From the IMG/VR virus record IMGVR_UViG_3300031851_000111, positions 1 to 30,852 of that record: 30,852 nt of DNA, one strand, 5' to 3'. Origin of the DNA: a virus. Shown here in pieces: positions 1 through 30,852 of this stretch; position 1 is the first letter of the stretch, and every line of letters begins with the position of its first letter. The notes beneath the pieces were generated by a model. That model was not told where the DNA came from, searched no databases, and was given only the letters and a program-made list of their open reading frames with translations. The position numbers and the translations under genes are program-made.

Positions 1-86
1 GGAGAGATGTTGTAAATAATATTACTTAAATCTTCTCTGTCAGCTGTTGCCGAATATGTGTCAAATGCGTTAGTTACCTTTGCCAT
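1..86 (-). CDS. Major capsid protein, N-terminal fragment (SU10-like)
   Basis: Only the first 28 codons are in the window; the rest runs off the left edge. The ATG at 86-84 is preceded by AAGGAA about 8 bases upstream. The peptide begins MAKVTNAFDTYSATADREDL and continues SNIIYNIS, which I recognise as the typical start of SU10/DUF5309-like major capsid proteins of marine short-tailed phages. It lies immediately downstream of the scaffold gene, the usual order. The assignment rests on a short peptide plus position. The alternative is another head protein, but the fit of both signals is good. Confidence 0.72.
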   Translation of the reverse strand, partial: MAKVTNAFDTYSATADREDLSNIIYNIS

Positions 87-106
87 TTTTATATTCCTTT
101 ATAAAA

Positions 107-1117
107 TTAAATTAATTGTTCAAAAACTTTAGCTGCGTCTTGGACTTTTCCAGACTTAGCTAACCTTTGTTTTGCTTTCTTCACAGGTGCTGCCGATTTA
201 GGTCGGTTAGTAGTTCCAGGTCTAGCCACTCTTGCTGGTGCTTTTTGTGTTGGTTTTTTCTTTGTGGCTTCAACTGTTTTAGAGTTTAACCAAGCATTTC
301 TTAAACCAAGCAAAGCACGATAATCATAAACCTGTTGTATTTCTTCTGGAGTGTACTCCAAAAAATTTACAGCATATTCGCTTATAGCAGCTTTTTCTTT
401 GGCAGCAACCTCTGGGTTTTGCCATTCAGGGATTATTTCAAGAAGCTTTTGATTGCCGTATTCAACAAACTGTTGAAGTTGTTGTTGCTTTTTAACCAAA
501 GCCTCTTGTTGAAGCCTTTGTTGTTCAGCACTTACAGCACTAAGCTTTTCTTTCTTTTCATCCCAAAGCTGTTTTTCGCGAACATACCCAACAGGATCAT
601 CTTCGTACAAAGTGTTCCAGTCTGGTTCGTTAGCCAGTTCGCCCTTTAATTGGGCTTCCATCTTCGGTAACAACTGCGAATAAATCGCATCTCTTTGCGC
701 TAACTCTGCTTGCTGCTGCTCAATAGTCTTACGCTGTTGAGAGAGTTCTTGTGTTTTACGCGTATAATCTTGCTGACGAGAATATCCATTGACGAGTTCC
801 TCTTGCGTGACTTCTACCTCTTGGCCATCTACTTTTACAGTAAATTTTTGAAGTTGCGGAGCTTCCTCTTCAACATCGGTTTGTTCTTCATCCAGTTCTT
901 CTTCATAGTCATCTTCTAATTCATCTGCAATTTCTTGATCAATTTCTTCATCAACAAATTCGGAATCATCTTCGATAACTTCTTCTTGTGTTACTTCTTC
1001 TGTTTCTGTGACTGCATCTTCAACCTTATCCTCTTCAGGGGTTAAGAAACTTTCAAACATCGAAGTAGTAACTTCCTTATCAGTTTGTAAAGCAGTCGGT
1101 TTATCCGTTATTGCCAT
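107..1117 (-). CDS. Capsid scaffolding protein
   Basis: 336 residues. About residues 25-90 are extremely acidic (runs of D and E). Residues 95-125 form a small segment (FTVKVDGQEVEVTQEELVNG) typical of podoviral scaffolds, followed by a long Gln/Glu/Lys-rich predicted coiled coil (about 120-220). The tail is basic and Ala/Pro/Lys-rich (about 280-330), as expected of a capsid-binding C-terminus. The ATG follows AAGGAGT with 8-base spacing. It sits directly before the capsid gene. A scaffold guides procapsid assembly and is lost during maturation. Sequence composition and position agree; no catalytic motif is seen. Confidence 0.8.
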   Translation of the reverse strand: MAITDKPTALQTDKEVTTSMFESFLTPEEDKVEDAVTETEEVTQEEVIEDDSEFVDEEIDQEIADELEDDYEEELDEEQTDVEEEAPQLQKFTVKVDGQEVEVTQEELVNGYSRQQDYTRKTQELSQQRKTIEQQQAELAQRDAIYSQLLPKMEAQLKGELANEPDWNTLYEDDPVGYVREKQLWDEKKEKLSAVSAEQQRLQQEALVKKQQQLQQFVEYGNQKLLEIIPEWQNPEVAAKEKAAISEYAVNFLEYTPEEIQQVYDYRALLGLRNAWLNSKTVEATKKKPTQKAPARVARPGTTNRPKSAAPVKKAKQRLAKSGKVQDAAKVFEQLI

Positions 1118-1178
1118 AATAAATACTCCTTATGTATTTAAGAGTATTTTAGCTTAATAATGTGTAAAAAGGGAAGGT

Positions 1179-1445
1179 TTAACCAATATTTCTAATTTTG
1201 TTTATATTAGCTTTTGTAAGTTTGCCTTTTTCAGCAATGATACGCAGATGTCTCTCAACCTCTGGTAATAGTAATAATGATCTGTGGATATCTTCTCTAG
1301 CATTAACATCATCTATCTCTCTTGAGTTTAACCAATGAGTAATGTATTCGTTTTTAAGATTTTCTACCGCTTCTTTAAAAACTTCTGAGGTTAATATTTG
1401 TTCTGCTTGTGCAGCTTTAACTACTTCTTCGTGTGATACTGACAT
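1179..1445 (-). CDS. Small helical head-region protein, function unknown
   Basis: 88 residues, predicted almost wholly alpha-helical, with the pattern AEQILTSEVFKEAVENLKNEY and then WLNSRE and ERHLRIIAEKG. Small proteins of this type are common beside head genes of marine phages; none that I know has an assigned role. The start overlaps the stop of the upstream 390-residue gene in a TAATG junction, so translation is probably coupled. A 61-base gap follows before the scaffold gene and shows only that gene's ribosome-binding site. Confidence 0.7.
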   Translation of the reverse strand: MSVSHEEVVKAAQAEQILTSEVFKEAVENLKNEYITHWLNSREIDDVNAREDIHRSLLLLPEVERHLRIIAEKGKLTKANINKIRNIG

Positions 1446-2617
1446 TAAAATAATCCCATAGGCAATTGTTGATCTACAGAAAATCTACCGCCAGTTGGTT
1501 GTTTAAAACCAGCAAGTTGTTCTTCTAGTTGTGCAAGTCTTGTGTCATAAGCAGATAAATCTGGTTGTTGGAAAGTTGGCATATCAATACCAGCTATAGC
1601 TTTAGATATATCATCTTGTGTTACAAATTTAGAAACATCTGGAACTTGTTGTTGTGGTATAGACATTAATATATCTTGCTTTAAAACGCTTGGGTCAAAA
1701 CTTGGTATATCTTCCAGCCTAGCAAGACCGCTTATATCAGGAATATTAATACTTCCTCTCATATCTTCCATAAGTTCTTTTCTTAATGCTTCTTGGTCAA
1801 AAGTAGGCATTGTTGGTATATCTTCTAACCTTGCAAAACCAGATAAATCAGGTGCTTGGTATTGTGGTATATCTTCTAGTCTAGCTAAACCAGATAAATC
1901 AGGCATTTGTGGTATATTAATGCTACCCCTCATATCTTCCATCAACTCTTTTCTCAACGCCTCTTCATCAAAAATATTGGGTGCTGGTAAATCTTCTTTA
2001 GTAATAAACTTTGATAAATCAGGTTGTTCAAAGGTTGGCATACTTTCAGCTATTCGCTCTTGTACTATTTTGTCTATAGCTTCTTGATCAAAACCACCAC
2101 CAAATAATTTACCTATGTTTAGTAAGTTACTTAAAGGAGGAAAGTCTTGTTTTCTATCTACAGGTATATTTAAACCACCGATACCTGTTCCTAAGAAATC
2201 AACATCATCACCCCTGCGATCTATAGAACGAGGAGGTGGAGGTGGTGCTGGCATGTCTTTTGGTCTGTTTAATTGTTCTTGTGTATAACCCATTGGTTGT
2301 TCTGGGGAATAACTTACACCTGGTGCAATGACTTGAGACATTGGTATGCCACCTGCTATAGAACGCGCATAGTCAAAACCACTTGAATATGTTGGGTCTG
2401 AAGGTGGTATTACATAACTACCAAATTCATCTGGACCTAGTTGTGGTTTTTGGTTGAAAGCATTTTTTAAATTTTGCATAAAACCACCTCTTCCTGCGCC
2501 AACATTATTTAAGTTAGCTATATTAGCAGAACCTAAACCCAAGTTTTCGTTTAATAATGAACTGATATCGCCTAATGCTGCTATATATTCCCTAGGATCT
2601 TCTGATTTTATTGCCAT
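1445..2617 (-). CDS. Proline-rich internal-repeat protein, probable virion-associated
   Basis: 390 residues of unknown function. The N-terminal 60 residues are helical. Residues 60-150 are Pro/Gly-rich, including a run of prolines (PAPPPPPR). From about 190 onward the protein is built of short repeats: forms of DLSGLARLEDIP occur at least four times, and a longer unit carrying ALRKELMEDMRGSINIP occurs twice. The two long copies differ at many synonymous bases, so the repeat is kept at the protein level. Between portal/lysis genes and the scaffold, a head or tail accessory role is plausible but unproven. The stop overlaps the start of the next gene (TAATG). Confidence 0.75.
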   Translation of the reverse strand: MAIKSEDPREYIAALGDISSLLNENLGLGSANIANLNNVGAGRGGFMQNLKNAFNQKPQLGPDEFGSYVIPPSDPTYSSGFDYARSIAGGIPMSQVIAPGVSYSPEQPMGYTQEQLNRPKDMPAPPPPPRSIDRRGDDVDFLGTGIGGLNIPVDRKQDFPPLSNLLNIGKLFGGGFDQEAIDKIVQERIAESMPTFEQPDLSKFITKEDLPAPNIFDEEALRKELMEDMRGSINIPQMPDLSGLARLEDIPQYQAPDLSGFARLEDIPTMPTFDQEALRKELMEDMRGSINIPDISGLARLEDIPSFDPSVLKQDILMSIPQQQVPDVSKFVTQDDISKAIAGIDMPTFQQPDLSAYDTRLAQLEEQLAGFKQPTGGRFSVDQQLPMGLF

Positions 2618-2618
2618 A

Positions 2619-2858
2619 TTATTGTGTTATTAATTTATCTATTTTTGCGTCTAGCTTATCTATGCGCTCTATAACCCTATCCATATTCATTATCAATTCT
2701 TCTTTGGTAACAAATCGCATAGCAACTTCTTCTCTGGTCTTATTGAGTAGTATATCAACTCTTTTGATTTCTGTCGCGCTAGAACGAATACTATAGATAA
2801 TAGGACCAAACACCAAGGTCATTATAATATTCCATAATAAAATAGAGCTTATTTCCAT
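2619..2858 (-). CDS. Membrane-anchored coiled-coil protein (possible lysis accessory)
   Basis: 79 residues. One membrane segment lies at about residues 5-25 (SSILLWNIIMTLVFGPIIYS), followed by a charged heptad-like coiled coil (MNMDRVIERIDKLDAKIDKL) to the C-terminus. It starts directly after the endolysin stop with no gap. Topology and neighbours recall an i-spanin or second holin-like protein, but no lipobox partner gene was found. Spanin versus simple membrane protein cannot be decided from sequence alone. Confidence 0.7.
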   Translation of the reverse strand: MEISSILLWNIIMTLVFGPIIYSIRSSATEIKRVDILLNKTREEVAMRFVTKEELIMNMDRVIERIDKLDAKIDKLITQ

Positions 2859-3230
2859 TTAATAGCTCCACACATGAGGGCGTGGCCTGCCCTGTGAGTC
2901 TTTTGATATGTCCAAGTGTATAAATCTTGCATTGCCTTTTTGGTTAATTCCTATGCCTGTAAATCCATAATCAGTTGCTTTTGATATTACTTCTAGTGCT
3001 TGCTCGCCTCTTAGAAATACGTCAGCAGCCAATCCTAATGCGTGCGTGCCTGGTTCAGATTTGACTTTTTCTATCGGATGATCTGCACATCTATATCCAC
3101 TTGTTATTTTAAATGGAAAGCCTACATCGCTTCTTAGCAATTGTAACTTATCTATAAGCTCGTGTTCAATCTTATTTTCACCACAATGTTTACAAGCAAA
3201 CTCTTCTATGCTGAAATTTTCCCAACTCAT
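2859..3230 (-). CDS. Endolysin, M15-family D,D-carboxypeptidase-like
   Basis: 123 residues, a full-length Peptidase_M15_3 domain. The expected zinc ligands are visible: H63 and D70 in THALGLAAD and H105 in FIHLD. ITSGYRC (about 42-48) and the terminal HVWSY are also typical of the family. It should cleave peptide cross-links of peptidoglycan to release progeny. There is no signal peptide, so export needs the holin encoded just upstream, whose stop overlaps this start (ATGA). Two cysteines at 13 and 16 (CKHC) are usual in this subfamily. Confidence 0.88.
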   Translation of the reverse strand: MSWENFSIEEFACKHCGENKIEHELIDKLQLLRSDVGFPFKITSGYRCADHPIEKVKSEPGTHALGLAADVFLRGEQALEVISKATDYGFTGIGINQKGNARFIHLDISKDSQGRPRPHVWSY

Positions 3231-3598
3231 TTTGTTAATCCTTTAGTTTTCTCATAACTTCTCATACCACCTAATCCTAACATACCCATTAATACAGGCA
3301 ACATAGTAGATGTGTCTGCTTGTGGTACATCAATACCAAAAGGTGCTAATAAAGGACTAATTAAAAAGTTAACTGCAAATCCTGCAACACACACCCAAGC
3401 TGTTGCTGGCCTCCATGATGATTGAAACCAACTACCTTTAGCTTCTTCTTTATTGACTTCTATTTGTGCTTTTGCAATCTCATGAATATGTTTATGAGAC
3501 ATAGTTGCAAGTTCGTGCGCGATTTGTTGTTTTGTATCTGCGTCTGGTATGAACTTATCAAGAATCTTCGTTACTGGTTGTATTAGTTTGTCTATCAT
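3227..3598 (-). CDS. Holin, three-transmembrane family
   Basis: 123 residues matching the Holin_3TMs pattern known from phages and gene transfer agents: an amphipathic N-terminal half, the WRPATAWVCVAGFAVNFL membrane helix, a second hydrophobic stretch (PVLMGMLGLGGM), then a short basic tail (RSYEKTKGLTK). It permeabilises the inner membrane so the endolysin encoded next can reach the wall. Its first 41 bases overlap the end of the upstream nuclease gene in another frame, and its stop overlaps the endolysin start. Confidence 0.85.
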   Translation of the reverse strand: MIDKLIQPVTKILDKFIPDADTKQQIAHELATMSHKHIHEIAKAQIEVNKEEAKGSWFQSSWRPATAWVCVAGFAVNFLISPLLAPFGIDVPQADTSTMLPVLMGMLGLGGMRSYEKTKGLTK

Positions 3599-3923
3599 TG
3601 TGTAACCTTATAAAGTATTCAGCATCGACTAACGCGAGAGGCTTTGTTCTATTTCTCTTTATTATAACCAAAGGTTCGTAAGCTTTACAGTTTTCTTGCG
3701 ATTGTTCGTATGCTTTCCATACATTAACCGATTCTTGGTTTTTGCACTCTACTGAGTAAGGGAATTGTTTTCTTGATTGAACACCCATAATAATATCTTC
3801 ACCATTAGAACCCATGGGTCTTGATTCTAAATCTTCAGGATCGAAGCCAAGTAATTCAACGAGCTTATCTACAACCCATTGTTGTAAAGCTCTGCCTTTA
3901 GCTTTGGCAGATTGTGGTTTCAT
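3558..3923 (-). CDS. PD-(D/E)XK nuclease, resolvase-like
   Basis: 121 residues. An N-terminal helix (KAKGRALQQWVVDKLVELLG) is followed by SNGEDI (D43) and SVECKNQE, giving the E59-x-K61 half of the PD-(D/E)XK active site. Small nucleases with this layout occur in phage head operons and are proposed to resolve or trim branched DNA before packaging. That role is inferred. The last 41 bases overlap the holin gene; the start overlaps the stop of the 46-residue gene upstream (ATGA). Confidence 0.72.
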   Translation of the reverse strand: MKPQSAKAKGRALQQWVVDKLVELLGFDPEDLESRPMGSNGEDIIMGVQSRKQFPYSVECKNQESVNVWKAYEQSQENCKAYEPLVIIKRNRTKPLALVDAEYFIRLHNDRQTNTTSNEDS

Positions 3924-4060
3924 TTATGTTTTTTAATTACAGGAAGTTCTGCTGTAAGTGAAGCACCTTTGTGTTTTACAAACTTACCAGTATGTTTCAT
4001 AAGCTTATAGGTCTTGCCATCTTTCATAAAATGATAACCTTTAGGTGCTTTTATTTTCAT
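3920..4060 (-). CDS. Small lysine-rich protein, 46 residues
   Basis: The protein begins MKIKAPKGYHFMKDGKTYKL and is strongly basic, ending in IKKHK. The start at 4060 is fixed by overlap with the stop of the gene upstream (TAATG), and its own stop overlaps the next start (ATGA). The KGYHFMKDGKTYKLM segment reads like a short beta-hairpin. It belongs to the run of tiny basic genes between 3920 and 5012. No function is known to me. Confidence 0.72.
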   Translation of the reverse strand: MKIKAPKGYHFMKDGKTYKLMKHTGKFVKHKGASLTAELPVIKKHK

Positions 4061-4173
4061 TACTTTTTCTTTTTCTTTTGTAGCTTTTTAAAGTCAGCAG
4101 CAGTAATTTTATTTCTTGGTTTTGCGACTTTAGCTAATTTCTTTTGTTTTGGTGAGTATTTACTAAAAGGCAT
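4060..4173 (-). CDS. Tiny lysine-rich protein, 37 residues
   Basis: It begins MPFSKYSPKQKKLAKVAKPR and ends in a run of lysines (LQKKKKK). The MPFSKYSPKQKKLA start with a following NKITAADF segment is a pattern I recognise from small proteins of uncultured marine phages. The start is preceded by AAGGAAAG about 5 bases upstream. The stop overlaps the next start (TAATG). No function is assigned. Its charge suggests nucleic-acid contact. Confidence 0.72.
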   Translation of the reverse strand: MPFSKYSPKQKKLAKVAKPRNKITAADFKKLQKKKKK

Positions 4174-4174
4174 A

Positions 4175-4252
4175 TTACTTTCCTTTTTTCTTAGGTTTTG
4201 TTTTTTTCTTTTTAGGTTTCATTGCTGGTTTACCATATCCATATCCTGGCAT
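4175..4252 (-). CDS. Micro-protein MPGYGYG..., 25 residues
   Basis: An ultra-short ORF: MPGYGYGKPAMKPKKKK followed by more lysines. It has a textbook Shine-Dalgarno, AAGGAGA with 7 bases to the ATG, which is the main reason for calling it real. It has a Gly/Tyr head and a Lys tail and no room for a fold. It is packed one base from the gene below and 2 bases from the one above. Confidence 0.6.
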   Translation of the reverse strand: MPGYGYGKPAMKPKKKKTKPKKKGK

Positions 4253-4254
4253 AA

Positions 4255-4350
4255 TTATTCTCCTTGTTTTGCTTTTAAAAACATTTTATCAGCCTTTTTT
4301 TGTAAAGACCATTCTAAATATTTTTCTAATAAATCTTTTAATAATCTCAC
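4255..4350 (-). CDS. Small amphipathic-helix protein, 31 residues, GTG start
   Basis: The product is one predicted amphipathic helix (LLKDLLEKYLEWSLQKKADK). The GTG start at 4350 overlaps the TGA stop of the upstream gene (GTGA). The stop lies 2 bases before the next ATG, and its last codons form that gene's ribosome-binding site. The tight spacing and coupling support it. Function is unknown. Confidence 0.55.
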   Translation of the reverse strand: MRLLKDLLEKYLEWSLQKKADKMFLKAKQGE

Positions 4351-4613
4351 TTCTTTTTAATTATAGTTTTAACATTGGTGGGTTTGCCACCTACGCCTTG
4401 TGGCTTTGCTCGTTTTCTTGTAACTGCACTTTTCTTTTGTGAAGCAGTCATTCTTTTAGCTTTTGAAGCTGGCACGCATTTAGGATATTTTCTTTTAGAT
4501 CCTTTGGCAGATTTTCTACCGCATTTTTCATAGCTTCCATCTTTTTTTTTAGAACCTATGTCAACCCAGTTCTCTTTAAACCATTTAGCCAAGCCATCAG
4601 TATCTCTAGGCAT
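4347..4613 (-). CDS. DUF5872-like basic protein
   Basis: 88 residues. The core LAKWFKENWVDIGSKKKDG, followed by CGRKSAKGSKR.YPKCVPASKA, matches the DUF5872 pattern known in cyanophages and other marine viruses. Two cysteines (C32 and C46) recur in family members. The tail is rich in K and R. Function is unknown; charge and location near the portal suggest a DNA- or virion-associated role. It is overlapped 8 bases by the stop of the 53-residue gene upstream. Confidence 0.8.
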   Translation of the reverse strand: MPRDTDGLAKWFKENWVDIGSKKKDGSYEKCGRKSAKGSKRKYPKCVPASKAKRMTASQKKSAVTRKRAKPQGVGGKPTNVKTIIKKK

Positions 4614-4767
4614 TTCTATACTTACCGCCTTTCTTTTTATACTCTCTTACAAGCCACGCATTAGCATACGCGCTTGGGTATACATCAAACTTTCTTTTAG
4701 CGGCAGCTTTCACGCTTGCGTATAGGGCTGGGTTTGTTGGAACTGGTCCTTTCTTTTTTGCTACCAT
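4606..4767 (-). CDS. Small conserved phage protein, YPSAYANAWLVREYKKKGG type
   Basis: 53 residues starting MVAKKKGPVPTNPALYASVK. The C-terminal half, FDVYPSAYANAWLVREYKKK, is a motif I recognise from many phage small proteins with no known role. It overlaps both neighbours by 7-8 bases. The start follows the last codons of the upstream gene, and AGATATTGGAG (within that gene) supplies GGAG about 10 bases upstream of the ATG. Confidence 0.75.
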   Translation of the reverse strand: MVAKKKGPVPTNPALYASVKAAAKRKFDVYPSAYANAWLVREYKKKGGKYRNA

Positions 4768-5012
4768 TTTTTACAACTCCAATATCTTGCTGATAATTTA
4801 TCAGGTGGGTTAGTATCGCATTTATGTCTAGCACGAAAAGATTTTCTTCTTGCTGGTTGGTCTTTTTTGATTGTCATTTTAGGATCACCAAATCTAACAA
4901 GTTTTATTTGATCATCTTTTTTAGCTAAAACAGCAAACTTTTTAGATTTGCCTGGTGTTCGTTTTGGTTTGTTGTAACCGCTAAACCTTTCGCCTCTATA
5001 TGTTATTGCCAT
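4761..5012 (-). CDS. DUF6321-like basic protein
   Basis: 83 residues. It begins MAITYRGERFSGYNKPKRTP and ends with the signature KSFRARHKCDTN, then DKLSARYWSCKKW, which is widespread in cyanophage and marine phage small proteins (DUF6321-like). The two cysteines at the C-terminus are usual. The ATG is preceded by GAGG at 7 bases. It is the first gene after the interruption by the plus-strand gene at 5072 and probably has its own promoter there. Function is unknown. Confidence 0.78.
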   Translation of the reverse strand: MAITYRGERFSGYNKPKRTPGKSKKFAVLAKKDDQIKLVRFGDPKMTIKKDQPARRKSFRARHKCDTNPPDKLSARYWSCKKW

Positions 5013-5036
5013 AAAATACCTCGGTTATAAGTATAA

Positions 5037-5065
5037 TTTATATTAAATTAAAAATATAGTACAAT
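5037..5065. promoter_or_regulatory. Two-faced promoter with shared elements
   Basis: Plus strand: TTTATA (5037-5042), 17 bases, TACAAT (5060-5065), which puts transcription start at about the ATG of the plus gene at 5072. Minus strand: TTGTAC (5064-5059), 16 bases, TATAAA (5042-5037), facing the gene at 5012. The -35 box of each direction overlaps the -10 box of the other. Consensus fit is moderate (4-5 of 6), and AT-rich DNA gives chance matches. Confidence 0.45.
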
Positions 5066-5071
5066 AGATTT

Positions 5072-5299
5072 ATGGCGAATCAAATTAAATATTTTGAGTG
5101 GAATAAAGGACCTGCAATTATAAAACCATCTAAGCCTGGTCACGTTAAAGGTTTATTTTTATCACCAACAACTAATAAATGGACTCCTGCTAATGTTATG
5201 CAAGTTGGAGACTTTTTTGACAACGGTGATATGATAAATAAAGATGATTTTCAAGAAAGGTTTGGGATAATCGGTAAAGACTTACCTAGCGTTATTTAA
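5072..5299 (+). CDS. Lone plus-strand gene inside the late operon (moron-like)
   Basis: 75 residues of unknown function, with a mixed beta-type sequence: MANQIKYFEWNKGPAIIKPS, then GHVKGLFLSP, WTPANVMQVGDFF and DDFQERFG. It is the only plus-strand gene in 11 kb of minus-strand genes. No Shine-Dalgarno is present; TACAAT ends 6 bases before the ATG, so the mRNA may be leaderless. Its end overlaps the convergent gene below by 8 bases. Composition is like its neighbours. An independently transcribed accessory (moron) gene is the best reading. Confidence 0.7.
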   Translation: MANQIKYFEWNKGPAIIKPSKPGHVKGLFLSPTTNKWTPANVMQVGDFFDNGDMINKDDFQERFGIIGKDLPSVI

Positions 5300-6272
5300 T
5301 AGTTACTACAGCATCTAAGAAACTTTCATCCATTTCTTTTCTAGCTTCATCAAAAAACTTCTTTTGAATTTTGATTAGCTCTTCTTCTTTTTTAATTATG
5401 TCTACAGGTATTTCTGTGGAATCTGGATTTTTTTTAAAATAAGTTTCCCTGATAGATCTTTGTTTTGTGTAAGATGGGTGTGCTTTTGCAGAAGCATCTG
5501 CCATGGGTTTAGATATTAATTGCACTTCGCCAACTATTTTTTCACCTGTTACTGGAGACTTATAGGCAACATTAACATTTCTAGCTTGAAAACCATAAGA
5601 TTTGATTAGCTTTTCACCCTCATCTAAAACATCATATTTTTGTTTTAATTGTGCAACAACATCGTCTGCATCTTTTGGATTATTTACATATATTCTTGTT
5701 CTTACAGGGTCTGTAATCTCACTTACTTTTTTTCCTCTAATCTGTTTGTCAAGAATACTTGGCATACTTTTTATTTCCACATCAAACTGTCTCTCACCTT
5801 TTTGTATATATTTTGGTGCTTTTTCTAAACCAAGGTTTTTAGATATATCAGCTATTTCTTTTTGAAAGCCTGGATTTAATCTTTTTGCTGACCTATAAAG
5901 TTGTTGTGGCGTTTGAGTCCATCCTTGTGTTCTATCAGTAAACCTTTTTTCTGTTAGCTGTTTATTTTTAAATGATGGGGTATAAAGATACTCTGGTTTT
6001 AATAAACCTTTTGTTACTTTCGCTGGCGCAAAAGCAGTTAATGCAATATCTAAAGGTGTTTCTGGAACAAAAAAATCTCTTACGCCTCTTCCTAGTCTTT
6101 GTATGTTAGCTATTACAGGATCAGAGCTTGGTTGACTTCTTTGTGCCTGTATAGCTTCATAGGGATTCATGGGAGTAATAGATCCTACATCTGGAGTTGT
6201 AGAACCAACAGCACCTCTTGGTTGTTTGGTTAATAATAAACGCTGTAATTCCTGCAAAGACTCTGGTGTCAT
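5292..6272 (-). CDS. Protein with RelA/SpoT-like nucleotidyltransferase domain
   Basis: 326 residues. Residues 1-160 are linker-like and unassigned. Residues about 161-275 follow the order of a RelA/SpoT synthetase fold: VEIKSMPSILDK (165-176), EITDPVRTRIYV with D188 where the metal-binding Asp is expected, DVVAQLKQKYDV, YGFQARNVNV (GF in place of the GY of the G-loop), and VGEVQL with E249 where the catalytic Glu lies, then AKAHPSYTKQR. Asp and Glu are both kept; the usual G-loop His is Asn. It could make an alarmone-like nucleotide or transfer pyrophosphate, or be an inactive relative. This match is by eye. It converges with the plus-strand gene and overlaps it by 8 bases. Confidence 0.55.
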   Translation of the reverse strand: MTPESLQELQRLLLTKQPRGAVGSTTPDVGSITPMNPYEAIQAQRSQPSSDPVIANIQRLGRGVRDFFVPETPLDIALTAFAPAKVTKGLLKPEYLYTPSFKNKQLTEKRFTDRTQGWTQTPQQLYRSAKRLNPGFQKEIADISKNLGLEKAPKYIQKGERQFDVEIKSMPSILDKQIRGKKVSEITDPVRTRIYVNNPKDADDVVAQLKQKYDVLDEGEKLIKSYGFQARNVNVAYKSPVTGEKIVGEVQLISKPMADASAKAHPSYTKQRSIRETYFKKNPDSTEIPVDIIKKEEELIKIQKKFFDEARKEMDESFLDAVVTIK

Positions 6273-6397
6273 TTCTTCTTCCTTGGCCTACCTCTTTTTT
6301 TAACAACTGGTGCTGGTGTCATAAAACTATCAAACCAGTTTAAAAATTTATGTATCGTTTCTTTTAACCATACCCAAAACTTTCTTATGTATTTCAT
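6269..6397 (-). CDS. Small Trp-rich protein with AT-hook-like tail
   Basis: 42 residues. An amphipathic aromatic N-terminal half (MKYIRKFWVWLKETIHKFLN, then WFDSFM) is followed by the basic tail VVKKRGRPRKKK, which contains the AT-hook core RGRP. The start overlaps the stop of the upstream gene (TAATG) and the stop overlaps the next start (ATGA). A minor-groove-binding tail on a membrane-seeking helix is unusual. Function is unknown. Confidence 0.68.
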   Translation of the reverse strand: MKYIRKFWVWLKETIHKFLNWFDSFMTPAPVVKKRGRPRKKK

Positions 6398-6576
6398 TAG
6401 TGTAACTCCTTCTGTTCAATAAATATAATTTCCGAATCTGAATTAACTTCACCACCAGACATAAGAGACATAATTCTTAATGCGTCATCTTTAGTTTTTG
6501 CTTTTATATCTTTACCAACGTAAACCATATCGCCTTCCAATACTTCTAAATTAAATATTTTGTGTTGGTGGTACAT
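6397..6576 (-). CDS. Small protein downstream of portal, unknown
   Basis: 59 residues from the ATG at 6576, overlapping the portal end by 26 bases. A longer reading from 6663 would lie deep in the portal gene and is unlikely. A shorter one from ATG 6525, with GGAAGG just upstream, is also possible. The body reads LEVLEGDMVYVGKDIKAKTK, then DALRIMSLMSGGE, a beta-beta-alpha pattern. The stop couples to the AT-hook gene. No function is known. Confidence 0.6.
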   Translation of the reverse strand: MYHQHKIFNLEVLEGDMVYVGKDIKAKTKDDALRIMSLMSGGEVNSDSEIIFIEQKELH

Positions 6577-8707
6577 TGCCTGTAAATAATCCTTGAGCTT
6601 GATCTTTTGCATTTTGTCTAATATTTTCTCTGTCTCGCTCCATAATAGCATTAATTTCTGCAATGTTTATTTGCGCACCATACTTAGCCTGTAGCTCTAA
6701 AGCTTTAACTCTAAGTTGTGCTTCTTCAATGTCTCTTTGTCTATCATCATCCATGATGATTTTCATTCTATCGGTTTCTGCATCAATGATAGCTTTCTGT
6801 GCTTGTACCTGTGCTTTCTGAGCTTCAGCCTGTGCTAGTAAAGCAGCTGGGTCTGGCTGTGGTGGCTCTTGCGGTTGCGGTGGCATAGGCGGAACTTCTG
6901 TATTTATAAATGACTGTGCATCTTGGAAGCCTGCTAACTCAATCATTCTAGTCAAAGTATTAGCATATTGTTGCATTGACACTAGAGGATTCTGTGGCCC
7001 TAGTGTTTGCATAATTTGTTCTTGTTTTGATGCTAGACCTGTTAAAACTTGGAACTTTTCTTGGTCAGATGATTTAGATATAGCCACATTGACTACCATA
7101 TCTTTGTCTGAATCCCAATATCTTGGGTCCACAGGTATAAATTTACCGTTTAATCTAAAGACATCTTGTGCATTTTGGTGCTTGATTACCAAGTTGTTTA
7201 CTGTTTTGAACATAGCTTTTAAGCCACCTTCAGCAAAATGTCTGCATATAAGTTCTATTCTTCCTTGCGCACCACTCATAGTAGCAGTTACGGCTGCGGA
7301 GGTTGTAGACTGTAAAGCTTCTGCGTTTAATCCTGCGCTTGCTTTAGATACTCCAGTTCTGTTTTCTTTAGCTTCGTCTAAATATCCTAGAACTGGGAAA
7401 GCTTCTTTACCGACAAAAGGTACAGCAAAGGGTTGTACCATTCCTGGCGCACGCATACGAATCGGCTGACCGATATCTGTATTAAGCACATCGTCTATGT
7501 TGACTTGACCTTCAACAACACCCATTCTTGGGAAGATTGAATGTCCTAGTGAATCCAAGGTATCACGCATGATTTGTGATTTAGCAGATTGAATTGGTTT
7601 TAGATAATCAGCAGGACATGAGCCAATAGCTGTGTGTGGTTCTGGGTCAGGACAGAACATACATATTGGTAGTTCATCCCACGGCTCTACATTGAGAACT
7701 TCTAAACCGTTACCTGCTGTGCAAACTCTGATTCGCTCATCAATACCATCACCGTCAAAATCATAGTATAGGTAATGCTCAACGTATAAAACATCTTTAC
7801 CACCAGCATCGTTTCTATCTGGGTATACCATGTTGTCAAATGGGTTTCTTGCTTCTTGTTCTTCGTAGCTTTCTGGGTCAAGTGCGCTACCGCCATAACC
7901 TGCATACTGCTCTATCTCTTCTTGGTCGTAACCCATAGCAACTAGATCAGAGACTGACTTAATCATTCTATGAGCAACGTAAGAAGCAGTTTCTATGTCG
8001 CGTGCGTGTCTTGAAATTAATATTTCTTCTGGTGGTACAGACTCAATACATACTTGGTCTTTTGGTTTTAATCTTCTAATCGTTAGGTCGTAACTTGATG
8101 GCACTTCCTGAACTACCTCTTCTTGGCTTACAGGGTCAAAAGTAATAATGGTTTCGTTAGTGATTGATTCTTCTACGACTTCTACATTCTTATCAAGGAT
8201 TAATGCCTGGTAGGATTGTGGATCTATATTCGTGTATTCGTGCGTGGATGCAGTTACGCTGTCATCCCAAAAAACCTTAATAAAACCAGTTTTTCTTACT
8301 AACGCATCTTTGAACACATCATATAAAACTTGGAAGCCAGGATTCTTTTCTCTGATCAAATAATTAATATAATCTGTTTGTTGTTCTGCTAATTGGATAT
8401 CTTCTGGTCCTTTAGGTACAAACTCTACAATCTTCTTAGTACCAAAAAAAGTACGCATGATGGATGGCAACATAAACAAAACACTTTCTCGCACATCTGT
8501 AGATACAAACTCTGATTGTAATGAGCTAGTTCCTTCTGGCTCTGTACCAAGGTAGTATTCTGTTGATTCAGCTCTTTCTGCGCCTACTTGATGTATGAAA
8601 TCTTTGGCATCATCCATCTCGGATTTAATCACGCCTACTAGGTCGTTCATATCGCCTTCTTCTTGTACTGCGGCCATGATTTCTTCTTCTTTATATTTCT
8701 TTGCCAT
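6551..8707 (-). CDS. Portal protein, P22-like
   Basis: 718 residues, the usual length of large podoviral portals. The N-terminal part, with EYYLGTEP, SEFVSTDVRESVLFMLPSIM and FVPKGPED, is the family signature; a KTGFIKVFWDD strand follows. The C-terminal about 100 residues are a Gln/Ala-rich coiled coil (QAEAQKAQVQAQKAIIDAET) as in P22-type barrel domains. It forms the dodecameric DNA gate at the head vertex and docks the terminase, encoded two genes upstream. Confidence in the role is high; assignment to the P22 rather than the T7 subtype is less certain. Confidence 0.88.
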   Translation of the reverse strand: MAKKYKEEEIMAAVQEEGDMNDLVGVIKSEMDDAKDFIHQVGAERAESTEYYLGTEPEGTSSLQSEFVSTDVRESVLFMLPSIMRTFFGTKKIVEFVPKGPEDIQLAEQQTDYINYLIREKNPGFQVLYDVFKDALVRKTGFIKVFWDDSVTASTHEYTNIDPQSYQALILDKNVEVVEESITNETIITFDPVSQEEVVQEVPSSYDLTIRRLKPKDQVCIESVPPEEILISRHARDIETASYVAHRMIKSVSDLVAMGYDQEEIEQYAGYGGSALDPESYEEQEARNPFDNMVYPDRNDAGGKDVLYVEHYLYYDFDGDGIDERIRVCTAGNGLEVLNVEPWDELPICMFCPDPEPHTAIGSCPADYLKPIQSAKSQIMRDTLDSLGHSIFPRMGVVEGQVNIDDVLNTDIGQPIRMRAPGMVQPFAVPFVGKEAFPVLGYLDEAKENRTGVSKASAGLNAEALQSTTSAAVTATMSGAQGRIELICRHFAEGGLKAMFKTVNNLVIKHQNAQDVFRLNGKFIPVDPRYWDSDKDMVVNVAISKSSDQEKFQVLTGLASKQEQIMQTLGPQNPLVSMQQYANTLTRMIELAGFQDAQSFINTEVPPMPPQPQEPPQPDPAALLAQAEAQKAQVQAQKAIIDAETDRMKIIMDDDRQRDIEEAQLRVKALELQAKYGAQINIAEINAIMERDRENIRQNAKDQAQGLFTGNVPPTQNI

Positions 8708-8710
8708 ACT

Positions 8711-9103
8711 TTATTCCTGTAAAAGTCCTTTGTAATATTCTTTAAACTCTTCTGGTTTATAATTTTTTGAAAAATCTATTGCAGCGTTTTTATTTTTACC
8801 AAAAGAAATAATGTTGCCAGATTTCTTTGCATATTCTAAAGCTTGATCTTCATTTAGGTCTAACTTTTTATAATTACCATCTTCAAAAATTATGTTTGGA
8901 TAAGCAAACCAATTACCTTCTCTATCTGGCGTAGCAGACATAAAGTGTGTTTGCATCCTACCACCTTCATCTAAAATACTTGGGGTTGGATAATCTTGTG
9001 GATTAATAACTCTGTCTACAAAAGGCAAATCTTTATTTTGATATAATGTTCCCATATTTTGTATGTTCATCATTTTTATCAAATCTTCAATTTTATAATC
9101 CAT
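8711..9103 (-). CDS. Small protein between terminase and portal
   Basis: 130 residues. The core FVDRVINPQDYPTPSI, GGRMQTHFMSAT, AYPNIIFEDGN and the final helical ALEYAKKSGNIISFGKNKNA match a domain I have seen both alone and inside large phage polyvalent proteins, always without assigned function. It is 3 bases from the portal start and abuts the large terminase stop. It may be a head-completion or packaging accessory (inference from position). Confidence 0.7.
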   Translation of the reverse strand: MDYKIEDLIKMMNIQNMGTLYQNKDLPFVDRVINPQDYPTPSILDEGGRMQTHFMSATPDREGNWFAYPNIIFEDGNYKKLDLNEDQALEYAKKSGNIISFGKNKNAAIDFSKNYKPEEFKEYYKGLLQE

Positions 9104-10636
9104 TTATCCTACTCTAATTATTCTTGATTTAAGAGGTTGTCTGAAATTATAGCCGAATTGACTACCACTTCCACTAAAACTTGCAGCTGAACTTGCCATT
9201 GTTAATGCAAGCGCATCTGCTTTATCTGGAGACTTAATACCTCTTTTGCGCATCTCGTCTTTACTTTCTATTTTTATTTTACCACTAGAAGTATATTTAT
9301 ATAAGGGGGAAGCTAATTCAGCTTCTAATTCATTATCATCTGGTAATCTACAATCTCTATGCGACAACCAATCCTTAATAGCAAACCACAACTCCGCACG
9401 CAAGTTTAAATAATTTTTTTTCGTAGCAGGTGCTTCGGCAACATTCACGCCACGCACAGGTAAGTTTTGCTCGGCGAGTCTATCCACCACGCCTGCGCCT
9501 AAACCAATTACATCAACCAATATTTCTTGTGGTCGCTCTATCGCAGTAGCATCATCATAACGATTTTTTATCAGGCCACAAAACTGCATTAGATCCATAG
9601 AAGGAAAAGACTGTATTTCAAGTACATGGTTTCCTTGACGCACGCATAGTGCAGATTTATCTCCACCAAATCTTGCGACATCAACACCCCAAACGATAGG
9701 CTCGCTTGCTGTAAGAGAGACATCTCTATCGACTGCGCTTTTAATTAGTTCCATTGGTATAACAGTATCATCATCCGCGGATGGGAACTCGCCCATCACC
9801 TCCACGCGCGCAACGGTAGAATCTTCGCCGTACTGCTCAATCATCTTGGAGAAGAGATCCTTGTCCGTGCCTTCAACCGTGCGTGAGTCGATCTGCTCGT
9901 TCTTCCAGAATGGTTTTGCGCTGTGGAAGGAATCGTAGAAAGGTCCTTGATTCCTGCGTGGGTTGGAAAAAGTAAACCAAAATCTGTTAGGCGTGGGTTC
10001 GGAGAAGAAACCCTCAGATACAGAATAAATAGGAGAAGGAATACCTGATGCTTCATCCATGATCAGGCATACGCCGTAAGATGAATGGATGCCTGCAAAC
10101 GCATCTGGGTTTTCCTCGCTCCATAACTGTGCTTGGGCATAATAATAACCAGTATCAATCTTTAGATCTCGCTCTAAAGCCTCATCAAACCATCCAGATG
10201 GCTTTATGGTTGTAGCAGTCTTTGCCCACCAATGAGAATTTATTGATAATGTGAGCCATTTACCAAGCTCTGCCCATGTTCTACTTCTTAACTGTTGTTC
10301 GGTGTTAGCAGTAACAATTACTGTGGATCCAAGTCTGGTTGATAACATCCATAAAACAATCCAAGACACCAAAGCTGATTTACCAATACCACGTCCAGAT
10401 GCTACAGCCATTCTAAACATCTCTGGCAAGTCCTTCATACCATTACGTTGAATGTGTATTGTCATTTCTCTCAAAATTTTTTCCTGCCACTTCCTTGGAC
10501 CTGTAAAATCTTCGAGGGGGGTGTCTTTTATTCCCCAAGGGAACACGAATTTAACAAAGTTTAGTGGATTGTCTTTGATTACTGGTGACCAAAGCTCAGT
10601 CATTAACATTTTTTCATCTTCTGGCTTATATTTCAT
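9104..10636 (-). CDS. Terminase large subunit
   Basis: 510 residues. ATPase domain: Walker A SGRGIGKS (80-87), Walker B LIMDEAS (D194/E195), and the TFSNPRR coupling segment (about 222-228). Nuclease (RNase H-like) domain: GVDVARFGGDKSA (D319), LVDVIGLGAG (D375) and SPDKADALAL (D471/D474), the three acidic clusters of the family. It pumps and cuts DNA at the portal. The start at 10636 has only a weak GAGA upstream. The middle of the gene (about 9770-9960) is visibly richer in G and C than its surroundings. Confidence 0.95.
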   Translation of the reverse strand: MKYKPEDEKMLMTELWSPVIKDNPLNFVKFVFPWGIKDTPLEDFTGPRKWQEKILREMTIHIQRNGMKDLPEMFRMAVASGRGIGKSALVSWIVLWMLSTRLGSTVIVTANTEQQLRSRTWAELGKWLTLSINSHWWAKTATTIKPSGWFDEALERDLKIDTGYYYAQAQLWSEENPDAFAGIHSSYGVCLIMDEASGIPSPIYSVSEGFFSEPTPNRFWFTFSNPRRNQGPFYDSFHSAKPFWKNEQIDSRTVEGTDKDLFSKMIEQYGEDSTVARVEVMGEFPSADDDTVIPMELIKSAVDRDVSLTASEPIVWGVDVARFGGDKSALCVRQGNHVLEIQSFPSMDLMQFCGLIKNRYDDATAIERPQEILVDVIGLGAGVVDRLAEQNLPVRGVNVAEAPATKKNYLNLRAELWFAIKDWLSHRDCRLPDDNELEAELASPLYKYTSSGKIKIESKDEMRKRGIKSPDKADALALTMASSAASFSGSGSQFGYNFRQPLKSRIIRVG

Positions 10637-10643
10637 AAAAAAA

Positions 10644-10781
10644 TTATCTCACTATGTATTTATAATTACCGCCACCGCCAATAAACAAAGGGGGGTCAAT
10701 TCTGTTTTTACTAGCACGCTCACGAACGCAAGAAAATCCTTGTGCAAATATGCACGGACGCTTGTGCGTGCATGCATGCAT
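10644..10781 (-). CDS. Possible 45-residue ORF between terminase subunits
   Basis: An ORF fills the gap between the two terminase genes, starting just after the small-subunit stop and ending 7 bases before the large-subunit start. The C-terminal part, ASKNRIDPPLFIGGGGNYKY, looks protein-like. The N-terminal part (MHACTHKRPC) is translated from a GCATGC repeat and may be noncoding. There is no clear ribosome-binding site. It is listed as possible only; the DNA repeat here is treated separately. Confidence 0.35.
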   Translation of the reverse strand: MHACTHKRPCIFAQGFSCVRERASKNRIDPPLFIGGGGNYKYIVR

Positions 10782-10783
10782 GC
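10741..10783. repeat. GCATGC tandem palindrome and small hairpin
   Basis: GCATGCATGCATGC (10770-10783) is a self-complementary run preceded by GTGCGT. A separate hairpin, GTGCA-AATA-TGCAC, lies at 10742-10755. Both fall between the terminase genes, where several phages keep a packaging (pac or cos-like) site. The run stands out in AT-rich DNA. Function is unproven. Confidence 0.5.
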
Positions 10784-11203
10784 TTACTTCTTAATGTCAT
10801 CTAGCTTTAGCCTTTCCTCTGGAACCGTCTCTCCTTCGATCACGCGTGCTTGCGCGACTTGCATAACATCCTTGAGGTTTAGATTGTGCTGGACCTCCTG
10901 GCGGTCGCTCCATTCCTCTGGAGATCTATTTTTTAGGTAGAACTGGATCGCTTGGAAGTTGCCTTCGTGGATTTGATTCATCAATGCGGACGTGGCTACT
11001 TTCATTCCAGCCGCCTTGCCGCGTGCGAGAGCCTCCGAAATTTCCTTTTTACGCTTTCTATTCTTGTTGAACGTATCCCATCCAATACCAAGAGATCGGC
11101 AGATATCCATGATTCCCAAGCCTTGTGCAGCTAACATCTCTACCTGGTCAGCATCAATAATAATCTTTTTTCTTCCTGGTTTTCCACTCGGCATTTTGCT
11201 CAT
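10784..11203 (-). CDS. Terminase small subunit
   Basis: 139 residues. The N-terminal helix-turn-helix is seen in QVEMLAAQGLGIMDICRSLG, followed by GWDTFNKNRKRKKEI, the DNA-recognition part of small terminases. ALMNQIHEGNFQAIQFYLKN, then SPEEWSDRQE, is the classic end of the oligomerisation core. It recognises the packaging site and recruits the large subunit. Two starts are possible, ATG 11203 or the ATG four codons later; neither has a strong Shine-Dalgarno. It is the first gene of the minus-strand late block. Confidence 0.85.
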   Translation of the reverse strand: MSKMPSGKPGRKKIIIDADQVEMLAAQGLGIMDICRSLGIGWDTFNKNRKRKKEISEALARGKAAGMKVATSALMNQIHEGNFQAIQFYLKNRSPEEWSDRQEVQHNLNLKDVMQVAQARVIEGETVPEERLKLDDIKK

Positions 11204-11213
11204 AATCCGTTTA

Positions 11214-11253
11214 ATTATAGTGTATTTATAATGTTTATATATGCTTTTATTAA
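11214..11253 (-). promoter_or_regulatory. Candidate late promoter(s) upstream of small terminase
   Basis: Reading the minus strand, TTAATA (11253-11248), 17 bases, TATAAA (11230-11225). A second -10-like TATAAT sits at 11219-11214 without a convincing -35. The region is so AT-rich that these matches are weak evidence. Position, 20-30 bases upstream of the first late gene and divergent from the early promoter, is the stronger argument. Confidence 0.35.
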
Positions 11254-11270
11254 ACTAATTAATAATTATG

Positions 11271-11310
11271 TGAGTATATGTGTTGACATCTGAGTATATA
11301 TCCGTATACT
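11271..11310 (+). promoter_or_regulatory. Early promoter 1 with repeats
   Basis: TTGACA (11283-11288), 16 bases, TATACT (11305-11310): a near-consensus sigma70 promoter. The 9-mer TGAGTATAT occurs at 11271 and 11291, two helical turns apart, flanking the -35. GTATA-N6-TATAC (11295-11310) is a dyad over the -10. These could be operator half-sites. The leader after it shares TTGTGGTTGT with promoter 2. Confidence 0.75.
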
Positions 11311-11344
11311 AATAGTTGTGGTTGTTATTTTAAAAGGAGGAATT

Positions 11345-11620
11345 ATGAGAGAAGCAACGCTTATTAAGAAAATCAACAAACTCTATCCAGGTGTAAAAGC
11401 TACACCATTGGCTGAGTTCTATGGTGATGAAACCAAAGAAGGTATTTGGTTCAGAGGTAGCGAAGGTGATGCCATCAACGGAGAACCAATGTACAACTAT
11501 TGGTATGCAGGTTGGGCAGAAACTTTTGGAGTTAACCCAGAGTTTGACAAACTTGTAGAGAAATGTGGCTGGCATTGTGAAGCATACGATGCTGGAACTT
11601 TAATGGCTTATCCAGGTTAA
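11345..11620 (+). CDS. First early protein, unknown
   Basis: 91 residues, starting at the ATG behind AAAGGAGG (6-base gap); a longer upstream reading in the same frame is less likely. It begins MREATLIKKINKLYPGVKAT and has an aromatic, acidic middle (EPMYNYWYAGWAETFGVNPE) with two cysteines. I do not recognise the family. As the first gene after a strong promoter, it is probably made early in large amounts and may act on the host. Confidence 0.8.
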   Translation: MREATLIKKINKLYPGVKATPLAEFYGDETKEGIWFRGSEGDAINGEPMYNYWYAGWAETFGVNPEFDKLVEKCGWHCEAYDAGTLMAYPG

Positions 11621-11629
11621 GGAGGAAAT

Positions 11630-11917
11630 ATGGATATTAATAAAATAAATTACTTTGCTGATATAAAGAAAGCGGATGGTAAGAGAGTTGCGTTGTATGA
11701 CGGAACTGATATTGGTTTACCAGGTACTGTTGCTGTGGTTGACTATGAAGGAGGTTACCATGAATTGATTGATTTTAATGCTGGTGATCATGCGAACTGG
11801 GATCAAACAAAAATTGATACCTGGAACACTGAGCAAGGTTTAAATAAAAACACGGTTGATATGATCATCAATCAAAGCATGTGGCCAAGTCACGAAACAA
11901 ACAAAAGAGAGGTTTAG
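11630..11917 (+). CDS. Early protein, unknown
   Basis: 95 residues, AAGGAGG 6 bases before the ATG, 9 bases after the previous stop. It is acidic, with a beta-rich middle (GKRVALYDGTDIGLPGTVAV, then DYEGGYHELIDF). The same kind of small domain occurs unannotated in marine phages. It ends REV, with the codons supplying a GAGG for the next gene. Function is unknown. Confidence 0.78.
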   Translation: MDINKINYFADIKKADGKRVALYDGTDIGLPGTVAVVDYEGGYHELIDFNAGDHANWDQTKIDTWNTEQGLNKNTVDMIINQSMWPSHETNKREV

Positions 11918-11922
11918 TGAAT

Positions 11923-12105
11923 ATGGAAATAAAACTAATGGTAAAAAATGTGTTTGGTAATGAACTGGTCTATCCAGTTTGTTGCCAGGCAAAAGCTTTG
12001 GCTAAACTGAAAGGTACCAAGACTTTCAATGATGTTGACTTAACCATCATCAAAGGTCTGGGTTATAAATTTAAATGGGTCGCTTTAACAAAGGAGGTAG
12101 CGTGA
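11923..12105 (+). CDS. Early protein, unknown, 60 residues
   Basis: The start is taken at ATG 11923 with GAGAGG 10 bases upstream. A GTG at 11917 that overlaps the previous stop is equally in frame and would add two residues. It begins MEIKLMVKNVFGNELVYPVC, followed by a helix and LTIIKGLGYKFKWV, a compact alpha/beta pattern. It ends KEVA, encoded by the recurring stop/start module. Function is unknown. Confidence 0.72.
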   Translation: MEIKLMVKNVFGNELVYPVCCQAKALAKLKGTKTFNDVDLTIIKGLGYKFKWVALTKEVA

Positions 12106-12314
12106 TGTTTGATGTAATTAGTTATGATGCAAATGGTAACGAGGACAAGGTAATGGCAAACAAACTTAAACAAGGGTTTGCAAAAGTGTATGACAATACA
12201 TGCAAGGAGTGTTTAGGAACTGGTAAAAGAGAAATTACTTTTGAAGATTGTTTTGGTAATCCAGTACCAGAGAAAACTGTTTATTTAAAATGCAAATGTA
12301 AGGAGGTGGCGTGA
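12105..12314 (+). CDS. Zinc-knuckle early protein, 69 residues
   Basis: The ATG at 12105 overlaps the previous stop (TGATG) behind AAAGGAGG. CKECLGTGK is an exact CxxCxGxG motif as in the DnaJ zinc domain, and a second pair, CKC, ends the protein, so one zinc-binding site is likely. The N-terminal half (MFDVISYDANGNEDKVMANK) is unassigned. It may be a protein- or RNA-binding adaptor (inference). It ends KEVA, encoded by the junction module. Confidence 0.75.
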   Translation: MFDVISYDANGNEDKVMANKLKQGFAKVYDNTCKECLGTGKREITFEDCFGNPVPEKTVYLKCKCKEVA

Positions 12315-12835
12315 TGATAATAAATATAATTTACAACAAGGACGCAGCGGATAATGCTGTTACGGTAGAGGATTATCCTTGGGGATACAAATTGAGAACC
12401 AAGAGAAAGTATTGGATTGAGACGACTAAAAGAGGTGACAGACTTTGTTACCAGACTTTAAATCCAAAGACTGACAAATGGTGCGCTGTGAAAAAAAGCA
12501 CTTATAGTGGTATTGAGGTTCTTTATGAGAACGAAGATGGACATATCAAAACTATTGGACTAGATCCTCAATGGGCCACCAAAGAAAGTCTTGCTCATTT
12601 CCAAAAAAATGTTGACGTTACTAAGCTGACCGATGGTCAAAGAGCTAAGATCTGTGAGACTAAGACAATTCTTCATTGTCAGAAATTTGTAAATGTTGAG
12701 ATTGTTAATACAACAATGATGGATCAAGAAGAAAAGGCAAAAAAAGATGCTGAGCAAGAGGAAATCAAAAATAAGTTAAACGATTATGCTAACCATATTT
12801 ATGGTAAATGCCTGGTTAAAAATGGTATTGCTTGA
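12314..12835 (+). CDS. Early protein, 173 residues, unknown
   Basis: ATG 12314 behind GGAGG, overlapping the previous stop. The N-terminal half is beta-rich (DYPWGYKLRTKRKYWIETTK, then GDRLCYQTLNPKTDKW). From about 85 on it is helical, with a charged coiled coil near 135-160 (DQEEKAKKDAEQEEIKNKLN). I do not recognise the family. It sits directly before the nucleotidase gene, whose start overlaps its stop. Confidence 0.78.
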   Translation: MIINIIYNKDAADNAVTVEDYPWGYKLRTKRKYWIETTKRGDRLCYQTLNPKTDKWCAVKKSTYSGIEVLYENEDGHIKTIGLDPQWATKESLAHFQKNVDVTKLTDGQRAKICETKTILHCQKFVNVEIVNTTMMDQEEKAKKDAEQEEIKNKLNDYANHIYGKCLVKNGIA

Positions 12836-13320
12836 TGAATAAATTAAAAATATTTGTAGACATGGACGGAGTTTTAGCAGACTTCGTCCAAGGCGTTGAA
12901 GGTCCAGAGTTTTTAAATGGACCTTTGACTCACGATGCTGAATACGATACCAGGAAGTTAGAATTATCTAATAATGGTTTGTTTCTTAAATTACCAAAGA
13001 TGGCAGACATGGATCACCTGGTAGATCATATCAAACAAAGCGGTGAGTATTGGGAGATCTTAACAGCTACAGGCGATGTCAACAGACAAAGAGTTGCAGC
13101 TGATAAATGTACCTGGATCAGAAAAAATGTTGATGCAAATGTCCTGGTAACTTGTACCATCAAAGGTAAACATAAAGCTGTCTTTGCTAATCATAACCAT
13201 GTATTGATTGATGATAGATTAGAAAATATAGAAGCCTGGACTAAGGCTGGAGGTATAGGTATTTTGCATAAAAATGCACAAGAAACCATAGAAAAATTAA
13301 TACCTCTTTTTTTCTCATAA
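12835..13320 (+). CDS. HAD-family 5'(3')-deoxyribonucleotidase
   Basis: 161 residues from ATG 12835. HAD motif I is FVDMDGVLADF (nucleophile D9, acid D11). Motif II is ILTATG. The Lys of motif III lies in KGKHKAVF, and motif IV is VLIDDRLENIEAWTKAGG. The length and DMDGVLADF fit the NT5C-like deoxyribonucleotidase group. It would remove phosphate from nucleoside monophosphates and so adjust nucleotide pools during infection. It is the last gene of the first early unit; a new promoter follows at once. Confidence 0.88.
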   Translation: MNKLKIFVDMDGVLADFVQGVEGPEFLNGPLTHDAEYDTRKLELSNNGLFLKLPKMADMDHLVDHIKQSGEYWEILTATGDVNRQRVAADKCTWIRKNVDANVLVTCTIKGKHKAVFANHNHVLIDDRLENIEAWTKAGGIGILHKNAQETIEKLIPLFFS

Positions 13321-13323
13321 GGG

Positions 13324-13352
13324 TTGATATAAGTAGTATAACGTACTATAAT
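13324..13352 (+). promoter_or_regulatory. Early promoter 2
   Basis: TTGATA (13324-13329), 17 bases, TATAAT (13347-13352): nearly perfect. TAGTA-N5-TACTA is a dyad overlapping the -10 (13333-13349 region). TTGTGGTTGT (13357-13366) begins 5 bases after the -10 and ends 19 bases before the ATG, as in promoter 1. Confidence 0.8.
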
Positions 13353-13385
13353 AGTTTTGTGGTTGTGATTAATAAAGGAGAAAAA

Positions 13386-13676
13386 ATGAGAAAACACAAA
13401 TGGGATGACGAGAGATATGTTGGCGGTATTGATACTGGTGACAGGATCTATTACAAGGGTGATATGGCTAATGTGGGTGGCTGGGGTAGCGTTACTAAAG
13501 TTGAGCCTTGTAACTACTATCACAAAACAATAACTATTAAGTTAGAAGATGGTAGGGTCCAAAAGATTAACCCTTACATGTTGGGCTGCCAGACTGAGGC
13601 TGACAAACCAATCTACAACCAAGGTGGTTTGGAAAGACATGTGATAGCTTACAAAAAAGAATGGGAGGTGGCGTAA
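13386..13676 (+). CDS. Early protein, 96 residues, unknown
   Basis: ATG 13386 behind AAAGGAG. It is beta-rich: GGIDTGDRIYYKGDMANVGG, then WGSVTKVE and YHKTITIKLEDGRVQKI, which suggests a small SH3-like barrel. It ends KEWEVA, encoded by the junction module. It is the first gene under promoter 2. No known family is recognised. Confidence 0.75.
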   Translation: MRKHKWDDERYVGGIDTGDRIYYKGDMANVGGWGSVTKVEPCNYYHKTITIKLEDGRVQKINPYMLGCQTEADKPIYNQGGLERHVIAYKKEWEVA

Positions 13677-13909
13677 TGAAATATGTAATTACAGAAAAAG
13701 GTAAAAAGTTGGGTGGTATATATGTTGGAGATATACCAAAGAACTGGTTTGCTTTTAGAAAAAATGATTGGATTACTTATCCAACAAAAAAACAAGCAGA
13801 AGCAGATCTTGCCTATGCTTACGATATTGCCAAGATGGATTTTCAAGGTCCAGAGAGGGTGGCTCTTACGAACAGGATATTAAATTTCAAAATAGAGGAG
13901 GTGGCATAG
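13676..13909 (+). CDS. Early protein, 77 residues, unknown
   Basis: The start overlaps the previous stop (TAATG) behind GGGAGG. It begins MKYVITEKGKKLGGIYVGDI, then WFAFRKNDWITYPTKKQAEA, and a helical end. The strand-then-AEADLA helix pattern is typical of small phage orphans. It ends IEEVA, encoded by the junction module. Confidence 0.72.
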   Translation: MKYVITEKGKKLGGIYVGDIPKNWFAFRKNDWITYPTKKQAEADLAYAYDIAKMDFQGPERVALTNRILNFKIEEVA

Positions 13910-14136
13910 TGGCTAAATATAAAGTTGGTGACAAAGTAAAACTAATACACGAAGAGTACAACGAGAAGGGAACTATCGTTGGGATCTTCGACCTTCATGC
14001 AGATACGTTTGAGAATGAGGGCCATGTCCAGGTCGCAGTAAGAGACAGATATTATTGTGACTTTGGCTACGATGTGAAATGGGAAGATGGTAACGGACCA
14101 AACCCCTGGGCAGAAAACGAATTGGAGGCAGCGTAA
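13909..14136 (+). CDS. SH3-like small protein, GTG start
   Basis: 75 residues; the GTG at 13909 overlaps the previous stop (TAGTG) and follows GAGGAGG. A longer reading from 13768 would lie inside the previous gene and is rejected. VAKYKVGDKVKLIHEEYNEK, then GTIVGIF, a VAVRDRYYCDF strand and WEDGNGPNPWAENELEA form the pattern of a KOW/SH3-like barrel. It ends ELEAA in the junction module. Partner unknown. Confidence 0.75.
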   Translation: MAKYKVGDKVKLIHEEYNEKGTIVGIFDLHADTFENEGHVQVAVRDRYYCDFGYDVKWEDGNGPNPWAENELEAA

Positions 14137-14315
14137 TGGCTTTAAAAACCAAATCACATAAAAGCATCCTTGGACAAATGCGTAAGAAGTATGGACTCAA
14201 AGACAATGTAGATCCAAAGAAAGCAGAGATAGCTATGACTCCAGATGACTGGAAGATCTTTAGCGAAGCTTTGACTTTCCCAAATGGTAAACCAAGTACC
14301 AGGGAGGATAAATAA
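14136..14315 (+). CDS. Small early protein, 59 residues
   Basis: The start overlaps the previous stop (TAATG), GGAGG 7 bases before. It begins MALKTKSHKSILGQMRKKYG and ends FPNGKPSTREDK. It is helical, basic at the front and acidic in the middle. The overlap at both ends supports it. Function is unknown. Confidence 0.68.
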   Translation: MALKTKSHKSILGQMRKKYGLKDNVDPKKAEIAMTPDDWKIFSEALTFPNGKPSTREDK

Positions 14316-14401
14316 TGGACATTCAACTATTACCAATACTTATATTTATGGCGTTCTGTCTTTATGCAGTCGCGCTAATCATCAAGGATAAAGAAAAATG
14401 A
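14315..14401 (+). CDS. Single-pass membrane micro-protein, 28 residues
   Basis: One hydrophobic helix spans almost all of it (LLPILIFMAFCLYAVALII), followed by KDKEK, so it is inserted with a positive tail in the cytoplasm. GGGAGG lies 7 bases upstream and the start overlaps the previous stop. It could act on the host membrane or be inert. Function is unknown. Confidence 0.6.
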   Translation: MDIQLLPILIFMAFCLYAVALIIKDKEK

Positions 14402-14643
14402 TCTTTTCAATAAACATAAACGGAAATATTATTGACTGGTGTTACAACTTAGATTGCCAGGACAAACAATATCATAAAACATGGATTCCTAAACTTGGTG
14501 ACATTCAAATAATAACCAAAGATCTTGGAGATCTTACGGTTAGCCAGGTTAGAAAAATAATTCTGGAAGATATCCAACCAGATATAAATATGGTTAGAGA
14601 TCATAACAATAAAGTGGCAAAAGAAAGGAGGCAAAGAATATGA
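14398..14643 (+). CDS. Early protein, 81 residues, unknown
   Basis: The start overlaps the previous stop (ATGA). It begins MIFSININGNIIDWCYNLDC, a beta-hairpin-like start, and ends in a basic helix (NNKVAKERRQRI). No clear Shine-Dalgarno beyond the AAAG of the gene before; coupling is likely. No family is recognised. Confidence 0.7.
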   Translation: MIFSININGNIIDWCYNLDCQDKQYHKTWIPKLGDIQIITKDLGDLTVSQVRKIILEDIQPDINMVRDHNNKVAKERRQRI

Positions 14644-14822
14644 ATTTCGATATAGCTTTTGGTAAATATTCAGCTTATTTTAGAGATAGGGGTTTTGGTA
14701 CTCAATTACCTTACATTTCCAGAACACACTCTAAAGCGACAGGAGAGGGCGGATATTTGCTTCGTGATGAAAATGATATGCACATAGCCTACATAACAAA
14801 AGATGGCAAGGTAGAGGCTTAG
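14640..14822 (+). CDS. Early protein, 60 residues, unknown
   Basis: AAAGGAGG precedes the ATG by 8 bases, and the start overlaps the previous stop (ATGA). MNFDIAFGKYSAYFRDRGFG, then GGYLLRDENDMHIAYITKDG: alternating strand and turn, suggesting a small beta-rich fold. Function is unknown. Confidence 0.7.
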   Translation: MNFDIAFGKYSAYFRDRGFGTQLPYISRTHSKATGEGGYLLRDENDMHIAYITKDGKVEA

Positions 14823-14823
14823 A

Positions 14824-14913
14824 ATGGACAGAAACAATATTCCGAAGCACCTTAGACATTTAACCAAAGAACAGCTAAAAGCATTGTTTCATTTATTTAG
14901 GAATCCAGTATGA
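14824..14913 (+). CDS. Micro-protein, 29 residues
   Basis: MDRNNIPKHLRHLTKEQLKA, then LFHLFRNPV: one basic amphipathic helix. It starts one base after the previous stop; the AGAGG in the upstream gene is its probable ribosome-binding site. Its stop overlaps the next start (ATGA). Coupling is the only support; function is unknown. Confidence 0.5.
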   Translation: MDRNNIPKHLRHLTKEQLKALFHLFRNPV

Positions 14914-15113
14914 GCAACTTACATAACCAAGAACAACTAGAAAACCAATTTGAAACTATACTTGACCAATTATTAAATCAAGATAGAAAAGGTTTAATTG
15001 ATGATGAAATAAATACTGTAGCTAGAAACTATGGTTTAAATGAAGATGATGACCGCGATGAAATTATAAACTTCTTAGCGGAATTTATACTTTACGATAT
15101 CAATACAGTATAG
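14910..15113 (+). CDS. Acidic helical protein, 67 residues
   Basis: MSNLHNQEQLENQFETILDQ and on to DDDRDEIINFLAEFILYDI. It is strongly acidic and helical, with no cysteine. Small acidic early proteins often mimic DNA or bind a host enzyme, but nothing here decides that. The start overlaps the previous stop (ATGA). Confidence 0.65.
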   Translation: MSNLHNQEQLENQFETILDQLLNQDRKGLIDDEINTVARNYGLNEDDDRDEIINFLAEFILYDINTV

Positions 15114-15122
15114 GAGTAAAAA

Positions 15123-15341
15123 ATGTCAGGTAAAGGATCAGGCAGGCGCATAGAAGATATAAACAAGATACGAAATAATTGGGATAGTATTTTTAAGAAG
15201 CGCGACAAGAAACAAATAACCCAAGTAACAATTGAATTTGAAATGCCAGGTAACCCAAGCATAAACGACATAAACAACCAGGTTGAAAAAATGTTAAAAG
15301 AGAATAAAATTGTTTATAAAACCATAACCAAATATATTTAA
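15123..15341 (+). CDS. Early protein, 72 residues, unknown
   Basis: TAGGAG 6 bases before the ATG. It begins MSGKGSGRRIEDINKIRNNW, basic, with a strand (ITQVTIEFEMPG) and a final helix-strand (VEKMLKENKIVYKTITKYI). The Gly/Lys/Arg front is flexible and may bind nucleic acid. Function is unknown. Its stop overlaps the next start. Confidence 0.68.
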   Translation: MSGKGSGRRIEDINKIRNNWDSIFKKRDKKQITQVTIEFEMPGNPSINDINNQVEKMLKENKIVYKTITKYI

Positions 15342-15445
15342 TGCTTGAACTGATTATTAAAATAATACTATCGCTATCTGGAGTATTCGCACTCATGCTA
15401 CTACTAACCTCATTAGCAATAGTAATAATCGACCGCAAGCAATAA
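15341..15445 (+). CDS. Single-pass membrane micro-protein, 34 residues
   Basis: MLELIIKIILSLSGVFALML, continuing hydrophobic to AIVII, then DRKQ. Almost the whole protein is a membrane helix. The start overlaps the previous stop (TAATG). It is the last gene of the plus-strand early block. Together with the 28-residue protein at 14315 it makes two tiny membrane proteins in the same unit. Confidence 0.55.
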   Translation: MLELIIKIILSLSGVFALMLLLTSLAIVIIDRKQ

Positions 15446-15451
15446 GTTACG

Positions 15452-15511
15452 ACTAGCGAGAGCGTCATTAACCTCCATAAATGACAACCCCCTATAAAGT
15501 CTCTCGCTGGT
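15452..15511. other. Nested stem structure in convergent gap
   Basis: Outer stem: ACTAGCGAGAG (15452-15462) pairs over 11 bases with CTCTCGCTGGT (15501-15511), with one G-U. Inner stem: GTCATT (15464-15469) with AATGAC (15480-15485). A C-rich 3' bulge lies between. No U-run follows, so it is not a standard terminator. The 209-base gap 15446-15654 holds nothing else clear. Confidence 0.6.
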
Positions 15512-15654
15512 CCCCCACGCAAGTACGGAGGACTCGCCTCACACACGCACGAAAAAAAGATTAGGTATTACCCCCATTTACCATTATAATGAATCTACAG
15601 AGCCTAGGCGTATCTTCAGACCACGATCCCCCTTTCACTCCTCTCCAGGTATGT

Positions 15655-16095
15655 CTAGCTCTCCTTAATAATCTCGTAAGCTAAACTAACCAACAGATAA
15701 TGCTTCTTCCCACTCGCCTGGCTCTTCCTTAACCTACCCTCCACGCCTTCAAGCACGCACCAGACAACCTCACTCTCTATCAGCTCCTTCATGGCCCTAC
15801 CAGCAGTTCGTCTACTAACACCAATCATCTTGCAATAATAACTAACTGCATCGTGAGAACTAAAAGTTTCAAATCGATACCTCTCACATACCGCCCAGAG
15901 TAAAAGCTTCGCACTCACGCTCAGATCCTCACGCCCACATTCACGCCTGTAGATCTTCCACACGCATGAGCGCATCTTCATATAATTATCACTCACGCAT
16001 GCAAGTGGGACTAATCCGCTTCTATGTAGCTTGGGAACTTCTACTGGAACCACCCACCAGAAATCTTTATTTTTTCTATCGAACTTTCTAATCAT
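15655..16095 (-). CDS. Winged-helix DNA-binding protein, replication-associated
   Basis: 146 residues. LLLWAVCERYRFETFSSHDA, then SYYCKMIGVSRRTAGRAMKE, followed by LIESEVVWCVLEG, is a winged helix-turn-helix of the kind found in phage and plasmid replication initiators (HTH_36-like). The N-terminal WWVVPVEVPKLH is unassigned. It is the last gene of the replication operon, directly downstream of repeats that could be its binding sites. Initiator is favoured over repressor, but this is inference. The Shine-Dalgarno is weak (GGAA, about 11 bases). Confidence 0.68.
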   Translation of the reverse strand: MIRKFDRKNKDFWWVVPVEVPKLHRSGLVPLACVSDNYMKMRSCVWKIYRRECGREDLSVSAKLLLWAVCERYRFETFSSHDAVSYYCKMIGVSRRTAGRAMKELIESEVVWCVLEGVEGRLRKSQASGKKHYLLVSLAYEIIKES

Positions 16096-16271
16096 GCACG
16101 CACGCTTCCGTTCTTGCTTGCGTTCCTGGAGGAGGAAAACGCCTTAGCGTTTCTCCGACTCCTATAACATGGTATGTTATGGATATATGCGACAAGTTGT
16201 CTATAGTAGATACCATTTTTGTCGCAAGCAGGTACCATTTTTGTCGCATGTTTGTTAAAAGTTGATTTCAT
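16092..16271 (-). CDS. Possible 59-residue ORF overlapping repeat region
   Basis: From ATG 16271, with AAGGACGG just upstream, the ORF overlaps the end of the primase-helicase by 17 bases, and its stop overlaps the start of the winged-helix gene (ATGA). This is the same arrangement as true genes here. Against it: no recognisable fold (MKSTFNKHATKMVPACDKNG), and the repeats inside it are spaced 22 bases, so they are not in one frame. It may be a real gene, a translated leader or chance. Confidence 0.4.
   Translation of the reverse strand: MKSTFNKHATKMVPACDKNGIYYRQLVAYIHNIPCYRSRRNAKAFSSSRNASKNGSVRA
16164..16248. repeat. Iteron-like repeats and palindrome, candidate origin
   Basis: TACCATTTTTGTCGCA occurs twice (16211-16226 and 16233-16248, 22 bases apart). 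An inverted TGCGACAA lies at 16189-16196. ATAACAT-GGT-ATGTTAT (16164-16180) is a perfect palindrome with 7-base arms. The group lies between the primase-helicase and a winged-helix protein, as expected for an origin or operator. Confidence 0.6.
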
Positions 16272-18072
16272 AATCCGTCCTTGGTAACGACTCAATCGGC
16301 TCTAAAATTCCATCTTTTCGTATTAGAGTTTGTACACCATAATCCACATTACCAGAGTTAGATTTAACCAATGCAGCTTTAACCACACCCAACCTATCGT
16401 ATGGTATGTTGGCCTGTGCGCAGAGTTGTTCAGCATCTGATTCACTTGGTACCCACATCGAAATTGCAAAACGTACTGAGTCCGTGATGCTCGATGCGCC
16501 CCTGATGTCGCTCTTATGAGAATAAGGATCATCACTATCATTACTTATGGCTTGTTTATTAATATGGTGAGTGGTCAAAGTAGTACAACCAATGTTGGCA
16601 CTAATCATTGCACAATAAGATCCCCAGAGCTGACCAGCTTCATTACTTTGTGAAACACTAGCCGTTGTAAACGCCTGGAGTGGATCAAAAGCTACAAGCT
16701 TTAAGTTATCTATGGTTTTAAGCTCTTCTACTATTTGTTGTGCTTGTTCAGTAATTCCTTCTTCTCTTAATAATATCAATGGCTCTTTTTGATCTGGTAC
16801 AGGAAATACATAAACATCATTATTATGTCTAAACCTTTCTCCAAGTGGATCCAGCATATCAATCCTATTGTGAACCTCTACCAGGTCATCTTCAGCGCAA
16901 AAGACCACTGAAGATCCATGCTCGTTTATTGGTTTACCCCACCAGGTACCACCTTTTGCAATTGCTAATGCTAGTTGTAGTAAAGATAAAGACTTTCCAA
17001 CTCCACCTGAACTGGCCAATATTCCTGGTTTAGCAAGTGGGATAAATGATTCAACTAAAAACTTTTGTGGTTCTGGTTTTTCTACTAAGTTACGAATTGC
17101 ATACTTTTTAATATTAAATTTAGATTCAGTAAGTTCTTGCCTCACCTTATCTAAACCATGTTTTAAATATAAGTCATTAAAATCTCCACGCTCGCTCGGC
17201 AAACGCACGCATGAATTGGTTACCGCTTGTACACATTCCTGTGCCTTCTTTTCACCAACTCCGCTTTCGTCATTGTCTAACGCAATTATAATTCTAGCAC
17301 CTGAAAGCCTGCGTATTTGAAGGGCTACTGCCATGACGAAATTGGCAGAAAATACGCAAGCTACAGGAATCTGGGTTGCTTCATAAATACTTGCAGAGGT
17401 TGAATAACCTTCTGCTAATATAATTTTATCTAATTTGGGTATGTCTTTTATGTCAGCTCCAATAAGAAATATGTTTCCTTTTATCTCTGAATTAGAAACG
17501 AATTTTTTTTGACCTTTTTTATCAATATATTGTAGAGAACGTATGTCTCCTGTTGTAGAATACACACCGCAAACCAAGGAATCCTGGTGTTGCTTTAACC
17601 CATAATTTTTAATTTTTTTATTTGTGAGATATTCATGTTCAACAACATTCGCGTAAGATTCGAGCCAACCCTTAACTTTATCGGCCACTTCGTTGTTCCT
17701 TTGTTTTTTAGCCTCTTCGGACCTTTTCTTAGCCTCCTGCAATTGACTTTGTAAATCTTCTCTTTGTTGAGTTGTCATAGCTTGATGATTAACGCTAGAC
17801 CATTTACCCTCAAAGCTTGTTTTCCAATTACCAAAGGTTGCGAAGTAATTGCCGTTAAGTTCATTAACCACATAATAACCAGATCTTTGGCCACCAGAGT
17901 CAGCTTTTATACCAGCCATTTCATTAACTGGTACTCTTACTATTTCGCCTGTTATTTGTAAGTGATCTATTCGCAATCCCTGTGATTGCATTTCATTAAT
18001 TAAATCGCTTGTATCTTTTGGTTTGTTTTGTTCTAAATTATTTCCTTCTGGAAAGTATTTCGTCAGATCCAT
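16255..18072 (-). CDS. TOPRIM primase fused to RepA-like helicase
   Basis: 605 residues. The start is put at ATG 18072 (MDLTKYFPEG) because AAAGGG lies 6 bases upstream; ATG 18087 is the alternative. Residues about 30-200 are primase-like. TOPRIM: ILAEGYSTSAS (E about 221) and ALDNDESG (about 265-272). RecA-like ATPase (AAA_25/RepA group): Walker A ASSGGVGKS (353-361), Walker B LVAFDPLQ (D about 463), and TLTTHH. It should unwind the template and lay primers, with host or missing polymerase doing synthesis. No zinc ribbon is seen at the front. Confidence 0.87.
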   Translation of the reverse strand: MDLTKYFPEGNNLEQNKPKDTSDLINEMQSQGLRIDHLQITGEIVRVPVNEMAGIKADSGGQRSGYYVVNELNGNYFATFGNWKTSFEGKWSSVNHQAMTTQQREDLQSQLQEAKKRSEEAKKQRNNEVADKVKGWLESYANVVEHEYLTNKKIKNYGLKQHQDSLVCGVYSTTGDIRSLQYIDKKGQKKFVSNSEIKGNIFLIGADIKDIPKLDKIILAEGYSTSASIYEATQIPVACVFSANFVMAVALQIRRLSGARIIIALDNDESGVGEKKAQECVQAVTNSCVRLPSERGDFNDLYLKHGLDKVRQELTESKFNIKKYAIRNLVEKPEPQKFLVESFIPLAKPGILASSGGVGKSLSLLQLALAIAKGGTWWGKPINEHGSSVVFCAEDDLVEVHNRIDMLDPLGERFRHNNDVYVFPVPDQKEPLILLREEGITEQAQQIVEELKTIDNLKLVAFDPLQAFTTASVSQSNEAGQLWGSYCAMISANIGCTTLTTHHINKQAISNDSDDPYSHKSDIRGASSITDSVRFAISMWVPSESDAEQLCAQANIPYDRLGVVKAALVKSNSGNVDYGVQTLIRKDGILEPIESLPRTDYEINF

Positions 18073-18436
18073 GTTTTGCCCTTTCATCGTCTTGTTGAGC
18101 TATTGCATTAGCCCAGTTTAAATATTGTCTTACTATAGAAGTAAAAACTTTTTTTCTCTTATCCCTATCCCACTTGTGTAATGCTTGATTACCTTCTTCT
18201 CTGGATAGTTCTAAATATATATCCTTGGTTTGTGCTATGGAGTATTCAACACCTTCGTCATTGAGTTGTGCTTTGTTTGGTAACCTTTTACCCTCTTTAA
18301 TCTTTTTTAAATGATCCATACTGCACGCACCTAACCAATAATCTCCGTCTTTATAAAGTAGTGGCCCACTCGGATTTTTACAATATCCGCAAAGAGTGGG
18401 CCTGTTTTTACCATTAAAATTAAAATGGTGCTTCAT
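18038..18436 (-). CDS. Zinc-binding small protein between SSB and primase
   Basis: 132 residues from ATG 18436, just behind GAGG; a longer start at 18466 would lie in the SSB gene. CGYCKNPSGPLLYKDGDYWL, then GACSMDHL, gives a likely zinc site (two cysteines, then Cys and His). The rest is helical, with EGNQALHKWDRDKRKKVFTS. It overlaps both neighbours. It may load or hold the primase-helicase; this is suggested only by position. Confidence 0.68.
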   Translation of the reverse strand: MKHHFNFNGKNRPTLCGYCKNPSGPLLYKDGDYWLGACSMDHLKKIKEGKRLPNKAQLNDEGVEYSIAQTKDIYLELSREEGNQALHKWDRDKRKKVFTSIVRQYLNWANAIAQQDDERAKHGSDEILSRRK

Positions 18437-18926
18437 CCTCGCTCGCCACTGTAGTACCCATTGCATCTAAGTCTGCTTCACTAGGACCAGTTTTAATATT
18501 GTCATCTTCAACTTTTGGTTTTGGCTTTGCAGCTGATTCAGTTGCAGGTTGCCAGTTCTTACCAAAGTTTTCATCAATGACCATATATTTGTCATCATTA
18601 TCCATTATTACTGGAGCTACGACTGACTTGTCCATGAACTTATCCATAGATGTTAATGAGCCTAAACCCATTGCAGTTGCCATAGCTTTAAATGAATGTT
18701 TGCCACGTCTTACAACATCTGGATTATCATGTCCTACTGTAAACGCATGATTAATTCTGAATGTTGAACTACCAACGGTAAAGAATACTTTAATTGCTTC
18801 CCAGTTATTTCTACCAGTAACAACTTCATATCCATCAAAGTTTAAAGTATGAACACCAGGTTCAATCTTTGCTTGTGATTCTGAACCAGAATCTGTGTTA
18901 TCAAAATCATATTTTGTTAAATCCAT
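18420..18926 (-). CDS. Single-stranded DNA-binding protein (DUF669-like)
   Basis: 168 residues. Residues 20-120 follow the DUF669/phage SSB pattern: GVHTLNFDGYEVVTGRNNWE, a FRINHAFTVGHDNPDVVRRG segment and AMATAMGLG. The tail is acidic and ends SEDEAPF, like the DDIPF tip through which SSBs recruit partners. AAGGAG lies 9 bases before the ATG. It begins MDLTKY, the same six residues as the primase-helicase. Confidence 0.8.
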   Translation of the reverse strand: MDLTKYDFDNTDSGSESQAKIEPGVHTLNFDGYEVVTGRNNWEAIKVFFTVGSSTFRINHAFTVGHDNPDVVRRGKHSFKAMATAMGLGSLTSMDKFMDKSVVAPVIMDNDDKYMVIDENFGKNWQPATESAAKPKPKVEDDNIKTGPSEADLDAMGTTVASEDEAPF

Positions 18927-18939
18927 TTTTTACTCCTTG

Positions 18940-19068
18940 TTAAATCCAACATTTATATTCTGAACAATCATTTTGTGATTCGCCACAATGACGACAAAAT
19001 CCATCTTCATCGTATTGTGGTTGATCATCATCACAAAAGTGTTCGTTAAGTTCTTTAGTATCAATCAC
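18940..19068 (-). CDS. Small acidic zinc-ribbon-like protein, 42 residues, GTG start
   Basis: The GTG at 19068 overlaps the TGA of the gene upstream (GTGA), behind GAGG. The N-terminal half is acidic (DTKELNEHFCDDDQPQYDED); then GFCRHCGESQNDCSEYKCWI provides CxxC and CxxxxC pairs for zinc. A strong ribosome-binding site for SSB follows at its end. Such mini zinc ribbons are frequent in phage replication operons; role unknown. Confidence 0.62.
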   Translation of the reverse strand: MIDTKELNEHFCDDDQPQYDEDGFCRHCGESQNDCSEYKCWI

Positions 19069-19787
19069 TTCAACATCTCCTCACGGATTGCGTTCCAGTC
19101 CATTGGCAACTCATCTGGTAAGTTGTATCTGTTTTTTGCAAGATACGCTGGGTCGTTGTTTGGATAAATAATTCTATCTCCAGATACAGTTTTAGTAGTC
19201 ATACCACTTTTACCCTGCACCTTAATAGTACCTAACTTCTTAGCTGCAAAAAAACATGCATCAGAGTGTTCCAACAATAATGCTGAAGCTTTCTTATGAA
19301 GTTTAAGAGAGTATCTGTCGTAAGCTTCGATTCGTGGATCTTCCACTTTTCTTACCTCACTATGACATATCTGGAATATCATCATTCCTTTATCTCTTAG
19401 TTTGTTAAGTTTTTCTATGTACTGACCCCAGTACCTCAATGTTTCGGCATAGCCTTTTCCATAGGAAGGTTGATCGATCGAAGCCCAGTTGTTATCTGCA
19501 CAAACCTTTTCCCACAACAATCTCTCAAACCAGTCCAAAGAATCAATACAAACAGTTTTGTATTCATGTTTTTCAACGGCAAGCTCATCAAGATTTTCCA
19601 TGACATCCGCATAAGATTTACACGGTATGTTATCCATTTGTATCTTACCTAGACCATCCTCGACATCCAACATAATTGGATTTTTTGTCTGCGATGCTAA
19701 GTATGTTTTACCTACAGCTGCCTCACCATGAACTATTATCCTTGGTGGTTTTTGTACGGATTTTTTTCTTATATCAGCTAATGACAT
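19065..19787 (-). CDS. RecA-like recombination ATPase (AAA_24, Sak4-like)
   Basis: 240 residues. Walker A is GEAAVGKT (21-28), Walker B is VCIDSLDW (D82), and IFQICHSEV supplies the following polar residues. This is the AAA_24 family of phage nucleotide-binding proteins that includes the Sak4 single-strand annealing/recombinase group. It should act with SSB and the nuclease encoded upstream in repair or recombination. It has no separate DNA-binding domain. Sak4 function is inferred from family and neighbourhood. Confidence 0.8.
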   Translation of the reverse strand: MSLADIRKKSVQKPPRIIVHGEAAVGKTYLASQTKNPIMLDVEDGLGKIQMDNIPCKSYADVMENLDELAVEKHEYKTVCIDSLDWFERLLWEKVCADNNWASIDQPSYGKGYAETLRYWGQYIEKLNKLRDKGMMIFQICHSEVRKVEDPRIEAYDRYSLKLHKKASALLLEHSDACFFAAKKLGTIKVQGKSGMTTKTVSGDRIIYPNNDPAYLAKNRYNLPDELPMDWNAIREEMLK

Positions 19788-20050
19788 TATTGCACCTCAA
19801 TCTTTTTTTCTTCTGTTGGCTCTAATATGTTTTTCATACGAGCCTCATAAGAACCAAGTAAGGTATTTAAATCATCAATATCATTATTAGCTTTTATAAT
19901 AAAATCATCTCTGATTTGTTTCTTTTCTTGCCAACGAGCCATCAACTCTTTTGCATTGTCTGGCATTTCATTAACCTTATGTTCCTTGCCATCATCCGCA
20001 AACTTAATTGTTGGTTCCTCAACGTTTTTGGTTTCACTATTTTCACTCAT
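19787..20050 (-). CDS. Helical protein, possible recombination accessory
   Basis: 87 residues from ATG 20050 with AAGGAG 8 bases upstream; a longer reading to 20239 overlaps the nuclease gene and is rejected. It is a charged coiled coil: DNAKELMARWQEKKQIRDDF, then NNDIDDLNTLLGSYEARMKN. It overlaps the nuclease end by 8 bases and abuts the ATPase start by one base. It probably bridges proteins of the operon; not recognised otherwise. Confidence 0.7.
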   Translation of the reverse strand: MSENSETKNVEEPTIKFADDGKEHKVNEMPDNAKELMARWQEKKQIRDDFIIKANNDIDDLNTLLGSYEARMKNILEPTEEKKIEVQ

Positions 20051-20780
20051 TAGTTTCTCCTTTGTTATATTGTTTATATAAATCGCAGATGCTTCTTGCG
20101 TTACAAAAGCGACAATGATCCCCATAAACGTATACAGGGTTTTCCTCCAAGCATGCATCCACGCACGGCTGTAAGAAATCGTAGGCCCAATCCACCAGAA
20201 ACTCTGCGGTGGTGTTCCATGTCTTGATAGGTCCGCCACCCCATGTTGCGCGTGGCTGGACTATTGTAATCTCTACTTCAGTATCTTCATTGCCATAACG
20301 AGATAATGCACCAACTGCATATATCATGGCTTGTTTGTTGTGTTCTGGACTGACAGGATATTTACCTGTTTTTAAATCTATAACGCACATTTTATGTGGA
20401 GTGATTATTAGTGCGTCTGCATAACCATATAGATCTTCTGATATTTCTTGGCATCTAACTTTTTGTTCTACTAATAATTTGCCGTTTAATCTTTTTGCTC
20501 TCTCTTGCACATATTCCACATAAATCTTTGCGCAATCAATCATGTCTTGGTCGACTGTTATTTCAAAATCTTCTACATATTCTTTTTTACCAAGCCAATA
20601 ATCTTCAAGTGTGACATCAACTAAAAATCCTTTTAATAGTTGTTCTGTCATGTTGTGAATTAAAGTACCAACAGCGGCAGGCAAGCCAACTTGATAATCA
20701 ACTTTTGCTGCAAGGGTAGGCATACCTGGACAATTAGTCCATTTTTCAGCAGCTGATGGGCTAAGTTTGGCGTGTTTCAT
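20043..20780 (-). CDS. PD-(D/E)XK exonuclease, Cas4/RecB-like (DUF2800)
   Basis: 245 residues. SPSAAEKWTNCPG at the start and GYADALII (D122) plus VIDLKTGK (D135-x-K137) form the PD-(D/E)XK site. Cysteines C17, C223, C226 and C232 (CRFCNARSIC) have the spacing of the iron-sulphur cluster of AddB/Cas4-type nucleases. This is the DUF2800 family, proposed to resect DNA ends for recombination. The start overlaps the HTH gene by 20 bases. Confidence 0.85.
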   Translation of the reverse strand: MKHAKLSPSAAEKWTNCPGMPTLAAKVDYQVGLPAAVGTLIHNMTEQLLKGFLVDVTLEDYWLGKKEYVEDFEITVDQDMIDCAKIYVEYVQERAKRLNGKLLVEQKVRCQEISEDLYGYADALIITPHKMCVIDLKTGKYPVSPEHNKQAMIYAVGALSRYGNEDTEVEITIVQPRATWGGGPIKTWNTTAEFLVDWAYDFLQPCVDACLEENPVYVYGDHCRFCNARSICDLYKQYNKGETNE

Positions 20781-20961
20781 GTGATACCCTTGCTTCTGCT
20801 TCTGCCTCTATGATTTCGTCAATATCATATACAATTTTACCATTTAGGTTTAAATAGTCTGGCCCTGTTTTCTTTGCGCGCCAGCCCTCTATGGTTCTTG
20901 GAGATCTTCTCCATCTTTGAGCGAGTTGCTTAGTATCTAAAAAGATTTTATCTTTTTCCAT
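20761..20961 (-). CDS. MerR/excisionase-type HTH regulator
   Basis: 66 residues. LDTKQLAQRWRRSPRTIEGW, then RAKKTGPDYLNLNGKIVYDI is the HTH_17 fold used by excisionases and small regulators. As the first gene of the replication operon it may regulate its own two-faced promoter. No integrase is present, so a role in excision is not supported. GGGAG lies 7 bases before the ATG. Confidence 0.78.
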   Translation of the reverse strand: MEKDKIFLDTKQLAQRWRRSPRTIEGWRAKKTGPDYLNLNGKIVYDIDEIIEAEAEARVSHETRQT

Positions 20962-20985
20962 TTAATCTCCCTTTTTGTTTTGATT

Positions 20986-21020
20986 TGTTATAATATATAT
21001 GCAAATGTACTTGAATACAA
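20986..21020. promoter_or_regulatory. Two-faced promoter, replication operon vs DUF3310 gene
   Basis: Minus strand: TTGTAT (21020-21015), 17 bases, TATATT (20997-20992), facing the replication operon. Plus strand: extended -10 TGTTATAAT (20986-20994), facing the gene at 21049. The two -10 boxes overlap. A dyad TGTA-N6-TACA (21006-21019) covers the minus -35 and could be an operator. Confidence 0.55.
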
Positions 21021-21048
21021 CAGTTAATTACAAAAAAGGAGTGAAAAT

Positions 21049-21342
21049 ATGTCGATAGACGATATAAGAAAAGAAGAATGGGATCAAGCTGGCAAAAACA
21101 GCAAAAATAAAATTGCTGATATAAAACCAGACATGGTAAACAGGCCAGAGCATTACCAGGGAATAGTGGAATGTATAACTTTAATTAGAGACAGGTTAGG
21201 ATCTAAAGGATATGCAGCTTATTTAGAAGGCAATATCTGGAAATATTTATATAGACATAAGGATAAAGAAGAGAACATTCAGGACTTAAAAAAATGTCAA
21301 TGGTATTTAAACGAGTTAGTTAAATATTACGAGGAGTTGTAA
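21049..21342 (+). CDS. DUF3310 protein
   Basis: 97 residues. The family signature is clear: VNRPEHYQGIVECITLIRDR, then EGNIWKYLYRHKDK, and DLKKCQWYLNELV. DUF3310 proteins are very common in phages and are often annotated nucleotide kinase, though without a P-loop here. AAAGGAG stands 8 bases before the ATG. Function not established. Confidence 0.88.
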   Translation: MSIDDIRKEEWDQAGKNSKNKIADIKPDMVNRPEHYQGIVECITLIRDRLGSKGYAAYLEGNIWKYLYRHKDKEENIQDLKKCQWYLNELVKYYEEL

Positions 21343-21363
21343 GGACTTACCAAGGAGGTAGCT

Positions 21364-21579
21364 ATGAATTTATATGAGTTTGATGATCGTATCTTAAACG
21401 AAAGGAACGGAAGAAAGCCTATATATGTAAATAAACATCTTGCTAAAAAGTTTAAGGATTTTTGTGAGAGCGAACAGAAAGAACCACATAGAGTGGTTGA
21501 GTATCTAATATCTTTAGGTATGAACTCTGTAAAGCATTACGAAGAACCTAAAGTGTCTGTTGACATCGAAGCTCTTTAA
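21364..21579 (+). CDS. Ribbon-helix-helix-like small protein
   Basis: 71 residues. A strand (RKPIYVN) is followed by two helices (HLAKKFKDFCESEQ and HRVVEYLISLGMN), the order of a ribbon-helix-helix DNA-binding fold. AAGGAGGTAGCT precedes the ATG, close to the early junction module. The end overlaps the convergent nuclease gene by 32 bases, unusually long. Regulator role is inference. Confidence 0.65.
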   Translation: MNLYEFDDRILNERNGRKPIYVNKHLAKKFKDFCESEQKEPHRVVEYLISLGMNSVKHYEEPKVSVDIEAL

Positions 21580-21961
21580 ATAGGTTTTCTACATTTTTAA
21601 GCGAGTCCATCGCTTGCATTTCTTTGTCTTTAATGGTCATCTGTTTTTTTCCGTCTGCAAAAGTAAAGACAACTTTTTGTGGACCTAAAGCAACCAAAGC
21701 ATAAACATCTATTGCATTTTTTTCGTATTGCCTGCTTTTAGTAAAAGCACCACGTCTAAAATCAAACTGCCATGAGATTCTATGTGTTTGTATTTTAGAT
21801 TGTGTTTTAACTTGGCACTTATATAGATTATGGTCAACATCAAAAACAATGTCAGCCTCCGCGCTGTGCGGAACTATCATTACAGTATCTGCGTGTAAAG
21901 AAAGCAGCGAGGCTACTAAGTATTCTCCAGATCGGCCAACTCTTTCTGATTGGCGTGACAT
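21548..21961 (-). CDS. PD-(D/E)XK endonuclease, PDDEXK_5-like
   Basis: 137 residues. GRSGEYLVASLLS (E13), then ADIVFDV (D37), and YKCQVKTQS with Q50-x-K52 forms the (E/Q)xK active site. This resembles the group-I-intron-endonuclease/PDDEXK_5 group, also found as free phage genes. It is the last gene of the ejection/tail block. The start has no strong ribosome-binding site and lies 3 bases after the stop of the ejection protein. Confidence 0.75.
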   Translation of the reverse strand: MSRQSERVGRSGEYLVASLLSLHADTVMIVPHSAEADIVFDVDHNLYKCQVKTQSKIQTHRISWQFDFRRGAFTKSRQYEKNAIDVYALVALGPQKVVFTFADGKKQMTIKDKEMQAMDSLKNVENLFKELRCQQTL

Positions 21962-21964
21962 GGG

Positions 21965-23473
21965 TTATTTTATTAATGGATTTGCAAGTTCAGTAGTTAC
22001 TAATGGAGCTGCCCTTTGTGCCGCCTGTGATCCTGCGCTCAATGATTCTAATAATAATCTTTGTGTTAAAGGACTTTGGTAAGCTCCAAGTGTCATACTA
22101 GCAATACCAGCAGACAAAGGATCTACAGCACCAAGACCGCCAAGCGCAGCTGAAGATGTTAAAAACCTAGGTATTGTTCCTGATTCTGGTATCTCTCTAC
22201 CAAGAACATCCTCACCAAGCCTTCCAATATCTTGTAATCTTCCTTCACCAATAAAACTTTTTCTTTTTGCAGATGTTGGATCTAATGCTCTGGACTGTCT
22301 TAATAATTGTTTTGGTGTAAATACAGAATCTCCAGCTGCTACCGTGCCAGCCTTTGATATTGTCAATAAATCAGCATAAGCATTTTTTGCATTTTTATAA
22401 TTTTTTACTACTGATTGCGGATTATTTTTTATTAAATGGTCTGAGAAAACACTATAGATATCAGAATATACATCACCTATTTCTCTTTGCGCTGCGTCTG
22501 TGCTTGTAGAATAATTCCTAGCTTGTTTGTTTAAGTATGAATCTGCTTTTTGTAGATCTTTACCAGCTAATTGGCCGCTAACAGTTTTTCTTTTACTTTT
22601 TTCAAAGATCATTTTATTTAATTTATTATTAATAGTCTTTTTTTCTGCTAAAGATAATGGACTATCTAACAAAACATTAAAAATATTTTGTTGTAACTCT
22701 GGGATGTTTTTAACCTTTAAAGTAGAAACGGTTTGATTTAATCTATCTAATATAGTTTTTTGAAAAATTTTTGGTGCGTCATCTATGTTTATATTTTTAG
22801 GCATTTGATAACCAATTTTATCTAACGCTCTATTGTAAACAGCCATATTAAAAGTTTCTTTTGATTTTTGTAAGGCTTCACCAGTTCCTAGCATTGGTAT
22901 AGATGTAGCAGTTTCTTCTAATCTTTGTAAACCTTTTCCTATTACACTTCCTTCTGCGCCGCCCATAGCTTGACCTGGAGTAAGCTCAACACCTTCTTCC
23001 ATTAGTTCTTTTGCTTGTGGTGTTTTTGTTGGCAACACTTTTTGTAAAACAGGACCAGCTATGCCAGATAAACCTGCGCTAACAGCACCTGATTTTAGCC
23101 TTTCTTCAACTGGACCTTCTGCCATGCCCACGCCATAAGCTCCACCAGTTAAAGCACTTCTTCCTGCTGTTCCCAATACCGTTCTTCCAACTCCTAAACC
23201 ACCAGTAAGAATACCACCACCTATTTCAGAGCCATAAGCTAAAGCTGGTTTTTCTTTTCTAAATAATTCAATTTCTGCACGGATTTCTTCAACTATATCA
23301 TCGTAATCTTTATCGCTGGCTAACGATCTTGTAAAAGCTTCAACCTCGTCTCCGAAACCAAAAGCCAAGCCTTGTCCTAGTGCAGATCTTACAATATCTT
23401 TAAATCCACCTATTTTAGATCTATCTACGACAGATTTATTTGGTGTATATTTTTTTCCTTTATAGTTTGCCAT
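21965..23473 (-). CDS. Ejection / internal virion protein A
   Basis: 502 residues. VRSALGQGLAFGFGDEVEAF, then IELFRKEKPALAYGSEIGGG, is the start of a family I recognise from marine podoviral internal proteins. Residues 80-150 are Gly/Ala-rich and semi-hydrophobic (GGGILTGGLGVG, then GPVLQKV), as expected of proteins that insert into the host envelope, and a second hydrophobic patch lies near 440-470. The middle is helical. It likely leaves the virion with the DNA. Assignment is by family memory plus position. Confidence 0.65.
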   Translation of the reverse strand: MANYKGKKYTPNKSVVDRSKIGGFKDIVRSALGQGLAFGFGDEVEAFTRSLASDKDYDDIVEEIRAEIELFRKEKPALAYGSEIGGGILTGGLGVGRTVLGTAGRSALTGGAYGVGMAEGPVEERLKSGAVSAGLSGIAGPVLQKVLPTKTPQAKELMEEGVELTPGQAMGGAEGSVIGKGLQRLEETATSIPMLGTGEALQKSKETFNMAVYNRALDKIGYQMPKNINIDDAPKIFQKTILDRLNQTVSTLKVKNIPELQQNIFNVLLDSPLSLAEKKTINNKLNKMIFEKSKRKTVSGQLAGKDLQKADSYLNKQARNYSTSTDAAQREIGDVYSDIYSVFSDHLIKNNPQSVVKNYKNAKNAYADLLTISKAGTVAAGDSVFTPKQLLRQSRALDPTSAKRKSFIGEGRLQDIGRLGEDVLGREIPESGTIPRFLTSSAALGGLGAVDPLSAGIASMTLGAYQSPLTQRLLLESLSAGSQAAQRAAPLVTTELANPLIK

Positions 23474-24621
23474 TAGTCAAAATCCGCTATTCTAAAGACC
23501 GTTAGTTTTGGGAAATTTGGATTTGTCATATCAATATAAGCTTCACCATTTCTAATCAATCCTTTGTCATAAAATTCACCAATGTCTTGGCTTTGTAAAT
23601 TAATCTGCTGATATAAAGGAGGTACTAAATTATTTTCTTCTAGGTATTGTTCAAAACCAACTGTGTTACCTTTATTTTTCAAAAAATATTTTTCTTTTTC
23701 TTTTAATAATTTTTGATCTCTTTTTGCTTGCTGAATCATTGTTGCAACCAACAATTCGTTAGATTCTTTTGATTTACCTAACCCTATGGTTGCTGTTGAA
23801 AATAAATTAGCTTCAAAGTCTGAAGTTGCACCAGATCCAGGAGGCCTCATTCTTGGTACTGTATAGTTAGCAAGAGCCTGGAACAATTCTTGTCCACTTA
23901 CTTCTGTTTGATCTTGTCCAGTTAAGTCATTATAAAGTTTCTTTAATGGTAAAAACTTTTCTGTTAATGGACCTGTTACAAAGTCTGGATTTTGTAATAA
24001 TATTTGCGCTGTTTGCAATCTTGGTATTAGCTCTCTGCTTGTTGTTGCAATTTTTCTGGACTCTGTAATATCTGTTTCACCAAGTTTAGCTAAAGATTTT
24101 ACATATTCTTCTTCTTCTTTTCCTAATTGAACAACGGTTCCTCCAGCTTTTTGTTTTCTTAGCATATATGCATCATAACCAGCACCAGTAGGTTTTTCAC
24201 CTGGTGGCAAAGTTAATACATATTCTTGGTAGGATGATGGAGTTTTTGGTATTCTTGGTGTGACTATACTTTCAGGTATGCCTGCCATTATCGCGTCAAT
24301 ACGATCAGCCGTTTCTGGATTTTTTAATTTGTAATCTTCTATTAATTTTTGTTGTTTAGCCTGTGCTTGTTGCTGAGCTATCATTTGCTGTCTTTGTAAA
24401 ACGCCTTGTGATGGATCTCTTCCTTTTAAAACATCAGATAAAGCAAGCATCATGTTTCCATATCTTTGCCTTTTAATCATTGGGTCAATCTGTGGCACTT
24501 GTGGTGCTTGAGGTGCTTGAGGTGCCTGAGGTATATTCATAGAACTTACTTGATTATTAGTTTTATTAATATCATCAAATAAACCTGTGTTTATAAATGG
24601 TTGATTATTTAAAATTGCCAT
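23473..24621 (-). CDS. Ejection / internal virion protein B
   Basis: 382 residues. A tandem APQAPQAP segment sits at about 31-42, then a Gln-rich helix (QRQQMIAQQQAQAKQQKLIE). The second half carries MRPPGSGATSDFEANLFSTA, which I recognise from virion proteins of marine and other podoviruses. It has no membrane segment. The stop overlaps the next start (TAATG-type). Injected partner of the gene below is the best guess. Confidence 0.65.
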   Translation of the reverse strand: MAILNNQPFINTGLFDDINKTNNQVSSMNIPQAPQAPQAPQVPQIDPMIKRQRYGNMMLALSDVLKGRDPSQGVLQRQQMIAQQQAQAKQQKLIEDYKLKNPETADRIDAIMAGIPESIVTPRIPKTPSSYQEYVLTLPPGEKPTGAGYDAYMLRKQKAGGTVVQLGKEEEEYVKSLAKLGETDITESRKIATTSRELIPRLQTAQILLQNPDFVTGPLTEKFLPLKKLYNDLTGQDQTEVSGQELFQALANYTVPRMRPPGSGATSDFEANLFSTATIGLGKSKESNELLVATMIQQAKRDQKLLKEKEKYFLKNKGNTVGFEQYLEENNLVPPLYQQINLQSQDIGEFYDKGLIRNGEAYIDMTNPNFPKLTVFRIADFD

Positions 24622-24630
24622 ATAAATTTC

Positions 24631-25788
24631 CTACTTTAAAAAACCAAAAGGATTAAAACTGCCTGTCCATGCAGATCCTAATAAACCAGCTGCGCCACCT
24701 AATACATCGCCTAATCCAGTTTTTTGGCTACCAGTTGTTGATGTAGTTACTAATGGTGTACCCATACCAGCTTGTAATAAGCCAATTTGTTGAGGTCCAT
24801 AACCAAGAGCTCTTGCAAATTCTGCTCTTTGTGCATCGATTGCTCTTTGCTGTAAAGCCTGCTGCTGCGCACCTGCGCCTCCTAGCAATCCTAATTGTTG
24901 TATTTGCTGTCCTTGTAAGCCACCTAGCAAGCCTGCTCTTTGTTGTCTTGCCTGCATCTCTAATTGTGGCTGTGTTAATGCAGCTCTGCCAGCAATATCT
25001 AAGCCACCTAATTGTCTTTGTTGTTGTAGTTGTGCTTGTTGCATCCTTCTTTGTTGTCCAAGCTCTGCACCAAAGATACCTGCTTGTTGACCAAGTTGTG
25101 CTTGTTGTAATGCACGCTGTTGCTGCTGCTCTGAACCAAACATACCCAACTGTTGTTGTCTTGCTAAATCAGCTTGTGCTGCTGCTTGCGCCTGCTCAAA
25201 ACCAGATTGTCTTAAACCAGCTGCTGTTCTAGCCATTTGTTCTGCGTAAGGTCTTTGTGATTCAGACTCTAATAATGCAGATCTTGAACCGCCGAAAGCA
25301 CCTGCTCTAATTGCTCTATCCTGCGCACCGCCACGCGCTATGTCAGCTTGTCGCTGTATGTCGCCCATTGCTAAATCTATGACTTGTTGTTGATACGGAG
25401 ATTGATAGGCTCCTATGTCCTGGCTTAGTAAACCCCTGAACTGTGGAGCAGATACTGGACCTATTTGAGCTGCGCCTGGAGCTTGTGTTGCTTCTATGGT
25501 TGGTGCTTCAAAACCAGTAACAGGTTGTATGGTAGGTCTAAACTGATCTTGTGCCATACCTTGTAAGGCTTGTGTTGGGTCATAACCCATACCAGATTCA
25601 AACATACCTCTAGTAGCTTGAAACTGTCGTAGTTGATCTGGTGAGAAACCAGCAACCATTGGTCCTGTATAGGGTAAGAATGGTTGTTGTGATACACCTT
25701 TAGCTGCACCAAAAAGCTCTTTAAATTGTGCTTCTTGGAAAGCTGGTAAACTTGCTTCTGATACTGTTGTGGTTTTTCCTTTACTCAT
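24631..25788 (-). CDS. Ejection / internal virion protein C, Gln-rich
   Basis: 385 residues. The N-terminus LPAFQEAQFKELFGAAKGVS is followed by a very Gln/Ala-rich, long helical section (QQRALQQAQLGQQAGIFGAE and repeats of this kind, about 150-330), which gives open antisense frames. The C-terminus is hydrophobic (GLGDVLGGAAGLLGSAWTGS). The pattern fits T7/P22-like internal proteins that form the conduit into the cell. Role is inferred. Confidence 0.68.
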   Translation of the reverse strand: MSKGKTTTVSEASLPAFQEAQFKELFGAAKGVSQQPFLPYTGPMVAGFSPDQLRQFQATRGMFESGMGYDPTQALQGMAQDQFRPTIQPVTGFEAPTIEATQAPGAAQIGPVSAPQFRGLLSQDIGAYQSPYQQQVIDLAMGDIQRQADIARGGAQDRAIRAGAFGGSRSALLESESQRPYAEQMARTAAGLRQSGFEQAQAAAQADLARQQQLGMFGSEQQQQRALQQAQLGQQAGIFGAELGQQRRMQQAQLQQQRQLGGLDIAGRAALTQPQLEMQARQQRAGLLGGLQGQQIQQLGLLGGAGAQQQALQQRAIDAQRAEFARALGYGPQQIGLLQAGMGTPLVTTSTTGSQKTGLGDVLGGAAGLLGSAWTGSFNPFGFLK

Positions 25789-26192
25789 AAGTCTTTTCTA
25801 ATTAAATATTCTGTTTCAAATCCTAGATGTTTTATCTTTCTAATCCATCCTTTTCTGCCACCGCCGTAAAGCCTTTTTATGCCAGCTTTCTTAGCAAACT
25901 CTTCTATATAAGGCAGCATTTCTTCTAATTCTTTGTAATTACCACCACAAAATAAAAGGTTCATGGCTTTCACCTGTGGATATATTACAAATTCTGTTAT
26001 GTATGCAGACTTTTTGCCTGGCCATAAATGGAATATTCCATTCCTTATTTTATCCTCTATGTCATCAATTGTATAGGAATCTTGATGTTTTACAGCTTTT
26101 GCTATATAAGGCTTACACCTTTCCCATTCAACTTCCCAAGGCTCTCTTTTAGCCTCTTGTATGTCTACTACTTTATTAGTCGCCTTTGCCAT
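25785..26192 (-). CDS. GNAT-like protein in ejection gene block
   Basis: 135 residues; the start is put at ATG 26192 (ATG 26210 is the alternative). SAYITEFVIYPQVKAMNLLF, then CGGNYKELEEMLPYIEEFAK, KRLYGGGRKGWIRKIKHLGF and EYLIRKDL is the strand-helix-strand end of a GNAT acyltransferase, including the typical LGF. It is found as a conserved podoviral gene next to internal proteins. No acetyl-CoA loop can be confirmed. Confidence 0.65.
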   Translation of the reverse strand: MAKATNKVVDIQEAKREPWEVEWERCKPYIAKAVKHQDSYTIDDIEDKIRNGIFHLWPGKKSAYITEFVIYPQVKAMNLLFCGGNYKELEEMLPYIEEFAKKAGIKRLYGGGRKGWIRKIKHLGFETEYLIRKDL

Positions 26193-26538
26193 ACTCAACA
26201 ATACTTGCATAAACAGTTAAATTACCAGCGCGATCTGCTTGTATTTTTACAACATCGCCTTGGTGTAAGAACATACTTCTAGTTAAAAGCTCCTCTGTAT
26301 CATAAGCAGTAATGTTATATTCTTTAAATATAGTGTAAGTAGTACCTGCATTATCTACTGTAAAGGTAATCTTAGTTTGCTGATTATCATGGTCACATAC
26401 CAAGATAGATTCAATTACAGCACAAGTAAAGTCATCACCACTTGGAGCTGTATAAAATGTTGTTAAGTCTGTAGTTGTGAGTATGCTGTGCGCTACTTCT
26501 ATTCTTTGTATATATTGTCTTTGTGAGGATAGATCCAT
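26176..26538 (-). CDS. Beta-rich virion protein, unknown
   Basis: 120 residues. QRQYIQRIEVAHSILTTTDL and then TCAVIESILVC, TKITFTVDNAGTTYTIFKEY, HQGDVVKIQADRAGNLTVYA: alternating strands throughout, like small phage decoration or tail proteins. One-base overlap with the gp10-like gene above, 17 bases with the GNAT-like gene below. Head-tail region. Confidence 0.68.
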   Translation of the reverse strand: MDLSSQRQYIQRIEVAHSILTTTDLTTFYTAPSGDDFTCAVIESILVCDHDNQQTKITFTVDNAGTTYTIFKEYNITAYDTEELLTRSMFLHQGDVVKIQADRAGNLTVYASIVEYGKGD

Positions 26539-28046
26539 TATCTTCTACCTCTGTTTCTTAAATTAAGTCTTATATTACCAACTTGGAAATCCTGTGTTGT
26601 GCTACCTGTTACAGTCATTTGTACTTGTCTTGCTGTAAACCTAGCATCGGTATATCCATCGCTTTCAAAGGTAAAACTACCAAAGTCTGTCTCGCTACCT
26701 AATGGGGTAAACTTACCTTTAAAACTTATTGTTACACCTGGTAATGTGTTTGCTTCTTCATCTGGAATAATCTGATTACATTGCACATAGTTATCGCCAT
26801 TACCTAGTTCTATTGGACCACTTGTGCAAAAAGGCACATCACTATTTAAGTTTGGCGAGTTAGATAATGTGGTTGATTCGTGTTCGTATATAAAACCATT
26901 TGAATCACCAGCAATAGGAAAATCAAACGCACCTTGGTCAATCCAACAGCCTCTATCCATTGAGCCTATAGACCAAGTGTTTTCTAAGTAATTCCATATT
27001 ACATATTTGTTTGGTAGATATATGCCATCACCGCTTGGGAAACCCCACCATATTTCGTTAAAGTTAGAGTTATGTCCACCCCAACATGCTTTCCTTCCTG
27101 GTACATTTAGTTGGTCGTATACATAATCATGCACATCGCATGGTATTTCTCTAACAACACCATCGTAAACAAAGAATGAGTTTTCACCCATCCACGCTAG
27201 AAAGTTCCCTGTTTGTACGACTGATCTTCTACTAACTGCTTTACAGTTTGCACCTGCTGCGGTTATACCATAAACAAAAGGTGAGCCTACATAACTCATT
27301 CTATCAATACCAGTATCACTAAAAACCATAACATCGTTTTGGTATTTGACTGCTAGTAATGCACGACCGCCTGTTGGTATTTGCACATCACCTGCTGTAT
27401 TAGTAGCTTTAGATGTCCAAGTGTTTCTATCTTCTCTATCACTCCATGCTACCTTTCTAGGGTCACCACCAGAACCAATAGCAACTAAATGCCTTTCATT
27501 AGTTACTAGGACAGCCTGACAGCCTGTAGGAGCGTTTGTTACGACTGTGCCAATGGTATCAGCTGTTCCTCCTGAAACTGGCCTCCACTTGTATATCTTG
27601 CCATCACCAGAAAAACAAAAGACTAAATCCTCACCCCAGTTATCAAAGGAGAAATGACCTGTATCAAGAGGTAGTCCAGATTGACTTCTAGCATCGCCAT
27701 AATCTTCTACGTTATAGTGGTATGCACCATAACCAAGAGGATCATTAGAAGCATCGTTTACAAAACCAGATGGTGTTATATCAGTCCATGTGTTGTCGTA
27801 TAAAACATAAACCTTTTGTCTTGTACCAACAGCTAAAACAGATGCACCCAGGTTGTCCTTATAGGCATACATACCTATAGGCTCACCATCAAGTGCTGTA
27901 GTTTTTAGTTTAGACCAACCGCCAATCGGTTTAAGATAGCCGTTTTCAAAACGCACAAGATTGCCGTCAACCCAACGACCTTTGTTAGCATAGTCAGTAC
28001 CGTTTTTGACTATGCCAGCTGGCGGAGTTACAGGCAATAGTGCCAT
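26538..28046 (-). CDS. DNA-stabilisation / tail hub protein, P22 gp10-like
   Basis: 502 residues, close to the usual length. NGTDYANKGRWVDGNLVRFE, then GYLKPIGGW at the start, and repeated beta-propeller-like blades with LVFCFSGDGKIYKW, WSDREDRNTW and FFVYDGVVREIP are features of phage stabilisation proteins (PF11134). It closes the portal and forms the platform for the tail spikes. AGATA-type weak ribosome-binding site; the stop overlaps the next start by one base. Confidence 0.75.
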   Translation of the reverse strand: MALLPVTPPAGIVKNGTDYANKGRWVDGNLVRFENGYLKPIGGWSKLKTTALDGEPIGMYAYKDNLGASVLAVGTRQKVYVLYDNTWTDITPSGFVNDASNDPLGYGAYHYNVEDYGDARSQSGLPLDTGHFSFDNWGEDLVFCFSGDGKIYKWRPVSGGTADTIGTVVTNAPTGCQAVLVTNERHLVAIGSGGDPRKVAWSDREDRNTWTSKATNTAGDVQIPTGGRALLAVKYQNDVMVFSDTGIDRMSYVGSPFVYGITAAGANCKAVSRRSVVQTGNFLAWMGENSFFVYDGVVREIPCDVHDYVYDQLNVPGRKACWGGHNSNFNEIWWGFPSGDGIYLPNKYVIWNYLENTWSIGSMDRGCWIDQGAFDFPIAGDSNGFIYEHESTTLSNSPNLNSDVPFCTSGPIELGNGDNYVQCNQIIPDEEANTLPGVTISFKGKFTPLGSETDFGSFTFESDGYTDARFTARQVQMTVTGSTTQDFQVGNIRLNLRNRGRR

Positions 28047-28049
28047 TGT

Positions 28050-28391
28050 TTAACCTATAGTTTTAGTAACAGATGTTGGTGTAATCAGTAATGCGATTTG
28101 ATCATCTAAGCTAGACTTTAGACTAGCTACTTCATCGTCACCCATGCCTGCTGTAACCCAACCAGTAACTGTGTCATTGGTAAGATCTGCAAAGGGTACA
28201 AAGCTTGATATATCATCTGCATTAACGCTATGAGTACCATAAACAGAAGCTGAATAGTTATTACCTTCAGCGTCTTGTTGATCGCTCTCTGCGTTTAGTC
28301 TCCAGTGTACGTTGTAAACAACGTCTGAATGACTGTCGTGATTTGGGTAAACATCAACTGTTTTACAATCCCATGTATATGTATTTGCCAT
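28050..28391 (-). CDS. DUF7936-like virion protein
   Basis: 113 residues. MANTYTWDCKTVDVYPNHDS, then VVYNVHWRLNAESD, YSASVYGTHSV and VPFADLTNDTVTGWV: a pattern found in many phage structural regions, next to tail fibres. It is thought to be a small virion component, role unknown. Strong AAGGAGA before the ATG. Confidence 0.75.
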   Translation of the reverse strand: MANTYTWDCKTVDVYPNHDSHSDVVYNVHWRLNAESDQQDAEGNNYSASVYGTHSVNADDISSFVPFADLTNDTVTGWVTAGMGDDEVASLKSSLDDQIALLITPTSVTKTIG

Positions 28392-28393
28392 TA

Positions 28394-30244
28394 TTATTCT
28401 CCTTTAAGTAAGTTAATTTCAGATTGTAAGGCTTCAATCTGTGTTTGTTGTTCTTGTATAGCTTTAGTTAAAAGAGGTACAAGTTTACTTTGGTCAATGC
28501 CTTGATAATCAGGATTTCCTTCATCATCAACTGCATCTTTTTCACCTGTAATAGCTTCAGGAACTATGTCTTGTACTTCATGTGCTAAGAAACCATCAAC
28601 TGTTTTATCTGCATCAGCTATAAAGTTAAATCTAGCTGGTTTTAATTGTGCAACTCTATCAAGAGCATCAAATGTGTAATCTACATTTTCTTTTAACCTG
28701 TAGTCTGAAGATGTGTTGTAAGCAACTGATGTACCTGATTGCCCACCAGTTGTTGATATGCTACCTGCAACAGCACCATTCCCATTATAAAAAGTTATGA
28801 ATTTCTGTGAGACTAAAGTACCACCAGATTGTATAGCACAAACATCATTACCTCCACCACCTTTAACATATAATCCTTGAGTTCCAGATAATACTGAAGT
28901 AGCACCCACCAACAAGTTGCCTGAAGAATCAATACGCATTTTTTCTGTGCCTGAGGTAGCAAATTCCATTCTATCGCCTGTGTGGTTATAGTTTATATAT
29001 CCTCTATAAGCATCTGCACTTGAACCATCTCCAAAATGAATTGTATTAGCACCATTAGTAGCTGAAAGAAATTGAAATATAGTTTGCGAGGAACTTGTTG
29101 TTCCTAGTTGTAAGTTACCTGAAGAATCAAGAGTCATAGCAGCAGTTGTAGCTGTTGTTGTGCCATTTCCAGTATGCAACTCTATTTGAGTAACAGAATT
29201 GAAATCTCCTGTTGAACCAAGACCACCACCAATACTTAAAATAGAATTAGTGTTTGAATCTGTAAACATACCAATCATATTATGGTCTTGTTCTGAAGAG
29301 GTATAATGTCGTGCTGCTATTGCTTGTCTCTTAGTTCCTGTTGCTGTAGCTTGACCAATCCTAACTGTTTTATAGTTAGTAGCACCTAAAAGGTCTAATC
29401 CATAAGTAGGAGTAACTCCAATTCCAACATTGCCTGAAGAATCAATACGCATGGCTTCTGTGTTGTTTGTTTCAAAAATTAAAGGTTTACCTGATGTTTG
29501 TCCTGATACAAAAGCATTACCACTTCCATTAACACCAACCAACATACTTCCAGCAGAATTTTTAGCTTCCATAAATCTAACTGTTGTATCTGATGCTTCT
29601 AAACTTAAAATTTGTGAAGGACTACTAGTTCCAATTCCAACATTGCCAACAGTTGCACCAAAACTCATAATAGTTTGTGCAGCATTACCTGCTCTATTGT
29701 ATTTAAAATCTACCCTGCCATTTTCACCATCATTAATTAAATCAAATACTTGTAATTGATTAGAGCCATTTGCACCTCTCATTTTAAGTGTGCTTTTTAA
29801 ATCGGCAGATGTCGTAGCCTTGCCTATACAAATATCTCCATCTACTTGTAGTTTATTAGCTTGATTCGTTAATCCAATTCCAACTTGCTCACTACTATCA
29901 ATAGTTATAGCTGTAGATGTAGCATTATCATCAATACCTGTTGAAGTAAAACCTGTAAGAGTACCAACGCTTGTAATATTTGTTTGAGCAGCAGTAGCTA
30001 GTGTACCTGTTATAGATGTGCTTGCTGATAAAGTTGTGAATGATCCAGCTGCTGCTGTAGTACCACCAATGACAGAGCTATCTATAACTGCTCCGTCTAA
30101 GTTCATAGCTACTGAAGTACCAGTAGAGCTAAATAAACCGTCTACTGTATCAAGATCATTGTTTATCTTTGTACCCCAGGTATCTGTAGATGCTCCTACT
30201 TCTGGTTTAGTTAAGTTTAAATTCGTTGTAAATGTATCTGCCAT
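28394..30244 (-). CDS. Tail fibre with self-cleaving S74 chaperone end
   Basis: 616 residues. N-terminus [20 protein letters not shown] is typical of marine phage fibres (virion attachment). The middle is beta-helical, with repeats of [12 protein letters not shown] type at least four times. The end is a Peptidase_S74 intramolecular chaperone: [10 protein letters not shown] (Ser 512/513, Lys 518), then [20 protein letters not shown] and [13 protein letters not shown], with a final coiled coil. The chaperone trimerises the fibre and cuts itself off. It binds the host surface. Confidence 0.9.
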
Positions 30245-30257
30245 AAAATTTTATCCT

Positions 30258-30852
30258 TTAAGCTGCGTCTTGTTCGCCTAATGTTGTCCATGATGTATCT
30301 GGGTTTGCTTGGTCGGTCCATGTTTCATCTGCTACTATTTGATCGGTCCAAGTCTCACCAGGAACAATTATATCTTCCCATTTTAGACCACCAACTGCAT
30401 TAAATCCACTTGTTTGTGCAATTACAGATGCACCTGTTAATACAATGCCACCTAGTGCATCAAATCCGCTAGTTTCTGCAAATGTTCCTTCACCAACTAC
30501 AGTAAATCTACCTGTAGCTGTCATACCTGATACTGCTGGACCTATAACCACACCACGGTCTATTTGATGACCTGTGGCTGTCATACCAGAACTTGCAGAT
30601 ATAGTTGCAGATCCTAGGTCTATTTGTATACCAACAGCTGTAAATCCAGATGTTCCTGCTATGGTTGCAACACCCCTATCAATTTGAGTACCAGATGCTG
30701 TAACGTTAGATACTGCACTAATAATCGCTTGTCCGCGATCTATTTGTCTACCTGTTGCTGTTGCAGAAGAAACTGCTGATATGGTTGATGCACCAGTAAT
30801 AACAAATCTACCATCCGCTGTTGCAGATGATGTTTGTGCTATTGTGGATGCG
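30258..30852 (-). CDS. Tandem-repeat tail-associated protein, 5' end cut
   Basis: At least 197 residues, open to the right edge; an internal ATG at 30584 is not the true start. The visible part is made of at least eight tandem 20-residue units, such as ASTISAVSSATATGRQIDRG, with G-x-x-I-D-x-G ends, then a C-terminal tail carrying ETWTDQ twice and SWTTL, a pattern common in marine phage fibre-adjacent proteins. Probably a beta-repeat structural or host-contact protein upstream of the fibre. Confidence 0.8.
   Translation of the reverse strand, partial: ASTIAQTSSATADGRFVITGASTISAVSSATATGRQIDRGQAIISAVSNVTASGTQIDRGVATIAGTSGFTAVGIQIDLGSATISASSGMTATGHQIDRGVVIGPAVSGMTATGRFTVVGEGTFAETSGFDALGGIVLTGASVIAQTSGFNAVGGLKWEDIIVPGETWTDQIVADETWTDQANPDTSWTTLGEQDAA
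30360..30851 (-). repeat. Eight 60-base coding repeats
   Basis: Each unit encodes 20 residues; units differ at many positions but keep a Ser-rich first half, a TA-x-G turn and a final Gly. Bases are diverged, so copies are old and shaped by protein structure. They run off the window edge, so the total number is unknown. Confidence 0.75.

Follow-up and report, generated by a model that had tools for sequence, protein, structure and literature searches.

Introduction

In integrons, single genes are gained and lost between repeated borders through an integrase that acts at structured attC sites. In T4-type phages, the PeSL elements (Arbiol et al. 2010) are reportedly mobile regulatory cassettes in which an intergenic promoter is joined to a stem-loop. 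It is an old question whether the mosaicism of phage genomes is guided by short homologies at gene borders or arises from random recombination filtered by selection, and PMC3233612 ties this question to a model of 1978. In PMC3233612 and PMC3029335, this boundary-sequence model is credited to Susskind and Botstein (1978) and to Clark et al. (2001; phage HK620), and short sequences at gene borders are proposed to target recombination and thus to yield mosaic genomes. The SAS of the cluster K mycobacteriophages, as PMC3203893 describes it, has a 13-mer consensus, GGGATAGGAGCCC, upstream of the start of many non-structural genes, with a proposed role in translation; it is also found with inverted repeats (ESAS).

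Here we analyse a stretch of 30,852 nucleotides from the virus record IMGVR_UViG_3300031851_000111 of IMG/VR, called the window throughout and WIN in comparisons with the contigs of relatives. The virus is marine and infects bacteria, and its neighbouring small genes meet at nearly identical 15-base joints, which work much like a uniform coupling piece between exchangeable genes. A first-pass annotation of the same DNA had described a repeated 15-base module at gene junctions and knew of no named system with this feature; the latter was too strong, since the SAS (PMC3203893) and the boundary-sequence model (PMC3233612, PMC3029335) are close precedents.

Results

The module joins small, unlike genes

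The degenerate pattern GGAGGYRGCRTRRTG has five matches in the window without mismatch, all on the + strand, whereas 100 dinucleotide-preserving shuffles of the window contain none; a chance origin is thus rejected, and the five sites are confirmed where the first-pass annotation had placed them. A sixth + strand junction has the same geometry, so that the module is present at five of the six.

12093 to 12107, + strand: module 1, GGAGGTAGCGTGATG; the protein upstream ends KEVA
12302 to 12316, + strand: module 2, GGAGGTGGCGTGATG; the protein upstream ends KEVA
13664 to 13678, + strand: module 3, GGAGGTGGCGTAATG; the protein upstream ends WEVA
13897 to 13911, + strand: module 4, GGAGGTGGCATAGTG, with a GTG start; the protein upstream ends EEVA
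14124 to 14138, + strand: module 5, GGAGGCAGCGTAATG; the protein upstream ends LEAA
14303 to 14317, + strand: sixth junction, GGAGGATAAATAATG, with ATAAA in place of YRGCR

The five 15-mers all differ from one another, at positions 6, 7, 10, 12 and 13. Every module is read in the frame (G)GAG-GYR-GCR-TRR, with E-V-A (four modules) or E-A-A (one) as the last residues of the upstream protein; GGAGG stands 7 bases before the start, and the upstream stop and the next start overlap by one base (TGATG, TAATG or TAGTG). This frame bears out the proposal that Shine-Dalgarno sequence, EVA/EAA codons, stop and overlapping start are merged in one element. The genes that meet there are small and unlike one another, and the module accounts for the shared terminal residues of dissimilar phage proteins.

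Translation in this phage can do without the module: a clear Shine-Dalgarno sequence stands without it at the opening gene of both runs and at further starts (11345, 11630, 13386 and 14640). The five sites are split over two operon-like runs, each with its own promoter-like sequence, and do not form a single run.

11283 to 11310, + strand: promoter-like sequence upstream of the first run, identified only by its match to a consensus
11630 to 11917, + strand: G24 homologue, 77% identical to the L179 copy
11923 to 12105, + strand: gene that anchors the modules of the first run on the left (family G21), present in WIN, L100, L023, L013, L090 and L184
12105 to 12314, + strand: cassette gene G0; in L013 and L090, G21 is followed directly by G16
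12314 to 12835, + strand: gene G33, after module 2
13324 to 13352, + strand: promoter-like sequence upstream of the second run, likewise identified only by its match to a consensus
13386 to 13676, + strand: left anchor gene of the second run, family G5; different cassettes follow it in relatives
13676 to 13909, + strand: cassette gene G20; L090 has G11 in the same place, with both border modules unchanged
13909 to 14136, + strand: cassette gene G17, missing between G5 and G10 in L023 and L184
14136 to 14315, + strand: right anchor gene G10; in the array-less relatives L052, L061 and L047 its homologue starts after other sequences

Both promoter-like sequences are leads only, as the whole scan gave 10 promoter-like sites against 16.8 in shuffles.

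Cassettes change from module to module

In relatives, cassettes are gained, lost and swapped precisely from module to module; the module is repeated and locally shared. These comparisons cover only joints of the GGAGG-N5-TRRTG kind, so the persistence of the fixed bases is partly by choice; they show that exchange takes place at such joints. Families were clustered from proteins of at least 25 aa, leaving aside L101, L102 and L115 (the same as L013, L001 and L023), L117-L121 (the window itself), L305 and L306.

Gain and loss are seen among L179, L284 and L270, which share a G5 end that is identical over 150 nt (0.97 to 1.00 over 300 nt) and next shared cassettes with identity 1.00; they differ by the cassettes G22 and G24, each flanked by identical GGAGGTAGCGTAATG and cut exactly from module to module. 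G24 lies within the module array in L179 and L284; its homologue in the window lies outside the modules, with a shortened border that ends REV. For a swap, the order G5, G20, G17 of the window corresponds to G5, G11, G17 in L090, with flanks at 0.97 and 0.95 and both modules unchanged; further swaps are found in L001/L270 and, in other groups, in L251/L252, L114/L278 and L249/L289. Among Roseobacter phages, CRP-902 carries one 161-bp module-to-module cassette that is missing from CRP-901, with flank identity (over 90 nt) of 0.97 upstream and 0.82 downstream. Two named phages that differ by a module-bounded cassette argue against an assembly artefact, and the pair is compatible with a crossover inside the module.

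Neighbours change in loci chosen for having two strict modules: among clusters with at least two junctions, at least two different partners occur in 31 of 41 when the grouping is by upstream end and in 30 of 43 when it is by downstream start, and both joints are strict in 114/144 pairs that share only the upstream side and in 50/66 that share only the downstream side. Thus, as the boundary-sequence model predicts, modules sit between genes whose neighbours depend on the genome, and their sequence stays the same or nearly so while the flanking genes change. The check suggested with the first-pass annotation, that gene content changes at the borders while the module stays, came out in its favour in the relatives and in CRP-901/CRP-902. 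Its reading of the module as a cassette border for homologous recombination is well supported as to the border; homologous recombination is a putative mechanism, for which the phage encodes a Sak4-like annealing protein, but a test for crossovers inside the module was negative.

Some observations fit less neatly. In several comparisons (e.g. L013/L023, L098/L299) the insert-free joint matches neither border, and in L001, L179 and L271 the genes G3 and G2 are fused in frame, which suggests a deletion away from the module. In the test for crossovers inside the module, variable bases on its 5' and 3' sides showed no tie to different neighbours (interaction 0.017, 95% -0.115 to 0.151; 30 upstream-anchored and 28 downstream-anchored clusters). 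A tracking seen in pair counts vanished on counting by cluster and is not claimed. The junction profiles come from 58 strict modules of 20 chosen contigs, with upstream frames read from stop to stop, which counted some unlike upstream genes as shared and lowered the contrast.

The free bases are shared within arrays

In a scan blind to N5, any pair of GGAGG-N5-TRATG junctions was accepted with the free bases ignored in selection; 29 of 121 pairs were dropped where the middle frame did not span from module to module, and the other 92 gave 73 after dereplication. The five free bases are identical in 23 of the 73 (mean 0.82 and maximum 5 in 5000 shuffles), so the phenomenon is broader than the version seen in the window. 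In counts made without dereplication, 27/88 loci share their free bases against 2.03 with GC-matched partners, and N5 identity is 57/153 under 600 bp, 18/59 at 600-2000 bp and 1/45 beyond, that is 75/212 (0.354) under 2 kb, compared with 0.009 between contigs. Different arrays carry different versions of the module. Local repetition above background is seen, to a lesser extent, at starts without an overlap too (4/36 with equal spacing, 21/121 for GGAG at spacer 7), and four-base ATGA overlaps give no clear sharing (2/9, 0/23 and 0/8 in one set of loci; 0/12 and 0/28 in terminase loci).

These figures bear on a reading in which illegitimate recombination occurs everywhere and is filtered by selection, GGAGG with a one-base overlap being the best geometry for coupling and the likeness of the free bases reflecting preferences in codon usage and at the ribosome. 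Indeed, TRRTG and a GGAGG placed 7 bases before the start suit initiation and coupling, and GGAGGTG has extended complementarity to the end of 16S rRNA; the 50 of 73 pairs that do not share an exact N5, the G3-G2 deletion outside the module and the flat crossover test also speak for it. Such preferences, however, would act across the whole genome and across phages of like composition, whereas identity is largely limited to short distances within contigs and exceeds that of GC-matched partners; synonymous bases agree as well, with nucleotide agreement beyond the amino acids in 27/35 same-tail pairs against 10.9/33 expected (not dereplicated). We therefore regard this reading as unlikely, while giving it appreciable weight.

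The same agreement, higher than the residues require, counts against a functional tag, for instance a degradation signal, in the shared C-terminal residues. Ends in -VA or -AA do recall ClpXP signals, but many different tails occur among pairs whose joint is shared (EVK, EGE, EGK, EDE, EES, EEN, EAK and others), and a tag is scarcely credible. It is very improbable that the arrays arose by tandem duplication of one gene and subsequent divergence, with the joint as a remnant of common origin: a few neighbours look paralogous and duplication is likely there (L263, L266, L273; L313), but none of the dereplicated N5-blind pairs has homologous proteins within the pair (blastp, E 1e-3), and beyond the two bases adjoining the module, matches are about as frequent as chance would give.

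A translational control site like the SAS, at which a phage or host factor or an RNA recognises the starts of early genes, would fit a module that lies at starts and is confined, in the window, to the small-gene array, and the SAS provide a precedent (PMC3203893). Such a site is nevertheless improbable: the first genes of both runs lack the module, its sequence varies between arrays, the same gene (G10) has different joints in different relatives, and, in contigs that share a pentamer, this local pentamer occurs at only 1/27 other starts. The latter, together with its local and array-dependent character, disfavours the tuned coupling signal offered by the first-pass annotation as the sole explanation. 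A ribosome-binding site alone was likewise disfavoured, as the free bases are mostly not shared with further starts in those contigs or with overlaps far away.

The module follows a gene pool

Modules of this type recur in unlike phages and in two named phages. Pairs of strict modules at the same gap were found in 33 stretches of IMG/VR and 2 of the cellular genome collection; a nucleotide search for the array in named phages gave no match. Of 80 terminase relatives, 41 with at least 2.5 kb upstream were checked; the strict module is absent from 38 of these, none of which showed homologues of the array genes at 11345-13909, so the module belongs to a gene pool and not to the whole phage family. 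The same genes in fixed order without the module, which the first-pass annotation had named as contrary evidence, were found in none of the 41. For its other contrary case, equal frequency at random junctions, a partial test is given by a phage sample not selected for these bases, in which YRGCR occurs at 20/256 such junctions and at 3/137 starts. A search for the version with ATGAG instead of YRGCR gave only two contigs, both already in the sample, and the TGAAG version was found in seven; gene T0 is present in L173 and L314, both TGAAG contigs, and in L166, with three different downstream neighbours.

Discussion

We consider it probable that the 15-mer is a border or adaptor of gene cassettes that keeps both genes intact whenever two copies join. 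One stretch serves three roles, as the last codons and stop of the upstream gene, as the Shine-Dalgarno sequence and as the start of the next gene. Copies may be joined by strand annealing between phages or by slippage between neighbouring direct repeats, and the product would have both genes in frame, a three-residue tail as a scar and a working ribosome-binding site. As both genes would stay in frame, cassettes could be inserted, deleted or exchanged without harm; every event would also copy the border, and thus one array would tend toward one border sequence.

The shared 15 bp may help to place recombination, probably through the phage's own Sak4-type annealing system, for which the window offers candidates:

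18420 to 18926, - strand: gene adjoining the Sak4-like gene, with an SSB-like acidic tail (EDEAPF), possibly the cognate SSB; it matched no named family in protein family searches
19065 to 19787, - strand: Sak4-like ssDNA annealing protein, candidate recombinase (phrog_124, E 5e-41; AAA_24)
20043 to 20780, - strand: exonuclease, DUF2800/PD-(D/E)XK, candidate recombination partner (protein family searches)

The Sak4-like protein and the exonuclease in the same window were counted in favour of the cassette border. Besides the observations above, it was counted against it that no two of the window's five copies are identical and that 15 bp falls short of the homology length on which RecA or Red-type systems usually depend.

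More tentatively, and at not quite an even chance, many phages may carry self-standardised cassette arrays, in which an array-specific overlap joint serves as an adaptor that directs gene exchange and ensures that the products work; phages with a common joint would then make up an exchange group. If true, the joint would be nature's analogue of the standard prefix and suffix used in synthetic biology. The joints offer a route to finding interchangeable accessory phage genes.

Among the known systems, integron cassettes resemble the module in the gain and loss of single genes between repeated borders; unlike attC, the module is a directional 15-mer with no inverted repeat by eye, and no integrase was found among the subset of window proteins scanned. 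PeSL elements are reportedly likewise short, repeated between small genes and thought to promote modular shuffling, whereas the module is almost wholly coding or ribosome-binding, and the window scan found no promoter-like or terminator-like site at the five modules, thus no early promoter with stem-loop.

The SAS, as described in PMC3203893, is also short, repeated and directional, with a Shine-Dalgarno core and many gene families. Its consensus GGGATAGGAGCCC is absent from the module sites, which read GGAGGYRGCRTRRTG, and the SAS is placed at starts whether overlapping or not, while the module is lacking at 11345, 11630, 13386 and 14640; unlike the SAS, the module takes in both stop and start, is found where genes overlap by one base and differs from array to array. 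The junctions of the lambda/HK620 nin region were rejected as the same thing, as the starts inspected share no single repeated 15-mer.

Boundary sequences, as PMC3233612 and PMC3029335 present them, resemble the module in being short, located at gene borders and tied to mosaicism. Unlike them, the module is of one type repeated at several borders of one array, and it doubles as tail codons, stop, ribosome-binding site and start. It provides a sequence-defined, recurrent case whose borders are repeated and specific to the array, and mark the very edges at which genes are gained, lost and swapped; therefore, the question of guidance becomes testable through the five bases that neither initiation nor overlap needs. 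The module idea is a variant of the old view that short conserved boundary sequences underlie phage mosaicism, and the variant is new.

Results

The virus record is 30,852 bases long. Its terminase and portal (the latter of family phrog_1216) identify it as a tailed phage, probably podovirus-like; the nearest terminases among named phage records belong to the Manatee Spring records and phage DSL-LC05 (48 to 50.5% identity), and that of epsilon15 has 36% identity. The small-gene array (11345-15445) runs rightward, is flanked on both sides by minus-strand genes and consists of two runs, 11345-13320 and 13386 onward, divided by two promoter-like sequences. The first gene of either run has a Shine-Dalgarno sequence and no module. 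A sigma-70-like promoter match (11/12) opens both runs (11283-11340 and 13324-13385), in a promoter scan that overall was not above chance; the leaders that follow are alike, both with TTGTGGTTGT, and resemble copies of each other. A 5'-3' deoxyribonucleotidase-like gene (12832-13320, phrog_2643) sits between the two cassette runs, and its relative in contig L093 (55% identity) lies directly 3' of a module.

The first-pass annotation had proposed a repeated 15-base gene-junction module here, and it is borne out: GGAGGYRGCRTRRTG, which combines upstream tail codons, stop, Shine-Dalgarno and next start, is matched at five window junctions, with zero matches in 100 shuffles of the window. The frame at all five is E-(V/A)-A-stop with a one-base overlap, and the copies are mutually different, at one or more of positions 6, 7, 10, 12 and 13. 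The gene families at these joints (G-numbers) and a sixth junction lie as follows:

12105-12314, +, G0
13386-13676, +, G5
13676-13909, +, G20
13909-14136, +, G17
14136-14315, +, G10
14303-14317, sixth junction, identical geometry, other free bases

Pairs of modules at a given spacing are rare yet recurrent: IMG/VR holds 33 stretches with a gap of 190-220, 32 with 221-251 and 56 with 140-170, the 33 comparing with 2 at gap 190-220 in the cellular genome collection. After removal of duplicates, 108 loci (the window counted), some of them near-identical phages, carried at least two strict modules, full matches to the degenerate 15-mer, on one strand. Genes at the joints were sorted into families. 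In the window's close relatives the outer genes, or anchors, are constant and the interior genes vary.

Gene families between constant outer genes in the window and related contigs
Between G5 and G10
Window: G20-G17
L023: G3-G22
L013: G3-G22-G17-G68
L090: G11-G17
L184: G94
Sister group, between G5 and G28 or G93
L001: G20
L270 and L271: G7
L274: G11
L284: G24-G7
L179: G22-G24-G7

Runs with common outer genes and differing interiors gave 48 comparisons, 36 of them distinct by gene content, which overlap each other and are not 36 independent events. All turnover comparisons were restricted to GGAGG-N5-TRRTG joints (N5, any five bases) and say nothing on exchange frequency elsewhere. The cleanest case is L179/L284/L270: the G5 end matches fully over 150 nt and at 0.97 to 1.00 over 300 nt, the compared stretches of G24 and of G7 show no differences, and the contigs vary in whether cassettes G22 and G24 stand between the modules, which are themselves identical. 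The window and L090 differ by a single-gene replacement, with flank identities of 0.97 and 0.95 and no change in the module on either side. Like events occur in L114/L278, L249/L285/L289 and L251/L252, which have at most one protein in common with the window over the contig parts compared. With the first, cruder gene grouping and strict modules only, identity fell from 0.71-0.80 ahead of the module to 0.27-0.41 behind it where only the upstream gene was in common, and rose from 0.27-0.44 to 0.81-0.91 where only the downstream gene was.

Contig L285 led to two named Roseobacter phages, CRP-901 and CRP-902; both records give the same host. In CRP-902 the order is gp06, module, gp05, module, gp04; in CRP-901 the homologues of gp06 and gp04 (gp04 and gp03) are linked by a single module, identical to the joint on the right in CRP-902. 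From module to module the insert measures exactly 161 bp, and its flanks are at 0.97 and 0.82 identity over 90 nt. Such a difference between named phages speaks against an origin in metagenome assembly. Relatives thus change gene content at the borders while the module persists (window/L090; L179/L284/L270; CRP-901/CRP-902), which is what the annotation had asked of them.

G2 carries the first ten residues of G3 fused in frame in L001 (2264, +), L179 (4681, -, reversed coordinates) and L271 (2296, +), apparently from a deletion not using the module. A G24 homologue (11630-11917) lies outside the module array, and its shortened border at 11905-11923 (GAGAGGTTTAGTG, REV) looks as if a module had eroded following relocation. 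G37 (L112, L253) and the window's G0 have a common C-terminal half (GTGKKKITFED region and tail) and unlike N-terminal halves, which points to exchange within genes too.

The distribution among terminase relatives is uneven. From the best 80 among the matches listed, the 41 that had 2.5 kb or more of upstream DNA were examined, and the strict module occurs in three (L013, L023, L078). Homologues of the array genes in 11345-13909 were found in none of the other 38, in which genes from 14136-15341 frequently occur. Among six contigs examined, other sequences precede the start of the G10 homologue in three module-less relatives, L022 has a different repeated joint (GGGGGAA before ATGATG, two copies), and L047 has one copy of a variant joint, AGAGGTGGCGTA. 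The module thus travels with a cassette pool, and the following gene does not need it. In upstream arrays of module-less relatives, GGGGGAA stands directly before ATGATG twice in L022, twice in L040 and once in L021.

The sharing of free bases extends beyond the window's version. A base-rate scan of IMG/VR sought pairs of GGAGG-N5-TRATG joints spaced 190-220 bases from each other, with N5 left free, and took in at least 120 stretches, which were those found first and no random sample. N5 was identical in 24 of 83 pairs (80 loci among the matches listed), against a background of 1.0% between contigs and 2.4% at matched GC. Among the matches listed, 118 loci gave 121 pairs, of which 92 had a frame that spanned exactly the distance between the joints; dereplication, which removed any two pairs with a homologous gene in common, left 73. 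Of these 73, 23 were identical in N5, compared with a mean of 0.82 and a maximum of 5 in 5000 shuffles; when shuffling was confined to GC blocks of eight, a procedure that often gives a pair back to itself, the mean was 4.03 and the maximum 12. Around the 23 identical pairs, agreement was 0.65 and 0.52 at the bases touching the module and mostly 0.2 to 0.4 at other nearby bases. Among pairs with the same tail, nucleotide agreement goes further than the tail residues account for, at 27/35 observed versus 10.9/33 expected. The sharing is local: 57/153 under 600 bp, 18/59 at 600-2000 bp and 1/45 over 2000 bp. Other starts of equal spacing shared N5 in 4/36 cases within 2 kb, likewise above background, and the pentamer common to overlaps was present at 1/27 other starts. 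The window's version, YRGCR, occupies just 20 of 256 overlap starts in the base-rate sample (among the matches listed) and is thus one among many; a second, TGAAG, occurs in seven contigs with GC 0.47-0.64. One gene, in two TGAAG contigs and L166, has three different downstream neighbours.

Discussion

Repetition of the joint, precise turnover at it, locality, and differing joints before the same gene are all observed in these arrays. Since tail, stop, ribosome-binding site and start all sit within the joint, any two copies, once joined, would leave two intact genes. We propose two routes: slippage between 15 bp direct repeats about 150-280 bases apart, by which a cassette could be lost, and annealing between phages, by which one could be inserted or exchanged. 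Among the products encoded in the window are a Sak4-like annealing protein and an exonuclease of DUF2800/PD-(D/E)XK kind; the gene adjoining that of the former (18420-18926), to which no family gives a name, ends in EDEAPF, like an acidic SSB tip. HK620 Sak4 anneals single strands, aided by its SSB (PMC5928155). Of the cassette border suggested in the first-pass annotation, precise turnover at the module stands. The module may also set the breakpoint; the comparison of its 5' and 3' bases gave a flat result for their tracking different neighbours.

Short conserved boundary sequences are an old idea, and according to two papers there is evidence for them in some phages, with many or most borders lacking them (PMC3233612, PMC3029335). 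Repeated stop/Shine-Dalgarno/start joints acting as cassette borders did not turn up in a word-based search of open-licence papers; of the repeated start sequences already described, SAS comes nearest (PMC3203893).

Follow-up and report, generated by a model that had tools for sequence, protein, structure and literature searches.

The window analysed here, the whole 30,852-base stretch of an IMG/VR virus record, carries genes that include TerL and an SU10-type portal and comes from an uncultivated, probably marine phage. On its minus strand, the genes for a primase-helicase and a small winged-helix protein flank a compact repeat-bearing element that runs from 16252 to 16128 (Table 1). By Pfam analysis the larger protein joins two parts in one chain, a primase domain of the TOPRIM type (Toprim_3, E 7.5e-12) and a helicase of the AAA_25 family. 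When this protein was compared with the PDB by phmmer, RSF1010 RepA (1g8y, E 3.5e-7) was the only match below 0.01, and the helicase half is kin to RSF1010 RepA. Elsewhere in the window, 20761-20961 encodes a 66-residue excisionase- or MerR-like protein (weak matches only) upstream of an exonuclease gene.

Table 1. Features of the element and its flanking genes, with position in the window, strand and description.
TOPRIM primase / RepA-like helicase, 610 aa	16255..18087	(-)	Pfam Toprim_3 + AAA_25
Open frame of 59 codons spanning the element	16092..16271	(-)	ATGA overlap with winged-helix start
Iteron unit 1	16231..16252	(-)	AACATGCGACAAAAATGGTACC; 22-bp register in window and relatives
Iteron unit 2	16209..16230	(-)	TGCTTGCGACAAAAATGGTATC; exact 16-mer match to unit 1
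Iteron unit 3	16187..16208	(-)	TACTATAGACAACTTGTCGCAT; core TGCGACAA inverted
Invariant box ATATCCAT	16179..16186	(-)	found in 68/68 relatives
Hairpin 1, AT-rich palindrome 7+3+7	16164..16180	(-)	candidate unwinding element or hairpin
Hairpin 2, longer stem	16128..16162	(-)	between palindrome and winged-helix gene
Winged-helix protein, 146 aa, proposed initiator	15655..16095	(-)	weak HTH_36/PHROG 270, AlphaFold topology, iteron tracking

The 146-residue protein scored 20.2 bits against HTH_36 (PF13730) and its best relative 24.9 bits, both below the family cut-off of 25, and it matched PHROG 270 ('replication initiation protein') weakly, with an E of about 1e-3. An AlphaFold model (mean pLDDT 69) has the topology of a winged helix with an extra N-terminal helix, and places the presumed recognition helix at residues 95-107. 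A fold search with the model gave generic winged-helix matches only (best E 0.014) and was not informative; the fold matches, like HTH_36 itself, include transcription regulators. There was no Pfam match to the RepC family, no sequence match among solved proteins, no homologue in annotated phages or plasmids, and no tblastn match in plasmids at E up to 1. The gene has a G+C content of 45%, compared with mostly 31-40% in other genes, and only the terminase small subunit (46%) and 24631-25788 (44%) come close to it.

A first-pass annotation of this DNA had pointed to repeats and a palindrome between the two genes as a candidate replication origin, and every repeat it named is present. TGCGACAAAAATGGTA occurs twice on the minus strand as an exact 16-base direct repeat (16211-16226 and 16233-16248, 22 bp apart), an inverted 8-base copy of TGCGACAA lies at 16188-16195, and the palindrome pairs ATAACAT with ATGTTAT. 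At up to three mismatches TGCGACAAAAATGGTA has a single further site in the window, with three mismatches, and at least three matches arose in 1 of 100 shuffles. The extent of the element needed revision, being 16128-16252 rather than 16164-16271, and three components had gone unseen: a third 22-bp unit that holds the inverted copy, the invariant box, and the second hairpin.

To place the element among relatives, 80 loci with the primase-helicase, 38 with the 146-residue protein and 13 with an exact match to the 16-mer were retained from scans of viral contigs, and the layout was surveyed in the 68 loci with a readable winged-helix gene start. All 68 have the same order: three or four units of 22 or 21 bp, the box ATATCC(A/G)T, hairpin 1, hairpin 2 and the winged-helix gene. 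The AT-rich segment adjoining the iterons, made up of ATATATCCAT and the AT-rich palindrome, holds a fixed position in every locus, and the box reads ATATCCGT in the most distant clade. The period is 22 bp in 43 loci and 21 bp in 25, the shorter one belonging to one clade. Chance is excluded by these relatives, since 67 of 68 loci show a 21/22-bp period that stands out from dinucleotide shuffles at a p of 0.05 or less, and the palindrome forms in 30 of 32 distinct segments, compared with 2.2% of shuffles. The one exception to the period (L005) has an inverted unit. From the box to the winged-helix start the distance is about 75-119 bp throughout, and insertions of about 0.7-2 kb are confined to the interval between helicase and iterons.

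The first-pass annotation had proposed comparison with relatives as a check, and the comparison bore it out: where both genes are retained the architecture is retained, with its bases replaced wholesale. No clear counter-example that keeps both genes and lacks the repeats was found among the loci examined. Helicase loci in which no winged-helix gene was detected end no more than about 1.7 kb past the helicase stop, and in other loci the gap between the genes reaches 2 kb. One such locus without a nearby winged-helix gene (L052, on the 36,926-base contig G002) has that gene at the opposite end of the contig from the helicase, which makes this contig permuted or circular with ends near the origin. 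Six of the 13 exact 16-mer matches are true relatives. Another (L004) was rejected after its whole record was searched and gave no winged-helix relative, and the remaining six, with neither gene in the stretch examined, are compatible with chance. A locus from a bacterial genome collection that was retrieved by protein similarity alone (L133) has the box, both hairpins and an array of four 22-bp units that belong to a new class, as the layout predicts.

Two cultured phages carry repeats in both orientations and hairpins directly downstream of a distant TOPRIM-helicase, namely Alteromonas phage PB15 (L130:5380-5620) and Salicola phage CGphi29 (L131:5500-5640), and in neither does a recognisable winged-helix homologue adjoin this gene. 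In many relatives (L026, L027, L031, L036, L041 and L062) an insertion in the interval from helicase to iterons encodes a small cysteine-rich protein, likely a zinc ribbon, that starts with MNCWHC or MNCWQC; in class 2 the last codons of its gene overlap the first iteron.

Both hairpins vary in ways that show it is pairing, rather than sequence, that is kept. Because the MAFFT alignment misaligns hairpin 1, pairs were counted from hairpin geometry, which gave 16 different arm pairs for hairpin 1 among the segments. In all 37 distinct sequences of classes 2 to 6, hairpin 2 consists of two stems, the lower with 6-7 pairs and the upper with 7-9, parted on the 3' side by a single unpaired base, and most of its positions show two to four pair types, with compensatory pairs. 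Class 1, including the window, has a variant with an internal loop. Folded as single-stranded DNA, the hairpins lie 5.5 to 7.9 standard deviations below shuffles in energy, and hairpins 1 and 2 of the window together give a z of -5.8. Hairpin 2 was considered as an intrinsic terminator and rejected, having no T-run, and no Rfam family matched the element at E up to 1.

Iteron sequences fall into at least seven unrelated-looking classes across the relatives. The first four are TGCGACAAAANTGGTACCTGCT (the window), TGCGAAGAAAAGTGTATCTGCT, TRTGGACAAAATGTACCTACAA and the 21-bp TTAGGGACATACTAGGGAACT type, and further ones are GGGAGTGTTAGGGACATACTAT, AACTATAGTAGAACTTACCCAT, those like TTGTAGCAAAGCGCTACAACGAC, and GGGACAAAACTACCCAATGAAC. 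Units are 0.49-0.76 identical within one array and 0.33 identical between classes, showing that the units of one array change together. Distance correlations over 51 non-redundant loci indicated which neighbour they change with: iteron distance correlated with winged-helix distance at r 0.92 and with helicase distance at 0.64. In partial Mantel tests the correlation of iterons with the winged-helix protein remained at 0.85 when helicase distance was held constant (p 0.001), and that with the helicase fell to 0.06 when winged-helix distance was held constant (p 0.11). On these figures the iterons change in step with the winged-helix protein, not with the helicase next to them. Physical linkage contributes to this covariation and is a partial confound; hairpin 2, which lies between the iterons and the gene, tracks the winged-helix protein less closely (partial r 0.68), and iterons still correlate with the protein at 0.74 when hairpin 2 is held constant.

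Individual loci follow the same pattern. L044 (contig IMGVR_UViG_3300038825_000621) has a helicase 74% identical to that of the window, a winged-helix protein 94% identical and the window's iterons, and is a recombinant that joins a helicase of the 74%-identical lineage to a window-type origin and winged-helix gene. In L026-L029 the helicase is 89% identical to the window's, the winged-helix protein is 64-66% identical, and the iterons are different. The sister classes 1a and 1b have exactly four fixed protein differences, at residues 59, 60, 98 and 100, all in the predicted winged-helix domain, with 98 and 100 in the presumed recognition helix. Residues 98 and 100 may therefore be regarded as first candidates for iteron specificity, a lead that draws on two distinct complete proteins for class 1b.

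From the architecture kept in relatives, and from repeats that change with the winged-helix protein, we infer, at a probability of roughly 0.8, that the phage starts replication here from an iteron-type origin, with the winged-helix protein serving as initiator and the primase-helicase loaded beside it. This agrees with the first-pass annotation, which had named the same protein as the possible initiator; its gene adjoins the iterons and covaries with them. The further suggestion that the origin may lie within or overlap a coding frame, as in lambda O, does not hold for the initiator gene, as the iterons end at 16187 and the initiator gene starts at 16095, which puts the origin just upstream. 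GC skew, also proposed as a check, was discarded as an origin marker and gives no independent support: raw skew follows gene direction, and fourfold-site skew on the coding strand has the same sign on both arms (-0.24 and -0.29), with no switch.

A plausible order of events can be outlined on this reading. The winged-helix protein would bind the 22-bp iterons on one face of the helix, and the adjoining AT-rich segment from ATATCCAT to the palindrome would open. The RepA-like helicase half of the 610-residue protein could then be loaded at the opened segment, and its TOPRIM half would make the first primer at an exposed hairpin, near hairpin 2. In outline this would resemble RSF1010, except that primase and helicase share one polypeptide and the winged-helix protein is a chain of its own.

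Among other explanations, the one that retains most weight, if a small share, is that the hairpins control translation or transcription of the winged-helix gene in its mRNA and that the iterons are a separate regulatory site. The hairpins would be transcribed with the gene if the operon reads through, and the pair-conserving changes described above fit RNA and single-stranded DNA equally well. Translational coupling is suggested by the open frame that spans the element. The 59-residue frame of the first-pass annotation does exist, with its ATG at 16271 and its TGA in a 4-nt overlap with the ATG of the 146-residue gene, and every locus of classes 1 to 3 keeps it open across both the iterons and the hairpins. 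Its stop in classes 1 and 3 falls on the winged-helix start or no more than 8 nt from it, often in an ATGA overlap, and the box-to-start distance in class 3 is almost always divisible by three. Class 1 would nearly always have a stop close to the gene start in any case, because ATGATTAG terminates the other two frames. Most loci of classes 4 to 6 lack the open frame, and many of them carry instead a purine-rich, ribosome-binding-like stretch before the winged-helix gene. Class 2 (L026-L029) has a low-complexity stretch of varying length, (AAGC)n / (GTGC)n, between hairpin 2 and the winged-helix start. As a conserved protein the frame was rejected, since it shows no protein-level selection, with neither a third-codon excess nor a codon-position bias, and since several lineages retain the origin but not the frame; it is possibly at most a leader for translational coupling. 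Control at the mRNA level is further opposed by the lack of a T-run or an Rfam match, by classes 4 to 6, which share the hairpins but not the open frame, and by the helically phased iterons, for which it does not account.

Slightly less probable again is that the iterons are an autoregulatory operator array at which the winged-helix protein represses its own gene, with the origin elsewhere. In its favour, the repeats precede the start of the protein's gene by 100-160 bp, transcription regulators occur both in HTH_36 and among the fold matches, and covariation of an operator with its repressor would look identical to that observed here. However, there is no conserved promoter (a single weak match on the appropriate strand spans unit 3 and hairpin 1), and an operator leaves unexplained both the constant partnership with the primase-helicase gene and the invariant box, AT-rich palindrome and bulged hairpin found at fixed spacing in all classes. 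Plasmid iteron initiators often autoregulate too, so an operator can hold together with the origin we favour. Packaging (pac) and partition sites can also be repeat arrays beside DNA-binding protein genes, but such a role is very improbable, with the terminase genes 4-5 kb away (9104-11203), no ParA-like gene recognised among the scanned proteins, and the array lying between replication genes in every relative.

As an origin, the element can be compared with several known systems. The phage lambda initiator O recognises iterons next to an AT-rich segment, much as proposed here, but lambda iterons lie inside the initiator gene, whereas those of the window lie upstream of the gene and the helicase is phage-encoded. 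Iterons of Stx phages appear in PMC7466680. In RSF1010 the iterons are bound by RepC, RepA does the unwinding, and the primase acts at stem-loops that have become exposed (PMC4234260). The oriV of IncQ-3 combines iterons of 20 bp with an A+T-rich region, a 15-bp box that is conserved, and a pair of palindromes, of which ACCCCCGGAGGGGGT is one (PMC7557826). The phage element shares with IncQ/RSF1010 the direct iterons of about 20 bp, the A+T-rich segment, the short invariant box, the stem-loops alongside and a RepA-family hexameric helicase, together with a separate iteron-binding protein, predicted in this case. ACCCCCGGAGGGGGT also resembles the upper stem of phage hairpin 2 in classes 3-5, AACCCCTTGAGGGGGTT. 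The phage element differs in that the primase is a TOPRIM domain fused to the helicase instead of a separate RepB' primase, in having no G+C-rich segment between iterons and AT-rich part, and in belonging to a tailed phage. By analogy the phage system may work like IncQ without being a member, as no RepC or RepB' relative was found.

The alpha protein of phage P4 combines the same three activities at an origin with repeats, namely TOPRIM primase, helicase, and iteron binding by a winged helix (PMC4234260). In P4 they share one polypeptide with an SF3 helicase, whereas in the window the helicase is RepA-like and a separate gene encodes the winged-helix protein. A parallel to the covariation is in PLE satellites, in which the DNA-binding domain of RepA_N varies in step with the iterons of the origin, the two being exchanged as one module, and in which an origin-directed nuclease that targets iterons is a selective pressure (PMC8263062). 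The PLE replicon differs in its unrelated initiator family and in belonging to satellites of ICP1 rather than a free-living phage group, and the group here has at least seven iteron classes with invariant flanking hairpins.

Iteron origins have been described before, and PLE satellites provide a known case of initiator-iteron covariation. The novel features are that two proteins are combined in this way, that the box and hairpins stay fixed, and that there are so many specificity classes; our incomplete coverage of the literature found no description of this phage origin. We give about even odds to the broader view that a widespread group of uncultivated phages uses an IncQ-like origin that a winged-helix initiator operates together with a TOPRIM-RepA fusion protein, and has repeatedly switched initiator and iterons together around a fixed box and hairpins, perhaps under origin-directed attack or incompatibility during co-infection. 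Phage origins are rarely recognised in metagenomic contigs, and this one was pinpointed by evolution alone. Among the relatives, genomes that are otherwise similar provide seven or more natural pairings of initiator with iterons, which makes two questions testable: which residues set the iteron specificity of the winged-helix protein, and why origin specificity turns over fast. The element also links tailed-phage replication to IncQ-type initiation, and the combination of a TOPRIM-RepA gene, 22-bp iterons, an ATATCC box and two hairpins provides a search template for other contigs. Phage DSL-LC05 (L135) has a TerL 48% identical to that of the window and an unrelated replication module with a primase/polymerase and a family B DNA polymerase, indicating that replication modules are exchanged between phages that share packaging genes.
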